Shown: positions 1 through 64,000 of the stretch, one piece after another | Layout: each line of letters opens with the position of its first letter | Numbering within the stretch: the stretch's first letter is position 1 | DNA from: Alphaproteobacteria bacterium MedPE-SWcel | Lineage (GTDB): Bacteria; Pseudomonadota; Alphaproteobacteria; Rhodobacterales; Rhodobacteraceae | Length of the DNA stretch: 64,000 nucleotides | Assembly (NCBI GenBank): GCA_001874255.1 | Contig: MPDC01000011.1 | Coordinates: forward strand, 1 to 64,000 | Direction of reading: 5' to 3' | Notes under the pieces: model-generated | Told to the model about the DNA's origin: nothing | What the model saw: the letters and a program-made list of their open reading frames with translations, nothing else | Database searches by the model: none | Translations under genes and position numbers: made by a program

Positions 1-11
1 GGGGGGGGGCT

Positions 12-58
12 GGGGGGATGACCGGGGGGATGACCGGGGGTTTGCTGGGGGGATGACC
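12..58. repeat. 12-bp G-rich tandem repeat at the window edge
   Basis: The unit GGGGGGATGACC occurs at 12-23, 24-35 and 47-58, with a G-rich interruption between the second and third copies. The stretch before it is a run of nine G. Nothing coding is recognised here. It resembles the other short tandem arrays found at gene boundaries in this window. Confidence 0.75.
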
Positions 59-133
59 GGAAGGTTGCCGCCGCAGGACAGGGGGCGCGATCAGATGGGG
101 GGCGTGACGGGAACAGGGGGTGGGCCACCCGTT

Positions 134-162
134 TTGACATACTCATCATACCTGTTGACAAT
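134..162 (+). promoter_or_regulatory. Putative sigma70-type promoter of the apiose transporter operon with embedded operator
   Basis: A consensus TTGACA -35 box (134-139) is followed after 17 bp by GACAAT (157-162), a 4/6 match to the -10 consensus. The spacer holds the imperfect palindrome ACTCATCATACCTGT (141-155). The same element, in inverse orientation, appears upstream of the GntR gene and between apnO and oiaK. Binding there would block RNA polymerase, so repression by the GntR/FCD protein encoded at 7258-7974 is the simplest model. Confidence 0.6.
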
Positions 163-218
163 GTGACTTGCAGTCGAAATGGTGATGTCCAATCAGTCTT
201 GCGTAAAGCGGGCTGTGA

Positions 219-1184
<966 letters not shown>

Positions 1185-1211
1185 GGTCATGTCATCTTGA
1201 AACAATGAAAT

Positions 1212-1236
1212 CCGGCCTTCTGGGCCGGGTTGTCTT
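1212..1236 (+). terminator. Intra-operon hairpin after the binding-protein gene
   Basis: CCGGCC (1212-1217), loop TTCTG, GGCCGG (1223-1228), followed by GTTGTCTTT. The short GC stem with a modest T-rich tail lies between the binding-protein gene and the DUF2291 gene. It is typical of partial terminators or 3'-stabilising hairpins behind highly expressed binding-protein genes. Confidence 0.5.
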
Positions 1237-1254
1237 TGGACGAACGGGGTGCCC

Positions 1255-1902
1255 ATGCGTCACATAATTCTGTTTTCAGCCATCGCCTTGGGGGTCGTGA
1301 CGTCGATGTCAGGCTGCAAAGTCGTCAAGAACGCCGACCCGAGCGACGCGAATGAAGCCGACGCGGCGCTGTCGGACGAAGAACGCATGGCAAACTATGC
1401 ACGCGAGATCTGGGACAGTGATGTGATCCCGACCGTGGCAGAACATCTGGTCCCGCTCGCGACGTTGCGCGCCGCGCTGGCGCAGGGTGAGGACGCCGCC
1501 GGAGAGGCCTACGGGCTGCGGCCTGACGGCGAAGCGAACCCCTGGAATTTCGCGATCACCGGCACCGGCACCATCATTGACGCGAACACCGCGAGCCGTG
1601 CCGCGAAGCTCCAGCTGGATACCGATGACGACGGCAAGAGTGACGTGATCCTTCAACTTGGCCCGATTGTGCGCGGGACGACCCTGCGCGACGCAATGCC
1701 GTTCCTGCTGTTCAGCAATTTCAGAGATCAGATCGAATTCGCCAAGCTTGCCAAGGGGTTGAACGCAATGGCGCATGAGAGGCTGACAATTCCGGAGGGC
1801 GATCTTGTCGGTCAGTCCGTGACCTTTGAGGGGATGTTCACCTACAAGGATCTGACCAGCGCATTCGAAGTCGTCCCCACCGCCATGACACTCGGGGACT
1901 GA
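1255..1902 (+). CDS. DUF2291-family lipoprotein of sugar ABC transporter operons
   Basis: About 215 residues with a lipoprotein signal: hydrophobic stretch then SMSGC, placing the acylated cysteine near residue 21. I recognise the remainder as DUF2291, a periplasmic family of unknown biochemical role that usually sits in alphaproteobacterial sugar ABC transporter operons, as here between the binding protein and the ATPase. ATG 1255 is preceded by GGGG at suitable spacing; a GTG at 1249 in frame is an alternative start. It ends 2 bp before the ATPase gene, so the genes are co-transcribed. A role in transporter assembly or ligand delivery is inference. Confidence 0.7.
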   Translation: MRHIILFSAIALGVVTSMSGCKVVKNADPSDANEADAALSDEERMANYAREIWDSDVIPTVAEHLVPLATLRAALAQGEDAAGEAYGLRPDGEANPWNFAITGTGTIIDANTASRAAKLQLDTDDDGKSDVILQLGPIVRGTTLRDAMPFLLFSNFRDQIEFAKLAKGLNAMAHERLTIPEGDLVGQSVTFEGMFTYKDLTSAFEVVPTAMTLGD

Positions 1903-1904
1903 CG

Positions 1905-3442
1905 ATGGAACATCCGATCGGCCTCTCCATTCGAAAGGGCACCAAAGTCTACCCGGGCACAGTGGCGCTGAATGCTGCGGATTTTGATCTCCATATGGGC
2001 GCGGTCAATGTGCTCGTCGGAGAGAATGGCGCGGGGAAATCGACGATGATGAAAGTCATCTCCGGCGTCGAACAGCTGACCAGTGGTGCGATTTTGATTG
2101 GCGACGAACAGGTCACATTCCGCACCACCGAAGACGCCCGGCGCCATGGTATCGGCATCGTGTTTCAGGAACTGAACCTGTTTCCGAACCTGACGGTTGC
2201 CGAGAACATATTCATCGCCCGCGAGAAAACCCGCAGCGGCATTGATATCGACAAGGCCGCACAACGGGCAAGAACCCGCGCCCTGATGGAGCGTCTGGAA
2301 CAGGACATTGATCCCGATGATCTGGTGGGCGATCTGCGCGTCGGGCAGCAACAGATCGTTGAAATTGCAAAATCCCTCGCCCATGATGCGCGGATTTTGA
2401 TCCTGGACGAGCCGACCTCTGCTCTCTCGGCCGCCGAGGTCGAGATCTTGTTCCGGGTCATTGCCGATTTGAAGTCCAATGGGGTGGGCATTGTCTACAT
2501 CTCTCACCGGCTCGAGGAATTGATCCGCATCGGCGACTATATCACCGTTCTGCGCGACGGCGTCATAACCGGGGCACGGTCGATGCACGGGGTCGATGTT
2601 GACTGGATCGTCCGCAATATGATCGGCGAGAGCGGCAAGGATTTTGCCAAGGAGATCGACCACCCGTTCGGCGAGGAGGTCTTTCGGGCCGAGCATGTGT
2701 CGCTGGGCAGCCCGGCCGGCGGCTTGCTGGTCGATGACGTGTCCCTGTCGCTGAAACACGGCGAGATTCTGGGGATCTACGGGCTGATGGGGGCAGGGCG
2801 GTCCGAATTCCTCGAATGCGTGATCGGGCGGCACCCGCAGGCGCGCGGGAAATTCTTTGTGGATGGCGTTGCCCTGACAGAGAAAACGGTGGCAGGCCGG
2901 ATCAGTCGCGGTCTGGCGCTGATCCCGGAGGATCGCAAGAACGACGGGTTGATCGAAATTCTGGCCATCCGTGAAAACATGACCCTGTCGAGCCTCAAGC
3001 AGTTTACGCGCGGGATCTACATGAGCCTGGCAAAGGAACGCCGCACGGTCGCGGATTTCATCACCCGCATGACGGTCAAGATCGCGTCGCCGGAGAACCC
3101 GATTTCCTCCCTGTCCGGGGGCAACCAGCAGAAAGTCGTGATTTCCAAGGCGCTGATGACCGAACCGTCGGTCTTGCTGATGGACGAACCCTCGCGCGGG
3201 ATCGACATCGGTGCCAAGGCCGAGGTGTTCAAAGTCATGCGGTCCCTGGCGGCAGAGGGGTTGGGGATTATTTTCGTGACCTCCGATCTGGATGAGGTGA
3301 TGTCCCTGTCGGACCGGATTCTGGTGATGTCCAACGGCCGGGTCACCGGCGAATTTCCCCGCGAAACCGCAACCAATACAGCACTTGTCGAGGCATCCGC
3401 CGTCGGCCACGCAAAGCCCACACGTCATAAGGAGCCTGTGTA

Positions 3443-3443
<1 letters not shown>
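1905..3443 (+). CDS. Sugar ABC transporter ATP-binding protein, RbsA/XylG type
   Basis: 512 residues with two fused nucleotide-binding domains, the usual size for RbsA/MglA proteins. The first has Walker A GENGAGKST at 39-47 and Walker B ILILDEPTSAL, but an unusual signature (LRVGQQQ instead of LSGGQQQ). The second has a degenerate Walker A (GLMGAGRSE) and a canonical signature LSGGNQQK, the asymmetry normal for this class. It energises import with the permease that follows. The stop overlaps the permease start by one base (TAATG), indicating translational coupling. Confidence 0.9.
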
Positions 3444-4504
<1,061 letters not shown>

Positions 4505-4513
4505 GAGGTGCCA

Positions 4514-5530
4514 ATGAAAGGCGCAGTGATCGGGTGCGGGTTTTTCGCACAGAACCAACTTCAGGCCTGGCGCGATATCACGGGTGTCGAGATCGTCGCG
4601 CTGTGTGATCGAGACGAGGACAGGTTGAACGCCAGCGCCGCCACCTTTGATGTGGCGCGGTGTTACAGCGATGCGGCAGAGATGTTTGCGGCGGGCGGAT
4701 TTGATTTCGTCGATATCGCCACGACCGTGGAATCGCATCGCGCTTTGGTCGAAATGGCGGCGCAGGCTGGCGTTCATATCATCTGCCAGAAACCCTTTGC
4801 GGAAAACATGATCGATGCCCGTGCCATGGTCGATGCGGCCGATGCGGCCGGGAAGACCCTCATGGTGCATGAGAATTTTCGCTGGCAGTCCGCAATTCAG
4901 ACCGCGCTGAACGTGGTGAAATCCGGCACGATCGGAGAGCCCTTTTTCGGACGGGTCAGTTTTCGGTCGGGATATGATGTGTTCTCGGGCCAACCCTATC
5001 TGGCCGAGGGCGAACGTTTCATTATCGAAGATCTGGGCATTCACATTCTGGATATCGCGCGCGCCTTCTTTGGCGATGCCACACATGTCGCGGCGACAAC
5101 GCGGCGCATAAATCCCGACATCAAGGGCGAAGACGTGGCGACGATGTTGCTGACCCACGAAGGCGGTGCAACAACTGTGGTCGACTGTTCCTATGCCACG
5201 CGGCGGATGCCCGAAACATTTCCGCAGTCGCTGTTGGAAATCGACGGCACGCTTGGCACCCTGCGTCTCGAGGCGGGCTATCGGCTGACCGTGCAGACCG
5301 ATGAGGACACCGAGAGGGATGTGTCGCCGCCGCTGTTGCCCTGGGCGGAAAAGCCGTGGCACAATATTCAGGAAAGCGTGCGCACCATTCAGCAGCATTT
5401 CGTTGACTGCATTCGCGCGGGCCGGCAGCCGGAAACCTCGGGGGCCGACAATATCCGCACCCTGGCGCTGGTCGAGGCCGCCTATCTGTCCGCCGCGCAG
5501 AAGCGCACAGTTGCTCTGGCAGATATATGA
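4514..5530 (+). CDS. apsD: Gfo/Idh/MocA oxidoreductase, probable D-apiose dehydrogenase
   Basis: 338 residues with an N-terminal NAD(P)-binding Rossmann motif (GCGFFA, residues 7-12) and a C-terminal GFO_IDH_MocA domain. The usual EKP motif reads QKPFAEN, and a histidine lies in EDLGIHILDIAR where the family has its catalytic histidine region. Position in an operon with an apionate lactonase, apionate oxidoisomerase, oxo-isoapionate kinase and RuBisCO-like protein points to ApsD, which oxidises D-apiose to apionolactone. ATG 4514 follows AGGAGG (4503-4508) at 5-nt spacing, so the in-frame GTG at 4508 is rejected. The stop overlaps the next start (ATGA). Confidence 0.78.
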   Translation: MKGAVIGCGFFAQNQLQAWRDITGVEIVALCDRDEDRLNASAATFDVARCYSDAAEMFAAGGFDFVDIATTVESHRALVEMAAQAGVHIICQKPFAENMIDARAMVDAADAAGKTLMVHENFRWQSAIQTALNVVKSGTIGEPFFGRVSFRSGYDVFSGQPYLAEGERFIIEDLGIHILDIARAFFGDATHVAATTRRINPDIKGEDVATMLLTHEGGATTVVDCSYATRRMPETFPQSLLEIDGTLGTLRLEAGYRLTVQTDEDTERDVSPPLLPWAEKPWHNIQESVRTIQQHFVDCIRAGRQPETSGADNIRTLALVEAAYLSAAQKRTVALADI

Positions 5531-7257
5531 GCGACCTGGTCACGCTGTTTGGCACCGACCAGCCTCCGGTTGTGGGGCAGCGGTTTGCGGCGGGGCCATG
5601 GGCGCTGACGCTGGAAGATGGCGCCGTGCGTCACATCACGCTGAACGGGCGGGAAGCCATTCGGAACATCGCGTTTCTGGTCCGGGATCGGGACTGGGGG
5701 ACGCTTGTGCCGGTGATTTCCAACCTGGACGTTGTCGCGGCAGACGGCGGGCTGCGCGTCACCTATGACGCGGACTTCACCAGCGGGGCGGCAACCTTGG
5801 CGGTGCGGGTGTCGATCGAGGTCAGCGCCGACCGGCTGGTCATGACAGCGACAGGCACGGCACAGGGGGCATTCGAGACGAACCGCGCAGGATTCACCGT
5901 CTTGCATCCGATTGCGGATGTGGCCGGGCAGCCCGTTCGGGTGGACCATAGCGACGGGTCCTGCGAAGACAGCGTCTTTCCGGATCATATTGCGCCATGG
6001 CAGCCGTTTATGGAAATCTCGGCGCTCACGCATCAGGTGGGCGATGCGGCGCTGCGCTGCGCTCTGGAGGGCGACCGCTTCGAGATGGAGGATCAGCGTC
6101 AATGGGGTGATGCCTCGTTCAAGACCTACAACCGGCCGCTGGCACTGCCCTGGCCCTACAGGATAGAGGATGGCGCCTGCCTGTCGCAAGCGGTTGAGCT
6201 GACGTGGAACCCCCGGCCAGCCCCCGCGAGGGAAGAGCGCGCACAAGGCCGATCAGACGCGACGTTCCCCGAAATGGCACTGGTGATCGACGCGGATGAC
6301 GCCCGCCGCCTCGGGCGTCATCCCGGCGATGTTGCGGGGGTTGGCCCCCAACGGCTGCTCTGCCATTTCGATGCGACCCTGGGCGACACGGCCAGGCAAT
6401 TCAGCGCATTTGCCGCCGCGCAGAAGGCCTGTCCCGGACAGCTGTTCGATCTGGAGCTGATTTGCGGTTTTGAGGGCGAGCCCGATGCCGAATTGCACTC
6501 TCTGGCCCGCGAGATGCGCGCGGCAGGGTTCGAGCCGGACAGCGTTCTTGTGTGCCCTTCCGTTGATCGCCAGTCCACGCCCCCCGGATCAGACTGGCCG
6601 CCGTGTCCGCCCTTGCCCGATATTCACGCCGCGGCGGCCGGGGCCTTTGGCGGCATGACACGTGGCGGCGGCATGGTCAGCTTCTTTCCGGAACTCAACC
6701 GCAAGCGTCCGCCGGTTGCACTGCTGGATTTTGTCAGCCATGGATTATGTCCCATTGTCCATGCCGCAGATGATGTGTCCGTGATGGAAACCCTCCAGGC
6801 GGTGCCGCATATCACGCGCAGCGCGCGCGCCATCATTGGCGATGCAGAATACCGGATCGGTCCCGCGACACTCGCCATGCGTCAGAACCCCTATGGCACG
6901 CGCACGATCCCCAATCCTGACAGGGCCCGCATCTGCATGGCCGATGACGACCCGCGCCATCGCGGCAGGTTCGGTGCCGCCTATGCCATCGGGCTGGCCT
7001 GCGCCCTTGCGCCCGCCGGCATATCGGTCTGGACCCCCGCGGCCCTCTACGGCCCGCGCGGGGTGGTCGGGGCGGACGGGGCATGGCCGATCTCAAGCGC
7101 ACTGAGAGGGCTGGCCGCGCTGGCCGGAGCGCGGGTGCATCACGCGCAGATCACAGAAGGGGTCGCCGAGGCCCGCATTGGCGATACCCGCGTGACGGCA
7201 AACCTCGGGGCCGAACCAAGCGGGACGTTGGAGGCCTATGGCTGGGCCATAGACTAG
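5527..7257 (+). CDS. apnL: Probable D-apionolactonase
   Basis: 576-residue soluble protein without a signal peptide. The segment FEMEDQRQWGDASFKTY and the following RPLALPWPY region match what I know of the ApnL family, which hydrolyses D-apionolactone to D-apionate. The gene overlaps the ApsD-like gene by 4 bp, fitting consecutive pathway steps. The length and lack of other recognisable hydrolase motifs agree with this stand-alone family. Its stop abuts the convergent GntR gene directly. Specificity is inferred from context and family recognition only. Confidence 0.72.
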   Translation: MSDLVTLFGTDQPPVVGQRFAAGPWALTLEDGAVRHITLNGREAIRNIAFLVRDRDWGTLVPVISNLDVVAADGGLRVTYDADFTSGAATLAVRVSIEVSADRLVMTATGTAQGAFETNRAGFTVLHPIADVAGQPVRVDHSDGSCEDSVFPDHIAPWQPFMEISALTHQVGDAALRCALEGDRFEMEDQRQWGDASFKTYNRPLALPWPYRIEDGACLSQAVELTWNPRPAPAREERAQGRSDATFPEMALVIDADDARRLGRHPGDVAGVGPQRLLCHFDATLGDTARQFSAFAAAQKACPGQLFDLELICGFEGEPDAELHSLAREMRAAGFEPDSVLVCPSVDRQSTPPGSDWPPCPPLPDIHAAAAGAFGGMTRGGGMVSFFPELNRKRPPVALLDFVSHGLCPIVHAADDVSVMETLQAVPHITRSARAIIGDAEYRIGPATLAMRQNPYGTRTIPNPDRARICMADDDPRHRGRFGAAYAIGLACALAPAGISVWTPAALYGPRGVVGADGAWPISSALRGLAALAGARVHHAQITEGVAEARIGDTRVTANLGAEPSGTLEAYGWAID

Positions 7258-7974
7258 TCAGCCCGTCGATGGCGACGTGAACCGTGAATTTGACCGGTTG
7301 AGATGCTCTTCCATGGCGCGGATTGCCCCTGCTTCGTCATTTGAACGCAGAAAGCCGACAATCGCGGCGTGGTCGTCCAGCGTCGTCTTTTCCTTCCCTG
7401 ACCACAGCAAGAGGGAGGAGTGATATTCAAACAGCCAGGTCAGCATCATCTCGGTAAAGGACTGTATCAGCGGGTTGGCGGTGATTGACGCCAGACGTGT
7501 GTGAAAGGCGATATCCGACTTCATGAATGCCTCGGCGTCGCCCAGATTGGCCCGCTGCGCCTCGATGAGCGCGACCAGATCATCCGCATCCGTTGCCCGA
7601 CATTTCTGGGCGGCGATCCGCACCGTGCCCAGTTCCAGAATATGGCGCACCTGCTTTAGGTGGTCGATGTTGGACGGCTCGCTCGACAGCAGGAGTTTTG
7701 CAAGGTCATCCACCTGATTGAACGCGATTCCGGCGGTCAGGGCGTTCACCCGGCTGCGGCCGCCGTGGGTGATGGTAATCAGGCCTTTGCTCTGCATTGC
7801 CTGCAGGGCCTCGCGCACCGCCGGGCGACCGACGCCAAACCGTTCCATCAAGACCCGTTCCGACGGCACCACATCGCCCGCAGACAGCTCTCCGCTTGCG
7901 ACCATTTCGCGGAGGCGGTCAAACACCTGATCCGATAACTTCATTCGAACGATTTTGCCGTCAGAGTCGTCCAT
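7258..7974 (-). CDS. GntR-family (FadR/FCD) transcriptional regulator of the apiose locus
   Basis: About 238 residues: N-terminal winged helix-turn-helix (LSDQVFDRLREMVASGELSAG, then VGRPAVREALQAMQSKGLI) followed by an all-helical FCD ligand domain. The start ATG at 7974 has an AGGA site 7-8 nt upstream; an upstream extension to 8037 would run through the operator and is unlikely. The gene is flanked by apnL (convergent) and apnO. Two copies of GGTGCTACAA in opposite orientation lie upstream (8012-8049), consistent with autoregulation; related sites at the other two promoters suggest it controls the whole locus, with an apiose-derived acid as likely effector. Confidence 0.85.
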   Translation of the reverse strand: MDDSDGKIVRMKLSDQVFDRLREMVASGELSAGDVVPSERVLMERFGVGRPAVREALQAMQSKGLITITHGGRSRVNALTAGIAFNQVDDLAKLLLSSEPSNIDHLKQVRHILELGTVRIAAQKCRATDADDLVALIEAQRANLGDAEAFMKSDIAFHTRLASITANPLIQSFTEMMLTWLFEYHSSLLLWSGKEKTTLDDHAAIVGFLRSNDEAGAIRAMEEHLNRSNSRFTSPSTG

Positions 7975-8011
7975 TTTGCACATCCTGATCCGCTTGGGTG
8001 ACGGGCCTATG

Positions 8012-8051
8012 TTGTAGCACCGATTGAAACTTATCAACTGGTGCTACAAGT
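8012..8051. promoter_or_regulatory. Operator pair upstream of the GntR regulator gene
   Basis: TTGTAGCACC (8012-8021) and GGTGCTACAA (8040-8049) form a perfect 10-bp inverted repeat with an 18-bp spacer. Each arm is the core of the 15-bp element ACTGGTGCTACAAGT (8037-8051), whose own halves are related as ACT-GT / AC-AGT. The element recurs at 141-155 and 8947-8961. Its location between apnO and the regulator start indicates autoregulation. Confidence 0.6.
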
Positions 8052-8068
8052 GGATCAGAATTGCAAGG

Positions 8069-8896
8069 CTAGGTGATCCGTTCAATGCTTGCCGCGATCT
8101 CGTCGGGTTCAAAGACGCGCTTCCAGTCATCGCGCATCAGCACCGGTTTGCCGAACTCGATCGCTTTGTTGCAGGCATCCGAAAATACGCCGTCGACCTC
8201 GCCAAAGATGACGGCGCCGAGGATGTTCATATGGCCGAGGAGAAAATCGCGTGCGGCGACTTCCGGAACGCCGCGGGCAACGACTTCGTCCATCGCTTCC
8301 TTCATCACGTCCAGCAGCGATGCGCAGACCGTTTCCGACAGGCCCGGTTCCAGAAGCGCCATCTGTTCGACGGTCACACGGTGCGATCTGGCGACCGGCG
8401 CGAATATGGTTTTCCCGACGGCCTCGCCCAGGGCGTAATCGCGCTCGGGGCCCTGCATGAGTGCGTTTACAATGCCCTGATGCGCTGCAATGCCGCCGAA
8501 ATAGTCCTTGCGGCCTGCCATGGTGGTTTCGTCATTGAAGATCGGTGGATGGCAGGGATGGCTGACGAAATAGGTCAGATCCTCGCGCGTGGGGAGGTGC
8601 CCGGCAAAAGGCGCGGCCGCGTCAAGGCACATGACCATCGCGCCCGACGGGATCTTGTCGATGATCGAGGCGGCGACCTGTTTTATCACCGTATCGGGCA
8701 CCGCAAGAATGACGACATCGACCCCCCTCAGTGCGGCATCTGCCTCCTGGCAGTCAAAGCCGAGTTCGGCCTTCAGCCGCGCCCGCCCCTCGGGGGAAAC
8801 TTCGACGTGAGCGGTTTCATAGTCTGACGTGGCCAGATTTCTTGACAGCCGGACACCCATTTTCCCGCCCGCCCCAAACAATGCAATTTTTGTCAC
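8069..8896 (-). CDS. apnO: Probable D-apionate oxidoisomerase
   Basis: 275 residues with an N-terminal Rossmann motif (LFGAGGKMG, residues 6-14) and a C-terminal helical part like the 6-phosphogluconate dehydrogenase C-terminal superfamily (HMNILGAVIFGEVDG). In characterised apiose pathways ApnO oxidises D-apionate and moves its hydroxymethyl group, giving 3-oxo-isoapionate. Neighbouring apnL, oiaK and RuBisCO-like genes support this. The start is GTG at 8896, preceded by GGAGGTG. It is transcribed away from oiaK from a shared 104-bp region containing the operator. Confidence 0.75.
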   Translation of the reverse strand: MTKIALFGAGGKMGVRLSRNLATSDYETAHVEVSPEGRARLKAELGFDCQEADAALRGVDVVILAVPDTVIKQVAASIIDKIPSGAMVMCLDAAAPFAGHLPTREDLTYFVSHPCHPPIFNDETTMAGRKDYFGGIAAHQGIVNALMQGPERDYALGEAVGKTIFAPVARSHRVTVEQMALLEPGLSETVCASLLDVMKEAMDEVVARGVPEVAARDFLLGHMNILGAVIFGEVDGVFSDACNKAIEFGKPVLMRDDWKRVFEPDEIAASIERIT

Positions 8897-8940
8897 AAGA
8901 CACCTCCAGATTATGCCACGTCGTCAAACAGAGATCGGAA

Positions 8941-8967
8941 TTGACAACTGGTATAATAAGGTACTAA
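8941..8967. promoter_or_regulatory. Divergent apnO / oiaK control region with GntR-type operator
   Basis: TTGACA (8941-8946) is followed by ACTGGTATAATAAGG (8947-8961), matching the 15-bp element seen at 141-155 (inverted) and 8037-8051. A TACTAA at 8962-8967 could serve as a poor -10 box for oiaK, though the 15-bp spacing is short. The arrangement of a -35 box immediately followed by the operator copies that of the transporter promoter. Confidence 0.5.
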
Positions 8968-9024
8968 GCATGCCAGAGTGTCAAGGGCCGGAATGGATGT
9001 TTGGCCTATCAGAAGGAACAGAAG

Positions 9025-10365
9025 TTGAGCACTCTCCCTGACGGCCTGCTGGTGGCCTGGTATGGCGATGATTTCACCGGCGCCGCTGCCGTGATGGAGG
9101 TTCTTGCCTTTGCTGGCGTTCCGGCACTGCTGTTCCTGGATGTTCCGACACCAGAGCGCCTGGCAAGATATCCGGAGTTGCGCGCGGTGGGCGTCGCGTC
9201 GACGGCGCGGGCATGGTCGCCGGACGAAATGGATGCGGCTTTGCCCCCGGCCTTCTCCGCGCTCCTCGCGCTTGAGCCGGAGGTGTTGCACTATAAAATC
9301 TGTTCCACATTGGATTCATCGCCCACCATCGGCTCGATCGGCCGGGCGATTGAAATCGGGGCCGGGCTGACCGATCCGCAGGTGGTTCCCGTCCTTGTGG
9401 CCGCGCCGGACATGAAGCGTTTTCAGGTCTTTGGCCATTTGTTCGCGGGGCTGGGGGATCAGGTCTATCGCCTCGACAGGCATCCCGTCATGGCACGCCA
9501 CCCGGTCACGCCGATGGCGGAATCGGATGTTGCACGCCACATCAATGCGCAGTCCGACCGCATTGCCGCCGCCCTTTGGTCAGATAGCTGCCCGGCGCCC
9601 CTCCCGGACACCATTCCGGTCGTCACTCTCGACAGTCTCGATGCAACCAGCGAAGCCGCCGCCGGGCGGATGATCTGGAACGGACGGGGGGCAAACAGGT
9701 TTGTGGTCGGCTCGCAGGGGGTAGAATATGCGCTGGTGCGCCATTGGCGCGACATCGGCGCCCTGGAGCCGGTCGCCCCCCCGAGTGGCGCCGGGCGCTC
9801 GGACGGTATGGTCGTCGTGTCGGGATCGGTCTCGCCCACAACGGCGCAGCAGATCGCGTGGTCGCGCGCCAATGGGTTCGCAACGATCCGGTTTGACGTC
9901 ACGCAGGCCTGTGGCGATGCGCGCGACCTGTGTGATGAGGTCGACCGGGTGCTGAGCGAAAGCCTCGCGGCGATTGCCGCAGGGCACGACCCGCTGATCT
10001 TTACCGCCGAAGGCCCGGATGATCCGGCCGTGGCGCGGCTGAGGGCGGTTGTGGCGCAGGCGGGCTGTGATATGGCGCAGGTCAACAGGACAATCGGGCA
10101 AACCCTTGGGCGCATTCTGGATCGCGTCCTGACCCAAAGCGGTCTCCGGCGTGCGGTCATTTCCGGTGGCGATACCTCTGGCTACGCCACGCAGCAGCTT
10201 GGCATATTCGCGCTTTCGGCGCGTGCTCCGACCATCGCGGGGGCCTCGCTGTTCAAGGCCCACGCGGACGGGCCGATGGACGGTCTGGAACTGGCGCTCA
10301 AGGGGGGGCAGATGGGCAGCCCCGATTACTTTGGATGGATCCGCGACGGAGGAGGACTTCGATGA
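9025..10365 (+). CDS. oiaK: Four-carbon acid sugar kinase family protein, probable 3-oxo-isoapionate kinase
   Basis: About 446 residues of the DUF1537 / OtnK superfamily. The N-terminal domain starts with the substrate-binding motif WYGDDFTGAAAVME; the C-terminal nucleotide-binding part carries SGGDTSGY. OiaK phosphorylates 3-oxo-isoapionate to the 4-phosphate, the substrate of the RuBisCO-like protein encoded next. No in-frame ATG is near; TTG at 9025 has AAGGA 7 nt upstream, better than TTG 9001. The stop overlaps the next start (ATGA), so kinase and RuBisCO-like protein are translationally coupled. Confidence 0.78.
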   Translation: MSTLPDGLLVAWYGDDFTGAAAVMEVLAFAGVPALLFLDVPTPERLARYPELRAVGVASTARAWSPDEMDAALPPAFSALLALEPEVLHYKICSTLDSSPTIGSIGRAIEIGAGLTDPQVVPVLVAAPDMKRFQVFGHLFAGLGDQVYRLDRHPVMARHPVTPMAESDVARHINAQSDRIAAALWSDSCPAPLPDTIPVVTLDSLDATSEAAAGRMIWNGRGANRFVVGSQGVEYALVRHWRDIGALEPVAPPSGAGRSDGMVVVSGSVSPTTAQQIAWSRANGFATIRFDVTQACGDARDLCDEVDRVLSESLAAIAAGHDPLIFTAEGPDDPAVARLRAVVAQAGCDMAQVNRTIGQTLGRILDRVLTQSGLRRAVISGGDTSGYATQQLGIFALSARAPTIAGASLFKAHADGPMDGLELALKGGQMGSPDYFGWIRDGGGLR

Positions 10366-11657
10366 CCCGCATTTCGGCAACCTACGACATTGAAACCCCG
10401 TCGGGGCTGTCTCATGCGGCGGCCGTTCTTGCGGGCGAACAGTCCACCGGCACCTTTGTGCGTCTGGCCAGCGAAACCGACGAGCTGCGTGACCGCTCCG
10501 GCGCGCGGGTCGAGAGCGTGATTCAAACCGGCACCTCGACCTCCCCGGCGTTGCCCAGCCGGAAAACGGGCGACACATACGCGCGCGGCCTTGTCACGGT
10601 CAGCTGGCCGATGGGAAATTTCGGAACCTCCCTGCCGACGCTGCTGTCGACCCTTGCGGGCAATTTGTTCGAGCTGGCAGAGCTGTCGGCGATCCGTCTG
10701 GTGGATGTCGACCTGCCGCCAGAGTTTGCCCTCGATCATCCCGGTCCGCAGTTTGGCGCGGAAGGCACCCGGGCGTTCATGGGGGACCACAGGGGGCCAT
10801 TGATCGGCACGATCATCAAGCCGAGCATCGGCTTTACGGCAGAGGAAACGGCGGATCTGGTCAGGACGCTGGTGGGCGCCGGGATTGACTTCATCAAAGA
10901 CGATGAATTGCAGGCCAATGGGCCGGATTGCCCGTTCGATGACCGGCTGGAGGCGGTGATGCGGGTGATCAACGACCACGCGGACAAGACCGGCAAGACC
11001 GTGCTCTATGCGGCCAATATCACCGATGAAATCGACCAGATGTGGCGCAATCTCGATAGGATGCAGCGCGTCGGCGCGACCTGTGCCATGGTCTGTGTGA
11101 ACTCGGTCGGGCTCACGGGGTTGCGGGCGCTGCGCAACCGGAGCGACGCCTTGATCCATGGGCACCGCGCCGGCTGGGGGCTGTTTTCCCGCTCTCCCGA
11201 CATTGGCGTCGATTTCGATGTCATGCAAAAACTCTGGCGTCTCGCGGGGGCGGATCATTTGCATGTAAACGGGCTGGCCAATAAATTCACCGAAACCGAT
11301 GACACGGTCGCCCGCGCCGCAAAATCGGTCCAAAAGCCGGTCTGTCACGATGGCGGACCCGCACATACCGCCATGCCGGTCTATTCGTCGGGGCAAACCA
11401 TCTGGCAGATCGATGCCGCCCGCAAAGTGCTTGGAAACGACGATTTCATCTATTGTTCAGGGGGCGGCATCATGAGCCACCCCGGCGGTGCCGCAGACGG
11501 GGTCACCAGCCTGCGGGATGCTGCCGAGGCCGCGCGCGCGGGCGTGCCTCTCGAAGACTATGCCGAACCGGGTTCCCCGCTGCGCAAAGCGATGGACAGC
11601 TTCGGGAAGCCAGTTCTGACACTCTCTGGCTCTGGCTCTGGCTCTGGCTCTGGCTGA
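10362..11657 (+). CDS. RuBisCO-like protein, 3-oxo-isoapionate-4-phosphate decarboxylase or transcarboxylase/hydrolase
   Basis: 431 residues of the RuBisCO large-subunit superfamily (form IV). The catalytic barrel has GTIIKP (149-154), the metal/carbamate site FIKDDE (177-182, with K179, D181 and E182), a HGHRAGWG segment, HVNGLANKF and SGGGIMSHPGG, so the magnesium site appears intact. In apiose pathways such proteins are OiaX (decarboxylase) or OiaT (transcarboxylase/hydrolase giving 3-phosphoglycerate and glycolate); sequence alone does not let me choose. Start ATG 10362 follows GGAGGA and overlaps oiaK. The C-terminus is an odd run of Ser-Gly pairs encoded by TCTGGC repeats. Confidence 0.82.
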   Translation: MTRISATYDIETPSGLSHAAAVLAGEQSTGTFVRLASETDELRDRSGARVESVIQTGTSTSPALPSRKTGDTYARGLVTVSWPMGNFGTSLPTLLSTLAGNLFELAELSAIRLVDVDLPPEFALDHPGPQFGAEGTRAFMGDHRGPLIGTIIKPSIGFTAEETADLVRTLVGAGIDFIKDDELQANGPDCPFDDRLEAVMRVINDHADKTGKTVLYAANITDEIDQMWRNLDRMQRVGATCAMVCVNSVGLTGLRALRNRSDALIHGHRAGWGLFSRSPDIGVDFDVMQKLWRLAGADHLHVNGLANKFTETDDTVARAAKSVQKPVCHDGGPAHTAMPVYSSGQTIWQIDAARKVLGNDDFIYCSGGGIMSHPGGAADGVTSLRDAAEAARAGVPLEDYAEPGSPLRKAMDSFGKPVLTLSGSGSGSGSG

Positions 11658-11666
11658 GGCTCTGGC
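11625..11666 (+). repeat. TCTGGC hexanucleotide repeat spanning the RuBisCO-like gene stop
   Basis: Five perfect TCTGGC units (11625-11654) encode (Ser-Gly)5. A variant TGAGGC follows, whose TGA is the stop codon, then one more TCTGGC (11661-11666). Gain or loss of a unit keeps the frame, so only tail length would change. Confidence 0.9.
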
Positions 11667-11715
11667 GCTTGACGGTGTGGCCGCCGTGGCCACGGCGCGA
11701 CGGCGTTGGTGGCTC

Positions 11716-11742
11716 CCGAACCACCGTTTTCAGGTGGTTCGG
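11716..11742. terminator. Hairpin between convergent apiose and inositol loci
   Basis: CCGAACCACC (11716-11725) and GGTGGTTCGG (11733-11742) make a perfect 10-bp stem with loop GTTTTCA. It lies between the stop of the RuBisCO-like gene and the stop of the minus-strand iolG-like gene. No strong T-run follows on either side, but the position suits a bidirectional terminator. Confidence 0.6.
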
Positions 11743-11774
11743 CTGATAGGCGGCCGCGGCCGGGCCTTGCGGCT

Positions 11775-12776
11775 TCAGGTCTCGATTGGCTCGACTTTGC
11801 CGCTGCTCAGCGCGCGATAGGCGGCCTCGGCCAGAGCGAGCGCTTTGAGGCCGTCGTCGAACAGCGGTATGTCGGCGGCCTGCCCGGAGACCTTGTCCAG
11901 AAAACCGGTAAGCTGCGCGACGAAGGCGTCGCGATACCGTTCGATGAAGAAGGTGTGGTATGGCATTTGCACTTCGGTGGCGGCGGCGCCGAAACGGACC
12001 AGACCGTGCGATGTTCGGTTCGTGCTTTGCAGCATCCCGTCGCTGCCGACCGCTTCGACGCGTTGATCATAGCCGTAGGGCGCCTGGCGTGCGTTGTTGA
12101 TGCAGATCTGGCGGCCCGCAGCGGTGCGCATCACGATCATGGCGCAGTCGATTTCGTCAATCTCGGCCATGCCGGGATCGATCAGCGGCGCGCCTGTGGC
12201 CCAGAGCTCCACGGGTTCGTCATCCCCCAGGATGAACCGCGCCAGATCGAAGTCGTGGATGGTCATGTCGCGGATCATGCCGCCCGCGCCGGTGAGGTAG
12301 TCCCGGCCCGGCGGCGAGGGATCGCGCGAGGTCACGATCAGCTGCACCAGTTTGCCGATCTCGCCGGCCGAGACCGCATCGCGCAAGGCGCGGTGGCCGG
12401 GATCAAAGCGGCGGTTGAAGCCGATCTGGACCGGCACGTCGCTGCCCGCGATCGCGGCCTGACAGGATTTGACGCGCGCGATGTCGAGGTCGATCGGCTT
12501 TTCGCACAGGACCGGCTTTCCGGCGGCCACCGAGGCCTCGATGTAGTCGGCATGGGTGGACGTGACAGAAGCGACGATGATCGCATCGACATCGGGATCC
12601 GCGAAGATCTCCTCGGGGGAGGCGGCGGATTTTATCTGTGCCTCGCCGATCAGGGCGGCCACGGCGTCGGGGTTGACGTCATGGACGCTGACCAACCGGC
12701 TGCGCGGATTGGCCTGGACCAGCTCTGCGTGCATGCGGCCGATCCGGCCACAGCCGATGAGGGCGATGTTCAGCAT
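11775..12776 (-). CDS. iolG: Inositol 2-dehydrogenase-like Gfo/Idh/MocA oxidoreductase
   Basis: 333 residues: N-terminal NAD-binding GCGRIGRMHAE (residues 8-18), EKPIDLD at the cofactor/active-site lysine (CEKPIDLDI), and the GFO_IDH_MocA C-terminal domain with FNRRFDPGH and IHDFDLARF. These are typical of myo-inositol 2-dehydrogenase, which makes 2-keto-myo-inositol (scyllo-inosose). ATG 12776 follows GGAG; an upstream ATG at 12791 is less likely. It lies 66 bp after the iolJ-like gene, last of the minus-strand iol block. Two further paralogues at 17519 and 19547 make exact substrates uncertain. Confidence 0.75.
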   Translation of the reverse strand: MLNIALIGCGRIGRMHAELVQANPRSRLVSVHDVNPDAVAALIGEAQIKSAASPEEIFADPDVDAIIVASVTSTHADYIEASVAAGKPVLCEKPIDLDIARVKSCQAAIAGSDVPVQIGFNRRFDPGHRALRDAVSAGEIGKLVQLIVTSRDPSPPGRDYLTGAGGMIRDMTIHDFDLARFILGDDEPVELWATGAPLIDPGMAEIDEIDCAMIVMRTAAGRQICINNARQAPYGYDQRVEAVGSDGMLQSTNRTSHGLVRFGAAATEVQMPYHTFFIERYRDAFVAQLTGFLDKVSGQAADIPLFDDGLKALALAEAAYRALSSGKVEPIET

Positions 12777-12842
12777 TCTGGGATACTCCATTGAGTGCGG
12801 TTTGCGGGCATCGATTGCGCAAAGCCGTGCGAGAAGTCGGGG

Positions 12843-13682
12843 CTAGCCATGTGTTTGCCCCATGAACCCCCGCAGGACGGTGCGGGTGGCGGCGACGAGC
12901 GGATCATGGGTGTCCTTGAGGATCTGCACCCGGTCGAAGCGGTCGGGATCGCGGTTGACAGCCTCGCGGAGCGCGGCGCCGAAGGCCATGCGCAGCTCGG
13001 TGCCGATGTTGAACTTGCAGATTTTCGACCCCCGCGCGAGGCGTGTGCGTTGCTCCAGCGGCACGCCGGAGCCGCCGTGGATCACCAGCGGCACCTCTGT
13101 GACCGCCTCGATTGCGCGGATGCGGGGCTCGTCGAGGCCGCCCTGTTTGTCTTGTTGCAGATGCACGTTGCCGACCGAGATCGCCATTGCGTCCACCCCG
13201 GTCTGGCGCGCGAATTGCGCGGCCTCGTCGGGGTCGGTCCCGGCGGAGCCTTCGCCGCCCGAATAGCCCACGAACCCGATCTCGCCTTCGCAGGAGACAC
13301 CGGCCGCATGGGCCATTTCGACAATCGCGGCGGTTTCGTCGATGTTCTCGGCCAGGGGCTTGCGCGAGCCGTCGAACATGACGGAGGTGAAGCCGCTGTC
13401 GATGGCGATCCGGCAATCCTCGGCGGTGTAGCCGTGATCGAGATGCGCCACGACCGGGACCGATGCCGCCTCGGCCAGATGGCGGAACATCGCGCCCAGC
13501 ACCGGCAGCGGCGTGTGCTCGCGGCAGGATGGCCCGGCCTGAAGGATCACGGGGCAGTTTTCGGCCTCGGCCGCAGCCACATAGGCGCGCATGTCCTCCC
13601 AGCCGAGCGTCACCAGACCGGCGACGGCATGGCCGTCCCGGAGCGCCGGCCTCAGGACATCTTCCAGCGTGACGAGGCTCAT
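12843..13682 (-). CDS. iolJ: Class II aldolase, IolJ-like (6-phospho-5-dehydro-2-deoxy-D-gluconate aldolase)
   Basis: 279-residue class II fructose-bisphosphate aldolase-family TIM barrel. Zinc and active-site motifs visible are AHLDHG (about 83-88), GEIGFVGYSGGEGS, and IHGGSGVP near the C-terminus. In inositol catabolism this step splits 6-phospho-5-dehydro-2-deoxygluconate into dihydroxyacetone phosphate and malonate semialdehyde. Its start overlaps the iolB stop by 4 bp (ATGA), so it belongs to the iolD-C-B-J operon. General FbaA function cannot be excluded, but the context favours IolJ. Confidence 0.8.
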   Translation of the reverse strand: MSLVTLEDVLRPALRDGHAVAGLVTLGWEDMRAYVAAAEAENCPVILQAGPSCREHTPLPVLGAMFRHLAEAASVPVVAHLDHGYTAEDCRIAIDSGFTSVMFDGSRKPLAENIDETAAIVEMAHAAGVSCEGEIGFVGYSGGEGSAGTDPDEAAQFARQTGVDAMAISVGNVHLQQDKQGGLDEPRIRAIEAVTEVPLVIHGGSGVPLEQRTRLARGSKICKFNIGTELRMAFGAALREAVNRDPDRFDRVQILKDTHDPLVAATRTVLRGFMGQTHG

Positions 13683-14536
13683 TTGAACTTCGCCACCATG
13701 TCCATGATGCCGGGGATCGTGTGCAGCTGTTCCTCGTGGGTGGGCTGGAAATACTGCTTCAGGCTGCGCTGGCTGAGGCCGCCAAGGATGGTGAAGTAGT
13801 ACATCTCATAGCCCGGCAGCACGGCGCAGGGATGGTAGCCCTTGTCGATCAGGATCGTGGAGCGGTCCATGATGTGATAGGCGTCGCCCGGCTCATTGTC
13901 CTCGCGTTGCAGCATCTGCATCCCCGAACCCTTGCTCGGGCGGAAGCGGAAGTTGTAGGTCTCGTCGTGCCGCGTCTCGATCAGCTCGCCGTTCTCATCC
14001 CGCCGGTCGGTGTCGTGCTTGTGGCTCGGAAAACCGGACCAGCCGCCCGCGCCGACGGTGTAGAGCTCGCTGACCAGCAGGCGGCCGACCTTGTCATGAT
14101 GGCCCGCGCCGAGGATATGCTTGATCTTGCGGTGGGTCTTGGTGTCGTCGCTGCCGTATTGCACGAGGTCGAGCTCGGCTTCACGCACGTCAAAGGGCTC
14201 CAGAACCTTGTCGTATTTCGCCCCGGCGATGAAGACCTCCGCCGTGTCGCTGATGCAGGTCAGCCGGGTCTTTGCGCCGGTCGGGACATAGACGCCCTCG
14301 GGCTCGCCGTCCCAGACATCGATGCCGCGGTTGCCGAGCTTGGCATAACCCGCGCCGTCCACATCCACGTCGATGGTGCCGGTGGCAGGCACGACACAGG
14401 TCTCGTACCCCGGCACGGCATAGTCGAAGATTTCGCCCTTTTTCAGGGTGACAATGTTGAAATAGTTCAACGGCACAAGGTCGTGGTCCACGTCCACGAT
14501 GGGTTTGTTCCGGTTGTCGTGCGGCGCGATATGCAT
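13679..14536 (-). CDS. iolB: 5-deoxy-glucuronate isomerase
   Basis: 285 residues of the IolB bicupin family. Recognised segments include VTLKKGEIFDYAVPGYE near the N-terminus, GGWSGFPSHKHD in the metal-binding cupin region, and YHPCAVLPGYEMYYF near the C-terminus. IolB converts 5-deoxy-D-glucuronate to 5-dehydro-2-deoxy-D-gluconate, the substrate of IolC encoded upstream. It sits between iolC and the iolJ-like gene in one operon, 11 bp after the iolC stop. Confidence 0.92.
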   Translation of the reverse strand: MHIAPHDNRNKPIVDVDHDLVPLNYFNIVTLKKGEIFDYAVPGYETCVVPATGTIDVDVDGAGYAKLGNRGIDVWDGEPEGVYVPTGAKTRLTCISDTAEVFIAGAKYDKVLEPFDVREAELDLVQYGSDDTKTHRKIKHILGAGHHDKVGRLLVSELYTVGAGGWSGFPSHKHDTDRRDENGELIETRHDETYNFRFRPSKGSGMQMLQREDNEPGDAYHIMDRSTILIDKGYHPCAVLPGYEMYYFTILGGLSQRSLKQYFQPTHEEQLHTIPGIMDMVAKFK

Positions 14537-14547
14537 GGGCTTTCCTT

Positions 14548-15528
14548 TCAGACGTCCGTCGGGCCGGAGCGCGCGGCCAGGAAGGCGTCGAGCTCGGGCG
14601 TGGTGGGCATGGCGGGGGCGCAGCCGGGTTGGCTGACGACGATGGAGGCGCAGGCGGAGCCGCGCAGGACGGCCTCCTTCAGGGGGCGCTCCTCGGCGAT
14701 GGCGGCCAGAAGCCCGGCCATGAAACTGTCGCCGGCGCCGTTGGGTTTGACGGCGGTGACGGGGTAGATGCCGGTGCGGATTTCCGCGCCCTCGGCGAGG
14801 GTCAGGGCGCCCTCCTGCCCCATCTTGTAGATCACCAGCTTGCCCGAGGCGGCCAATTCGCGGGCCTTGTCGAGGCCTTTCTCGAGGCCGCCCGCCATGA
14901 AGCCGAACTCCTCGTCATTGCCGACGATCAGGTCGCTTTCCTCGCCCGCGCGGGTCAGGACCTCGGCGGCGACTTCGGCCGACGGCCAGCTGTAGGGGCG
15001 GTAGTCGATGTCGAAGATCACCGGGATCCCGGCCTTGCGGGCGTTCTCGAAGGCGCGGAAGGTGCTGGAGCGCGAGGGCTCGGCGGCAAAGACCGTCCCG
15101 GCCGTGATCAGCGCGCCGAAACTGCTGTAATCGACGCGGTCCACGTCCTCTTCCGTCACCTGAAAATCCACCGCGTTGTTGCGATAGATGCAGAGCTGGA
15201 AGTCGTCCATCGTGCTTTCATAGACCGCGAGCGAGACGCGGTATTCGCCGCTCAGCACCTTGATATATCGCGTATCGACGCCGTAGTGGCGCAACCGGTT
15301 GGTGCAGAACCGGCCCACGTTGTCGTCGCTGACCGAGGTGATCAGCGCCGATTTCATGCCCAGCTTGCACAGCCCTGCGCAGATATTGGCCGAGGATCCG
15401 CCGAGGTCGGCGCGGAAGCTCTCGGCGTGCTCGGCCTTGGTGCCGGGGGGGGCGGCATACATGTCCATGCCCGCCCGGCCGAAGACTGCGAAATTGCCCT
15501 TGCGGATACCGTCGATCAGATCCGACAT
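14548..15528 (-). CDS. iolC: 5-dehydro-2-deoxygluconokinase
   Basis: 326-residue PfkB-family sugar kinase. The N-terminal glycine motif GGSSANICAGL and the C-terminal catalytic motif PNGAGDSFMAGLL (anion hole GAGD) are both present. It phosphorylates 5-dehydro-2-deoxy-D-gluconate. ATG 15528 follows GGAGGGGGG and shares one base with the iolD stop (TGATG), showing coupling; an upstream in-frame start inside iolD is rejected. Confidence 0.92.
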   Translation of the reverse strand: MSDLIDGIRKGNFAVFGRAGMDMYAAPPGTKAEHAESFRADLGGSSANICAGLCKLGMKSALITSVSDDNVGRFCTNRLRHYGVDTRYIKVLSGEYRVSLAVYESTMDDFQLCIYRNNAVDFQVTEEDVDRVDYSSFGALITAGTVFAAEPSRSSTFRAFENARKAGIPVIFDIDYRPYSWPSAEVAAEVLTRAGEESDLIVGNDEEFGFMAGGLEKGLDKARELAASGKLVIYKMGQEGALTLAEGAEIRTGIYPVTAVKPNGAGDSFMAGLLAAIAEERPLKEAVLRGSACASIVVSQPGCAPAMPTTPELDAFLAARSGPTDV

Positions 15529-17396
15529 CAGACCCCCCTCCGTTGGCGGGAACGGGTGGATTCCCACTCCTCATGCGCTGCGCGCACCCGGTCGCTCTCG
15601 GTGACATGCGGCGTGCCGACCTCCCACCAGGCGTGGCCCTCGGTGGTCCAGCCCTCATAGGCATCGACGTCCATGACGATCACCGTGGTCTTTTCCGAGG
15701 CCTTGGCGCGTTTGAACGCCTCGCCCAGCTCGGCGGGGGTGGCGACCTTTTCGGCCACGGCCCCCATCGCGGCGGCATGGGCCACGAAATCGACGCCGAA
15801 GGGCTGCGGGATGGTCGGGCAATCTTCGAGCAGGTTGTTGAAGCTCTCGTTGCCGGTGTTGTTCTGCAGCTTGTTGATGACGGCAAACCCGCCGTTGTCG
15901 AGCAGCAGGATGATGAGCTTCTTCCGGCTCAGAACGCTGGAATAGATGTCGGAGTTGAGCATCATGTAGGAGCCGTCGCCGCAGAAGGTGATGGTGTCCC
16001 GCTCCGGTTCCTGCTCGGCCTGCGCGATGCGCGCGCCCCAGGCGCCGGCGATCTCGTAGCCCATGCAGGAGAAGCCGAACTCGACATCGACCGTGCCCGT
16101 TTCAAGCGTGCGCCAGTTGGCGGTGACCTCCGCGGGCAGCCCGCCGGCCGCCGCGACCACCCGGTCGCGCGGATCGCACAGATCGTTCACCACGCCGATG
16201 GCCTGCGCGTAGGAGTTGGGACGGTTGCCGGGTTTGACGTTCTCGGCGACATAGGCGTCCCATTTGCCGCGCGCCTCCTTGGCGAAGCTGACCCAGCTCT
16301 TCGGCGCGGTGTAATCCAGCGCCTCGCCCAATGCGGCGAGCGACAGTTTCGCGTCGCCCACGACCGGCAGCGACATGTGCTTGCCCGCGTCATGCCGCGC
16401 GGCGTTGAGGCCGATGATCTGCGCGTCCTTGGCAAAGGCCGTCCAGGAGCCGGTGGTGAAATCCTGCAACCGCGTGCCGACGGAGAGGATCACATCGGCC
16501 TTTTCCGCGATCGCGTTGGCGCTGTCCGATCCGGTGACACCGATCGGGCCGATGTTGAGCGGATGCGTCGCCACCAGGTTGGCGCGCCCGGCGATGGTCT
16601 CGACCACGGGGATCTGATGCGCTTCGGCGAACCCTGTCAGCTCCGCCACGGCGCGGGAATATTGCACCCCGCCCCCGGCGATGATCATCGGGCGCCGGGC
16701 GGCCCGGAGCGCGGCGACGGCATCGGCGATCTCGGCCGCATCGGGCGACTGGCGGCGGATGCGGTGGACCTTTTTGGCAAAGAACGCCTCGGGGTAGTCA
16801 TAGCTCCAGCCCTGCACATCCTGCGGCAAGCCGATGAAGGCCGGCCCGCAATCGGCGGGGTCCAGCATCGTCGCCAGCGCATTGGGCAGGGATTGGATCA
16901 CCTGCGCCGGGTGGCAGATGCGGTCCCAGTAGCGGCTGACCGGCTTGAAGGCATCGTTCACGCCGAAGGTGGGATCATTGAAATTCTCCATCTGCTGCAG
17001 AACCGGGTCGGGCAGGCGGGTGATGAAGGTATCGCCGCAGAGCATCAGCATCGGCAGGCGGTTGGCATGGGCAAGGCCCGCGGCGGTCAGCAGGTTCGCG
17101 GTGCCGGGACCGGCGGAGGCGGTGCAGAACATGAAGCGCTGGCGCAGCCACTGTTTGGCGTAGCCGGCGGCGGCGAATCCCATGCTGGTCTCATTCTGGC
17201 CGCGATAGAGCGGCAGCGCATCCTGCACGCCGTATAGAGCCTCGCCCAGACAGGTCACATTGCCGTGGCCGAAGATGCCGAAACCGCCACCGCAGACGCG
17301 CATCTGTTGCCCGTCGATGTCGATATATTGATTGGACAGCCAGCGAATGATCGCTTGGGCCGTGGTCAGCCGGATGGTGCCATCTGTCGTGCTCAT
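15528..17396 (-). CDS. iolD: 3D-(3,5/4)-trihydroxycyclohexane-1,2-dione acylhydrolase (decyclizing)
   Basis: 622-residue thiamine-diphosphate enzyme. It has the three-domain acetolactate synthase layout, with FGIFGHGNV near the N-terminus, a central TPP_enzyme_M region, and the Mg/ThDP motif beginning FCGDGSYMML and ending LLLDNGG. It opens the cyclohexane ring of the inosose dehydration product to 5-deoxy-glucuronate. ATG 17396 is preceded by GGGAGG. First gene of the minus-strand iol operon, divergent from the 17519 gene across a LacI-type operator. Confidence 0.93.
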   Translation of the reverse strand: MSTTDGTIRLTTAQAIIRWLSNQYIDIDGQQMRVCGGGFGIFGHGNVTCLGEALYGVQDALPLYRGQNETSMGFAAAGYAKQWLRQRFMFCTASAGPGTANLLTAAGLAHANRLPMLMLCGDTFITRLPDPVLQQMENFNDPTFGVNDAFKPVSRYWDRICHPAQVIQSLPNALATMLDPADCGPAFIGLPQDVQGWSYDYPEAFFAKKVHRIRRQSPDAAEIADAVAALRAARRPMIIAGGGVQYSRAVAELTGFAEAHQIPVVETIAGRANLVATHPLNIGPIGVTGSDSANAIAEKADVILSVGTRLQDFTTGSWTAFAKDAQIIGLNAARHDAGKHMSLPVVGDAKLSLAALGEALDYTAPKSWVSFAKEARGKWDAYVAENVKPGNRPNSYAQAIGVVNDLCDPRDRVVAAAGGLPAEVTANWRTLETGTVDVEFGFSCMGYEIAGAWGARIAQAEQEPERDTITFCGDGSYMMLNSDIYSSVLSRKKLIILLLDNGGFAVINKLQNNTGNESFNNLLEDCPTIPQPFGVDFVAHAAAMGAVAEKVATPAELGEAFKRAKASEKTTVIVMDVDAYEGWTTEGHAWWEVGTPHVTESDRVRAAHEEWESTRSRQRRGV

Positions 17397-17474
17397 ATGC
17401 GCGAACCCTCCCTTGGAAATCCTTGCCGCCGGTCGATTGCGGCTTGCGAGATGTTTAGACTCACGATACAACTT

Positions 17475-17490
17475 TTGCAACCGGTTGCAA
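17475..17490. promoter_or_regulatory. LacI-type operator in the iolD / oxidoreductase divergent region
   Basis: TTGCAACCGGTTGCAA is a perfect 16-bp palindrome with the central CG typical of LacI-family operators. The 14-bp core TGCAACCGGTTGCA is repeated at 21764-21777 next to the LacI-family gene. One site here can govern both the minus-strand iolDCBJG block and the plus-strand oxidoreductase operon. Confidence 0.85.
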
Positions 17491-17518
17491 ACCGTATTCG
17501 CAAAAAAGGGGGGACGTG

Positions 17519-18622
17519 ATGGCTGAAATCGGCATCGGTATTCTGGGCGGCGGTTACATGGGTAAGGCGCATGCGGTGGCCATGTCCTCGGTGGGGGCGC
17601 TGTTCAACACTGCGCTGAGGCCACGGCTTGAAATGGTCTGTGCAGCCTCACCCGAAAGCGCGGAACGCTATCGCAAGGCCTATGGTTTTGCCCGCGCGAC
17701 CGCCGACTGGCGCGCATTGGTGGCGGATCCGGCTGTCGAGGCCATTGTCATTGCAACGCCGCAGGAAACCCACCGCGAGATCGCCGAAGCCGCCTTTGGA
17801 CACGGCAAGCCGGTGTTTTGTGAGAAACCCCTTGGCGCCTCGCTCAGCGACAGTGCGGCCATGGTTGCCGCTGCCGAAGCTGCCGGGGTGGTCAATATGG
17901 TGGGCTTCAACTACATCCGCACCCCGGCCAGTCAGTTCGCGCGCAAGTTGATTGCCGCCGGCGAAATTGGCGATATCACCTGGTTTCGCGGCGAGCACAC
18001 CGAGGATTTCCTCGCCGATCCCGAGGCGCCGGCGAGTTGGCGCACCACGGGCATGGCCAATGGCACCATGGGCGATCTGGCCCCGCATATGATCAATGGC
18101 GCGCTGGCACTGATGGGACCGATCGCCCGCGTGATGGGGCTTCATGAAACCGTTCACAAGACGCGTCCCGGCGGTGCGGTGACCAATGATGACCATGCCC
18201 AGATGATGTGCCGGTTTGAAAATGGCGCCATGGGGCAGATGTATTTCAGCCGCGTCTCGACCGGCCGCAAGATGGGCTATGCCTACGAGATTTCGGGCAC
18301 CAAAGGCGCGATCCGCTTTGATCAGGAGGATCAGAACGCGCTCTGGCTCTATCGGATGGAGGGGCCGGAGGCGACGCGCGGGTTCACCCGGATCCTGACC
18401 GGCCCGGCCCACCCCGATTACGAACCCTTCTGCCAGGGTCCGGGGCATGGCACCGGCTATCAGGACCAGATCATCATCGAGGCCAAGGATTTCCTGACCG
18501 CCATCGATACGGGCGAGGCGCTTTGGCCCACGTTCCGGGACGGGCATGAGGTCAACCGGGTGATCGCCGCGACGCTGGCCTCGTCGGATGCCGGGGTCTG
18601 GATGGATATCAACGAATTCTGA
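17519..18622 (+). CDS. Gfo/Idh/MocA family oxidoreductase of the inositol locus
   Basis: 367 residues with N-terminal GILGGGYMGKAHA dinucleotide fold, ATPQETH, the CEKPLG motif, and a C-terminal domain containing GDLAPHMINGALAL with a histidine at the usual catalytic position. ATG 19 bp after the iol operator region has an AGGGGGGA site; GTG 17516 is one codon upstream. It likely oxidises an inositol isomer or derivative (scyllo- or chiro-inositol, or an inositol glycoside) but the exact substrate is not readable. It starts an operon with the TIM-barrel gene and another oxidoreductase. Confidence 0.8.
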   Translation: MAEIGIGILGGGYMGKAHAVAMSSVGALFNTALRPRLEMVCAASPESAERYRKAYGFARATADWRALVADPAVEAIVIATPQETHREIAEAAFGHGKPVFCEKPLGASLSDSAAMVAAAEAAGVVNMVGFNYIRTPASQFARKLIAAGEIGDITWFRGEHTEDFLADPEAPASWRTTGMANGTMGDLAPHMINGALALMGPIARVMGLHETVHKTRPGGAVTNDDHAQMMCRFENGAMGQMYFSRVSTGRKMGYAYEISGTKGAIRFDQEDQNALWLYRMEGPEATRGFTRILTGPAHPDYEPFCQGPGHGTGYQDQIIIEAKDFLTAIDTGEALWPTFRDGHEVNRVIAATLASSDAGVWMDINEF

Positions 18623-18641
18623 TGACAGGAGACATCACGCA

Positions 18642-19535
18642 ATGACGATCAGAATTGGCAACGCTCCCTGTTCCTGGGGCGTCGAGTTCGCCGAGGACAA
18701 ACGCAACCCGACCTGGCAACACGTCCTGAAGGAATGTGCCGAGGCGGGCTACACCGGGATCGAGCTTGGCCCCGTCGGTTTCATGCCCGAGGACCCCGCC
18801 ATGCTGCGCGACGGGCTGGAGGCGCACGGGTTGGAATTGATCGGCGGCGTCGTCTTCCGCCCCTATCACGATCCGGCGGCCTGGGAGGATGTTCTCGACG
18901 CCACCCACCGCACCGCCAGGGCGCTCAAGGCGCATGGGGCCGAGCATATGGTCCTGATCGATTCGATCTCGCCGCGCCGCGCGCCCACCGCGGGCCGCGC
19001 CAGCGAGGCCGAGCAGATGGACAGCGCCGAATGGGCCGCCTATCGCGACCGGATCGCCGAGAGCGCGCGGATCGGCGCCGAGGAATACGGGCTGACGGTC
19101 GGCATCCACGCCCATGCGGCGGGCTTCATGGATTTCGAGCCGGAGCTCGAACGCCTGCTGGAGGAGGTGGATGAGAAGATCCTCAAGATCTGCTTTGACA
19201 CCGGGCATCATTCCTATGCGGGCTTTGACCCGGTGGCCTTCATGAAAAAGCATATCGGTCGTATTTCCTACATGCATTTCAAGGACATCGATCCCAAGGT
19301 GAAGGCGCGCGTGATTGAAAACCGCACCGGGTTCTATGAGGCCTGCGGTCAGGGGATTTTCTGCAATCTCGGCGAGGGCGATGTGGAGTTTCCCGCCGTG
19401 CGCCAGGTCCTGCTTGATGCCGGTTTCACCGGTTGGTGCACGGTCGAGCAGGATTGCGATCCGACGCTCGATCCCGACACGCTGGGCGATGCGCGCAAGA
19501 ACCGCGAATACCTCGAATCCATCGGTTTCGTCTGA
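18642..19535 (+). CDS. IolE/IolI-like sugar isomerase/epimerase TIM barrel (probable inosose dehydratase)
   Basis: 297 residues of the AP_endonuc_2 / xylose isomerase-like TIM-barrel family. Visible features are NAPCSWGVEF at the N-terminus, YTGIELGPVGF, metal-ligand type segments GIHAHAAGF, CFDTGHHSY and MHFKDIDP, and WCTVEQDCDP near the end. The iol set needs a 2-keto-myo-inositol dehydratase (IolE) and this is the only candidate here, but it is not the most canonical IolE sequence, so epimerase or isomerase activity (IolI-like) remains possible. ATG 18642 follows AGGAG. Confidence 0.75.
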   Translation: MTIRIGNAPCSWGVEFAEDKRNPTWQHVLKECAEAGYTGIELGPVGFMPEDPAMLRDGLEAHGLELIGGVVFRPYHDPAAWEDVLDATHRTARALKAHGAEHMVLIDSISPRRAPTAGRASEAEQMDSAEWAAYRDRIAESARIGAEEYGLTVGIHAHAAGFMDFEPELERLLEEVDEKILKICFDTGHHSYAGFDPVAFMKKHIGRISYMHFKDIDPKVKARVIENRTGFYEACGQGIFCNLGEGDVEFPAVRQVLLDAGFTGWCTVEQDCDPTLDPDTLGDARKNREYLESIGFV

Positions 19536-19546
19536 GGAGACAGAAG

Positions 19547-20680
19547 ATGAGCAAATTGAACTGGGGCATGATTGGCGGCGGCGAAGGCAGTCAGATCGGG
19601 CCCGCCCACCGGCTCGGCGCACAGGCCGACGGCCGTTTCAACTTTGCCGCCGGCGCGCTGGATCACCGCCCCGACGAGGGTCGCGCCTATGCGCAGCGGC
19701 TCGGGATCGCGGCCGACCGGGCCTATGGCGACTGGACAGAGATGCTGAAGGGCGAAAAGACCCGCGACGACCGGATCGATCTGGTCACGGTGGCAACACC
19801 CAACGCCACCCATTTCGAGATCGCCAAGGCCTTCCTCGAGGCGGGTTTCAACGTGCTCTGCGAAAAGCCGATGACCATGACGGTCGAGGAGGGCGAGGAG
19901 ATCGTCCGCGTGGCCAAGGCGTCCGGCAAGATCTGCGCGGTGAACTACTGCTATTCCGCCTATCCGATGGTGCGTCAGGCGCGGGCGATGGTCCGCGCGG
20001 GCGAGATCGGCAAGGTCCGGCTGGTGGTCACCAACTTCAGCCACGGCCACCACGGCGACGCCACCGATGCGGACAATCCCCGCGTGCGCTGGCGCTATGA
20101 TCCCAAGATGGCGGGGGTCTCGGGCCAGTTCGCCGATTGCGGCATCCACGCGCTGCATATGGCGAGTTTTGTCTGCGATGACGAGGTGGCGACGCTCTCG
20201 GCCGATTTCGCCTCGACGATTCCCTCGCGCGAGCTGGAAGATGACGCCATGGTCAATTTCCGCATGGCGGGCGGCACGGTCGGGCGGCTCTGGACCTCAT
20301 CGGTGGCGATCGGGCGGCAGCATGGGTTCGACATCCAGATCTTTGGCGAGACCGGAGGCCTGCGCTGGGCGTCGGAGCAGCCGAATCAGTTGATCTACAC
20401 GCCGGTCGGTGGCCGCACCCAGATCATCGAGAAGGGCGAGGGCGGGCTGCACGCGGATGCGCAGCGGCTCAGCCGTGTGTCAATCGCGCACCCCGAGGGC
20501 TTTCCGCTGGCGGTGGCCAACATCTATTGCGACCTTGCCGATGCGATTTCGGGCGAGCGCCGCGACGGATTGCCCGGCGCGGAGGCGGGCGTGCGGTCGA
20601 TGGCGGCGGTGCATACCGCTGTGGCCTCGGCCAGGGACAACGGCGCGTGGATGGACGCGCGGCCGCCGATGTTCCGCTGA
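19547..20680 (+). CDS. Gfo/Idh/MocA family oxidoreductase of the inositol locus
   Basis: 377 residues; N-terminal MIGGGEGSQIGPAHR cofactor-binding segment, ATPNATH, CEKPMTMT, and GQFADCGIHALHMA in the C-terminal domain. ATG 19547 lies 11 bp after the TIM-barrel stop and after GAGGAGACAG. It is the third gene of the plus-strand iol operon and a distant paralogue of the genes at 11775 and 17519. A role on scyllo-inositol or other isomers is plausible but unproven. Confidence 0.8.
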   Translation: MSKLNWGMIGGGEGSQIGPAHRLGAQADGRFNFAAGALDHRPDEGRAYAQRLGIAADRAYGDWTEMLKGEKTRDDRIDLVTVATPNATHFEIAKAFLEAGFNVLCEKPMTMTVEEGEEIVRVAKASGKICAVNYCYSAYPMVRQARAMVRAGEIGKVRLVVTNFSHGHHGDATDADNPRVRWRYDPKMAGVSGQFADCGIHALHMASFVCDDEVATLSADFASTIPSRELEDDAMVNFRMAGGTVGRLWTSSVAIGRQHGFDIQIFGETGGLRWASEQPNQLIYTPVGGRTQIIEKGEGGLHADAQRLSRVSIAHPEGFPLAVANIYCDLADAISGERRDGLPGAEAGVRSMAAVHTAVASARDNGAWMDARPPMFR

Positions 20681-20682
20681 CG

Positions 20683-21681
20683 CTAGGGGGCGGGGCGCAG
20701 GGTGCCCCGCTCCACCACGGTGCAGGAGAAGATCCGCGCCTCCGGATACCGGTCCGGGTCGTCCAAAGTGGCCGCCATCAATTCGATGGAAGAGGTCGCG
20801 ATCTGGCGAATGGGCTGGTGAATGGTCGTCAGATTGATATTGGCCCAACCGGCCATCTCCATGTTGTTCAGCCCCAGAACCCCGACATCGCCCGGACACT
20901 CCAGCCCGCTGTCGCCAATGGCCGACAGCGCGCCGATGGACAAGACGTCGTCGCCGCAGAAATAGGCCTGGGCCGCCTGACCCTTGAGCAGGCGCAGCAT
21001 CTCGTCCCGTCCGGCATCGAAGGAATAGGCCCGCGCAAAGGAGTAGGAGGCCTTTATTTTCGGGTGGGCCGACATTTCCGACATGAACCCGGTATAGCGA
21101 TCCTGGGTCGAGGTGGCGGTTTCCGGCCCCCCCATGAAGCCGACATGGGAATAGCCCCGCTCCACCAGTGTCCGCGCGGCCAGACGGCCGGCTTCGCGGT
21201 TGTCGATCCCCACAACGTGGACTTCAGGCGCCGAGGAGGAGCGGCCAAAGGCATGCACCACCGGCACGCCAACATCGCGGAACGCCTTGGCGAAACCGGG
21301 CGGCAGGGTTGAGGAGGCGACGATCACCCCGTCGACCGAGTATTGCCGCAGCATCCGCACAGAGGCTTCGGGGTCGGTCTCGTCCGAGAGGTTCACCAGC
21401 AAGGGTCGCAGCCCCCGATCCTGCAGCCCGCGCGTGAAGAGATCGAAGACCTCAAGGAAAATCGGGTTGTGGAAGTTGTTGGACACCAGCCCGATCAGCT
21501 TGGTCCGCCCGGTGGTCAGTGACGAGGCGAGCGCGTTGGGGCTGTAGCCCAGCTCGCGCGCGGCCTTTTCCACCTTGCGCCGCATCGCGTCCGAGACCGA
21601 GGCACCATCGGTAAAGGTCCGCGACACCGCAGATCGCGAAACCCCGGCGCGTTCCGCAACCTCTTTCAATGTCACCGCCAT
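20683..21681 (-). CDS. LacI-family transcriptional regulator of the inositol locus
   Basis: 332 residues. An N-terminal LacI helix-turn-helix (TLKEVAERAGVSRSAVSRTF, residues 4-23) precedes a type I periplasmic-binding-like effector domain starting KLIGLVSNNFHNP. It is divergent from the transporter operon; TGCAACCGGTTGCA lies 83 bp upstream of its start and again at the iolD promoter, so it probably represses uptake and catabolism until an inositol-derived inducer is present. ATG 21681 gives the standard LacI N-terminus; a GTG at 21702 would add seven residues. Confidence 0.88.
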   Translation of the reverse strand: MAVTLKEVAERAGVSRSAVSRTFTDGASVSDAMRRKVEKAARELGYSPNALASSLTTGRTKLIGLVSNNFHNPIFLEVFDLFTRGLQDRGLRPLLVNLSDETDPEASVRMLRQYSVDGVIVASSTLPPGFAKAFRDVGVPVVHAFGRSSSAPEVHVVGIDNREAGRLAARTLVERGYSHVGFMGGPETATSTQDRYTGFMSEMSAHPKIKASYSFARAYSFDAGRDEMLRLLKGQAAQAYFCGDDVLSIGALSAIGDSGLECPGDVGVLGLNNMEMAGWANINLTTIHQPIRQIATSSIELMAATLDDPDRYPEARIFSCTVVERGTLRPAP

Positions 21682-21763
21682 AGGGTTGCATCCGTACTTC
21701 ACTGTGTTTTCGGCATCTTATCCCAAATCCACCGACGGAAAAGCGGAATCGACAGAAAAGCTA

Positions 21764-21777
21764 TGCAACCGGTTGCA
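21764..21777. promoter_or_regulatory. LacI-type operator upstream of the inositol transporter operon
   Basis: TGCAACCGGTTGCA is a perfect palindrome identical to the core of the site at 17475-17490. It lies between the LacI gene (minus) and the binding-protein gene (plus), about 84 bp before the latter's ATG. Confidence 0.85.
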
Positions 21778-21860
21778 ACGATTTCGACTTGCGGTTACGC
21801 TACGTGAGGGGAGGGAGGGAACCGACCCGCCTCGAAAACAGAGACTTCAGGGAGGAAGCC

Positions 21861-22811
21861 ATGAAATCGATCATCACGAAACTCGCTCTGGCCACGGCGG
21901 TTGCCGCGGCGCCGCTGGTCGCGGCAACGGGTGCGTCAGCCGAGGGTGAGAAATATATTCTCGTCAGTCATGCACCGGACAGCGACAGCTGGTGGAACAC
22001 CATCAAGAACGGCATCGCGCTGGCGGGCGAGCAGATGGGAGTCGAGGTCGAATACCGCAACCCGCCGACCGGTGACCTTGCTGACATGGCGCGGATCATA
22101 GACCAGGCCGCCGCTTCCGGCCCGCACGGCATCATCACCACGCTCGCGGACCCCGACATTCTCGAAGGCCCGATCCGCAACGCGGTCGACAGCGGCATCG
22201 ACGTCATCATCATGAACACCGGTTCGCCCGACAAGGCCCGCGAAATCGGCGCGCTGATGTATGTCGGCCAGCCCGAATACGACGCGGGCTACGCCGCTGG
22301 CCTGCGCGCCAAGGGCGATGGCATCGGGTCGTTCCTCTGCGTGAACCACTACATCGTGCAGCCCTCCTCGCAGGAGCGCTGCCAGGGATTCGCGGATGGT
22401 CTGGGCGTCGAGCTGGGCAATCAGATGATCGATGCCGGTCAGGACCCGGGCGAGATCAAGAACCGCGTTCTGGCCTATCTTTCGGCCAATCCAGAGACCG
22501 ATGCCGTGCTGACCCTCGGCCCGACCTCGGCCGATCCGACGCTGCTGGCGCTGGAAGAAAACGGCATGGCGGGCGACATCTACTTCGGCACTTTTGACCT
22601 GGGCGGCGAGATCGTCAAAGGCATCAAGTCGGGTGTCATCGAATGGGGCATCGACCAACAGCCCTTCCTGCAGGCCTACCTTCCGGTCGTGGTCATGACG
22701 AACTACCACCGCTACGGTGTCCTGCCGGGCAACAATATCAACTCCGGCCCCGGCTTCGTGACCGCCGATGGTCTTGGAAAAATTGAGCAATTTGCGGGCG
22801 AATACCGCTGA
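21861..22811 (+). CDS. Sugar/inositol ABC transporter periplasmic binding protein
   Basis: 316 residues with a signal peptide over about the first 29 (Lys-rich start, Ala-rich core, GASAEG cleavage area) and a type I periplasmic binding fold. Segments such as ILVSHAPDSDSWWNTIKNGI and DVIIMNTGSPDKA resemble ribose/inositol binders. ATG 21861 follows GGGAGG. Position beside the LacI gene and its operator, and the adjoining iol genes, suggest myo-inositol or a related polyol as ligand. Confidence 0.85.
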   Translation: MKSIITKLALATAVAAAPLVAATGASAEGEKYILVSHAPDSDSWWNTIKNGIALAGEQMGVEVEYRNPPTGDLADMARIIDQAAASGPHGIITTLADPDILEGPIRNAVDSGIDVIIMNTGSPDKAREIGALMYVGQPEYDAGYAAGLRAKGDGIGSFLCVNHYIVQPSSQERCQGFADGLGVELGNQMIDAGQDPGEIKNRVLAYLSANPETDAVLTLGPTSADPTLLALEENGMAGDIYFGTFDLGGEIVKGIKSGVIEWGIDQQPFLQAYLPVVVMTNYHRYGVLPGNNINSGPGFVTADGLGKIEQFAGEYR

Positions 22812-22893
22812 TCCTCACCCCGGAAGGGGGCTGCCCTCGCGGTGCCCTTCCACATTTTCGTTCCTGAAAACCAAGTCATTGGGGAGATGTCGC

Positions 22894-24018
22894 ATGGCAA
22901 ACGCGACCCAACCCACGGCCGCTTCCGACGAACGCATCAAGGAAATTTCCGCGTTTCGAAAAGCGATGATCCGTCCCGAGCTGGGCGGCATCGTCGGAAC
23001 CATCGCCGTGTTCACTTTCTTTTTGTTATTCGCTTTCGACAGCGGCATGTTCAACAGCCAGGGCATCATGAACTGGTCGATTGTTTCGGCGCAATTCATG
23101 GTCATCGCGGTCGGTGCCTGCCTTTTGATGATCGCGGGCGAGTTCGACCTCTCCGTGGGCTCGATGATCGGGTTCGCGGGCATGATGATCGCAATTTTCT
23201 CGGTCACATACGGCTGGCCCGTGTGGCTCGCCATCATCACGACTTTCGTGCTCTGCACGGCGATCGGCGGGTTCAACGGCTGGATCGTCATCCGCACCGG
23301 GCTTCCCAGCTTTATCGTGACGCTGGCCTTCCTGTTCATCCTGCGCGGCTTCACCATCTTTCTGCCCCAGGTGATCGAACGCAAGACGATCATCGGCGGT
23401 ATCCTCGACGTGGCCGAAGGCGACTGGCTGGCGCCGATCTTTGGCGGCAAGATCCTTGGCGGCGTCTTCACCTGGCTGGGGGATGCGGGCCTTATCGCCA
23501 CCTTCGAGCGCGGCACCAAACAGGGCCAGCCCGTGGTGGACGGCATTCCGATGCTGATCGTCTGGGCCATTGTGCTGATCCTCTTTGGCCATGCGCTGCT
23601 GACCAAGACCAAGTTCGGCAACTGGATCTTTGCCGCCGGGGGCGACGCCGAAGCGGCGCGCAATTCCGGCGTCCCGGTCAACCGGGTCAAGATCCTGATG
23701 TTCATGTTCACCGCCTTCTGCGCGACGGTATTCGCCGTCTGCCAGGTGATGGAGTTCGGCTCTGCCGGGGCCGACCGGGGGCTGCTCAAGGAATTCGAGG
23801 CGATCATCGCGGTGGTCATCGGCGGCGCGCTGCTCACTGGCGGCTATGGGTCCGTGCTCGGGGCGGCGCTTGGCGCGTTGATCTTCGGTGTCGTGCAACA
23901 GGGGCTGTTCTTTGCCGGGGTCGAAAGCTCGCTGTTCCGGGTCTTCCTGGGCGTGATCCTGCTGGGGGCCGTGATCCTGAACACCTACATCCGCCGCATC
24001 ATCACCGGAGAGCGTTGA
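22894..24018 (+). CDS. Sugar/inositol ABC transporter permease
   Basis: 374-residue multi-spanning membrane protein of the BPD_transp_2 family; GEFDLSVGSMIGFAG matches the family signature region. It forms the membrane channel with the binding protein upstream and the ATPase downstream, and is one base from the latter's start. ATG 22894 follows GGGGAG. Confidence 0.9.
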   Translation: MANATQPTAASDERIKEISAFRKAMIRPELGGIVGTIAVFTFFLLFAFDSGMFNSQGIMNWSIVSAQFMVIAVGACLLMIAGEFDLSVGSMIGFAGMMIAIFSVTYGWPVWLAIITTFVLCTAIGGFNGWIVIRTGLPSFIVTLAFLFILRGFTIFLPQVIERKTIIGGILDVAEGDWLAPIFGGKILGGVFTWLGDAGLIATFERGTKQGQPVVDGIPMLIVWAIVLILFGHALLTKTKFGNWIFAAGGDAEAARNSGVPVNRVKILMFMFTAFCATVFAVCQVMEFGSAGADRGLLKEFEAIIAVVIGGALLTGGYGSVLGAALGALIFGVVQQGLFFAGVESSLFRVFLGVILLGAVILNTYIRRIITGER

Positions 24019-24019
24019 T

Positions 24020-24838
24020 ATGTCCGACGACAGCAGATTCCATCACGGCGAACCCGCCAATGCGGCGCCGATCATCGAGATGAAGAACATCAAGAAGCAC
24101 TTTGGCCGTGTGATTGCCCTGGCCGGGGTCAGCTTTGATGTGAAGCCCGGCGAGTGCCACTGCTTATTGGGCGACAATGGCGCCGGTAAATCCACCTTCA
24201 TCAAGACCATGTCGGGCGTTCACAAACCCACCGCGGGCGAGATCTATTTCGAGGGCAAACCGATGCGCTTCGAGGACCCGCGTGATGCGATCGAGGCCGG
24301 GATTGCCACAGTGCACCAGCATCTTGCGATGATCCCGCTGATGAGCGTCAGCCGCAACTTCTTCATGGGCAACGAGCCAGAGACCAAGGTGGCGGGCATC
24401 AGCTTTTTCGACAAGAAGACGGCCGATGCCGTGACCATGGAGGAGATGCGCAAGATGGGCATCAACCTGCGCGGGCCCGATCAGGCGGTCGGCACGCTCT
24501 CGGGCGGCGAGCGGCAGACCGTCGCGATTGCCCGTGCGGTCTATTTCGGTGCCAAGATCCTGATCCTGGACGAGCCGACCTCGGCGCTTGGGGTGCGGCA
24601 GACATCGAATGTGCTGGCCACCATCGACCGGGTCCGCAAACAGGGGATCGGCGTCGTCTTCATCAGCCACAATGTGCGCCATGCGCTGGCCGTGGGCGAC
24701 CGGTTCACCGTGCTTAACCGTGGTCAGACATTGGGGACGGCGACGCGCGGCGAGATCTCGCCCGAGGAGCTGCAGGACCTGATGGCCGGCGGGCAGGAGC
24801 TTGCGCAGTTGGAGGGATCGCTGGGCGGCACGGTCTGA
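24020..24838 (+). CDS. Sugar/inositol ABC transporter ATPase, single-domain (FrcA type)
   Basis: 272 residues with one nucleotide-binding domain: Walker A GDNGAGKST, signature LSGGERQ, Walker B ILILDEPTSALG. Inositol and ribose importers often use a fused double ATPase of about 500 residues, as in the apiose locus here; this is the shorter FrcA-like type, presumably a homodimer. It closes the transporter operon. A 14-bp tandem duplication starts right after its stop. Confidence 0.9.
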   Translation: MSDDSRFHHGEPANAAPIIEMKNIKKHFGRVIALAGVSFDVKPGECHCLLGDNGAGKSTFIKTMSGVHKPTAGEIYFEGKPMRFEDPRDAIEAGIATVHQHLAMIPLMSVSRNFFMGNEPETKVAGISFFDKKTADAVTMEEMRKMGINLRGPDQAVGTLSGGERQTVAIARAVYFGAKILILDEPTSALGVRQTSNVLATIDRVRKQGIGVVFISHNVRHALAVGDRFTVLNRGQTLGTATRGEISPEELQDLMAGGQELAQLEGSLGGTV

Positions 24839-24839
24839 G

Positions 24840-24867
24840 CCGGTGTGATGGCCCCGGTGTGATGGCA
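24840..24867. repeat. 14-bp tandem duplication after the inositol ATPase gene
   Basis: CCGGTGTGATGGCC (24840-24853) is directly repeated as CCGGTGTGATGGCA (24854-24867), starting two bases after the stop codon. A second array, GGAGATGCCAGA twice (24942-24965), immediately precedes the sulfotransferase ATG. Confidence 0.8.
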
Positions 24868-24966
24868 TGCTCACGTGGGGGTGCACTCATTTTTGTTGCC
24901 TTCTGCGCTCCTTCGACATCTCCTGAACGGGCGCGCCCGCAGGAGATGCCAGAGGAGATGCCAGAG

Positions 24967-25854
24967 ATGACGCACCGACAGCTCTACCTTGGCCCGCTGA
25001 CCGACAACAGGCGGTGGGACAGGGTCACCATCCGGCCCGATGACGTGATCGTCGTGACGCCACCCAAATGCGGCACCACCTGGATGCAAACGATCGTGGC
25101 CCTGCTGTTGTCCGGCGACCCGGAGGTCGAGACGGAACTGTCCGTGAAGATGCCTTGGGTCGACATCCGCATCCGGGACATGTCGGAGGTTGCAGACCGG
25201 CTGGAGGCGATGACCCAGCGCCGCAGCATGAAGAGCCACACCCCCATGGACGGATTGCCGCTCGTGGATCGGGCGCAGTACATCTGCGTGTTCCGTCATC
25301 CTCTCGACGCCCATTTTTCCTTTCGGACGCATGCCGCCAACATTCCTGTTCCGTGGTTCGATCATTGGTATCCGCAGGACGACCCGGACGGCATCGCCTT
25401 TCGCCGTTTCCTGGATGGTGGGCCGGAGGGATTCGACACGGATGCCATGCCGCTCGCGCATATCCTGCGGCACTACACGGCAGCCAGGGCGTGTCTTGAC
25501 CGTCCGAATGTCTCGCTGTTCCATTATGCGGATATGAAGCGGGATTTGGCAGGCACCTTCGCCCGAGTGTCGGAGGTTTTGGGCATATCGCATCCCGACG
25601 CGGTGATGGCGCGGCTCGTTCAGGCCGCGACCTTCGACCATATGAAGCAGAATGCGGCACGCTATGCGCCATCAGGCGGGAAGGGGTTTTTCAGATCGGA
25701 TTCGGCGTTCTTTCACAGCGGCACCACCGGACAGTGGCGCGGGAAACTCACGCAAGACGAGCTGTCCGCCTATGACGCCATGATGGATGCACATCTGCCG
25801 CCAGCGGATCGCGACTGGCTGGAAAATGGCGCAGAGGGCAATGCCACGGCCTGA
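24967..25854 (+). CDS. PAPS-dependent sulfotransferase family protein
   Basis: About 295 residues, cytosolic-type sulfotransferase fold. The 5'-phosphosulfate loop TPPKCGTTWMQ is at residues 31-41, the 3'-phosphate binding region FRHPLDAHFSF is central, and GTTGQWRGKLT near the C-terminus matches the conserved GxxGxWK-type motif. It should move a sulfuryl group from PAPS to a hydroxyl or amine of a small molecule. No PAPS synthesis or glycan genes adjoin; it lies 128 bp after the inositol transporter. ATG 24967 follows a GAGGAG within a 12-bp repeat; an earlier ATG (24946) is possible. Confidence 0.85.
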   Translation: MTHRQLYLGPLTDNRRWDRVTIRPDDVIVVTPPKCGTTWMQTIVALLLSGDPEVETELSVKMPWVDIRIRDMSEVADRLEAMTQRRSMKSHTPMDGLPLVDRAQYICVFRHPLDAHFSFRTHAANIPVPWFDHWYPQDDPDGIAFRRFLDGGPEGFDTDAMPLAHILRHYTAARACLDRPNVSLFHYADMKRDLAGTFARVSEVLGISHPDAVMARLVQAATFDHMKQNAARYAPSGGKGFFRSDSAFFHSGTTGQWRGKLTQDELSAYDAMMDAHLPPADRDWLENGAEGNATA

Positions 25855-25932
25855 GAAACGGCCCTCATATTCTTGCGCCAACCGGATCCTTTGCTGGGGG
25901 GGCGCATCACTTTGGCGCCCGCAGATGCGGCA

Positions 25933-27012
25933 TTACACCGGTTCAGGGATGGTCAGGCCGATCTTGCCGATATGGGTTTTCTGCAAAAACGCCTCCTGCG
26001 CTTTGTGGATGTCCGACATGTCAAAACGCTCGGCCAGGACCGGGCGAATTTCACCGCGTTCGATATAGCCAACGAGGTCGGTAAAGACGCGTCGGGGCTG
26101 GCGGGTGCTGCCCATCAGGGTCTGGTCCTTGAGGTAGAGCGTGCGCAGGTCCAGCTCGACAATCGGCCCCGCGATGGCACCGGAGGTCACATAGCGGCCA
26201 TGGACGGCCAAAGCCTCCAGCAGCTCGGGCCAGCGGGGGCCGCCGACGAGGTCAAGCACCACGTCGAAGGCATCTGACGGCAGCGCGTCCTCGCGGCCCA
26301 GCGTCGCATCGGCACCGAGATCACGAAGCGCGTCGGCTTTTGAGGGGCTTGTAAGGGCCGTCACATGGGCGCCGCGCCGTTTCGCCAGCTGGATCGCAGC
26401 CGACCCCACACCGCCGGATGCGCCGGTGATCAGAACCCGCTCAGCCCCGAGCTCCGCGCGCTGGATCATCCCCTCGGCGGTGGAAAAGGCGCAGGGGAAG
26501 GAGGCCAGTTCGAGGTCGCTCAACGGGCTGTCGACCGCGATGGCATTGTCGGCCTCGATGGTCGCGAATTGGGCAAAGGCCCCGTCGCGTTCGGAGCCGA
26601 ATGTCAGAAGCGCATGAAGGTCGTTGCTCGCGGCGGGGTGATACATGGGGCGCACCAGAACGCGCTGCCCGATCCGGTGCGCGTCGACACCGGCGCCGAC
26701 CGCGACGATGTTGCCGCAGCAATCGGCCCCCTGAATGCGCGGAAAGGAGAGCGCGCCCGCCCAGCCGCCATCGGCGTCAGAGGCCCCGTCGTAGCCGCTC
26801 TGCGCGGCGGAATTGGTGTCGCCGCGCACCGCCTTGGAATACCAGCCGGTCCGGGTGTTCACATCGGTGTTGTTCACCGCCGAGGCCCCGACGCGGATCA
26901 GCACCTCGCCTGCGCCCGGTTGCGGGACGGCCACGTCCTCGCGGTATTCCAGCTTGTCGAGACCGCCGTGACCGGTCAGCAGGACGGCTTTCATGGTGTC
27001 AGGCAGGGTCAT
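25933..27012 (-). CDS. MDR-family NAD(P)H-dependent alcohol dehydrogenase / quinone oxidoreductase-like protein
   Basis: 359 residues of the medium-chain dehydrogenase/reductase superfamily. The GroES-like N-terminal half has the segment beginning GEVLIRVGASAVNNTD; the cofactor motif GASGGVGSAAIQLAKRRG lies near the middle. No structural-zinc cysteine cluster is visible, which favours a zinc-free quinone-oxidoreductase-like member. ATG 27012 follows AAGGA. It is 90 bp after the SDR gene on the same strand, both divergent from the AraC regulator. Substrate unknown. Confidence 0.8.
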   Translation of the reverse strand: MTLPDTMKAVLLTGHGGLDKLEYREDVAVPQPGAGEVLIRVGASAVNNTDVNTRTGWYSKAVRGDTNSAAQSGYDGASDADGGWAGALSFPRIQGADCCGNIVAVGAGVDAHRIGQRVLVRPMYHPAASNDLHALLTFGSERDGAFAQFATIEADNAIAVDSPLSDLELASFPCAFSTAEGMIQRAELGAERVLITGASGGVGSAAIQLAKRRGAHVTALTSPSKADALRDLGADATLGREDALPSDAFDVVLDLVGGPRWPELLEALAVHGRYVTSGAIAGPIVELDLRTLYLKDQTLMGSTRQPRRVFTDLVGYIERGEIRPVLAERFDMSDIHKAQEAFLQKTHIGKIGLTIPEPV

Positions 27013-27102
27013 GGAGGAGTCCTTCTGTATGTTCGAGACGTCTTTAGCATCAATGCCGGCCATGGCGGAGGCAAAACGCGCCTGTACCGACGGCGGCGCC
27101 GC

Positions 27103-28050
27103 TCAGATCGACCATCGAACCCCGGTGGCCTGTTCGGACAGGTCCCACAGCCGGGTCATCACCGGCTTGTCATGGGCATGGGGGTCCAGCGTGCCCGTTC
27201 CGACCGGGCCGCCGGTTTGCATCCAGCCGGTGGGGCCATGCAGGGCCCGTTGCTGCAGGCCGTCCTCGGTGGCGCACATGACCTCCGGGTAGGCCCCCTT
27301 GTTGGCGGATTGCACGAGGGGGGTCTTGGTCATCAGCCACCATGCGAACCGTGTCATCCTCCCGCCGCTGGTGCTGATCAACGAGGTCGCCGAGGCACCG
27401 GGGTGGCAGACGTAGACCTCGACACTCTTGCCCGCCGCCTTGACGCGGTCCTGCAACTCATAGGCAAACATCATCTGTGCCAGCTTCGACTGGCTGTAGG
27501 CCGCATTGGCGCTGTAGGCGGTGTCCCAGTTCATGTCGTCGAACTGGATGGTCCGGATCCCCATCTTGTAGCCAAGGCTGGCGACGACGACGATCCGGCC
27601 TTGCGAGGCCTCGATCCGGTCGAAGAGCAGGCCAGAGAGCGCGAAATGGCCATAGTGGTTGGTGCCCAACTGGCTTTCAAAACCGTCCTTGGTGAGGTTC
27701 TGATCAGGCACCTGGGCGATCGCCGCATTGCAGATCAGGGCGTCGATCTGCGGCACGGTTTTCAGCACCTCCTCTGACGCGGCGCGCACAGAGGCCAGGT
27801 CCGCGAGATCCATGCGGATGAAGCTCACCTCCGCGCCTGGGCCGAATTCCTGTTTCAGGCCCTGCACGGCGGCGGCTGATTTTCCGGCGCTGCGGTTCAG
27901 CATCACCACCTTTGCCGCCTTCGACAGAAGGATGCGCGCGGCCTGAAACCCCGCGCCTGCATTGGCGCCGGTGATGACAAAGGTCTTGCCTGCGAGAGTG
28001 CCGAGACGTTCGGGTGTCCAGCCCTTGGGGCCGAATGCTGTATCTGCCAT
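27103..28050 (-). CDS. Short-chain dehydrogenase/reductase family oxidoreductase
   Basis: 315 residues, classical-to-extended SDR. Cofactor motif TGANAGAGF (about residues 27-35), NAAIA-type ICNAAIAQV, catalytic YSQSK. The length and AGWW-like C-terminus resemble protochlorophyllide reductase-like SDRs of unknown function. Divergent from the AraC-family gene (167 bp between starts) and followed by the MDR gene, so the AraC protein probably controls both. Substrate not recognisable. Confidence 0.85.
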   Translation of the reverse strand: MADTAFGPKGWTPERLGTLAGKTFVITGANAGAGFQAARILLSKAAKVVMLNRSAGKSAAAVQGLKQEFGPGAEVSFIRMDLADLASVRAASEEVLKTVPQIDALICNAAIAQVPDQNLTKDGFESQLGTNHYGHFALSGLLFDRIEASQGRIVVVASLGYKMGIRTIQFDDMNWDTAYSANAAYSQSKLAQMMFAYELQDRVKAAGKSVEVYVCHPGASATSLISTSGGRMTRFAWWLMTKTPLVQSANKGAYPEVMCATEDGLQQRALHGPTGWMQTGGPVGTGTLDPHAHDKPVMTRLWDLSEQATGVRWSI

Positions 28051-28217
28051 GGTCTGATCCTCTCATGGGGGCGCACGGGACAGTGCACTTTCATCGCTGC
28101 GTTGAGATCGGAGATAAATGGCGTGCTGCGCCAAAAACAGGCGGGATCGTCGCGAATACTTGCCCGATTGTATCACGTCGGTTGCAATGGGCCTCTCGGC
28201 TATTCAGGCTGAGGCGC

Positions 28218-29120
28218 ATGAGCAAAGAGCAGATCAGACAGATCATCGAGGCCCGGATGACCAGCGACGGCATGGTCGCCACCGGTATCAAAGGTATCCA
28301 GTTGTTTCGTGCGACCGAGGCGATGCCCTGCGCTCCGGCGGTCTATGAACCCTGCGTCATCGCCATTGTCAGCGGCGCCAAGGAGGCGGTTCTGGACGGG
28401 CAGCGCCATGCCTATGACAGCAGTCGTTACCTGTGCTGTCCGATGTCGATGCCGGTCGAGGCCGGCACGCCCACCGCATCGCCGCAGACCCCGCTGCTTG
28501 GGGTCTATATCGCGCTCGATCCGCGCCTGATGACGGAAATCAGCATCGAGATGGACGCCGCCGGGTGCCGTATCCCCGAGACCAAGGGCCAAGCGCCGGG
28601 CATTCGTCTGGCCCGCTGGAACGACACCTTTCTGGACGCGCTGTTGCGGCTGGTGCAGCTGAGCGGATCTCTGGCGGACCGGGCGGTTCTTGGCGATGCG
28701 CGGCTGCGCGAACTTTACTATGCCATCCTCAAGGGCGAAGCGGGCCAGTTCGCCCGCCACGCCTTTGCGCCGGGCAATCCCATTGCGCGGTCTATCGCGG
28801 ATCTGTCGTCGAACCTCGGAGAGCCGATGTCGATCAATGACATGGCCAGCCGCGTCGGCATGAGCCGCGCCGTGTTTCACCGCAAGTTCAAACAGGCCAC
28901 AACGATGTCACCCATCCAGTTCGTCAAATCCATGCGCCTGAACCACGCCGCGATGAAGATCGCAGGCGGCATGACCGTCTCCGAGGCGGCGCTGGACGTG
29001 GGCTATATCAGCCCCTCGCAATTCAGCCGCGAGTTCAAACGCCTGTACGGGCAGTCGCCCCGGCAATGGGGTGACACCCGGACCATGGCGGCAGCCACAG
29101 CCCGACAGGAGGCCACATGA
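28218..29120 (+). CDS. AraC-family transcriptional regulator
   Basis: 300 residues: an N-terminal AraC_N-like effector domain (MPCAPAVYEPCVIAIVSGAK) and two C-terminal helix-turn-helix units (MSINDMASRVGMSRAVFHRKF and VSEAALDVGYISPSQFSREF). ATG 28218 is preceded by GAGG. The gene is divergent from the SDR/MDR pair and overlaps dddQ by 4 bp (ATGA), so the regulator and DMSP lyase are one transcription unit. It may respond to DMSP, acrylate or an aldehyde derived from them; this is inference. Confidence 0.88.
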   Translation: MSKEQIRQIIEARMTSDGMVATGIKGIQLFRATEAMPCAPAVYEPCVIAIVSGAKEAVLDGQRHAYDSSRYLCCPMSMPVEAGTPTASPQTPLLGVYIALDPRLMTEISIEMDAAGCRIPETKGQAPGIRLARWNDTFLDALLRLVQLSGSLADRAVLGDARLRELYYAILKGEAGQFARHAFAPGNPIARSIADLSSNLGEPMSINDMASRVGMSRAVFHRKFKQATTMSPIQFVKSMRLNHAAMKIAGGMTVSEAALDVGYISPSQFSREFKRLYGQSPRQWGDTRTMAAATARQEAT

Positions 29121-29719
29121 CGACCCGACCACATGCCCTGCAGGCCTTTGTCTCGGCCTTGCAAAACGCCCTCAGTTCCCGCGCAGGCCTGCCCGAAGAG
29201 CAGACAATGCTGTCCCGGTCATTCGAGGCTCTGGCCCGGCCGCGCGACTCAAGGCAGGCCGCCGGGCAGCGCTTGCCCGCGTGTCGGCACCTCGACAGCA
29301 TCGCAGCAAGAGCGCAGAGTTTCCCTGAAGACCTCCACCGGCTCGCGCGGCTGTTCTTTGCACTCGAACCATCGCTGGTCTGGAGACAGCGCAGCGGGTC
29401 GATGGACGGGGCGAGTGACAGCTTTGCAGAGGGGCATGCGAATGCCCTGATCGTTGGACCCGGAGGACTGGAGCGGCGCACGGACGTGTCGGTCGGCGTT
29501 ACCATCCTGGCGCCTCATGTTCGCTATCCGGACCATACGCACCCGCCCGAAGAAACCTACCTCATCCTCAGTCCGGGTCGGTTCAGCCACGATCTGCAGG
29601 AGGCGGTCGAGCCGGGGCTGGGCGGGACCTTCTACAATGCCCCCGGCATCGTACATTCCATGGAATCCGGCAATGAACCGCTTTTCGCCTTCTGGATCCT
29701 TGGATCGCAGGAGCGCTGA
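29117..29719 (+). CDS. dddQ: Dimethylsulfoniopropionate lyase DddQ
   Basis: 200-residue cupin protein. The metal-site pattern H142-x3-E146-x-Y148-x31-H180 (within YPDHTHPPEETY and APGIVHSM) has exactly the spacing of the His, Glu, Tyr and His ligands described for DddQ. DddQ cleaves DMSP to dimethyl sulfide and acrylate. No signal peptide, so cytoplasmic. It is translationally coupled to the AraC gene upstream. No acrylate-handling gene (acuI, prpE, dmdA) is in the window, though the adjacent SDR and MDR enzymes could act on downstream C3 compounds. Confidence 0.87.
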   Translation: MTTRPHALQAFVSALQNALSSRAGLPEEQTMLSRSFEALARPRDSRQAAGQRLPACRHLDSIAARAQSFPEDLHRLARLFFALEPSLVWRQRSGSMDGASDSFAEGHANALIVGPGGLERRTDVSVGVTILAPHVRYPDHTHPPEETYLILSPGRFSHDLQEAVEPGLGGTFYNAPGIVHSMESGNEPLFAFWILGSQER

Positions 29720-30184
29720 GACCGACAAGCCGGGTGCTGAACGGCACCGGCATTTGCGGCAGCAGTCCGTCCCGCAGCCAGGGATGCCAGTGCGGTATTG
29801 ACCCGATCCGGGCTCCGGCCTCTTGCATGACCGGTCTCAGCAGGTCGGTCTCCACGCCCAGGGTCGCGGCAATCGCGTCGAAGTCGGGCGCTCCGCCGGG
29901 GCCGCCGCATCGATCCAGATCCTCCGGCACCGGTCGCCAAGATCAAGCCGCAGACTGCGCTCAGCAGACAGACGGCGCCTGCATGGGGATGCCGGTCAAT
30001 CTGCGGCATCGTCTGTCTGTCGGGGCTGATCTGCTGGTGCTTTCAGTCCGACCGAGGTGTCCAACGGCCGTTCAGGACCCAGTCGAGGGTCAGAACACCT
30101 CCGCCCTGATGAGAATTTTTGAGTTTTATACTCACAAAAGTTAGGAGTAAGCTGCAGCGACCCGTATCAAACCGAGATGGCCCG
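29720..30184. other. 465-bp intergenic region between dddQ and the LysR gene
   Basis: No intact gene recognised. The minus strand from about 30009 to 29730 shows a signal-peptide-like stretch (GAVCLLSAVCGLILATGAG) and, in another frame, a PDFDAIAATLGVETD motif that looks like a helical unit of small secreted proteins, suggesting a frameshifted remnant. Near the right end is TGAGTTTTATACTCA (30120-30134). Confidence 0.5.
30120..30134. promoter_or_regulatory. Candidate LysR operator
   Basis: TGAGTTTTATACTCA is a 5-bp inverted repeat around TTTAT within an A/T-rich segment that contrasts with the GC-rich surroundings. It lies about 50 bp upstream of the LysR-family start, a usual place for autoregulatory binding. 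Flanking T and A runs extend the symmetry imperfectly. Confidence 0.4.
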
Positions 30185-31162
30185 ATGCCCCGCCTGAACC
30201 CCTCCAAGGATCTCAGCCTCAAGTCGCTGGAACTGTTTCAGACCTGCGCCAGAGATGGCTCGCTGCAGGCGGCAGCCCGGGAGGCCGGGCTGACGGTGAG
30301 CACGGTGTCGCACCATCTGCGGTCTCTCGAAGAGCATCTCGGGGTTGAGTTGTTCAATCACGCCCGCAGGCCGATGGTGCTGACGCCCAAGGGCCAGACC
30401 TTTCTGCGCAATATCGAAGAGGCGCTGCTCGCGATCCGCAAGGCCAAGGCCGAGGCCTCCGCCGGCAGCGTCGCCGAGGCCAGCTATCTGCGGCTTGGCA
30501 CAATCGTGGATTTCGACAGCGACATCATCCCGGAACTGGCCGTGTTCCTCTCGGCCAGCATGCCGACCTGCGATTTCATGTATCACACCGACTCGAGCCA
30601 CGAGATTATCGAGATGCTGCGCAACCGCCAGCTCGACATGGGCATTACCACTGCGCCGGACGAACAGCTGAGCGATCTCCGGGACCGGCCGATGCTGCGC
30701 GATCCGTTTGTGGCGGTGCTGCCGCTGGTCACCGAACAATCCCTGAGCGACATCGTCGAGGGGCGCACCAAGCTGCCATTCCTGCGTTTTTCCGGTAACC
30801 TGATGATCGCCCGCCAGATCGAGACGCAATTGCGGCGGATCGGGGTCACGTCGCCGCATCGGTTCGAATGCAGCAATAATCAGACCCTGATGGCCATGAC
30901 CGCCGCCGGAGCCGGTTGGACAATCACGACGCCGCTGCTGTTCCTGCGCGCGAAGCAGTTTCATTCGCGGCTGCGAATGCAGCAATTTCTGCCCGGCAAA
31001 AACTTTGCGCGCACCCTGACGCTGGTGACAACGCCGGATTGCTCGCGCTCGGTGATCGAACTGGTCGACAGTAAAATGCGCCGCCTGATCCAGGATCATG
31101 CATTGACCCCGTTTCACCGCAGTGATCCCTGGCTCGCCGACAGTTTCAAGCTGGTCGACTGA
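30185..31162 (+). CDS. LysR-family transcriptional regulator
   Basis: 325 residues. An N-terminal winged helix-turn-helix (LKSLELFQTCARDGSLQAAA, then LTVSTVSHHLRSLEEHLG) is followed by a LysR substrate-binding domain. ATG 30185 is chosen because it gives the normal short lead before the HTH. It is on the same strand as, and 214 bp before, the FAD/GcvT gene, so it probably regulates the cuyA-containing cluster downstream. Confidence 0.88.
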   Translation: MPRLNPSKDLSLKSLELFQTCARDGSLQAAAREAGLTVSTVSHHLRSLEEHLGVELFNHARRPMVLTPKGQTFLRNIEEALLAIRKAKAEASAGSVAEASYLRLGTIVDFDSDIIPELAVFLSASMPTCDFMYHTDSSHEIIEMLRNRQLDMGITTAPDEQLSDLRDRPMLRDPFVAVLPLVTEQSLSDIVEGRTKLPFLRFSGNLMIARQIETQLRRIGVTSPHRFECSNNQTLMAMTAAGAGWTITTPLLFLRAKQFHSRLRMQQFLPGKNFARTLTLVTTPDCSRSVIELVDSKMRRLIQDHALTPFHRSDPWLADSFKLVD

Positions 31163-31376
31163 AGCCCATCTCCAACGAAGGTCGCAACCGGGGCGGCATG
31201 GGGCGCCTTCCGGTTTGTCCTCCATGAGGCACGTCCTGCAGGCTGGACGCAAACTTTTCGCCCTTCATCTCAGCTAATCATAAACTCGCTTCGATTTTTT
31301 GATAGCAATCCCATTCGCGTTGCGGGGGAGCCAGCTTCGGCTCCTAATTCCGGCAGCATGTATCGGAGGCGACCCC

Positions 31377-33812
31377 ATGAAATCTCGGACCAAGGTTGTA
31401 GTGATCGGTGGCGGCATCGCCGGTTGTTCGACGCTCTATCATTTGACCAAGGAAGGTTGGAGCGATGTGGTTCTGGTCGAGCGCAACGAGTTGACCTCGG
31501 GCACGACCTGGCATTCGGCGGCGCAGGTGACGAATTTCGGCGGCAACCAGACGATGGTGGGGCTGAAGACGCATTCGATAAACCTGTACAAGGAACTGTC
31601 CGAGAACCCCGAATATCCGATCAATTACCACCACGCCGATGGCGGCATCCGGCTGGCCAATACCGAAGCCCAGATGATGGGCTACCGCCACTTCGCGTCG
31701 ATGGCGCGCGGCATGGGGGTCGATTTTGAGGTCATCGATGCCGAGGAATGCGCCCGCCGCCACCCGCTGATTTCGACCACCAACCTGCTGGGCGGGCTCT
31801 GGGACCCGCTGGACGGGGATATCGACCCGGCGCAGCTGTGTCAGGCGCTGGCGTATCATGCCCGCAAGGCAGGCGCCGAGGTCTATCGCGAAACCCCTGT
31901 CACCGCGCTGACCCAGCACAGGGATGACACCTGGACCGTACACACGGAAAAGGGCGATATCGACTGCGATATCGTCGTCAATGCCTGTGGCTATCGTGTC
32001 AACGAGGTTGGCGCGATGATGGGAGTGCATCACCCGGTCGCCTCGATGGAGCATCAGTATTTCCTGACCGAGGACATCCCGGCGATTGCCGAGGCGGGCC
32101 ACCGCATGCCGCTTCTGCGCTGCCCGATCTCGGATTACTACAGCCGCCAGGAAAAGGGGGGCCTGCTGGTGGGGTTCTATGAACAGGACTGCAAGACATG
32201 GGGCATGGACGGGATCGACCCGAATTTTGTCAACGCGCTCTGCCCCGATGATCTCGATCGTGTCATGGATGTGTTGGAAGGCGCCTTTGAACGGATGCCC
32301 GCGCTGGCCGAGACCGGCATCCGGTCGATCGTCAACGGCCCGATCACCTATACCATCGACGGCGCGCCGCTGGTGGGCCCGATCCCGGGCAAGCGCAACG
32401 CCTTCTGTATCATCGGCCTGCGGGCCGGTCTGGGCGAGGGTGGCGGCCACGGTTGGTTGCTCGCACAGCAGATCGTGCATGGCGAGGCCTGCTATGACAC
32501 CTGGGTGATCGATCCGCGCCGTTTCACCGGCCATGCCAACGTCGAGTTGACCGCGTTGAAATCCATCGAGGATTATCAGAATGAATTCCGGTTCCATTTC
32601 CCTCACGAACACCGCCCGGCGGGGCGCCCGGCCAAGACAACGCCGCTGACCCCGATCCTGGCCGCCGAAGGCGCCGAGTTCACCGTGGTCAACGGCTGGG
32701 AGCGGGTCGACTACATCAAGCCCGCGCCCGACTTCCACCCATCGCTGACGTTCAATTTCGACGAGGCCTTCGATCTGGTCGCCGCCGAGGTGAAGAATGT
32801 GCAGGAGAACGTCGGACTCTGCGAGGTCAACGGTTTCAATCGCTTCGAGATCACCGGCGCCGACCGGCACAGCTTTCTGGATCGGATGTTCTGCGGCGCG
32901 GTCCCCAAACGCGACGGCCGCGTGGGGCTGGGATACCTCTTGAACCATCACGGCATGGTCAAGGGCGAAGCAACAGTGGCCAACCTGCCGCCGTCCGATC
33001 GCGGTCCGGCGCGGGTCTGGTACGGCTCGGCGGCGGCGAGCGAGTATCACGACATGGACTGGCTCAAACTGCATCTGCGCGAGGACGAGGACGTGCAGAT
33101 CCGCAGCCTGACAAACGACCAGACCATCCTCGTGCTGGCCGGGCCCAAGGCGCGCGATGTGCTGACTGCCTGTTCGCGCGGCGACTGGTCGCGCGAGGCC
33201 TTTCCCTGGCTCAGCGCGCGCGAATGTTTCATCGGTTTCGCTCCGGCCACGGTGCTGGGCGTCAGCTTCTCGGGCGAATTGGCCTATGAGATCCACGTCC
33301 CCAATGCCGCGCTCTATGCGGCCTGGCTGGCGCTCAGAAAGGCAGGCGAGGCGCATGGGCTGAAGCTCTTTGGCGCCAGGGCCGTCGACTCCATGCGGAT
33401 GGAAAAAGGCTTCTTGCACTGGAAGGCCGATCTGTTGACAGATTTCGACCCTTTCGAGACCGCGCTCGACCGTTTCGTGAAGCCCGAAAAGGGTGACTTC
33501 ATCGGCAAGGCCGCGCTGCTCAAGCGCATCGAGGCAGGTCCGCGCAAATCGCTGGTTACGCTGCAGGTCGCCGCCACCGATGCGCCCGCCCATGGCGGTG
33601 CCTCGCTGATGCGGGACGGCCGGGTCGTTGGCACCATCACCTCGGGCGATTGGGGGCACCGGCTGGGCCTCAACCTCGCCTATGCCTATGTCGAGCCCGC
33701 CCTGGCCGCCCCCGGCACGAAGATCGACCTTGATCATTATGGCGATATTGTCGGTACTGAAGTGATCGCGCCTTCGCCATACGATCCCGAATACAGTCGC
33801 ATGCGGGCATGA
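31377..33812 (+). CDS. FAD-dependent oxidoreductase fused to GcvT domain (dimethylglycine/sarcosine dehydrogenase-like)
   Basis: 811 residues. The N-terminal DAO flavin domain has GGGIAG (11-16) and GTTWHSAAQV, whose His46 matches the covalent FAD-attachment histidine of dimethylglycine dehydrogenase. The C-terminal half is a GcvT-type folate-binding aminomethyltransferase domain (FNRFEITGADRHSF onward, then the GcvT C-terminal barrel). Such enzymes oxidise N-methyl groups and pass the C1 unit to tetrahydrofolate. ATG 31377 follows CGGAGG. Its place before cuyA suggests an N-methylated or amino-sulfonate substrate, but ordinary dimethylglycine or sarcosine remains possible. Confidence 0.82.
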   Translation: MKSRTKVVVIGGGIAGCSTLYHLTKEGWSDVVLVERNELTSGTTWHSAAQVTNFGGNQTMVGLKTHSINLYKELSENPEYPINYHHADGGIRLANTEAQMMGYRHFASMARGMGVDFEVIDAEECARRHPLISTTNLLGGLWDPLDGDIDPAQLCQALAYHARKAGAEVYRETPVTALTQHRDDTWTVHTEKGDIDCDIVVNACGYRVNEVGAMMGVHHPVASMEHQYFLTEDIPAIAEAGHRMPLLRCPISDYYSRQEKGGLLVGFYEQDCKTWGMDGIDPNFVNALCPDDLDRVMDVLEGAFERMPALAETGIRSIVNGPITYTIDGAPLVGPIPGKRNAFCIIGLRAGLGEGGGHGWLLAQQIVHGEACYDTWVIDPRRFTGHANVELTALKSIEDYQNEFRFHFPHEHRPAGRPAKTTPLTPILAAEGAEFTVVNGWERVDYIKPAPDFHPSLTFNFDEAFDLVAAEVKNVQENVGLCEVNGFNRFEITGADRHSFLDRMFCGAVPKRDGRVGLGYLLNHHGMVKGEATVANLPPSDRGPARVWYGSAAASEYHDMDWLKLHLREDEDVQIRSLTNDQTILVLAGPKARDVLTACSRGDWSREAFPWLSARECFIGFAPATVLGVSFSGELAYEIHVPNAALYAAWLALRKAGEAHGLKLFGARAVDSMRMEKGFLHWKADLLTDFDPFETALDRFVKPEKGDFIGKAALLKRIEAGPRKSLVTLQVAATDAPAHGGASLMRDGRVVGTITSGDWGHRLGLNLAYAYVEPALAAPGTKIDLDHYGDIVGTEVIAPSPYDPEYSRMRA

Positions 33813-33875
33813 TGACACGGCACTGTCGCTGCAACGCCCGTCGCTCACTGGCCCATATTTACCAAGGATACTGAT

Positions 33876-34889
33876 ATGCATTTGTCCCGTTTTCCCCGCG
33901 TCCACCTCGCCCATCTGCCTACGCCGCTGGAGCATATGAACCGGCTGTCCAGGGAACTGGGCACTGAAATCTGGATCAAACGCGATGATTGCACCGGCAT
34001 GTCGACTGGCGGCAACAAGACCCGGAAGCTGGAATTCCTGATGGCCGAGGCCATCGAACAGGGCGCCGACATGGTCATGACGCAGGGCGCGACCCAGACC
34101 AACCATGGGCGCCAGACCGCGGCCTACGCGGCCAAACTGGGGCTCGGTTGCCACATTCTTCTGGAGGACCGCACCGGCTATCAGGATGGCAATTACAACA
34201 CCAACGGCAACGTGCTGCTGGATCATCTGCATGGCGCCACGACCGAGAAATTTCCGGGCGGCCACGACATGGCGGGCGAAATGGAGCGCGCCGCCGAGAA
34301 AAAGCGCGCAGAGGGCCACAAGGTCTATGTCATTCCGGGGGGTGGCTCGAACCCGACCGGGGCGCTGGGCTATGTCAATTGCGCTTTCGAGCTGCTGAAT
34401 CAGGTCAACAGCTCCGGCATGAAGATCGACCGGCTGGTCCATGCGACCGGCTCTTCCGGGACGCAGGCCGGTCTGGTCACCGGCATGTGCGCGATGAATG
34501 CACAGATCCCGATCCTGGGCATCGGCACCCGCGCACCGCAGCCGAAGCAGGAACAGATGGTCTATGATCTGGCCTGCCGAACCGCCGACAAACTGGGCTG
34601 CGCCGGCGTCGTCAAGCGCGAGGATGTCATCGCCAATACGGATTACGTCGGCGAAGGCTACGGCCTGCCCACCGACAGCGGCATCGAGGCGATCCGGATG
34701 TTTGCCGAACTCGAAGGCATCCTGCTCGATCCCTGTTATTCCGCCAAAGGGGCCGCAGGCCTGATCGATCTGGCCCGCAAGGGCGCCTTCAAGGGCGAAC
34801 GCATCGTCTTTCTCCATACCGGAGGGGTGGCGGCGCTGGCGGGCTATGACTTTGCGTTCGACAACACCGACCGCTGGGTCCACCTCTGA
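33876..34889 (+). CDS. cuyA: L-cysteate sulfo-lyase (D-cysteine desulfhydrase family)
   Basis: 337-residue PLP enzyme of the ACC deaminase/D-cysteine desulfhydrase fold. [10 protein letters not shown] (residues 45-54) holds the PLP-binding lysine; [16 protein letters not shown] and the segment beginning [15 protein letters not shown] bind phosphate and cofactor. The N-terminus [19 protein letters not shown] is very like the CuyA proteins I know from roseobacters. CuyA cleaves L-cysteate to pyruvate, sulfite and ammonium. Neighbouring HpsN-type dehydrogenase and racemase genes support sulfonate use; D-cysteine desulfhydrase is the alternative. Confidence 0.8.
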
Positions 34890-34903
34890 GAAGGCTCCCG
34901 CCC

Positions 34904-36097
34904 GTGGCACGCAGATTTACCGGCACCTTTACGCAACAAGACGCGCTCCCCGCAGAGGCCATAGCGGCCGCGGTGGCGGTGCTGCAATCGGGCCGGCTGC
35001 ACCGCTACAACCTCGCCGCCGACGAGGTCGGCGAGGTGGCGCATCTGGAAGCGGAATATCGCGACTGGCAAGGCTGTGACTATTGCCTTGCCGTCACCTC
35101 TGGCGGTCAGGCGCTGCAAATCGCCCTGCGCGCCTGCGGCGTCTCTGCAGGCGATCCTGTCCTGACCAACGGCTTCACGCTCGCCCCGGTCCCCGGCGCG
35201 ATCCGGGCGGTCGGGGGTCAGCCAGTCCTGGTGGAGATCGACCAGAACCTGCGTCTCGATCCGCAGGATCTGCAAACCAGGATCGAGAGTTCGGGCGCAA
35301 AGGTCCTGCTGCTCTCGCATATGCGCGGGCATCTGTGCGACATGGACCGGGTGATGCAGATCTGCGACCGCGCCGGTGTCACGGTGATCGAGGATTGCGC
35401 CCATACGATGGGCGCAGGCTGGGCCGGCAGGCGGTCGGGAAACTTCGGCAAGGTGGCGTGCTTTTCGACCCAGACCTACAAGCACATGAACTCTGGCGAA
35501 GGCGGGTTTCTGACCACGAATGATGCCGGGGTCGCCGCCCGGGCCACCATCCTGTCGGGCAGCTATATGCTGTATGACCGCCACGGCGCGGGGCCCGATC
35601 CGCAGGCCTTTGACCAAGCCCGCTACGAGATGCCGAACTGCTCGGCCCGGATGGATGCGGTGCGCGCGGCCATCCTGCGCCCGCAACTGGCGCATCTGGA
35701 AGAGAATATCGCCCGCTGGAACGCCCGCTATGCGGTGGTCGAACGGGGCCTGCAGGCGCACAATCTGATCGCGACAATCGACCTGCCGTCGCAGGAAAGC
35801 CATGTCGGCTCATCCATCCAGTTCCGCCTGCCGGAGTTTTCCGCCGCCCAGTGCCGCGGGGTGATTGCCGCAGCCGCGCAGCGTGGGGTGGAATTGAAAT
35901 GGTTCGGCGCCCCGGAGCCTGCAGGCTTTACCTCCTCGCATCAGTCGTGGCGCTATGTCACCGCGCAAGAGCTGCCACAGACCGACCGCATCATGGCGAC
36001 GCTGTTCGACATGCGCCTGCCGTTCAGGTTTTCCGAAGCGGACTGTGCTCTCATTGCCGAATTGATCGGCGAAGCCGTGATGGAGGTCGCAGCATGA
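34904..36097 (+). CDS. DegT/DnrJ/EryC1/StrS-family PLP aminotransferase
   Basis: 397 residues; start GTG 34904, 14 bp after cuyA. Visible are the N-terminal YNLAADEVGEVAHLEAEY segment, VTSGGQALQIAL (cofactor phosphate), VIEDCAHTMGA, and STQTYKHMNSGEGG with Lys193 as internal aldimine. Members normally aminate keto-sugars, but no nucleotide-sugar genes occur here; instead it is locked between cuyA and a racemase by short spacing and a 4-bp overlap. Action on a C3 sulfonate (for example sulfopyruvate or an oxo-propanesulfonate) is a reasonable but unproven idea. Confidence 0.8.
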   Translation: MARRFTGTFTQQDALPAEAIAAAVAVLQSGRLHRYNLAADEVGEVAHLEAEYRDWQGCDYCLAVTSGGQALQIALRACGVSAGDPVLTNGFTLAPVPGAIRAVGGQPVLVEIDQNLRLDPQDLQTRIESSGAKVLLLSHMRGHLCDMDRVMQICDRAGVTVIEDCAHTMGAGWAGRRSGNFGKVACFSTQTYKHMNSGEGGFLTTNDAGVAARATILSGSYMLYDRHGAGPDPQAFDQARYEMPNCSARMDAVRAAILRPQLAHLEENIARWNARYAVVERGLQAHNLIATIDLPSQESHVGSSIQFRLPEFSAAQCRGVIAAAAQRGVELKWFGAPEPAGFTSSHQSWRYVTAQELPQTDRIMATLFDMRLPFRFSEADCALIAELIGEAVMEVAA

Positions 36098-36795
36098 GCC
36101 GCAGGGTCGTGGGTGTTCTGGGCGGCATGGGGCCCGAGGCGACAATCCTCCTGCAGCAGCGCGTTCTGGCCATGGTCCGTGCCACGGACGATGCCGATCA
36201 CCTGCCGCTTCTGATTGACATGAATCCGCAGGTGCCGTCGCGCATTGCGCATCTGATCGACGGCAGCGGCCCCGACCCTGCGCCGGTCTTGGCCGAGATG
36301 GCGCAGCGGCTGGAGGCAGCCGGAGCCACTGCGCTCGCCATGCCCTGCAACACGGCGCATCACTACGCGCCGCAGATCAAGGTGGCGGTCTCCATCCCGT
36401 TTCTGAACATGGTGGATCTGGCCGTGGCCCGGGCCGCGGACTGCCTCGCCCCGGGCGCCGCCATCGGCCTGCTTGCCTCGCCGGCAGTGCGTCTGGCCGG
36501 TGTGTTCGACGCGGCGCTTTCTCGCGCGGGGCTCAATGCGATCTGGCCCTCGGATATGGACCGGATGCTCGCCGCGATCCGGTCGATCAAGGCGCGCGGC
36601 CCGACCCCCAAGGCGCAAGACATCCTGGCCGCCGCCGCCGCCGAAATGGCGCAGGGCGGCGCATCGCTGCTGTGTGTCGCCTGCTCCGAATTTTCCCTGC
36701 TCGCCCCCGGTCTGCCCGCCCCCGTCCCGATCATCGACACGATCGATGCCCTGGCCGACGCGATCCACCTCCATTCCCAGATGAAACAGAGTTGA
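36094..36795 (+). CDS. Aspartate/glutamate racemase family protein (possible cysteate racemase)
   Basis: 233 residues. The VGVLGGMGPEAT N-terminus and two catalytic cysteines, Cys85 in PCNTAHH and Cys197 in CVACSEFSLL, mark the two-base cofactor-independent Asp/Glu racemase superfamily. ATG 36094 overlaps the aminotransferase stop. Cysteate is a sulfonate analogue of aspartate, so in an operon with cuyA this enzyme may interconvert D- and L-cysteate. Plain aspartate racemase activity is the alternative. Confidence 0.8.
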   Translation: MSRRVVGVLGGMGPEATILLQQRVLAMVRATDDADHLPLLIDMNPQVPSRIAHLIDGSGPDPAPVLAEMAQRLEAAGATALAMPCNTAHHYAPQIKVAVSIPFLNMVDLAVARAADCLAPGAAIGLLASPAVRLAGVFDAALSRAGLNAIWPSDMDRMLAAIRSIKARGPTPKAQDILAAAAAEMAQGGASLLCVACSEFSLLAPGLPAPVPIIDTIDALADAIHLHSQMKQS

Positions 36796-36799
36796 ACCC

Positions 36800-38077
36800 A
36801 TGGCCATCACATATCTGAAGAAAGCGAAGCCCCGCCCCGCGGTCGAACACAAGGACCTGCGGGATATTGTGGCCGCCATGCTGGCCAATATCGATCAGGA
36901 CGGCGAGGCGGCGGTGCGCAACTATGCCCGCAAGCTCGACCACTGGACCGGCGACATCGTGGTGTCACAGGCGGCCCGCGCTGCTGCCTGCGCCCGCGTG
37001 CCCGAACAGCTCAAGGATGATATCCGCTTTGCGCATGGGAACATCCGCCGCTTTGCCGAGGCCCAAAAGGCGACAATGGGCGAATGCGAGGTCGAGGTCA
37101 TGCCCGGGTTGATCGCCGGGCAAAAACAGATCCCCGTCTCGAGTGCGGGGTGCTACGTGCCGGGCGGGCGCTACAGCCACATTGCCAGCGCGTTGATGAC
37201 GGTCACCACGGCCAAGGTCGCGGGTGTGCCACATATCACCGCCTGTTCGCCGACCCGGCCCGAGGTCGGCATTCCCGATGCCATCGTCTTTGCCATGGAC
37301 CTCTGCGGCGCGGATCTGATCCTCAATCTCGGCGGGGTGCAGGGGGTTGCGGCCATGTCCAAGGGGCTCTTTGGCGGCCGTCCCGCGGATATCCTCGTGG
37401 GCCCCGGCAACAGCTACGTGGCGGAGGCCAAGCGGATGCTCTTTGGCGAGGTGGGGATCGACATGTTTGCCGGCCCCACAGATTCGCTTGTGGTGGCCGA
37501 TCACACCGCCGATCCCGATACCGTGGCCTGGGATCTGGTCAGCCAGGCAGAGCATGGGGCCGACAGTCCGGTCTGGCTGGTGGCCACCGACAGGGCGCTG
37601 GCCGATACCGTCATGACCCGTGTCTCGGCGATGATCGACAGTCTGCCCGAACCCAATGCCACCGCCGCCCGTGTTGCCTGGGTCGAGCGCGCCGAGGTCA
37701 TCCTGTGCGACAGTCGGGAAGAGGCAGCCCAAGTGGCCGACCGCTACGCGCCCGAGCACCTTCAGGTCCAGGCCGAAGACCTCGAGTGGTGGCTGGACCG
37801 GCTCTCGGCCTATGGCTCGTTGTTTCTGGGCAAGGAGACGACAGTGGCGTTTGGCGACAAGACCTCGGGTCCCAATCACGTGCTGCCCACCAGCGGCGCT
37901 GCGCGCTATACCGGCGGTCTTTCGGTGCATAAGTTTACCAAGACGGTGACCTGGCAACGCTGCAACGCGGCGGCCTCGCATGAACTGGCGCTGCGCACCG
38001 CGCGGATCAGCCGGACCGAAGGGATGGAAGGCCATGCCCGCTCTGCGGAACTGCGCCTCCTGCGGCAGCCGGCCTGA
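36800..38077 (+). CDS. hpsN: Histidinol dehydrogenase-family protein, probable sulfopropanediol 3-dehydrogenase (HpsN-like)
   Basis: 425 residues of the HisD fold. Motifs include PVSSAGCYVPGGRYSHIAS, GVQGVAAM, VGPGNSYVAEAK, GPTDSLVVAD and the zinc-ligand region SQAEHGADSP. The N-terminus MAITYLKKA and the overall sequence resemble HpsN, which oxidises (R)-2,3-dihydroxypropane-1-sulfonate to sulfolactate in two NAD-dependent steps. No other his gene is near, and the operon contains cuyA, arguing against histidine synthesis. The substrate could be another C3 sulfonate alcohol such as cysteinolate. Confidence 0.75.
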   Translation: MAITYLKKAKPRPAVEHKDLRDIVAAMLANIDQDGEAAVRNYARKLDHWTGDIVVSQAARAAACARVPEQLKDDIRFAHGNIRRFAEAQKATMGECEVEVMPGLIAGQKQIPVSSAGCYVPGGRYSHIASALMTVTTAKVAGVPHITACSPTRPEVGIPDAIVFAMDLCGADLILNLGGVQGVAAMSKGLFGGRPADILVGPGNSYVAEAKRMLFGEVGIDMFAGPTDSLVVADHTADPDTVAWDLVSQAEHGADSPVWLVATDRALADTVMTRVSAMIDSLPEPNATAARVAWVERAEVILCDSREEAAQVADRYAPEHLQVQAEDLEWWLDRLSAYGSLFLGKETTVAFGDKTSGPNHVLPTSGAARYTGGLSVHKFTKTVTWQRCNAAASHELALRTARISRTEGMEGHARSAELRLLRQPA

Positions 38078-38422
38078 CCTGCGGGGCTCCGGCGTCGGCT
38101 GCTGCCCCGTATGTATCCTGCCGCCCCGTCTGTATCCTACATGTATCCTGCGCTGGCGGCGCAGGGTGAAGAACGTCGTGGCGGGTTGGCACCGGTCCCC
38201 CTCTACCTGTCCCAATGCGGTCAGATCGGTTCCAATGGGGTCAGACTGGACCACGCTCGCCACATCGGTCATCGCGCCGTCCAAGGGGGCTGGCGAGACG
38301 GTCAAGCCGCCATTCGCACCTTCAGAAACCGCGCGCGGGTTTCATCCGGTCCAGTTCGGCACTGGGGCACTGGGGCTATGCGCGCGCGGTTCGATTGCGC
38401 GGGCTCTCTCGCAGCGGCTCAT
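38078..38422. other. 345-bp intergenic region with degenerate tandem repeats
   Basis: No gene recognised. TGTATCCT occurs at 38112, 38131 and 38142 within roughly 20-bp units (CTGCCCCGTATGTATCCTGC-like). A second 20-bp period is CCAATGCGGTCAGA (38212-38225) and CCAATGGGGTCAGA (38232-38245). Confidence 0.7.
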
Positions 38423-39334
38423 CTACGCGCGGGCCCGTGACCCGTCTTCATCTTGCCAGGGAGGCGTAATGCTGGGCGCGCCGTACAGGAACCCCTGCAA
38501 ACAGTCCACGCCGGCTTCGATCAAGAAGTCGGCATCCTCTTGCCGTTCCACCGATTCTGCGACGATGAACATGTCGAACTGTTTGGCGATTGCCACCAGC
38601 GCCAAAATCACCGCCTGATTGTCGTGGTTGGAATGAACGCCGCGCACGAATTGCCCATCGATTTTCACGGCGTCAAAGAAAAAGTCGCGGAAATGTGCGA
38701 TCGCCGTTGTGCCGGCGCCAAAGTTGTCGAGCGCAAAGGCGATGCCGTGCTGCTGCATCTGATCCATGAAGTCGATCACCAATTCAGGAGCAGCCATGGC
38801 GGAGGCTTCTGTGATCTCGAGCACCAGCCGTTCACCCAGAAAACGATCGCGGGCAAGAAAACGTTCAAGCACCTTCAGCCACTGACTGTATCCGATCGAG
38901 CGGGCCGACATGTTGATCGACAGGCGGACGTTCGGATTGCGTTGCAGGACTTGCAGGCCTTGCTCCAGAGCGAGGCAGTCCAGCTTGCGCCCCAGTTCAC
39001 GCTCTTCGATCACGTTCATGAATTCGCGCGCGGGAATAATTCTTCCGGTCGCGTCCATCACCCGAATATAGCCCTCGTAGAAGGCGATTGTTTCTGGCGA
39101 GTGGCTCTGCACAATTGGCTGATAGGCCAGAAGCGTCTGGTCGTGCTTGACCGCTTCTGCCACCATGTCCACGACGTTGCGGTCGCGGGCGACAATTGCC
39201 GCAGAGAGTGGGTTTTCCGCCCCTTCCGGGATGTCGGTCTTCCAGAAATGCCGTTTTTTCACTTTCTCAACCCCATCGGTTTTCAGCGTCCACAGTTGGT
39301 CCGGGCGCGTCCGAGTTGTCCATTGACCATACAT
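38423..39334 (-). CDS. EAL-domain protein, probably degenerate cyclic-di-GMP phosphodiesterase
   Basis: 303 residues, mostly one EAL domain without membrane or sensor domains. The signature EAL-x-R reads EGYIR (E87). Metal/catalytic residues N141, E173, D203, K224, E260 and Q280 are present, but the DDFG motif is DNFG (N204 instead of Asp), a substitution expected to weaken or abolish hydrolysis. The first ~60 residues are low in similarity to anything I know. It may be a c-di-GMP sensor or a protein-interaction regulator rather than an active enzyme. Confidence 0.82.
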   Translation of the reverse strand: MYGQWTTRTRPDQLWTLKTDGVEKVKKRHFWKTDIPEGAENPLSAAIVARDRNVVDMVAEAVKHDQTLLAYQPIVQSHSPETIAFYEGYIRVMDATGRIIPAREFMNVIEERELGRKLDCLALEQGLQVLQRNPNVRLSINMSARSIGYSQWLKVLERFLARDRFLGERLVLEITEASAMAAPELVIDFMDQMQQHGIAFALDNFGAGTTAIAHFRDFFFDAVKIDGQFVRGVHSNHDNQAVILALVAIAKQFDMFIVAESVERQEDADFLIEAGVDCLQGFLYGAPSITPPWQDEDGSRARA

Positions 39335-39410
39335 TCTCTGAAAAGGGTTGAGTGGGGATTAATGGCTGCATTTTATTAAACAGCCGCATCGACCTTTGTG
39401 CGGTTGTTCG

Positions 39411-39974
39411 TCAAGATCCGGCAAGCAGCGCCGCGATTACGGCTCTGGCGCTGTCGGAACCCCAGTCGGCCTCGCCCCGCAAACGTCCGATTTCATGGCC
39501 TTTTGGGTCCAAAATGACCGTGATCGGCAGCCCGAATACGGCCATGTCGCGCGCCAGTGCCCCTTTTGGATCCTGATGGCGCGGCAGGTTGGAGACGCCG
39601 ATGTCGTCAAAGAATTTTCGGATCGCAACAGGCGAGTTGCGCCCCGATGCCAGCGTTAAAACTTCGAAATTTTCGCCTCCGAACTCGGTTTGCAGGGCCG
39701 ACAACATCGGCATTTCCTTGCGGCAGGGCGCACACCAGGTCGCCCAGAAATTCAGCAGGACATATTTGCCCTGATAGTCGGCCAGGGTTGCGATGCCTGC
39801 ATCATCGGCCAGGAAAAAGACAGCCTCGGACGCCGGTTTTGACGCGGGATGAAGCACGAGCTTCTTCATATCGCCCTCTCGCAGGGCTTTGACGGCATTC
39901 AGGTCGGCGGCGAAGGTGGCGTTTGCACCCAGAGCAAGGGCCATATAAAGGGAAAGCAGACGAACAAGACGCAT
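39411..39974 (-). CDS. TlpA-like periplasmic thiol-disulfide reductase
   Basis: 187 residues with a cleavable signal peptide (about 1-22, ANATFAAD) and a thioredoxin fold with FWATWCAPC (active-site C81 and C84) and a cis-proline region FGLPITVIL. It is the TlpA/ResA class that keeps periplasmic cysteines reduced, for instance for cytochrome maturation. Divergent from argH with only 20 bp between the starts, an arrangement common in Rhodobacterales. Confidence 0.88.
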
Positions 39975-39994
39975 TTTATCTCCAGGGTTGGGCC

Positions 39995-41386
39995 ATGACA
40001 GACAAGACCTCGAACCAGATGTGGGGCGGCCGCTTTGCCGCAGGACCGGGCGCGATCATGGAGGCGATCAATGCCTCGATCGGGTTCGACCAGCGCATGG
40101 CGGCGCAGGATATTGCTGGTTCGCGGGCTCATGCGGCGATGCTCGCCGCGACCGGTGTGATTACGGATAATGATGCGGAGGCGATCCGTGAAGGGCTGCT
40201 CACCGTTTTGTCAGAGATCGATAGCGGCAATTTCACCTTTTCCACCGCGCTGGAAGACATCCATATGAATGTCGAAGCCCGGCTGAAGGAGATCATTGGC
40301 GAACCGGCCGGGCGTCTGCATACGGGCCGTTCGCGCAATGATCAGGTCGCCACCGATTTCAAACTCTGGGTGCGCGATCAGCTGGATGCGGCGGCCAACG
40401 GGCTGGAAGTATTGATCGCGGCGCTGGTCGATCAGGCCGAAGCAGGCGCCGATTGGGTGATGCCGGGCTTTACGCATCTGCAGACCGCGCAGCCGGTGAC
40501 CTGGGGACATCACATGATGGCCTATGTCGAAATGTTCGGCCGTGACCTGAGCCGGGTCCGGGACGCACGGGCGCGGATGAATGAATGCCCATTGGGTGCG
40601 GCGGCGCTGGCGGGGACATCATTCCCGATCGACCGTGACATGACCGCAGAGGCGCTGGGGTTTGACCGGCCAGCGGCGAACTCGCTGGACGCGGTCTCTG
40701 ATCGGGATTTCGCGCTGGAGTTCCTGTCCGTCGCGTCGATCTGCGCCATGCACCTGAGCCGCTTTGCCGAAGAGCTGGTGATCTGGTCGTCGGCGCAATT
40801 CCGGTTTGTGACCCTGTCGGATCGCTTTTCCACCGGGTCGTCGATCATGCCGCAGAAGAAGAACCCGGATGCTGCCGAGCTGATTCGTGCCAAGGTGGGG
40901 CGCATCTTTGGCGCAAATACCGCGCTGATGATGGTGATGAAGGGGCTTCCGCTCGCCTATTCCAAGGACATGCAGGAAGACAAGGAACAGGTCTTTGATG
41001 CCGCCGACAACTGGATGCTGGCCTTGGCCGCCATGTCCGGCATGGTCAAGGATATGACCGCCAATCGCGACAGCCTTGCCGCGGCTGCGGGCTCCGGGTT
41101 TTCGACCGCCACGGATCTGGCGGATTGGATGGTGCGCGTCCTGAAGGTGCCGTTCCGGGATGCCCACCATGTGACCGGGGCGCTGGTCGCCATGGCCGAG
41201 GCGCGCGGCTGCGATCTGCCGGATCTGAGCCTTGCGGACATGAAAAGCGTGCATGAGGGCATTTCAGACGATATCTTCACGGTGCTGGGTGTCGAGAATT
41301 CCGTGAATTCGCGCCTGTCGTATGGCGGCACCGCGCCGGAACAGGTCCGCGCTCAGGTGGCGCGGTGGAAAAAAGCCCTGGGGTGA
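39995..41386 (+). CDS. argH: Argininosuccinate lyase
   Basis: 463 residues. The fumarase/aspartase superfamily signature [12 protein letters not shown] is at about residues 284-295; [12 protein letters not shown] and [15 protein letters not shown] are the other two conserved blocks. It splits argininosuccinate to arginine and fumarate. ATG 39995 gives [14 protein letters not shown], the standard N-terminus; an upstream in-frame ATG would run into the tlpA-like gene. Confidence 0.95.
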
Positions 41387-41460
41387 GTCCCGGGCGACCT
41401 GGACGGCCTGATCGGCAGGATCGACAAGTGCAAGACGGCAACTGGATACAGGAGTGTGAC

Positions 41461-41637
41461 ATGGCCCGTGTTTTGATCGTTCTGGGTGTCGTGGCGTTGG
41501 TTTCGGCCTGCGGGGTCGATGGCGAGCCGGTGCGCCCGAGCCTGAACGCGGGGCTTGGGATCTCCGGCAGCGGCATTCACCTCGGGGGGGCTGTTGGCGT
41601 CAGCAAGGGGCCGGTCACGGTGAGTGTCGGCCTGTGA
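41461..41637 (+). CDS. Small lipoprotein between argH and lysA
   Basis: 58 residues: hydrophobic signal then LVSAC lipobox, leaving a ~42-residue Gly-rich tail (LGISGSGIHLGGAVGVSKG). ATG 41461 is preceded by AGGAG. Small lipoproteins at this position between argH and lysA are common in Rhodobacterales; function unknown. Its stop overlaps the start of the next small lipoprotein gene (GTGA). Confidence 0.7.
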   Translation: MARVLIVLGVVALVSACGVDGEPVRPSLNAGLGISGSGIHLGGAVGVSKGPVTVSVGL

Positions 41638-41858
41638 TCCCCAGCGGGGCCATCTTGCGGATATTGCCACCCGCGAAGGGGGGCTTCGTGCTGGCAATGA
41701 TGCTGGTGATTTCGGGTTGTGACGGCTACGTCCCGCGGTCGGATCACCGGAAACCTACCCAGCCCGACGCCCAGCCCGGCACCCAGTCGGGGGGCCAATC
41801 CGGCACCGGCCTCTATCTGTCGGGCGAGGCCCGCGTGGGAGTGGTCTGGGGCGATTGA
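41634..41858 (+). CDS. Second small lipoprotein between argH and lysA
   Basis: 74 residues from GTG 41634, which overlaps the preceding stop. A hydrophobic segment ends in VISGC, a plausible lipobox; the tail is Pro/Gln/Gly-rich (PTQPDAQPGTQSGGQSG) and ends in ARVGVVWGD. The mature tail pattern, a short beta-like Gly-rich end, echoes the first lipoprotein, suggesting duplication. An in-frame GTG at 41688 is an alternative start. Confidence 0.5.
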   Translation: MIPSGAILRILPPAKGGFVLAMMLVISGCDGYVPRSDHRKPTQPDAQPGTQSGGQSGTGLYLSGEARVGVVWGD

Positions 41859-41960
41859 GGTCCTCAACTGCCACCCGCCCATCGATCCAATTGCACCAGA
41901 GGCGGACCGGAGCGGCGGAATCAATTGATCCGGCCGCCGGTTTTGCCCTAAACGCGACCC

Positions 41961-43226
41961 ATGGATCATTTTCTCTATCGTGATGGCGCTCTGTTCGCCG
42001 AAGACGTCCCCGTCGCCGACATTGCGGCCGCGGTGGGCACGCCGTTCTACGTCTATTCCACCGCAACCTTGTTGCGCCATTATCGCCTGTTCGACGAGGC
42101 GCTGGAGGGGACGGAGCATCTGGTTTGCTATGCCATGAAGGCGGCCTCCAATCAGGCGATCCTGAAGACGCTGGCCGAGGCCGGAGCGGGCATGGATGTG
42201 GTCAGTCAGGGCGAGTATCTGCGCGCCAAGGCCGCAGGTGTGCCGGGTGAACGGATCGTATTTTCGGGCGTCGGCAAGACCGCCGATGAAATCCGCACCG
42301 CGCTGGCGGGTGGCCTGCGGCAGTTCAATGTCGAATCCGAGCCGGAAATGGAAGTGATCAACGCGGTTGCGCTGGACCTTGGTGTCGTCGCGCCGATCAC
42401 CCTGCGCGTCAATCCGGACGTGGATGCCAAGACCCACGCCAAGATCGCCACCGGAAAATCCGAGAATAAATTCGGCATACCGATTTCGCGGGCGCGCGAG
42501 GTCTATGCGCATGCGGCGCGCCTCAAGGGGCTCGATGTGATCGGCATCGACGTGCATATCGGCTCGCAGCTGACCGAGCTGGAGCCCTTTGGCCTTGCCT
42601 ATCAGAAGGTCGCGGAACTGACCGAAATCCTGCGCGCAGATGGCCACGACATTCGCCGTCTCGATCTTGGGGGCGGCTTGGGCATCCCCTACACGCGCTC
42701 GAACGAGGCGCCGCCCTTGCCGATCGAATACGGTCAGCTGATCAAGGATACCCTGGGGCATCTGAACTGCGAGATCGAGATCGAGCCGGGGCGTCTGATC
42801 GCGGGCAACGCGGGGTTGATGGTGTCCAAGGTGATCTATGTGAAACAGGGCGAGGGTCGGGATTTCCTGATTCTCGACGGGGCGATGAACGATCTGATCC
42901 GCCCGGCGATGTATGATGCCCATCACGATATCGTGCCCCTGCGCGAACCCGCGCCCGGCACCGAACCGCATCGCTATGATATCGTCGGGCCGGTCTGCGA
43001 GACGGGCGATACCTTTGCCAAGGAACGCCTGATGCCGCCGCTCAGCGCCGGGGATATTGTCGCCTTTCGCGGCGCCGGGGCCTATGGCGCGGTGATGTCC
43101 AGCGAGTACAATTCGCGACCGCTCATTCCGGAGGTTCTGGTGCACGGCGATCAATTTGCGGTCATCCGCCCGCGTCCGACCTTTGACGAAATGATAAACC
43201 GCGATACCATACCGGAGTGGCTGTAA
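41961..43226 (+). CDS. lysA: Diaminopimelate decarboxylase
   Basis: 421-residue fold-III PLP enzyme. Lys60 in CYAMKAASN forms the Schiff base; GIDVHIGSQ, LDLGGGLGIPY and CETGDTFA (with the active-site cysteine) are all present. It performs the last step of lysine synthesis. A 7-bp hairpin follows the stop. Confidence 0.95.
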   Translation: MDHFLYRDGALFAEDVPVADIAAAVGTPFYVYSTATLLRHYRLFDEALEGTEHLVCYAMKAASNQAILKTLAEAGAGMDVVSQGEYLRAKAAGVPGERIVFSGVGKTADEIRTALAGGLRQFNVESEPEMEVINAVALDLGVVAPITLRVNPDVDAKTHAKIATGKSENKFGIPISRAREVYAHAARLKGLDVIGIDVHIGSQLTELEPFGLAYQKVAELTEILRADGHDIRRLDLGGGLGIPYTRSNEAPPLPIEYGQLIKDTLGHLNCEIEIEPGRLIAGNAGLMVSKVIYVKQGEGRDFLILDGAMNDLIRPAMYDAHHDIVPLREPAPGTEPHRYDIVGPVCETGDTFAKERLMPPLSAGDIVAFRGAGAYGAVMSSEYNSRPLIPEVLVHGDQFAVIRPRPTFDEMINRDTIPEWL

Positions 43227-43229
43227 CGT

Positions 43230-43259
43230 CCGGCCTGCGCAAATCGGCGCAGGTGCCGG
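43230..43259 (+). terminator. Hairpin after lysA
   Basis: CCTGCGC (43234-43240), loop AAATCG, GCGCAGG (43247-43253), with an outer CCGG/CCGG extension across a two-base bulge. There is no clear T-run, so it may be a weak terminator or mRNA 3' stabiliser. Confidence 0.4.
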
Positions 43260-43343
43260 TGCTGCAGCGGCCATGAGAGCGGGGGACATTCCCCCGCCGG
43301 TCGGCCCACCGGTCGGCCAACAGGCGCGCGGAGGCAAAGCGGA

Positions 43344-45974
43344 ATGACCCCAACCGACCCCCCCGGCACACCCGGCACACCCGGAACACCCGTTGAGGAG
43401 ACCTCCGGCCGCGGTGTGGCTGCTCTGACTGCGTTGCGGCGGGCCGTCTGGCTGACCCGGTTCGGGATGGTCGCCGAGCGGCTATGGCGGGCCTTCTGGC
43501 CCATGTTGACAGTGGCCTGTCTGGCCATGGGCGCGGCTCTTCTGGATCTGCAGAACGCACTCCCGCCAGAGGCGGTCTGGACGCTGGCGGGGCTGGCGCT
43601 GCTGGGCGGTCTGGCGGCTTTGGTTCTTGGCATTGTGCGGTTTCAGTGGCCACGCCGGTCCGAGGCGGTCACGCGGCTGGATGAAACCCTGCCGGGCCGC
43701 CCGATTGCCGCCTTGCTGGATACGCAGGCCTCTGGCGCGGGCGATCCGGCTTCTGCTGCACTGTGGAAGATCCATCAGACCCGCATGACCGCCCGCGCGG
43801 CGGCGGCCCGTGCGCCGGTTCCGAACCTGCGGATCGCAGACCGCGACCCCTATGCGCTGCGCTATGCGGCATTGCTGATCCTGATTGTCGGTGCGCTCTT
43901 TGGCACCGGGTGGCGGGCGGGGTCCGTCTCCGATCTGATGCCGGGGGCTGGCGCCGCCGGCCTGGGGGGGGCCACATGGGAAGGCTGGGTGGAGCCGCCC
44001 CGCTACACGGGCCTTCCGACGCTTTATCTGGGCGATATAACGGATGAGACATTGCGGGTGCCGGAAAACAGCAGGATCACCCTGCGGTTCTACGGCGAAG
44101 CCGGGGATCTGGCATTGGCGGAAACGGTCTCTGGTGTCCGCGGCGAAAAAACGGCGGAAGCGGCCCCCGATCAGAGCTTTTCTGTCGTCGAGGCCGGTGA
44201 GGTGGCAATCAACGGGCCCGGCGGGCGCAGCTGGCAGGTCGACGTGATCGCGGATGCGCGCCCGCATGTGGTGATCACCGGCAATCCGGACCTGTCTGCA
44301 GATGGCACCATGACGCTGCCGTTCAATGCCTCGGATGATTATGGCGTCGTCGGTGGCAGCGTCGTGATCACGCTGGATATGCCTGCGTTGGACCGTCGCC
44401 ATGGCTTGCAGATCGCACCGGATTCCCGCGAACCGATTGAAATGGCGCTGCCTTTGGCGCTGACGGGGGACCGGCGGATTTTCAGCGAGGCGCTGGTAGA
44501 GGATTTCGCCGCTCATCCATGGGCCAATATGCCCGTGACATACAGCATCCGGTCCGAGGATGCCGCCACGCAACTGAGCCCGGTGGCGTCCCTCGCGGCC
44601 CCGCTGACGGCGCGGCGGTTTTTTGACCCGGTGGCGGCGGCCCTGATCGAACAGCGGCGGGATCTGTTGTGGGCGCGGGCCAATGCGACCCGGGTGGCGC
44701 AGATTTTACGCACGCTGTCGCACCGGCCCGGCGATGTATTTCACGACAGTGGTCATTATCTGCAGCTGCGGACGATCCTGAAGCGGCTGGAACGGTATGC
44801 GGCAGGACCGGATGGTCTGGGGCAGGCGCATCAGGAGGAGATCGCCGCCGCGCTGTGGGACCTGGCCAAGCAGATCGAAGAGGGCGACGTCGGCGACGCG
44901 CTGGAGCGGATGCGGCAAGCGCAGGAACGGCTCAGTCAGGCGATGCGGGACGGCGCCAGCGAGGAGGAAATCGCCCGCCTCATGCAAGAGCTGCGCGACG
45001 CCACACAGGATTACATGCGCCAATTGTCACGCCAGGCCGAATCGGAGGCTGGAGATCAGGACGGCAGCGAAGGCCGGCAAGACAGTATTCAGCTCAGCCA
45101 GTCCGATTTGCAGGCCATGATGGACCGAATTCAGGAATTGATGGAACAAGGCCGGATGGCGGAGGCGGAACAGGCTCTGCAGGAGTTCCAGCAGATGATG
45201 GAAAACCTGCGCATGACGCAGGGCAATTCCGGGCAGGGCGGCAGCCCGGGTCAGCAGGCGATGGATGATCTGGCGGAAACACTCCGTGACCAGCAGGGCC
45301 TGTCGGATCAGGCCTTCCGTGACCTGCAGGAACAGTTCAATCCGAACGCGCAACGGGGCGAGAGTCAGGGCAATGAGGGGCGCAATGGTGGCCAGGGTCA
45401 GGGTCAGAGCCACGAGGGCGGCACCGGTGCCGATGGCAGCGCAGGGGGCGCCGAGCAGGGAGGGGGCGCCGCGCCGTCTCCCGGCGATCTGGCGGAGCGT
45501 CAAAGAGCGCTGCGGGACGAGTTGCAGCGGCAGCGGGACGGGTTGCCCCTTGGCGCGGCCGAGGGCGAGGCGGCGCGCAATTCGCTGGACCAGGCGGACC
45601 GGGCCATGGAAGGCGCCGAGCAGGCATTGCGCGATGGCGATTATGCCGAGGCCATCGACCGTCAATCCGAGGTCATGGAGGCCCTGCGCGACGGCATGCG
45701 CGCCCTTGGCGAAGCGATGGCAGAGCGGCAGCAACAGGGCCAGCAGCCCGGCGACAATCAAGGCAACAGCAATCGTCAGGGCAATGCGCTGGACCCGCTC
45801 GGCCGCAGTCGCAACGGGCAGGGGAACGACGCATTCAACAGCGATGCTCTGGACAGCGGCAATGCGCGCCGCCGCGCCTGGGACCTGTTGGAGGAAATCC
45901 GCCGCCGCGCGGGCGAACGGGATCGCAGCGACAGCGAGCGCGACTATCTGGAGCGTCTCTTCGTTCCGTTCTGA
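43344..45974 (+). CDS. TIGR02302 family (DUF4175) membrane protein
   Basis: 876 residues. After a Pro/Gly/Thr-rich start (PGTPGTPGTP) come two or three hydrophobic segments (about 52-70, 77-95 and 172-187), then a long soluble portion with a helical Gln/Glu/Met-rich region (about 480-640), a Gln/Gly-rich low-complexity linker (EGRNGGQGQGQSHEGG) and a C-terminal helical part. I recognise it as the alphaproteobacterial TIGR02302/DUF4175 family, function unknown. Its usual position after lysA is kept. The last codons are part of a 12-bp tandem repeat. Confidence 0.85.
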   Translation: MTPTDPPGTPGTPGTPVEETSGRGVAALTALRRAVWLTRFGMVAERLWRAFWPMLTVACLAMGAALLDLQNALPPEAVWTLAGLALLGGLAALVLGIVRFQWPRRSEAVTRLDETLPGRPIAALLDTQASGAGDPASAALWKIHQTRMTARAAAARAPVPNLRIADRDPYALRYAALLILIVGALFGTGWRAGSVSDLMPGAGAAGLGGATWEGWVEPPRYTGLPTLYLGDITDETLRVPENSRITLRFYGEAGDLALAETVSGVRGEKTAEAAPDQSFSVVEAGEVAINGPGGRSWQVDVIADARPHVVITGNPDLSADGTMTLPFNASDDYGVVGGSVVITLDMPALDRRHGLQIAPDSREPIEMALPLALTGDRRIFSEALVEDFAAHPWANMPVTYSIRSEDAATQLSPVASLAAPLTARRFFDPVAAALIEQRRDLLWARANATRVAQILRTLSHRPGDVFHDSGHYLQLRTILKRLERYAAGPDGLGQAHQEEIAAALWDLAKQIEEGDVGDALERMRQAQERLSQAMRDGASEEEIARLMQELRDATQDYMRQLSRQAESEAGDQDGSEGRQDSIQLSQSDLQAMMDRIQELMEQGRMAEAEQALQEFQQMMENLRMTQGNSGQGGSPGQQAMDDLAETLRDQQGLSDQAFRDLQEQFNPNAQRGESQGNEGRNGGQGQGQSHEGGTGADGSAGGAEQGGGAAPSPGDLAERQRALRDELQRQRDGLPLGAAEGEAARNSLDQADRAMEGAEQALRDGDYAEAIDRQSEVMEALRDGMRALGEAMAERQQQGQQPGDNQGNSNRQGNALDPLGRSRNGQGNDAFNSDALDSGNARRRAWDLLEEIRRRAGERDRSDSERDYLERLFVPF

Positions 45975-46006
45975 ACGACACCCCGAACGACACCCTGAAC
46001 GAAAAC
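45971..46006. repeat. 12-bp tandem repeat across the TIGR02302 stop codon
   Basis: Three 12-bp units: CTGAACGACACC (45971-45982), CCGAACGACACC (45983-45994), CTGAACGAAAAC (45995-46006). The TGA stop is inside the first unit. Confidence 0.85.
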
Positions 46007-46036
46007 CCCCGGCGGAGCAGAGGCTTCGACCGGGGG
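46006..46036. terminator. Hairpin between convergent TIGR02302 and zinc-ribbon genes
   Basis: CCCCCGG (46006-46012) pairs with CCGGGGG (46030-46036). Read on the minus strand, the stem is followed by TTTTCGTTC, a T-rich tail, so it should terminate the zinc-ribbon gene transcript and possibly act in both directions. Confidence 0.55.
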
Positions 46037-46060
46037 GTGCCATTCAGAACGGGGCGGGGG

Positions 46061-47044
46061 CTACTCGGCGGCCAACGCCTTTGCCTTTGTGTCGAGCCAC
46101 AGCCGACCCTGGTCAACCCAAGCGACATAGGTGCTGATGTAGGGGTCCGCTTGCGGTATCCGTTCGGCAATGTCGGGTGCATGCGTGTAGATCAAGATGG
46201 CGGCGACCATCAGCAGGAGCATCAACAGAAGGCCACGTGAGAAACCGGATTTGCGCGGCCCGGTTTTGTCAGGCGCCCGCCGGGTGGTCGTACCATCCCC
46301 GACGGCCAGACCGGGGTTGATGTCCTCGATGTCGGGCAAAAGCCCACGGCGAGAGCCGGGTTCCACGGGGGGCGACGTGTCTGGCGCTGCGGGTCCCGGG
46401 GCAAGGGTCTCTCCGCGCATGCGGGCCATCCGGTCCTGTGCTTCGCGCGCGCGCCGCGTCGCTTCGGTATCGGAGGGCGCATTCAACCCCATCTCGGTCT
46501 GCGTTTCGAGCCCCTCCCGGCCCGATCGCAAAGCAGCCTCCCGCATGGCTTCCTCGCGCAGGACCCTTGAGACATCCGGATCAAGGCGACGCTTTACCGG
46601 CTCGTTTGCGGCGGTTTCAGCCGGGGGGCGCGCGCCGTCCGGGGCGTCCTCCTCCTCCGGGGGTTCCGGATGGGGCTCCTCTGGCCAGTCCTGTTCAGGC
46701 TCGGCCGACATGTCATCAGCGCGGTCATCATCGGCGTCATCATCCGCTGCGCCCCCGATGGTTTCCTCGGCGACCACAAAGGATGCAGCGCTGTTCACTT
46801 CTTCTGCGGCCGGGGCCTGAGACGGTTCGGGTTGGGGCGGTTCGGGTTGGGGCGGGAGTGCCGTGTCATCTTGCGCATCGACCAAATCCTCTGGCGTGGC
46901 CAGTGCCTCTTGCGCCAGCATCCGGGCCGAGGATTGGAACCAGGTATCGCCGCAATTGGAGCATTGGACGTCCCGGCCCTCATCGGGGATCACGTCCTCG
47001 GGCACCTCATACTGTGCGCCGCAATTGGGGCAAATCAGTCTCAT
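46061..47044 (-). CDS. MJ0042-type zinc-ribbon, membrane-anchored acidic protein
   Basis: 327 residues. An N-terminal zinc ribbon CPNCGAQY...CSNCGDTW (four cysteines in the first ~33 residues) is followed by a long acidic, Pro/Glu/Asp-rich disordered region (about 50-150, with PPQPEPPQPEPSQ), a basic stretch and a single transmembrane helix (LLLMLLLMVAAILIY) near residue 285, then a short tail. This architecture is seen in alphaproteobacterial genes divergent from ftsE; role unknown. ATG 47044. The ribbon would be cytoplasmic if the C-terminus is outside. Confidence 0.82.
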   Translation of the reverse strand: MRLICPNCGAQYEVPEDVIPDEGRDVQCSNCGDTWFQSSARMLAQEALATPEDLVDAQDDTALPPQPEPPQPEPSQAPAAEEVNSAASFVVAEETIGGAADDDADDDRADDMSAEPEQDWPEEPHPEPPEEEDAPDGARPPAETAANEPVKRRLDPDVSRVLREEAMREAALRSGREGLETQTEMGLNAPSDTEATRRAREAQDRMARMRGETLAPGPAAPDTSPPVEPGSRRGLLPDIEDINPGLAVGDGTTTRRAPDKTGPRKSGFSRGLLLMLLLMVAAILIYTHAPDIAERIPQADPYISTYVAWVDQGRLWLDTKAKALAAE

Positions 47045-47245
47045 CCGGTCTCCTTGGCGGGCCGAGCGGCCGCGAAAAGGGTGAATTTCCCCGCAATCAT
47101 AAAGAGTTCCTCGAAGGCAAGGAAGGGCCAATCCCAGCCTGTCCGACAGAATGAACTCCGCCAGGCGGGCGAGCAACCATTGAAACTGCCGCAGGGGTCG
47201 TGCACAACACCTCGGTGCAACCAAGGCAGGCACTGGGGACCTGAC

Positions 47246-47923
47246 GTGATCGAACTCGAAGATGTGGGTTACAACTATGGCGGCGGCGAGCTGTTCAGCA
47301 ATCTCTCTGTCCAACTCGCGCCCGGCTCTTTTCATTTTCTGACGGGGCCGTCGGGGGCTGGCAAAACCACACTGTTGAAGCTGTGCTACGGCGCGTTGAC
47401 GCCGACCTCCGGGCGCGCGCGGGCCTTCAATATGGATGTCAAAGGGCTGGACCGGGATCAGATGGCCTATTTGCGGCGCCGGGTCGGCGTCGTGCATCAG
47501 GATTGCCGCTTCCTTGACCATCTGCCGGTGGTGGAGAACATTGCGCTGCCCCTGACGGTCTCCGGTCGCGGTCTATTGGAAGAGCAGGCCAATCTGCACG
47601 AGCTGATGACCTGGGTCGGGCTGTCGGATCGCAAGGATGCGTTGCCGCCCGAGCTGTCGGGCGGCGAACGTCAGCGGGCGGCGCTGGCACGGGCCGTGAT
47701 CCTCAGCCCGGATGTCATTATCGCGGATGAACCGACGGGCAACGTGGATTGGGAGATGTCGCAGCGCCTGCTGCGCCTGCTGGTGGAGCTGAACCACATG
47801 GGCAAGACAATTCTGGTTGCGACCCATGATATGGCGCTGATCCGCGCGGCGAAAAATCAGGTGCAGGCGCGGGTCCTGCGGATCTCCAACCGGCAGTTGC
47901 AATTGGCGGGGGCAGATCTGTGA
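47246..47923 (+). CDS. ftsE: Cell division ATP-binding protein FtsE
   Basis: 225-residue ABC ATPase. Walker A GPSGAGKTT (34-42), signature LSGGERQR, Walker B VIIADEPTGNVD, H-loop THD. FtsE pairs with FtsX to couple ATP hydrolysis at the divisome to periplasmic peptidoglycan hydrolases. Start GTG 47246. The stop overlaps the ftsX start (GTGA). Confidence 0.93.
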   Translation: MIELEDVGYNYGGGELFSNLSVQLAPGSFHFLTGPSGAGKTTLLKLCYGALTPTSGRARAFNMDVKGLDRDQMAYLRRRVGVVHQDCRFLDHLPVVENIALPLTVSGRGLLEEQANLHELMTWVGLSDRKDALPPELSGGERQRAALARAVILSPDVIIADEPTGNVDWEMSQRLLRLLVELNHMGKTILVATHDMALIRAAKNQVQARVLRISNRQLQLAGADL

Positions 47924-48813
47924 GCGCGCTTCGCAATTTGATCCTCGGCGACGCGCAGGCGGACCGCGTTGTGCCACCGTCGGGTTTCACCGCGCAGCTG
48001 ACACTGTTTGCCTCCGGTGCGATGGCGTTTCTATGCGTTTTTGCGCTGGCCCTGTCGCTGGCCTCCGGGCGGGTCGCGCATCGCTGGTCCGAAGAGTTGG
48101 CCCGTGCGGCGACGTTGCGGATCAACGCCCCGCCCGAGCAGCGCGCGGCCCAGACCGAGGCCGCGCTTGAGATCTTGCGCCAGACCCCCGGCGTGGCCTC
48201 GGCCCGCGCATTGACAGATGAGGAACAGGCGGCGCTGTTGGCCCCCTGGTTCGGAGCGGATGTGCCGCTGGACGCGCTGCCGGTGCCACAGCTGATCGAA
48301 TTGACCGAAGCCGATCCGGGCTATGATACAACCGGGCTAAGGTTGCGGCTGCAGGCGGAGGTGCCGGGCGCGGTGCTGGACGACCACACCCGATGGCGCC
48401 GCCCATTGGTCGAGGCCGCGATCGGCCTGCGTCGGCTCGGGGTGGTGTCCATCGTCCTGATCGGCGGCGCGATGGCGGCGATGATCACGCTGGCGGCCAA
48501 CGCCGCCCTTGCGGCCAATGCGCAGGTGATCGAAGTGCTGCGGCTGGTCGGGGCGCAGGACAGCTATATCGCGCAGGCCTTCGTGCGGCGCTTTACCCTG
48601 CGGGCCTTGTCCGGCGCGGCGGTTGGGGTGGCCTTTGGCATGCTGGGGGTGTGGCTGATGCCCGAAGCCTCGGAAGAGGGCGGGTTCCTGACCGGGCTCG
48701 GGTTCCAGAGCTGGCGCTGGTTGCTGCCGTTGCTGATACCACTTCTGAGCGCGCTGGTGGCCTTTGTCGCCACCACCCGCGCCGCCCGCAAAAGGTTGGG
48801 AGACCTCGCGTGA
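47920..48813 (+). CDS. ftsX: Cell division protein FtsX
   Basis: 297 residues with an N-terminal transmembrane helix (about 24-45), a periplasmic domain, and three helices in the C-terminal half (around 170-190, 220-245, 263-285), the FtsX topology. Overlaps ftsE upstream and the acyltransferase downstream by 4 bp, so all three are translationally coupled. Its periplasmic loop should recruit a peptidoglycan hydrolase activator. Confidence 0.9.
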   Translation: MSALRNLILGDAQADRVVPPSGFTAQLTLFASGAMAFLCVFALALSLASGRVAHRWSEELARAATLRINAPPEQRAAQTEAALEILRQTPGVASARALTDEEQAALLAPWFGADVPLDALPVPQLIELTEADPGYDTTGLRLRLQAEVPGAVLDDHTRWRRPLVEAAIGLRRLGVVSIVLIGGAMAAMITLAANAALAANAQVIEVLRLVGAQDSYIAQAFVRRFTLRALSGAAVGVAFGMLGVWLMPEASEEGGFLTGLGFQSWRWLLPLLIPLLSALVAFVATTRAARKRLGDLA

Positions 48814-49559
48814 CACTCTTTCTGCAATATCTTCGGTCTGTCCTGTATCTGCTCCAGATCTATGTGGCGATGCTGCTGCTTGGCATCGTGTTTGCACCCT
48901 ATGCGATCCTGTCCAAGAATGGCGCGCGTCAGGCCTGCAAGACCTATGCCCGTTGGGCGATCTGGTCGGCACGCTGGATGGTGGGGATACGCACCGAAAT
49001 ACGGGGGCCCGTGCCCGAAGGCGAGGTGATCATTGCCGCCAAGCATCAGAGCTTTCTCGATATCATGATGATCTTTGTGGCGCTGCCTCAGGCCAAGTTC
49101 ATTATGAAACGAGAGCTGATGTGGACGCCGATCATTGGCGTCTATGCCAAACGCCTTGGATGTATTCCGGTCGACCGGGGCCGCCGGGGCGCGGCAATCG
49201 CGAAGATGGTGCAGGATGTCGCCCGCGAGTTCTCCGAGCCCGGTCAGCTGGTCATCTATCCGCAAGGGACCCGCGTGGCGCCGGGCGCCGACAAACCGTA
49301 TAAATCGGGGATTGGAGTTCTCTATGAAAACCTGCAGCAACCCTGCGTGCCGGTGGCCACCAATGTGGGCGTGTTGTGGCCGCGCACCGGGATCCTGCGC
49401 AAGCCCGGCCTCGGGGTTGTGGAATTTCTCGACCCGATTCCGCCGGGACGGGTTCGCAGCGAATTCATGGCGGATCTGGAAACACGGATCGAGGTCCGCT
49501 CGGATGCATTGATGGCAGAACTGGGGTTTGACGCAAATGGAATTCATCACATCGATTGA
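48810..49559 (+). CDS. plsC: 1-acyl-sn-glycerol-3-phosphate acyltransferase
   Basis: 249 residues; start GTG 48810 overlapping ftsX. N-terminal membrane segment, then the PlsC motifs HQSFLD (HX4D catalytic), a KRELMWTPIIG block, GCIPVDRG and YPQGTR. It acylates lysophosphatidic acid in phospholipid synthesis. It overlaps the following PNPOx-like gene by 23 bp. Confidence 0.9.
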   Translation: MTLFLQYLRSVLYLLQIYVAMLLLGIVFAPYAILSKNGARQACKTYARWAIWSARWMVGIRTEIRGPVPEGEVIIAAKHQSFLDIMMIFVALPQAKFIMKRELMWTPIIGVYAKRLGCIPVDRGRRGAAIAKMVQDVAREFSEPGQLVIYPQGTRVAPGADKPYKSGIGVLYENLQQPCVPVATNVGVLWPRTGILRKPGLGVVEFLDPIPPGRVRSEFMADLETRIEVRSDALMAELGFDANGIHHID

Positions 49560-50142
49560 CGATCTGACGGCGCTTTATGGCACACCCGCGGCGCCTGCGC
49601 TGCGCAAGGTGGCGGGGCAGATGACGCCGCTGTACCGAAAATGGATCATGGCCTCGCGCCTGTGCATGCTTGCGACGGTGGGCGCCGACGGCACGGATGA
49701 CAGCCCCCGCGGCGACGATGGCCCGGTTGTCCTTGAACTCGATCCGGGCACGCTGGCCTTGCCGGATTGGTACGGGAATAACCGGCTGGATTCACTGCGA
49801 AACATCGTCACGGATGGCCGGGTGTCGTTGATGTTTCTGGTGCCGGGGTCCAACAATGTCATACGCGTGAATGGCACCGCGCGGATCACCACCGATGCGG
49901 CGCTGATGGCGAAATTCAGCAAGAATGGCAAGCTGCCGCGCACGGTCATCGTGATCCGCATTGCCGAGATCTACGGCCAATGTGCCCGGGCGCTGATGCG
50001 GTCGCGGATCTGGACTTCGGGCGATGAAAGCGGCGATCTGCCCTCGATGGGCGATATTCTTGCGGAGCAAACCGCAGGCGAAGAGGGGGGAGACGCCTAT
50101 GACAAGGCCTGGGCCCCACGGGCCGCCGAGACGCTGTGGTAA
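49537..50142 (+). CDS. Pyridoxamine 5'-phosphate oxidase-family (MSMEG_1061-like) FMN-binding protein
   Basis: 201 residues of the split-barrel flavin-binding fold. Segment LCMLATVGADGTDDSPRGD is the first barrel strand pair, then LALPDWYGNNRLDSLRNI and VPGSNNVIRVNGTARI match the FMN-dependent PNPOx-like subfamily. Probable flavin oxidoreductase of unknown substrate. ATG 49537 overlaps the plsC end. Its last codons (Glu-Thr-Leu-Trp-stop) belong to the first unit of a 16-bp tandem array. Confidence 0.8.
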   Translation: MEFITSIDDLTALYGTPAAPALRKVAGQMTPLYRKWIMASRLCMLATVGADGTDDSPRGDDGPVVLELDPGTLALPDWYGNNRLDSLRNIVTDGRVSLMFLVPGSNNVIRVNGTARITTDAALMAKFSKNGKLPRTVIVIRIAEIYGQCARALMRSRIWTSGDESGDLPSMGDILAEQTAGEEGGDAYDKAWAPRAAETLW

Positions 50143-50207
50143 CGAGACGCTGTGGTCAGGAGACACAGTGGGAGGGAGACACAGTGGGAGGGAGGCGCAG
50201 TGGTCGC
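50128..50207. repeat. Five-unit 16-bp degenerate tandem repeat
   Basis: Units start at 50128, 50144, 50160, 50176 and 50192: two GAGACGCTGTGGT-type copies, two GAGACACAGTGGGAGG copies and one GAGGCGCAGTGGTCGC. The first contains the stop codon of the PNPOx-like gene. No coding function seen beyond that gene. Confidence 0.85.
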
Positions 50208-50253
50208 GCGATAGGATCGCGAGACAGCCCCGCGCCAGGACCGGGGGGCGAGG

Positions 50254-50568
50254 TCAGCCCATCAGGACGTCACCGACAAGGATCTGCGGCCGGATGGAGG
50301 TGAAATTCGCCACGTCATCGATGATCGCACCGCCCTTTTCGCCCATGGCCGTGTCCAATGCCTCCATGTCCGGAAAGGTGATGGTGGCGATCAGTAGATA
50401 GGGCGGCGGTATGTCAGGGCCACCGGCGAGACCGCGGGAGGCTTCGACGGTTTCGATCAGGTCTCCCCAGTGCTCTTCGATCAGGGGGAGATGGGTCTCA
50501 ACATAGTAGTCAAAGTCAAATGTGGCCTCGGGCGAGGCGGGGTAGAGCACTTGCAGGCTGACAGTCAT
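50254..50568 (-). CDS. EthD-family protein
   Basis: 104-residue ferredoxin-like alpha/beta protein; the segment FDYYVETHLPLIEEHWGD with the conserved histidine is the EthD/dimeric alpha-beta barrel hallmark. Function of most members is unknown; they often accompany oxidative degradation genes. It lies between the PNPOx-like gene (convergent) and lpdA, with a strong hairpin just upstream of its start. Confidence 0.75.
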   Translation of the reverse strand: MTVSLQVLYPASPEATFDFDYYVETHLPLIEEHWGDLIETVEASRGLAGGPDIPPPYLLIATITFPDMEALDTAMGEKGGAIIDDVANFTSIRPQILVGDVLMG

Positions 50569-50593
50569 CGATCCGCTCCTCCGGATAGGGGAA

Positions 50594-50615
50594 CGGCCCG
50601 CCCGGAGGCGGGCCG
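50594..50615 (-). terminator. GC-rich terminator-like hairpin downstream of lpdA
   Basis: CGGCCCGCC (50594-50602), loop CGGA, GGCGGGCCG (50607-50615): a perfect 9-bp stem. It is about 80 bp past the lpdA stop and 26 bp before the EthD start on the minus strand, followed by TTCCCC, so it is probably the end of the TCA gene block. Confidence 0.6.
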
Positions 50616-50629
50616 CATGTGGCGTCAGG

Positions 50630-50673
50630 CCAGGGAACTGCCTGGGAACTGCCGGGGAATTTCCGGGGAACTC
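50630..50673. repeat. Four-unit 11-bp tandem repeat downstream of lpdA
   Basis: Units CCAGGGAACTG, CCTGGGAACTG, CCGGGGAATTT and CCGGGGAACTC follow each other exactly at 50630, 50641, 50652 and 50663. An inverted partner CAGTTCCTGG at 50678-50687 can pair with the first unit, giving a second possible stem. Confidence 0.85.
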
Positions 50674-50693
50674 CAGACAGTTCCTGGTCTCGT

Positions 50694-52088
<1,395 letters not shown>

Positions 52089-52180
52089 TCTTCATATGCT
52101 CCTGTTTAGGGTGGCGGGGAGGGGGCGCTGCCCCCGGCCCGGGCGGGCCTCCCCCGAGGTATTTGCGAAAAGATGAAAGC

Positions 52181-52591
52181 TCATCCCAGGGCCGCGATCA
52201 ACATCAAGGCGGTGGAGAGGTAGCCCAGGGCCCAGATCAGGCTGCGCCAGGGGACCCACCCAAAGGCGTAGGCCGGGATATAGAGGACACGGGCGCCAAG
52301 GTAGACAAAGGCGCAGGTGCTGGTGAAGGGCGAGGAGTGGTCTGCCAGCGTGACGGTGACGCAGGCGATGGTGAAGAGAATGAGCCCCTCGAAGTGGTTG
52401 TTCATCGCCCGATAGAGCCGTGCGGTGCGTTTGGAAACCTGATCCTGCAGGTCGCCGCCGAGCCGGTCGCGATCGCGGGGCGAGAGGGTCTTGCCCTGGC
52501 CTAGTTCCAGGTTTGCAGGTACCGCCATCAGGGCGATCTGGATCACTTGCAGGAGGGCGGCGAGGGTGAGGGCGGTGAGTTCGGGGGTCAT
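52181..52591 (-). CDS. MAPEG-family membrane protein
   Basis: 136 residues with four hydrophobic segments. Residues 36-55 contain the family features around LGQGKTLSPRDRDRLGG and RLYRAMNNHFEGLILF (conserved Asn/Glu and Arg of the MAPEG fold). Members are glutathione-dependent or of unknown role. Located in the sucB-lpd interval, a common place in roseobacters. Confidence 0.8.
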   Translation of the reverse strand: MTPELTALTLAALLQVIQIALMAVPANLELGQGKTLSPRDRDRLGGDLQDQVSKRTARLYRAMNNHFEGLILFTIACVTVTLADHSSPFTSTCAFVYLGARVLYIPAYAFGWVPWRSLIWALGYLSTALMLIAALG

Positions 52592-52598
52592 TTTGGCC

Positions 52599-53006
52599 CT
52601 ATGCGATATGTGGTGACGTTGAATTGCGATTGCGGAGCCAGATCACGATTCCGCTTATGGCGACGAAATTCAGGATGCCCGTAATGAGGCCGGCGAAGGC
52701 GTAGAGCGTTCCCCAGCTGGCCGTATTGCCGATAGAGAAAAAACCGCTCAGGGCATACAGGCCGTAGAGGACTCCGATCAGTACCCATCCGCGTGCAAAG
52801 GCATATAGGACGAACAGGTAGAACAGGCCTGACATTGCGACCGCTGCCATTTCTCTGTTCATGTCATGCCCGGCGGTAATTGCGATTGCCGCGAGACAGG
52901 CAAACAGCGCGCAAAGGCCGACAAATTGAACAAGAACCGCGCGCGCTGCGAGGCGGCGGCCACCGGCCGCTCGCCCCTGGTCCGTGATCTGGAACAGCGC
53001 GCGCAT
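52599..53006 (-). CDS. Small multi-spanning membrane protein of unknown function
   Basis: 135 residues, four predicted hydrophobic helices (about 25-45, 55-75, 78-97 and 103-125) and a basic end. I do not recognise a family. It lies 7 bp before the sucB stop side and 7 bp ahead of the MAPEG gene on the same strand, so it is in the TCA gene block. Only a membrane location can be stated. Confidence 0.55.
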   Translation of the reverse strand: MRALFQITDQGRAAGGRRLAARAVLVQFVGLCALFACLAAIAITAGHDMNREMAAVAMSGLFYLFVLYAFARGWVLIGVLYGLYALSGFFSIGNTASWGTLYAFAGLITGILNFVAISGIVIWLRNRNSTSPHIA

Positions 53007-53013
53007 CGCCTTG

Positions 53014-54522
53014 TTACAGATCCATCAGCAGACGCCGGGGATCTTCCAGCGCTTCCTTGACGCGCACGAGGAAGGTCACGGCGCCTTTGCCGTCGACGAT
53101 GCGGTGGTCATAGGACAGCGCCAGATACATCATCGGGCGGATTTCCACCTTGCCGCCCACGGCCATTGGGCGGTCCTGGATCTTGTGCATGCCGAGGATG
53201 CCGGACTGCGGCGGGTTCAGGATCGGCGAGGACATCAGCGAGCCGTAGACACCACCGTTGGAGATGGTGAAGGTGCCGCCTTGCATTTCCGCCATCGACA
53301 ATTTGCCGTCCCGGGCGCGGGCGCCTTTTTCGGCGATCGCTTTTTCGATCTCGGCAAAGGACATGGCGTCGGCGTCGCGGATCACCGGCACCACCAGACC
53401 TGTGGGCGTGCCTGCGGCGATGCCCATATGGACGAAGTTCTTGTAGACGATGTCGGTGCCGTCGATTTCCGCGTTGACCTCGGGGACCTCGCGCAGGGCA
53501 TGGCAGCACGCTTTGGTGAAGAAGGACATGAAGCCGAGTTTCACGCCGTGTTTCTTCAGGAACAGGTCTTTGTATTCGTTGCGCAGCGCCATCACCTCGG
53601 TCATGTCGACCTCGTTGTAGGTGGTCAGCATGGCGGCGGTGTTCTGGCTGTCCTTCAGGCGTCGCGCGATGGTCTGGCGCAGGCGGGTCATCTTTACCCG
53701 CTCTTCGCGCGCGGCGTCATCCGCCGCAACGGGGGCCCGGGGCGGGGTGGGGGCTGTCGCGGCCGCAGGCGCGGATTTTGCGGCGGCAATGGCGGCGCCG
53801 ACATCTTCTTTCATGATGCGGCCATCGCGACCGGAGCCCTTGACCTCTGCGGCAGAAAGACCAGCCTCGGACATGGCCTTTTCCGCCGATGGCGCATTGG
53901 CGATATCCTTTGACGCGGCGGCAGGAGCCGGCTCTGCGGCGGGCGCTTCGGCCGGGGCCGCCGACACCGATGCTCCGCTGCCGGAGATCACGCCCAATTT
54001 GGCCGAGGCGTTGACGGTGGCGCCTTCTTCGGCGGTGATTTCAGCCAGCACGCCTGCGGCGGGGGCGGGCACTTCGACGGAGACCTTGTCGGTTTCCAAT
54101 TCGCAGAGCATTTCATCCTGCGCGACGCTGTCGCCGACCTTCTTGAACCAGGTGGAAACGGTGGCTTCGGTGACGCTTTCGCCCAGGGTTGGCACCATCA
54201 CATCGACGGAGGCCGTGTCCGCGCCGGAGGCGGTCTCCTCTTTGGCGCTGGCCTTGGGTTCGGGGGTTTCGGGACCCGCTTCGCCGGCCTCGGAAATATT
54301 GGCCAGCAGAGCATCGACGCCGACGGTATCGCCTTCGTTTGCAACGATCTCGGCCAGGGTGCCTGAGGCCGGGGCCGGGACCTCGACCGTGACTTTGTCG
54401 GTTTCCAGCTCGCAAAGCATCTCGTCCTGAGCCACAGCATCGCCGGGCTTTTTGAACCAGGTTGCGACCGTTGCTTCGGTCACGGATTCGCCCAGGGTGG
54501 GCACGCGCACTTCGGTGGTCAT
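53014..54522 (-). CDS. sucB: 2-oxoglutarate dehydrogenase E2 component (dihydrolipoamide succinyltransferase)
   Basis: 502 residues. Two tandem lipoyl domains, each with ETDKV (lipoyl Lys43 in the first, a second at about residue 146), Ala/Pro/Glu-rich linkers, a peripheral E1/E3-binding domain ([21 protein letters not shown]) and the catalytic domain ending in [12 protein letters not shown] with the acyltransfer histidine. Many orthologues have one lipoyl domain; duplication of the first is therefore notable. It forms the core of the complex with SucA and LpdA. Confidence 0.95.
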
Positions 54523-54536
54523 GATCTCAATCTTCC

Positions 54537-57488
54537 TCAGATGCTCAGCGCTTCGTCAACGAGCGCAGCTTGTTGGGCTTTGTGTTGGCTGGCCAGACCC
54601 GTTGCGGGCGAGGCCGAGGTGGCGCGACCGACATAGGCCGGACGAGTGTGCTTGGCTTTGATGCGGGTGAGAACCCATTCGATATTGGGTTCGATAAAGG
54701 TCCAGGCGCCCTGATTTTTGGGCTCTTCCTGGCACCAGACCATCTCCGCGTCCTTGAACCGTTCCAGTTCCTTGACCAGCGAGATCGCCGGGAAGGGGTA
54801 ATACTGCTCGATCCGCATGATGTAGACATCGTCGATGCCACGGGCGTCACGTTCTTCCAGCAGATCAAAATAGACCTTGCCGGAACACAGGACGACGCGT
54901 TTGATCTTCTTGTCGGCCACCAGTTTGGTGGGCGAGGCGCCGACCTCCGCATCATCCCACAGCACCCGGTGGAACGAGGATCCGGTGGTGAATTCCTCTG
55001 CCTTGGACACCGCCAGCTTGTGCCGCAGCAGCGACTTCGGGGTCATCATGATCAGCGGCTTGCGGAAGGTGCGGTGCAGCTGACGGCGCAGGATGTGGAA
55101 GTAGTTCGCGGGCGTGGTGCAGTTTGCCACGATCCAGTTGTCCTGGCCGCACATCTGCAGGAACCGTTCCAGCCGGGCGGAGGAGTGTTCCGGCCCCTGA
55201 CCTTCAAATCCATGCGGCAACAGGCAGACCAGACCCGACATCCGCAACCATTTGCTTTCACCGGAAGAGATGAACTGGTCGAACATGATCTGGGCGCCGT
55301 TGGCGAAATCGCCGAACTGCGCTTCCCAGAGCGTCAGCGCATTGGGCTCGGCCAGAGTGTAGCCATATTCAAAGCCCAGAACCGCATATTCCGACAGGGC
55401 GGAATCGATGACCTCGAAATTGGCCTGCCCGTTGCGGATATGGTTCAGCGGGTAGTAGCGCTCTTCGGTTTCCTGGTTCACGATGCCGGAGTGCCGCTGC
55501 GAGAAGGTGCCGCGGGTGGAATCCTGACCGGACAGGCGCACGGGATAGCCTTCGGTCAGAAGCGAGCCAAAGGCCAGGGCCTCGCCGGTGGCCCAGTCAA
55601 AGCCCGCGCCTGTTTCGAACATCTTCTTGCGTGCATCAAGGAAGCGGCCGATGGTCTTGTGGACCGGATAGCCGTCCGGAAGCGTCGTCAGACCCCGCCC
55701 GACGTCGGCCAGGGTTTCGGGTTTGATCGCGGTTTCGCCGCGCTGATAATCCTCGTTCTGCTTGTCGAGGTGGGACCAGCGACCGTCCAGCCAATCCGCC
55801 TTGTTCGGCTTGAAATTCTTGCCCGCTTCGAACTCTTCGTTCAGATGAGCCTGAAACGCCGCTTTCATATCCTCGATTTCGCCCTCGGGGATCAGGCCGT
55901 CCTTGACCAGACGTTCGGTATAGAGCGACAGGGTCGTCTTGTGACCCTTGATCTTCTTGTACATCAGCGGGTTGGTGAACATCGGCTCGTCACCTTCGTT
56001 GTGACCAAACCGGCGGTAGCAAAAGATGTCGAGCACCACGTCCTTGTGGAACTTCTGGCGGAACTCCGTCGCGACCTTGGCGGCGTGCACAACCGCCTCC
56101 GGGTCGTCGCCGTTGACGTGAAAGATCGGCGCCTCGACCACCAGCGCGTTGTCGGTCGGGTAGGGGGAGGAGCGCGAAAAATGCGGCGCCGTGGTAAAGC
56201 CGATCTGGTTGTTCACAACGATATGCATGGTGCCGCCGGCCCGGTGACCGCGCACGCCCGACAGGGCAAAACATTCCGCAACCACGCCCTGACCGGCGAA
56301 GGCCGCATCGCCGTGCAGCAGGATCGGCAGCACGGTCGTGCGATCCGCATCGTGCATCTGGTCCTGCTTGGCGCGCACCTTTCCCAGGACGACGGGGTTC
56401 ACCGCCTCCAGATGCGACGGGTTCGCGGTGAGCGACAGGTGCACCTTGTTGCCATCGAATTCGCGGTCAGAGGAGGCCCCGAGATGGTATTTCACATCGC
56501 CCGATCCGTCCACGTCGTCCGGTTTGAAGCTGCCGCCCTGGAATTCGTTGAAGATCGCCTTGTAGGGTTTCTGCATCACATTGGCGAGCACCGACAACCG
56601 GCCCCGGTGGGGCATGCCGATGACAATATCCTTGATGCCGAGATTGCCGCCGCGTTTGATGATCTGTTCCATCGCGGGGATCAGGCTTTCGCCCCCATCC
56701 AGACCAAACCGTTTGGTGCCCATGTATTTGACATGCAGGAACTTTTCAAAGCCCTCGGCTTCCACCATCTTGTTGAGGATCGCCTTGCGGCCCTCGCGGG
56801 TGAAACGGATTTCCTTGTCGTAACCTTCGATCCGCTCTTTCAGCCAGGCGGATTGCTCGGGGTCGGAAATATGCATGTACTGCAGCGCAAAGGTGCCGCA
56901 ATAGGTGCGTTTCACGATATCGACGATCTGGCGCATGGAGGCGACCTGCAGCCCCAATACATTGTCGATAAAGATCGGACGGTCCATGTCCGCGTCGGTA
57001 AAGCCGTAGGTCTTCGGGTTCAGTTCCGGATGCGAGGCCGCTGCCCGCATGCCCAGCGGGTCGAGATCGGCCGCCAGATGGCCGCGGATACGATAGGCCC
57101 GGATCAGCATCAGCGCCCGGATCGAGTCCAGAACGGCGCGCTGGATCTGCTCGTCGGAGACAGCCACCCCTTTTTCCGCAGCTTTCGCCTGGATCTTCTT
57201 GCCCGCAGCCTTGGTCTCCACCGGAGCAGGCCACTCGCCGGTCAAGGCACCGGTCAGGTCGTCATCGGGGGCAGGCGGCCAATCCGCGCGCGCCCAGGAC
57301 GGGCCTGCGGCTTCTTTTTTCACGTCGAGATCAGCGTCACCCATGGCGCGAAAAAACTCGGCCCAGGCCGCATCCACGGCGTTCGGGTCATTGGCGTATT
57401 GGGCATAAAGCTGCTCCAGATACTCCGCGTTGTGCCCCTGCATGAAAGAGGACGCATGGAAGATGTCGTTGGGGCTTTGGTCGGTCAT
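54537..57488 (-). CDS. sucA: 2-oxoglutarate dehydrogenase E1 component
   Basis: 983-residue thiamine-diphosphate enzyme. N-terminal [17 protein letters not shown] is the typical E1o start; [18 protein letters not shown] and [11 protein letters not shown] belong to the cofactor-binding and catalytic regions. It decarboxylates 2-oxoglutarate and succinylates the SucB lipoyl groups. ATG 57488 gives the standard MTDQSPND start; a longer in-frame upstream reading (to 57626) has no support. 14 bp separate it from sucB. Confidence 0.95.
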
Positions 57489-57716
57489 GGGGGTGCCTCT
57501 TGTGCGTTTGGACCGTAAGCGATCAGACCCGTCGGCTGGGACTGAAAGCCCGAAAAGGGCGAAATATTCCGTCTCAGTACCGTGGCGGATCTTGCGGCGA
57601 AGGCGGCCATTTGGCCGCATCGGCAACAGAATCCCAATTCAGGCAAGGGGCGGACGTCAAACGCCCACCCCAAATGAGTCTTGTGGACCCGGGTCTATAT
57701 CGGGACCGGAGGCGCA

Positions 57717-58604
57717 TCAGCCTTTGGCGATCGCTTCCTGAACCGCTTCGCCCAGGGTGGCGGGGCTGTCGGCAACGACGATGCCTGCGGATTTCATCGC
57801 TTCGATCTTGTCCTCGGCGCCGCCTTTGCCACCGGCGACAATCGCGCCCGCGTGGCCCATGCGACGGCCCGGAGGCGCCGTGCGGCCGGCAATGAAACCG
57901 GCGGTCGGCTTCCAGCGGCCCTTTTTCTTCTGCTCGGCCATGAATTCAGCCGCTTCTTCCTCGGCAGAGCCACCGATCTCGCCAATCATGATGATCGACT
58001 GGGTTTCGGGATCGTCGAGGAACATGTCCAGCACGTCGATATGTTCGGTGCCCTTGATCGGGTCGCCGCCGATCCCCACAGCAGAGGACTGGCCGAGGCC
58101 GATGTCGGAGGTCTGCTTGACCGCCTCATAGGTCAGCGTGCCGGAGCGGGACACAACGCCGACCGAGCCACGCTTGTGGATGTGGCCGGGCATGATGCCG
58201 ATCTTGCAGGCATCCGGCGTGATGACACCGGGGCAGTTCGGCCCGATGAGGCGCGACTTGGAGCCCTCGAGCGCCCGTTTCACCTTCATCATGTCCAGAA
58301 CCGGAATGCCTTCGGTGATGCAGACGATCAGTTCCATCTCGGCGTCGATCGCCTCGAGGATGGAATCCGCTGCGAACGGCGGCGGCACGTAGATCACGGA
58401 GGCATTGGCCTCGGTCACGTGCTTGGCTTCGTGGACCGAGTTGAAGACCGGAAGGTCGAGGTGGGTGGTGCCACCCTTGCCGGGGGTCACGCCGCCAACC
58501 ATCTTGGTGCCATAGGCGATGGCCTGCTCGGAGTGGAAGGTGCCCTGCGAGCCGGTAAGGCCCTGACAGATGACTTTGGTGTTTTCGTCGATAAGGACTG
58601 CCAT
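57717..58604 (-). CDS. sucD: Succinyl-CoA synthetase alpha subunit
   Basis: 295 residues. CoA-binding N-terminus ([16 protein letters not shown]), [12 protein letters not shown], and the phosphohistidine region [11 protein letters not shown] near residue 247. With SucC it forms the ADP/GDP-phosphorylating enzyme. A 228-bp gap with a GACCCGGGTC palindrome (57685-57694) separates it from sucA. Confidence 0.95.
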
Positions 58605-58616
58605 TGGGGAAGTCTC

Positions 58617-58895
58617 CTACAAAAAATTGACTGCGCTGGCTGCATGCCAACAAGTGAAGCAAAAGGCGGCAAGGGTGGCAAAACGAAGAACCCAGACTTG
58701 AACCATCAGCATTTGCGGATGTTGTTTGAACCGTTCAAAGTCACCCCAGCCGTATTCGTCAGCAATATCGCGTTGTCCCTCGAGCAAGCTGCTTGCGCCG
58801 CGTGTTTTCCTCATCGCTTCTGCACCCAGCAGAATAAGCATCAAGAACACGGATACGGCAAAGCCGACGCTTGCTATGGCAACGTGATTGACCAA
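58617..58895 (-). CDS. Small two-helix membrane protein between sucC and sucD
   Basis: 92 residues from a TTG start at 58895, one base after the sucC stop and with AAGG upstream. Hydrophobic helices at about 6-25 and 68-88 flank a polar loop with [16 protein letters not shown]. No family recognised. Its tight insertion between the two succinyl-CoA synthetase genes suggests co-expression, but no function can be given. Confidence 0.6.
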
Positions 58896-58896
58896 C

Positions 58897-60090
58897 TCAG
58901 CCCTTCACCGCTTTCACGATCTTCTCGGCACCGTCGGACAGGTCATCCGCCGCGATCACGTTCAGGCCGGAGGTCGCGATGATCTCTTTGCCTTTCTCGA
59001 CGTTGGTGCCCTCAAGACGCACCACCAGCGGAACCTTCAGGCCAACTTCCTTCACCGCGGCGATCACGCCCTCGGCGATGACGTCGCAGCGCATGATGCC
59101 ACCAAAGATGTTCACCAAGATGCCTTTGACGTTGGGGTCAGAGGTGATGATCTTGAAGGCCTCGGTCACTTTTTCCTTGGTGGCGCCGCCGCCTACGTCA
59201 AGGAAGTTCGCAGGCTCGGCACCGTAGAGTTTGATGATGTCCATGGTGGCCATCGCCAGACCCGCACCGTTCACCATGCAGCCGATCTCACCATCGAGCG
59301 CGATGTAGTTGAGGTCGTATTTCGACGCTTCCAGCTCTTTCGGGTCTTCTTCGGTGGTGTCGCGCAGCTCGGCGATATCGGCATGGCGATAGATCGCGTT
59401 GCCGTCAAAACCGACCTTGGCATCCAGCACCTTGAGATCGCCGCTGTCCGACACGATCAGCGGGTTGATCTCCAGCATCTCCATGTCCTTGTCCATGAAG
59501 GCCTGGTAGAGCTGACCCATCAGCTTGACGCATTGTTTGATCTGTGCGCCCTTGAGGCCGAGCGTGAACGCGATCCGGCGGCCGTGATAGGCCTGATAGC
59601 CAGTGGCCGGATCAACCGAGAACGACAGGATCTTTTCCGGGGTCGCGGCGGCGACTTCCTCGATGTCCATGCCACCTTCGGTGGAGCAGACGAACGACAC
59701 GCGCGAGGTCACGCGATCCACCAGCAATGCAAGGTACAGTTCGGTTTCGATGCCGGAGCCCGCTTCGATATAGATGCGGTTGACCTGTTTTCCGGCGGGG
59801 CCGGTCTGGTGTGTCACCAGGGTGCGGCCGAGCATCTTCTTGGCCTCTTCGGAGGCCTCCTCGACCGACTTGGTCAGGCGCACGCCGCCTTTTTCACCGG
59901 CGTCGGCCTCCTTGAAGGAGCCTTTGCCGCGCCCGCCCGCATGGATCTGAGCCTTTACAACCCAGAGCGGGCCGTCCAGCTCGCCTGCGGCGGTTTTTGC
60001 CTCGTCGGCTTTTAATACGACCCGCCCATCGGAAACCGGCGCGCCGTAGCTGCGGAGGAGGGCCTTGGCCTGATATTCGTGGATGTTCAT
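58897..60090 (-). CDS. sucC: Succinyl-CoA synthetase beta subunit
   Basis: 397 residues. N-terminal [16 protein letters not shown] and the ATP-grasp domain ([14 protein letters not shown]), with [15 protein letters not shown] and [13 protein letters not shown] in the C-terminal ligase part. ATG 60090; an extension to 60147 is rejected because MNIHEYQ is the conserved start. Paired GTGATCAC palindromes lie about 115-145 bp upstream. Confidence 0.95.
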
Positions 60091-60198
60091 CTGAAACTGT
60101 CCCGTCTGGCTACACTTGTCCCTTGTTAGTACGCCTTCTTCAAACAAGAGGTTAAAGGGTTTTTTGCTGGACCGGTGTCAAATGATGAAGATTTTTTG

Positions 60199-60237
60199 GA
60201 TATGTGATCACGCCATTGGATCGTGTGATCACATATC
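60199..60237. promoter_or_regulatory. Paired GTGATCAC palindromes upstream of sucC
   Basis: GATATGTGATCAC (60199-60211) and GTGATCACATATC (60225-60237) form a perfect 13-bp inverted repeat around a 13-bp spacer. The two self-complementary GTGATCAC octamers are 21 bp apart, about two helical turns, so dimers would bind the same face. They precede the sucC-led gene block. Confidence 0.65.
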
Positions 60238-60321
60238 GCTTGCGGTTAAAAAAGCGATTCGAGGGCGCGGCCGAAGATCGCTAAAATCATCCACAATTGA
60301 TCGTCAAGGGACTCTGCAGAT

Positions 60322-60567
60322 TTATTCGGCAGGGGGCGATAACGCGGTCGGTCTCTCTTCCTTGTTTGGGTCTGCCGCTGTGACCCGGGTCGCGGTCTTG
60401 CCGAGGCCTGTTCGTGCGACCCGGCGCAGGCCGTACCAGGTGACCCGCACGGAGGCGCCTTTCGAACGGGTGACGTGGAGCGCACCGCCGCCCAATAGCA
60501 ACACGACGACCGCAAAGCAGATCAGCAAACAGGCCCACAGGGGGGCAGTAGACAGGAATTCCGTCAT
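60322..60567 (-). CDS. Small membrane-anchored protein upstream of sucC
   Basis: 81 residues. An N-terminal helix (about 8-27, ACLLICFAVVVLLLGGG) is followed by a basic segment and a charged tail. ATG 60567 follows GGAGGA. No family recognised; it lies between mdh and sucC on the same strand. Translation is supported by the ribosome site and coherent hydrophobic pattern only. Confidence 0.5.
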   Translation of the reverse strand: MTEFLSTAPLWACLLICFAVVVLLLGGGALHVTRSKGASVRVTWYGLRRVARTGLGKTATRVTAADPNKEERPTALSPPAE

Positions 60568-60873
60568 GGCATCCTCCGGTAACGACAAGATTTGTTGGAT
60601 TGTGCGCCGGTAGACCCGTGCTTTTTACCAAGAGGTGCCCATTCTGTCCGGCGTGGCCTCTTTAGACGGAAAATTTTCGTCTCAAATCAAGGTTATTTGA
60701 TTCTGGTGGGGCGATTATGACGGTTGTGTAAGGGAAATATGACGTCGAGCCTTGCGGGCCATGCAGGCGCGTTATGTCGGTTCGAAGGTGCCCCCTCCTG
60801 GGACGCTGAATGAAAAACAGCGCCCTTTTGAGGCGCTGTTTCCGATCTTGTCCCGATCTGGCGGAAGGGCCGA
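60568..60873. other. 306-bp intergenic region between mdh and the small membrane-protein gene
   Basis: Holds the mdh terminator (60815-60841) and an A/T-richer segment (60660-60740) that probably contains the promoter of the downstream minus-strand genes. No gene seen. Confidence 0.6.
60815..60841 (-). terminator. Rho-independent terminator of mdh
   Basis: AAACAGCGCC (60815-60824) pairs with GGCGCTGTTT (60832-60841), a perfect 10-bp stem with a 7-nt loop. On the minus strand the stem is followed by TTCATTC after its own terminal T run, fitting intrinsic termination 33 bp past the mdh stop. Confidence 0.8.
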
Positions 60874-62389
<1,516 letters not shown>

Positions 62390-62701
62390 TCAAGCATCCG
62401 TATCCATTGCCGGAAGAGCTTCGGCCAGAATTTCGTAGGACTGACCGGAGGCGACCAGACACGTCATGCCATTGGCGGTGGTGACGGTTATGGTCCAGGA
62501 ACCAGTTTCGCCGGAGGCAAAAGTCTCCATGACCATGCCTTGTTGGCCCATTCCGATACTCTGGCGACTTTCGCCATATTTCTCGGCAAGGCGTTTGACC
62601 ACGAGATCCCTCGGGGCGCAGTTTTGGCCCTGGGCTGCGGCGGTTTGGGCGGAGGTTGCCAGTGCAAGACCCGCGAACAATGTAAAAAGCGTCTTTCTCA
62701 T
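62390..62701 (-). CDS. Small exported protein of unknown function
   Basis: 103 residues with a clear Sec signal peptide (MRKTLFTLFAGLALATSAQTAAAQG, cleavage near 23-24). The mature part has two cysteines that could form a disulfide (NCAPRD and MTCLVAS), and GSWTITVTTANG. ATG 62701 is preceded by AAGGGG. The frame stays open upstream to 62908, probably by chance. No family name can be assigned; such small periplasmic proteins near mdh are common in roseobacters. Confidence 0.65.
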   Translation of the reverse strand: MRKTLFTLFAGLALATSAQTAAAQGQNCAPRDLVVKRLAEKYGESRQSIGMGQQGMVMETFASGETGSWTITVTTANGMTCLVASGQSYEILAEALPAMDTDA

Positions 62702-63043
62702 AGGTTTTACCCCTTTCGGAACGGTTCCCCAATGGGGTGCCGAAAGAGCACCCCGGTCGCCTGGGGTGGACCGGTTTTCTGGTGACGTAATCATGACTGC
62801 GGGCCCAAGGCCCACCGGGCGCTGGGGTGGGATCGTGCCACCGGAGGAGAGCGCCAGTGCAATCAGATTGGCATAGAGGTCCTGATAACTGGTTAATGGG
62901 GCGTTCATCTTTTAATTCAATGTCTTAGCGGCAATTCAGCGCCGGTTTTTTGAACGTTTTCTGCAGTGCGGAAAATTTTTTCTTGAAAATAATAAGTCCT
63001 GAATGTAGCCAGTTCGGTAATAAAATGTCCTGGAGGATCTTCT
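62702..63043. other. 342-bp divergent region between the exported-protein gene and mcl2
   Basis: No gene recognised. The half nearest mcl2 is A/T-rich (around 62940-63030, with TTGAAAATAATAA) and likely holds its promoter. The other half remains open on the minus strand in frame with the exported protein, but codes for nothing recognised. Confidence 0.55.
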
Positions 63044-63898
63044 GTGACCCTACGTGCGCGCCCTTTCCGGTCCGTTCTTTATATACCCGGCTCCAAGCCG
63101 CGCGCATTGGACAAGGCCCGTGGTTTGCCTGTCGATGCCATTATCTTTGATCTTGAGGATGCGGTGGCGGCAGATGAAAAGGACAATGCCCGCGCCACTC
63201 TGACTGCCGCGTTGGAGGTGGGTGGCTATGGGCCGCGTGTCAGGATTGTGCGTCTCAACGGGCTCGACACCGAATGGGGGCGCCGGGATGCGGAGGCTGT
63301 GGCAGGGATGGACTGTGACGCGGTCCTTCTGCCCAAGGTGTCTTCGCCCGAAGATCTCGAGGCGCTGGCAGAGATCACCGGCGATGTTGCGCTCTGGGCG
63401 ATGATGGAAACACCGCAGGGTATGCTGAACGCGGGCTCGATTGCGGCGCATCCGCTGTTGCAGGGCATGGTGATGGGGACCAACGATCTGGCCAAGGACA
63501 TGCAGACCCGCTTTCGCCCGGACCGGTTGCCCCTGATGGCCGGGCTGGGATTGTGCCTGCTGGCGGCCAAGGCCGAAGGCAAGGTGATCATCGATGGGGT
63601 CTATAACGCCTTCAAGGATGACGACGGGCTGCGGGCGGAATGCCAGCAGGGCCGCGACATGGGGTTCGATGGCAAGACATTGATCCACCCCGCGCAGGTT
63701 GACATTGCCAATGCGGCCTTTGCCCCGTCTGCCGAAGAGGTCGATCTGGCCCGTCGCCAAATCGCCGCGTTCGAGGCGGCAGCGGCCGCAGGGCAAGGCG
63801 TTGCAGTGGTGGATGGCAAGATTGTCGAAAACCTGCATGTGGTGACGGCGCGCGAAATTCTTGGAAAAGCGGATGCAATTGCGGAGATCACCGGCTAG
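63044..63898 (+). CDS. mcl2: HpcH/HpaI-family CoA-ester lyase, probable (3S)-malyl-CoA thioesterase
   Basis: 284 residues of the citrate-lyase beta/malyl-CoA lyase TIM barrel. RSVLYIPGSKPRALDKAR, DLEDAVAADEK, METPQGMLN and GTNDLAKDMQ are the CoA- and metal-binding blocks. The shorter length and position next to mdh and the suc genes recall Mcl2 of Rhodobacter sphaeroides, which hydrolyses malyl-CoA in the ethylmalonyl-CoA pathway. Start GTG 63044 follows GGAGGA. A citramalyl- or malyl-CoA lyase cannot be excluded. Confidence 0.8.
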   Translation: MTLRARPFRSVLYIPGSKPRALDKARGLPVDAIIFDLEDAVAADEKDNARATLTAALEVGGYGPRVRIVRLNGLDTEWGRRDAEAVAGMDCDAVLLPKVSSPEDLEALAEITGDVALWAMMETPQGMLNAGSIAAHPLLQGMVMGTNDLAKDMQTRFRPDRLPLMAGLGLCLLAAKAEGKVIIDGVYNAFKDDDGLRAECQQGRDMGFDGKTLIHPAQVDIANAAFAPSAEEVDLARRQIAAFEAAAAAGQGVAVVDGKIVENLHVVTAREILGKADAIAEITG

Positions 63899-63936
63899 TC
63901 AATAACGCAGGCACCCGTCTTGCGTTGGAGAAAGAC

Positions 63937-64000
63937 ATGGCACTTCTAATATTCGGCATCGTCCTGTGGTGGGCGGCTCATCTGTTCAAGCGACTGGCCC
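63937..64000 (+). CDS. NnrU-family membrane protein, N-terminal fragment
   Basis: The window ends 64 bp into this frame. The 21 readable residues begin MALLIFGIVLWWAAHLFKRL, which resembles the first helix of NnrU proteins (linked to nitric oxide metabolism). ATG 63937 follows GGAG. Too short for certainty. Confidence 0.5.
   Translation, partial: MALLIFGIVLWWAAHLFKRLA

Follow-up and report, generated by a model that had tools for sequence, protein, structure and literature searches.

An HpsN-CuyB-CuyA operon of Rhodobacteraceae with a predicted role in cysteinolate degradation

A compact operon in the genome of Alphaproteobacteria bacterium MedPE-SWcel probably serves to break down cysteinolate (2-amino-3-hydroxypropane-1-sulfonate), either as such or in N-methylated form. 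It is located in a stretch of 64,000 nucleotides (contig MPDC01000011.1, positions 1 to 64,000), referred to here as the window. The component enzyme families are known, and the use of cysteinolate is a prediction. Within the operon, the HpsN-like dehydrogenase, the racemase CuyB and the sulfo-lyase CuyA form a closed set for cysteinolate only. The preliminary description had named cysteinolate as the substrate by which the HpsN-like enzyme feeds the racemase and CuyA; distinct operon partners, taurine-type importers in related loci and the HpsN tree argue for this assignment. We infer every substrate and every reaction direction given for the operon below.

The five open reading frames are intact in the window sequence, lie on the forward strand and follow closely spaced after a LysR gene (Table 1). 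The end of the LysR gene and the start of the FAD/GcvT gene are 214 bases apart, and the successive gaps from FAD/GcvT through CuyA, DegT and CuyB to the HpsN-like gene are 63, 14, -4 and 4 bases. Open frames, coordinates and family scans thus bear out the earlier account of five closely packed genes behind a LysR regulator. The downstream neighbor of the HpsN-like gene is a convergent EAL gene. A promoter and terminator scan of the cluster gave signals that were not above those of shuffled sequence.

Table 1 Genes of the cluster and the regulator gene at its head, with positions in the window
Feature	Position	Strand	Basis and remarks
LysR-type regulator	30185..31162	+	PF00126/PF03466; ORF could begin at 30119; heads the cluster
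811-aa FAD/GcvT fusion resembling dimethylglycine dehydrogenase; candidate N-demethylase that has a tetrahydrofolate site	31377..33812	+	DAO, FAO_M, GCV_T, GCV_T_C
CuyA, D-cysteate sulfo-lyase (PLP)	33876..34889	+	NF052482, 518.5 bits (cut-off 450)
DegT/DnrJ-type aminotransferase, GTG start	34904..36097	+	PF01041, 1.2e-61; accessory
CuyB-type cysteate racemase; Cys85 and Cys197 conserved	36094..36795	+	NF052483, 274.1 bits (cut-off 190)
HpsN-like protein, proposed NAD+-dependent dehydrogenase taking the alcohol cysteinolate to the acid	36800..38077	+	PF00815; GRYSH motif, Glu319-His320, Asp353, Lys354; tree placement

The identical gene order is found again in Primorskyibacter sedentarius and Sulfitobacter brevis, among other named genomes, and relatives of the regulator (71-87% identity) head the cluster in loci L042, L057, L077, L082 and L083. 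The cluster is also carried by the culturable relatives Leisingera methylohalidivorans and Ruegeria halocynthiae. Across a sample of 295 genomes of the family, at least 25 of 61 CuyB genes have one of the 150 HpsN matches listed within 6 kb. Chance is a poor explanation of the cluster, because both this proximity and the gene order recur across genomes of the family.

CuyA and CuyB both exceed the cut-offs of their NCBIfam equivalog models. As NF052483 is the model 'cysteate racemase CuyB', the racemase is more than a generic Asp/Glu racemase. Its residues C85 and C197 are invariant in 14 aligned sequences and presumably represent the paired catalytic cysteines of cofactor-independent racemases. 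CuyA is the sole match in the window genome at E ≤ 1e-60. In the available text of PMC11382572, CuyA favors D-cysteate and CuyB interconverts the L and D forms, and the NCBIfam name of CuyA is likewise D-cysteate sulfo-lyase. The direction first proposed, a racemase turning D- into L-cysteate for cleavage by CuyA, is therefore reversed: CuyB more likely works from L- to D-cysteate here.

In the proposed route, the HpsN-like enzyme would take the CH2OH group of cysteinolate to the acid of cysteate in two NAD+-dependent oxidations, much as histidinol, likewise an amino alcohol, is oxidized by histidinol dehydrogenase. The HpsN-type histidine of the GRYSH motif and Lys354 would hold the sulfonate. 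CuyB would then interconvert L- and D-cysteate, and CuyA would convert D-cysteate to pyruvate, sulfite and ammonium. DegT may open a dispensable side branch, through which the opposite enantiomer or the ketone 3-hydroxy-2-oxopropanesulfonate could perhaps enter, and the FAD/GcvT enzyme may provide an optional first step in which N-methyl groups are passed to tetrahydrofolate.

The top relatives of the HpsN-like protein among solved structures are the dehydrogenase 8wwe for (R)-dihydroxypropanesulfonate (DHPS; 554 bits) and CpHpsN (489 bits); histidinol dehydrogenases (HisDs) score at most 253 bits. It carries the HpsN motif G-R-Y-S-H, and the HisD of the same genome shows GLASY at that position. 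A GRY-A/S-H motif with a sulfonate-binding histidine is the mark of HpsN in the available text of PMC11382572. The motif histidine and Lys353/354 (K354 in the window protein) are found in 18/18 DHPS-type and 64/64 CuyA-linked rows of the alignment, the latter excluding L158 for its tree position near the DHPS-type rows. L091, whose hpsOP label comes from a 33% SDR, was counted as CuyA-linked in the residue comparison and in the constrained tree. The catalytic Glu-His pair and Asp (318, 319 and 352 in CpHpsN) are kept as E319, H320 and D353. Two further positions differ between the groups: 322 is Thr in 18/18 DHPS-type rows versus Gln or His in 63/64 CuyA-linked rows, and 358 is Thr in 17/18 versus Pro in 60/64. 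These differences were dropped as proof of cysteinolate over DHPS, since CpHpsN is an R-DHPS enzyme and yet has the Pro and the GDKTSGPNH loop of the CuyA-linked group. Judged by sequence, the active site fails to discriminate cysteinolate from DHPS, the sulfonate-binding and catalytic residues being common to DHPS enzymes.

In the phylogenetic tree, a branch (90/87) separates the CuyA-linked HpsNs from 17 DHPS-operon HpsNs and 8wwe, and the window protein is not grouped with the latter two. CpHpsN is the exception, located on a long branch on the CuyA-linked side of the free tree; a tree constrained to unite the CuyA-linked HpsNs in a single clade is not rejected (p-AU 0.51). Genomes G193 and G286 each encode one HpsN of each kind, and the window genome encodes a single HpsN plus a separate HisD (555 bits). 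According to the available text of PMC11382572, CpHpsN lacks histidinol activity and was crystallized with L-cysteate (IC50 2.4 mM). RpHpsN is weakly active on histidinol, an amino alcohol, with an efficiency 691-fold lower than on DHPS (PMC11131964, available text). A gene of 599 aa near some HpsNs is LepA in one scanned case (L173).

For a comparison of genomic contexts, the best 80 of 355 CuyB loci found were used; they were picked by CuyB, so that its presence is built in. Genes were counted by tblastn with fixed identity limits, by which more divergent copies would be missed; these counts replaced those of a gene caller, which missed genes such as CuyA in L050. HpsN is found in 45 of the 80 loci and CuyA in all 45 of these. 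At the set identity limits, HpsO, HpsP, SuyAB, ComDE and the TRAP importer of DHPS operons were found in none of the 45. Conversely, neither CuyA nor CuyB was found in 17 DHPS-type loci (11-17 kb examined, set identity limits). In this sample, HpsN thus belongs to two kinds of operon that differ in their companion genes, and taurine-type importers accompany the CuyA kind.

The DHPS operons of R. pomeroyi and C. pinatubonensis, hpsNOP with SuyAB, SlcD-ComDE-Xsc or CuyA, resemble the present one in having an HpsN-type Zn/NAD+ dehydrogenase that converts a C3 alcohol to an acid and bears the GRY-A/S-H sulfonate motif (available text of PMC11131964 and PMC11382572); they differ in the partner genes absent from the 45 loci and in the branch on which their HpsN is located. 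Outside the present sample, the two contexts can overlap, because the available text of PMC11382572 (2024) counts 34 CuyA genes no more than 10 ORFs away from HpsNs that were picked for nearby hpsO and hpsP (272 in total). The same text names CuyA as one of three end routes and interprets a CuyA gene close to hpsNOP as part of a DHPS route, with hpsNOP and cuyA in 51/272 organisms. As HpsNs were retained there on condition that hpsO and hpsP lay close by, the present operon type falls outside that set. With CuyA/CuyB cysteate degradation, the cluster shares the sulfo-lyase and racemase, and a PF03601-type exporter is found in 17/80 loci (12 of the 45 with HpsN). In contrast to that system, the cluster type has an additional alcohol dehydrogenase, which DegT and FAD/GcvT often accompany, and relatives also carry a taurine-class importer; 35/80 CuyB loci lack both HpsN and this importer.

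Among these best 80 of 355 loci, aminosulfonate/taurine-type ABC importers of two kinds are present in 27/45 loci with HpsN versus 0/35 without (Fisher p 1e-9). As 12 of the 35 HpsN-less loci are short contigs, loci with full flanks were also compared (22/35 versus 0/23, p 3e-7); the loci are not independent in either test. One importer kind is also found in G007 beside Xsc, a MocR-type regulator and an aminotransferase. The cluster in the window contains neither importer nor exporter, as first reported, and taurine/aminosulfonate ABC importer genes were not found in window positions 24001-46000; both transporter types occur in loci of relatives. Import in this strain may proceed through a transporter encoded elsewhere, for example a taurine-type ABC system: on contig C23, a 71% relative of one cluster-linked binding protein is found with an ATPase and a permease.

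The FAD/GcvT protein has dimethylglycine dehydrogenase 5l46 as its best solved relative (E 1.1e-146) and matches dimethylglycine/sarcosine dehydrogenases in domain order and length. Unlike these, it sits in a sulfonate operon, and MttB-family genes, present in 6/45 HpsN-bearing loci (best 80 of 355 CuyB loci), adjoin it in 5. These neighbors fit a putative N-demethylation role. An MttB orthologue of the cluster type was rejected for the window genome, because the best of its three PF06253 genes shows only 40% identity to that type. Possibly, though we hold this only tentatively, the full cluster serves an undescribed algal N-methylated or betaine form of cysteinolate, which the MttB-type protein (in some relatives) and FAD/GcvT would demethylate before the HpsN-like enzyme yields cysteate and CuyB and CuyA release sulfite; plain CuyA-CuyB-HpsN clusters would then serve cysteinolate itself.

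DegT lies between CuyA and CuyB in 29/30 loci holding all three genes, the window included. It looks accessory, because it was not seen in 19 of the 45 HpsN-bearing loci among the best 80 of 355; both DegT and FAD/GcvT are absent from 13 of the 45, of which 9 carry a taurine-class binding protein. DegT matches occur in 251/295 family genomes, mostly as one gene with about 55-62% identity. One adjoins glmS and glmU in G293, and similar-length genes are found there in L047, L051, L053 and L054. A housekeeping role for the cluster DegT was considered and rejected, as those paralogues group together (99) in a quick tree and are separate from the DegTs of the cluster, among which the deeper splits are poorly supported. 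Two close DegTs (G071, G160) belong to genomes without CuyA at E ≤ 1e-60. The suggestion that the aminotransferase links sulfopropanediol or sulfopyruvate to the pathway is weakened by its patchy presence and by the window genome, in which no close HpsP or SuyB was found (best match 32% each).

This last result also bears on a DHPS/sulfolactate route, in which HpsN would oxidize R-DHPS to R-sulfolactate, a dehydrogenase encoded elsewhere would form sulfopyruvate, DegT would produce L-cysteate, and CuyB and CuyA would finish. Without a close HpsP or SuyB, the DHPS branch is little supported in the window genome; HpsO, searched like ComDE at locus level, is absent from the cluster. We consider this route unlikely, although the HpsN family and residues are compatible with R-DHPS, SlcD-like dehydrogenases (35-50%) are encoded in the genome and DegT is an aminotransferase by family. 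DegT's solved relatives are mainly sugar aminotransferases, the importers adjoining the operon are taurine-class, and at the set identity limits HpsO, HpsP and TRAP were not found in the 45 loci, nor DegT in 19 of them. For its part, the available text of PMC11382572 assigns CuyA near hpsNOP to DHPS degradation and leaves the aminotransferase and CuyB of the R. pomeroyi CuyA route unidentified, which suits a DHPS route through such genes.

It is improbable that the cluster is made up of two units, one (CuyA-CuyB) degrading scavenged cysteate and the other (FAD/GcvT with the HpsN-like enzyme) acting on another, perhaps N-methylated, amino alcohol sulfonate that bypasses cysteate. Such a division would fit G293 of the same genus, which keeps LysR, FAD/GcvT and HpsN (91%) and in which neither CuyA (E ≤ 1e-60) nor CuyB (E ≤ 1e-35) was found, as well as G269 with LysR, MttB and FAD/GcvT (match over 62% of its length) and no adjoining CuyA. 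CuyA is also present in 29/35 HpsN-less CuyB loci (best 80 of 355), one of which (L119) was scanned and lies beside a ProXWV-like ABC importer. However, the recurrent proximity of HpsN to CuyB and the 23/45 HpsN-bearing loci without FAD/GcvT in the same sample indicate that HpsN goes with CuyA/CuyB and not with FAD/GcvT. A histidinol-related or generic amino acid function, as in automatic annotation (HisD paralogue, aspartate racemase, D-cysteine desulfhydrase), is very improbable: database records do name such genes hisD, D-cysteine desulfhydrase and amino acid racemase, and the NCBIfam hisD domain model gives 427 bits on the HpsN-like protein, but the genome has its separate HisD, the HpsN motif replaces the HisD motif, and CuyA and CuyB pass their equivalog cut-offs.

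Microalgae contain cysteinolic acid in abundance (PMC8703288, available text), and a roseobacter aminolipid has cysteinolate as its head group (PMC11631085, available text). Papers on bacterial genes for cysteinolate breakdown were not found in the literature collection searched; a pathway may be proposed in Burchill and Williams (2022), a review of cysteinolic acid. A conserved operon would make cysteinolate turnover amenable to testing and mapping, with the CuyA-linked HpsN group, annotated as hisD, as a probable marker that sets it apart from the turnover of DHPS. It would also caution against scoring all hpsN homologues as DHPS degradation.

The preliminary description had placed five genes behind a LysR gene; all were found there, on the plus strand, and its statement that the cluster holds neither importer nor exporter was confirmed. 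The gaps between the five genes (63, 14, -4 and 4 bases) are compatible with a single transcript. Despite its match to the histidinol dehydrogenase (HisD) model, the HpsN-like protein has dihydroxypropanesulfonate (DHPS) dehydrogenases as its best solved relatives, and it carries the motif given in PMC11382572 as a mark of HpsN. This gene and one true HisD are the only PF00815 genes of the genome.

Features in and next to the five-gene cluster
Feature	Position	Strand	Assignment
AraC-type regulator	28014-29120		
DMSP-lyase-family gene	29117-29719		PF16867, 1.4e-46
LysR gene	30185-31162	+	upstream of the five-gene cluster
FAD/GcvT	31377-33812	+	
CuyA	33876-34889	+	NCBIfam D-cysteate sulfo-lyase, 518 over cut-off 450
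DegT	34904-36097	+	
Racemase (CuyB)	36094-36795	+	NCBIfam cysteate racemase CuyB, 274 over cut-off 190
HpsN-like	36800-38077	+	histidinol dehydrogenase model; HpsN motif GRYSH

Gene content was compared by tblastn with fixed limits across 80 CuyB loci (the best 80 of 355), together with loci from family genomes and plasmids. HpsN is present in 45 of these best 80, and all 45 also hold CuyA. DegT was found in 26 of the 45, FAD/GcvT in 22, a PF03601-type exporter in 12 and MttB in 6, while 13 have neither DegT nor FAD/GcvT. Within the same limits, HpsO, HpsP, SuyA, SuyB, TRAP, ComD and ComE were detected in none of the 45. The 35 loci of the best 80 without HpsN, 12 of which are short contigs, contain CuyA in 29 cases. 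A further 22 HpsN loci (L080, L081, L162-L181) were chosen as probable DHPS type or second copies. HpsO or HpsP occurs in 17 of them, with TRAP genes (13), SlcD (12), ComDE (10) or SuyAB (4), and tblastn detected neither CuyA nor CuyB in the 11-17 kb covered at each locus; five lack HpsO and HpsP, and three of these carry CuyA and CuyB.

Across 295 genomes of the family, CuyB (E<=1e-35) was found in 59 and HpsN (E<=1e-110) in 168; among the matches listed, HpsN lies within 6 kb of at least 25 of 61 CuyB genes. The proximity of CuyA and HpsN is already known, and the two contexts overlap beyond the present sample, since PMC11382572 reports 272 HpsNs with hpsO- and hpsP-family genes nearby, 34 of which have CuyA at most 10 ORFs away. 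HpsNs lacking these two neighbours, as in the window's cluster, were excluded by the selection described there. In locus L061 (genome G070), a CuyA-HpsN pair is accompanied by a taurine-type ABC importer and then an AtuA-family gene, with CuyB on another contig. Locus L119 has CuyA-CuyB without HpsN near a ProXW-like ABC importer, and L110, L123 and L131 are alike by gene lengths; such loci perhaps serve plain cysteate uptake and degradation.

In the HpsN tree (91 rows), one branch (90/87) has on one side HisD, the solved R-DHPS enzyme 8wwe and the 17 DHPS-operon HpsNs. On its other side are the HpsNs linked to CuyA, six HpsNs from other contexts, the copy of the same-genus genome G293 and the solved R-DHPS enzyme CpHpsN. 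A starred branch (99/99) gives the same split without L158. CpHpsN has a branch length of 1.82 changes per site, and a tree uniting the 71 CuyA-side rows without it is equally good (p-AU 0.51, likelihood 0.89 higher). Genomes G193 (L044, L162) and G286 (L070, L164) each carry one HpsN of each kind, making a shared function of the two kinds less likely. In an alignment comparison, the two kinds were not separable by active-site residues.

Transport also differs. DHPS operons have TRAP importers (13/17), whereas taurine-class ABC importers are found in the CuyB-HpsN loci, in two kinds: one TauABC-like and within the operon, the other beside it. The TauABC-like binding protein of L064 scores above the taurine equivalog cut-off and that of the second kind below it; a relative of the second-kind importer in genome G007 lies with Xsc, a MocR-type regulator and an aminotransferase, a taurine cluster. 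Among the best 80 of 355 CuyB loci, either binding protein occurs in 27 of 45 with HpsN versus 0 of 35 without (22 of 35 versus 0 of 23 with full flanks only), a contrast whose p-values are too strong because the loci are mutually related. Cysteinolate use would call for an aminosulfonate importer beside HpsN, as seen in these loci. Elsewhere in the window's genome, a 71% relative of the second-kind binding protein lies on contig C23 with ATPase and permease among housekeeping genes, and a 61% relative of the PF03601-type exporter adjoins Xsc on contig C8.

HisD oxidizes an amino alcohol to an amino acid in two NAD+ steps, and HpsN does the same on a hydroxy sulfonate. According to PMC11382572, L-cysteate is an inhibitor of CpHpsN and is bound in the pose that the enzyme's product, R-sulfolactate, adopts, and CpHpsN does not oxidize histidinol at all; weak histidinol oxidation is reported for RpHpsN, another HpsN (PMC11131964). 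Given this chemistry, the L-cysteate binding and the RpHpsN activity, cysteinolate oxidation needs no new chemistry. The HpsN-like enzyme would convert cysteinolate to cysteate in two NAD+ steps; by the naming rules, R-cysteinolate would yield R-, that is L-cysteate. As CuyA prefers D-cysteate (PMC11382572), this would account for CuyB being part of the set: CuyB would turn L- into D-cysteate for CuyA, and HpsN, CuyB and CuyA would close the path.

For HpsN with CuyA, PMC11382572 prefers a DHPS route via sulfopyruvate and L-cysteate, which we consider unlikely here. DegT could be the aminotransferase this route requires, but at least a sulfolactate dehydrogenase is needed as well, DegT was not seen in 19 of the 45 HpsN-bearing loci (best 80 of 355), and the best matches in the window's genome reach only 32% for HpsP, 32% for SuyB and 35-50% for SlcD. 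Against the cysteinolate reading stand that preference of PMC11382572, the lack of importer and exporter in the window's cluster, the shared residues and the case of G293. This genome retains LysR, FAD/GcvT and HpsN at 87-91% to the window's, but matches to CuyA (E<=1e-60) and CuyB (E<=1e-35) were both lacking; this reflects either decay of its cluster or a use of HpsN that does not depend on CuyA. At this locus (L057, contig C86), a gap of ~200 bases takes the place of CuyA, DegT and CuyB. The HpsN copy of genome G241 has an internal stop.

Of 30 loci with CuyA, DegT and CuyB, the window included, 29 have DegT in the middle; the solved relatives of DegT are mostly sugar aminotransferases. Under the cysteinolate reading, our guess is that DegT admits the opposite enantiomer, or 3-hydroxy-2-oxopropanesulfonate, by a side route; the latter compound is reported with cysteinolic acid in algae (PMC11131964). 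In L045 (genome G160, without CuyA at E<=1e-60), a cluster-type DegT is divergent from taurine-type ABC importer genes, an arrangement hinting that DegT may act on an imported aminosulfonate. A DegT paralogue is common in the family; its neighbours in G293 (L055) are glmS, glmU and a phosphoglycolate-phosphatase-like gene, and on contig C1 of the window's genome (L047) they are genes of similar length.

In the HpsN tree, 22 of the 23 rows with FAD/GcvT fall inside one 32-row branch (100/99). An MttB-family gene adjoins FAD/GcvT in Leisingera methylohalidivorans and some others. This pair, with LysR close by, was observed in L049 (genome G269), L077, L078, L085, L100, L102, L105, L109 and L153, with or without the CuyA operon; in G269, CuyA is not beside it and the FAD/GcvT match covers only 62% of the length. 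MttB-family enzymes demethylate quaternary amines, so the pair is a possible N-demethylation module for such compounds and N-methylated cysteinolate a fair guess as cluster substrate. In the window's genome, the best match to the cluster MttB reaches 40%, too low for an orthologue.

A literature search, mostly of titles and listings, found no described cysteinolate pathway; a 2022 review of cysteinolic acid metabolism lies outside it, so a proposal of this kind may already be in print. Cysteinolate degradation is a function predicted from sequence for the cluster; the window-type operon brings known enzyme families together in a recurrent combination and probably acts on a new substrate. Just upstream of LysR, the DMSP-lyase-family gene follows the AraC-type regulator; the region may serve the use of two different sulfur compounds from algae, with their genes next to each other.
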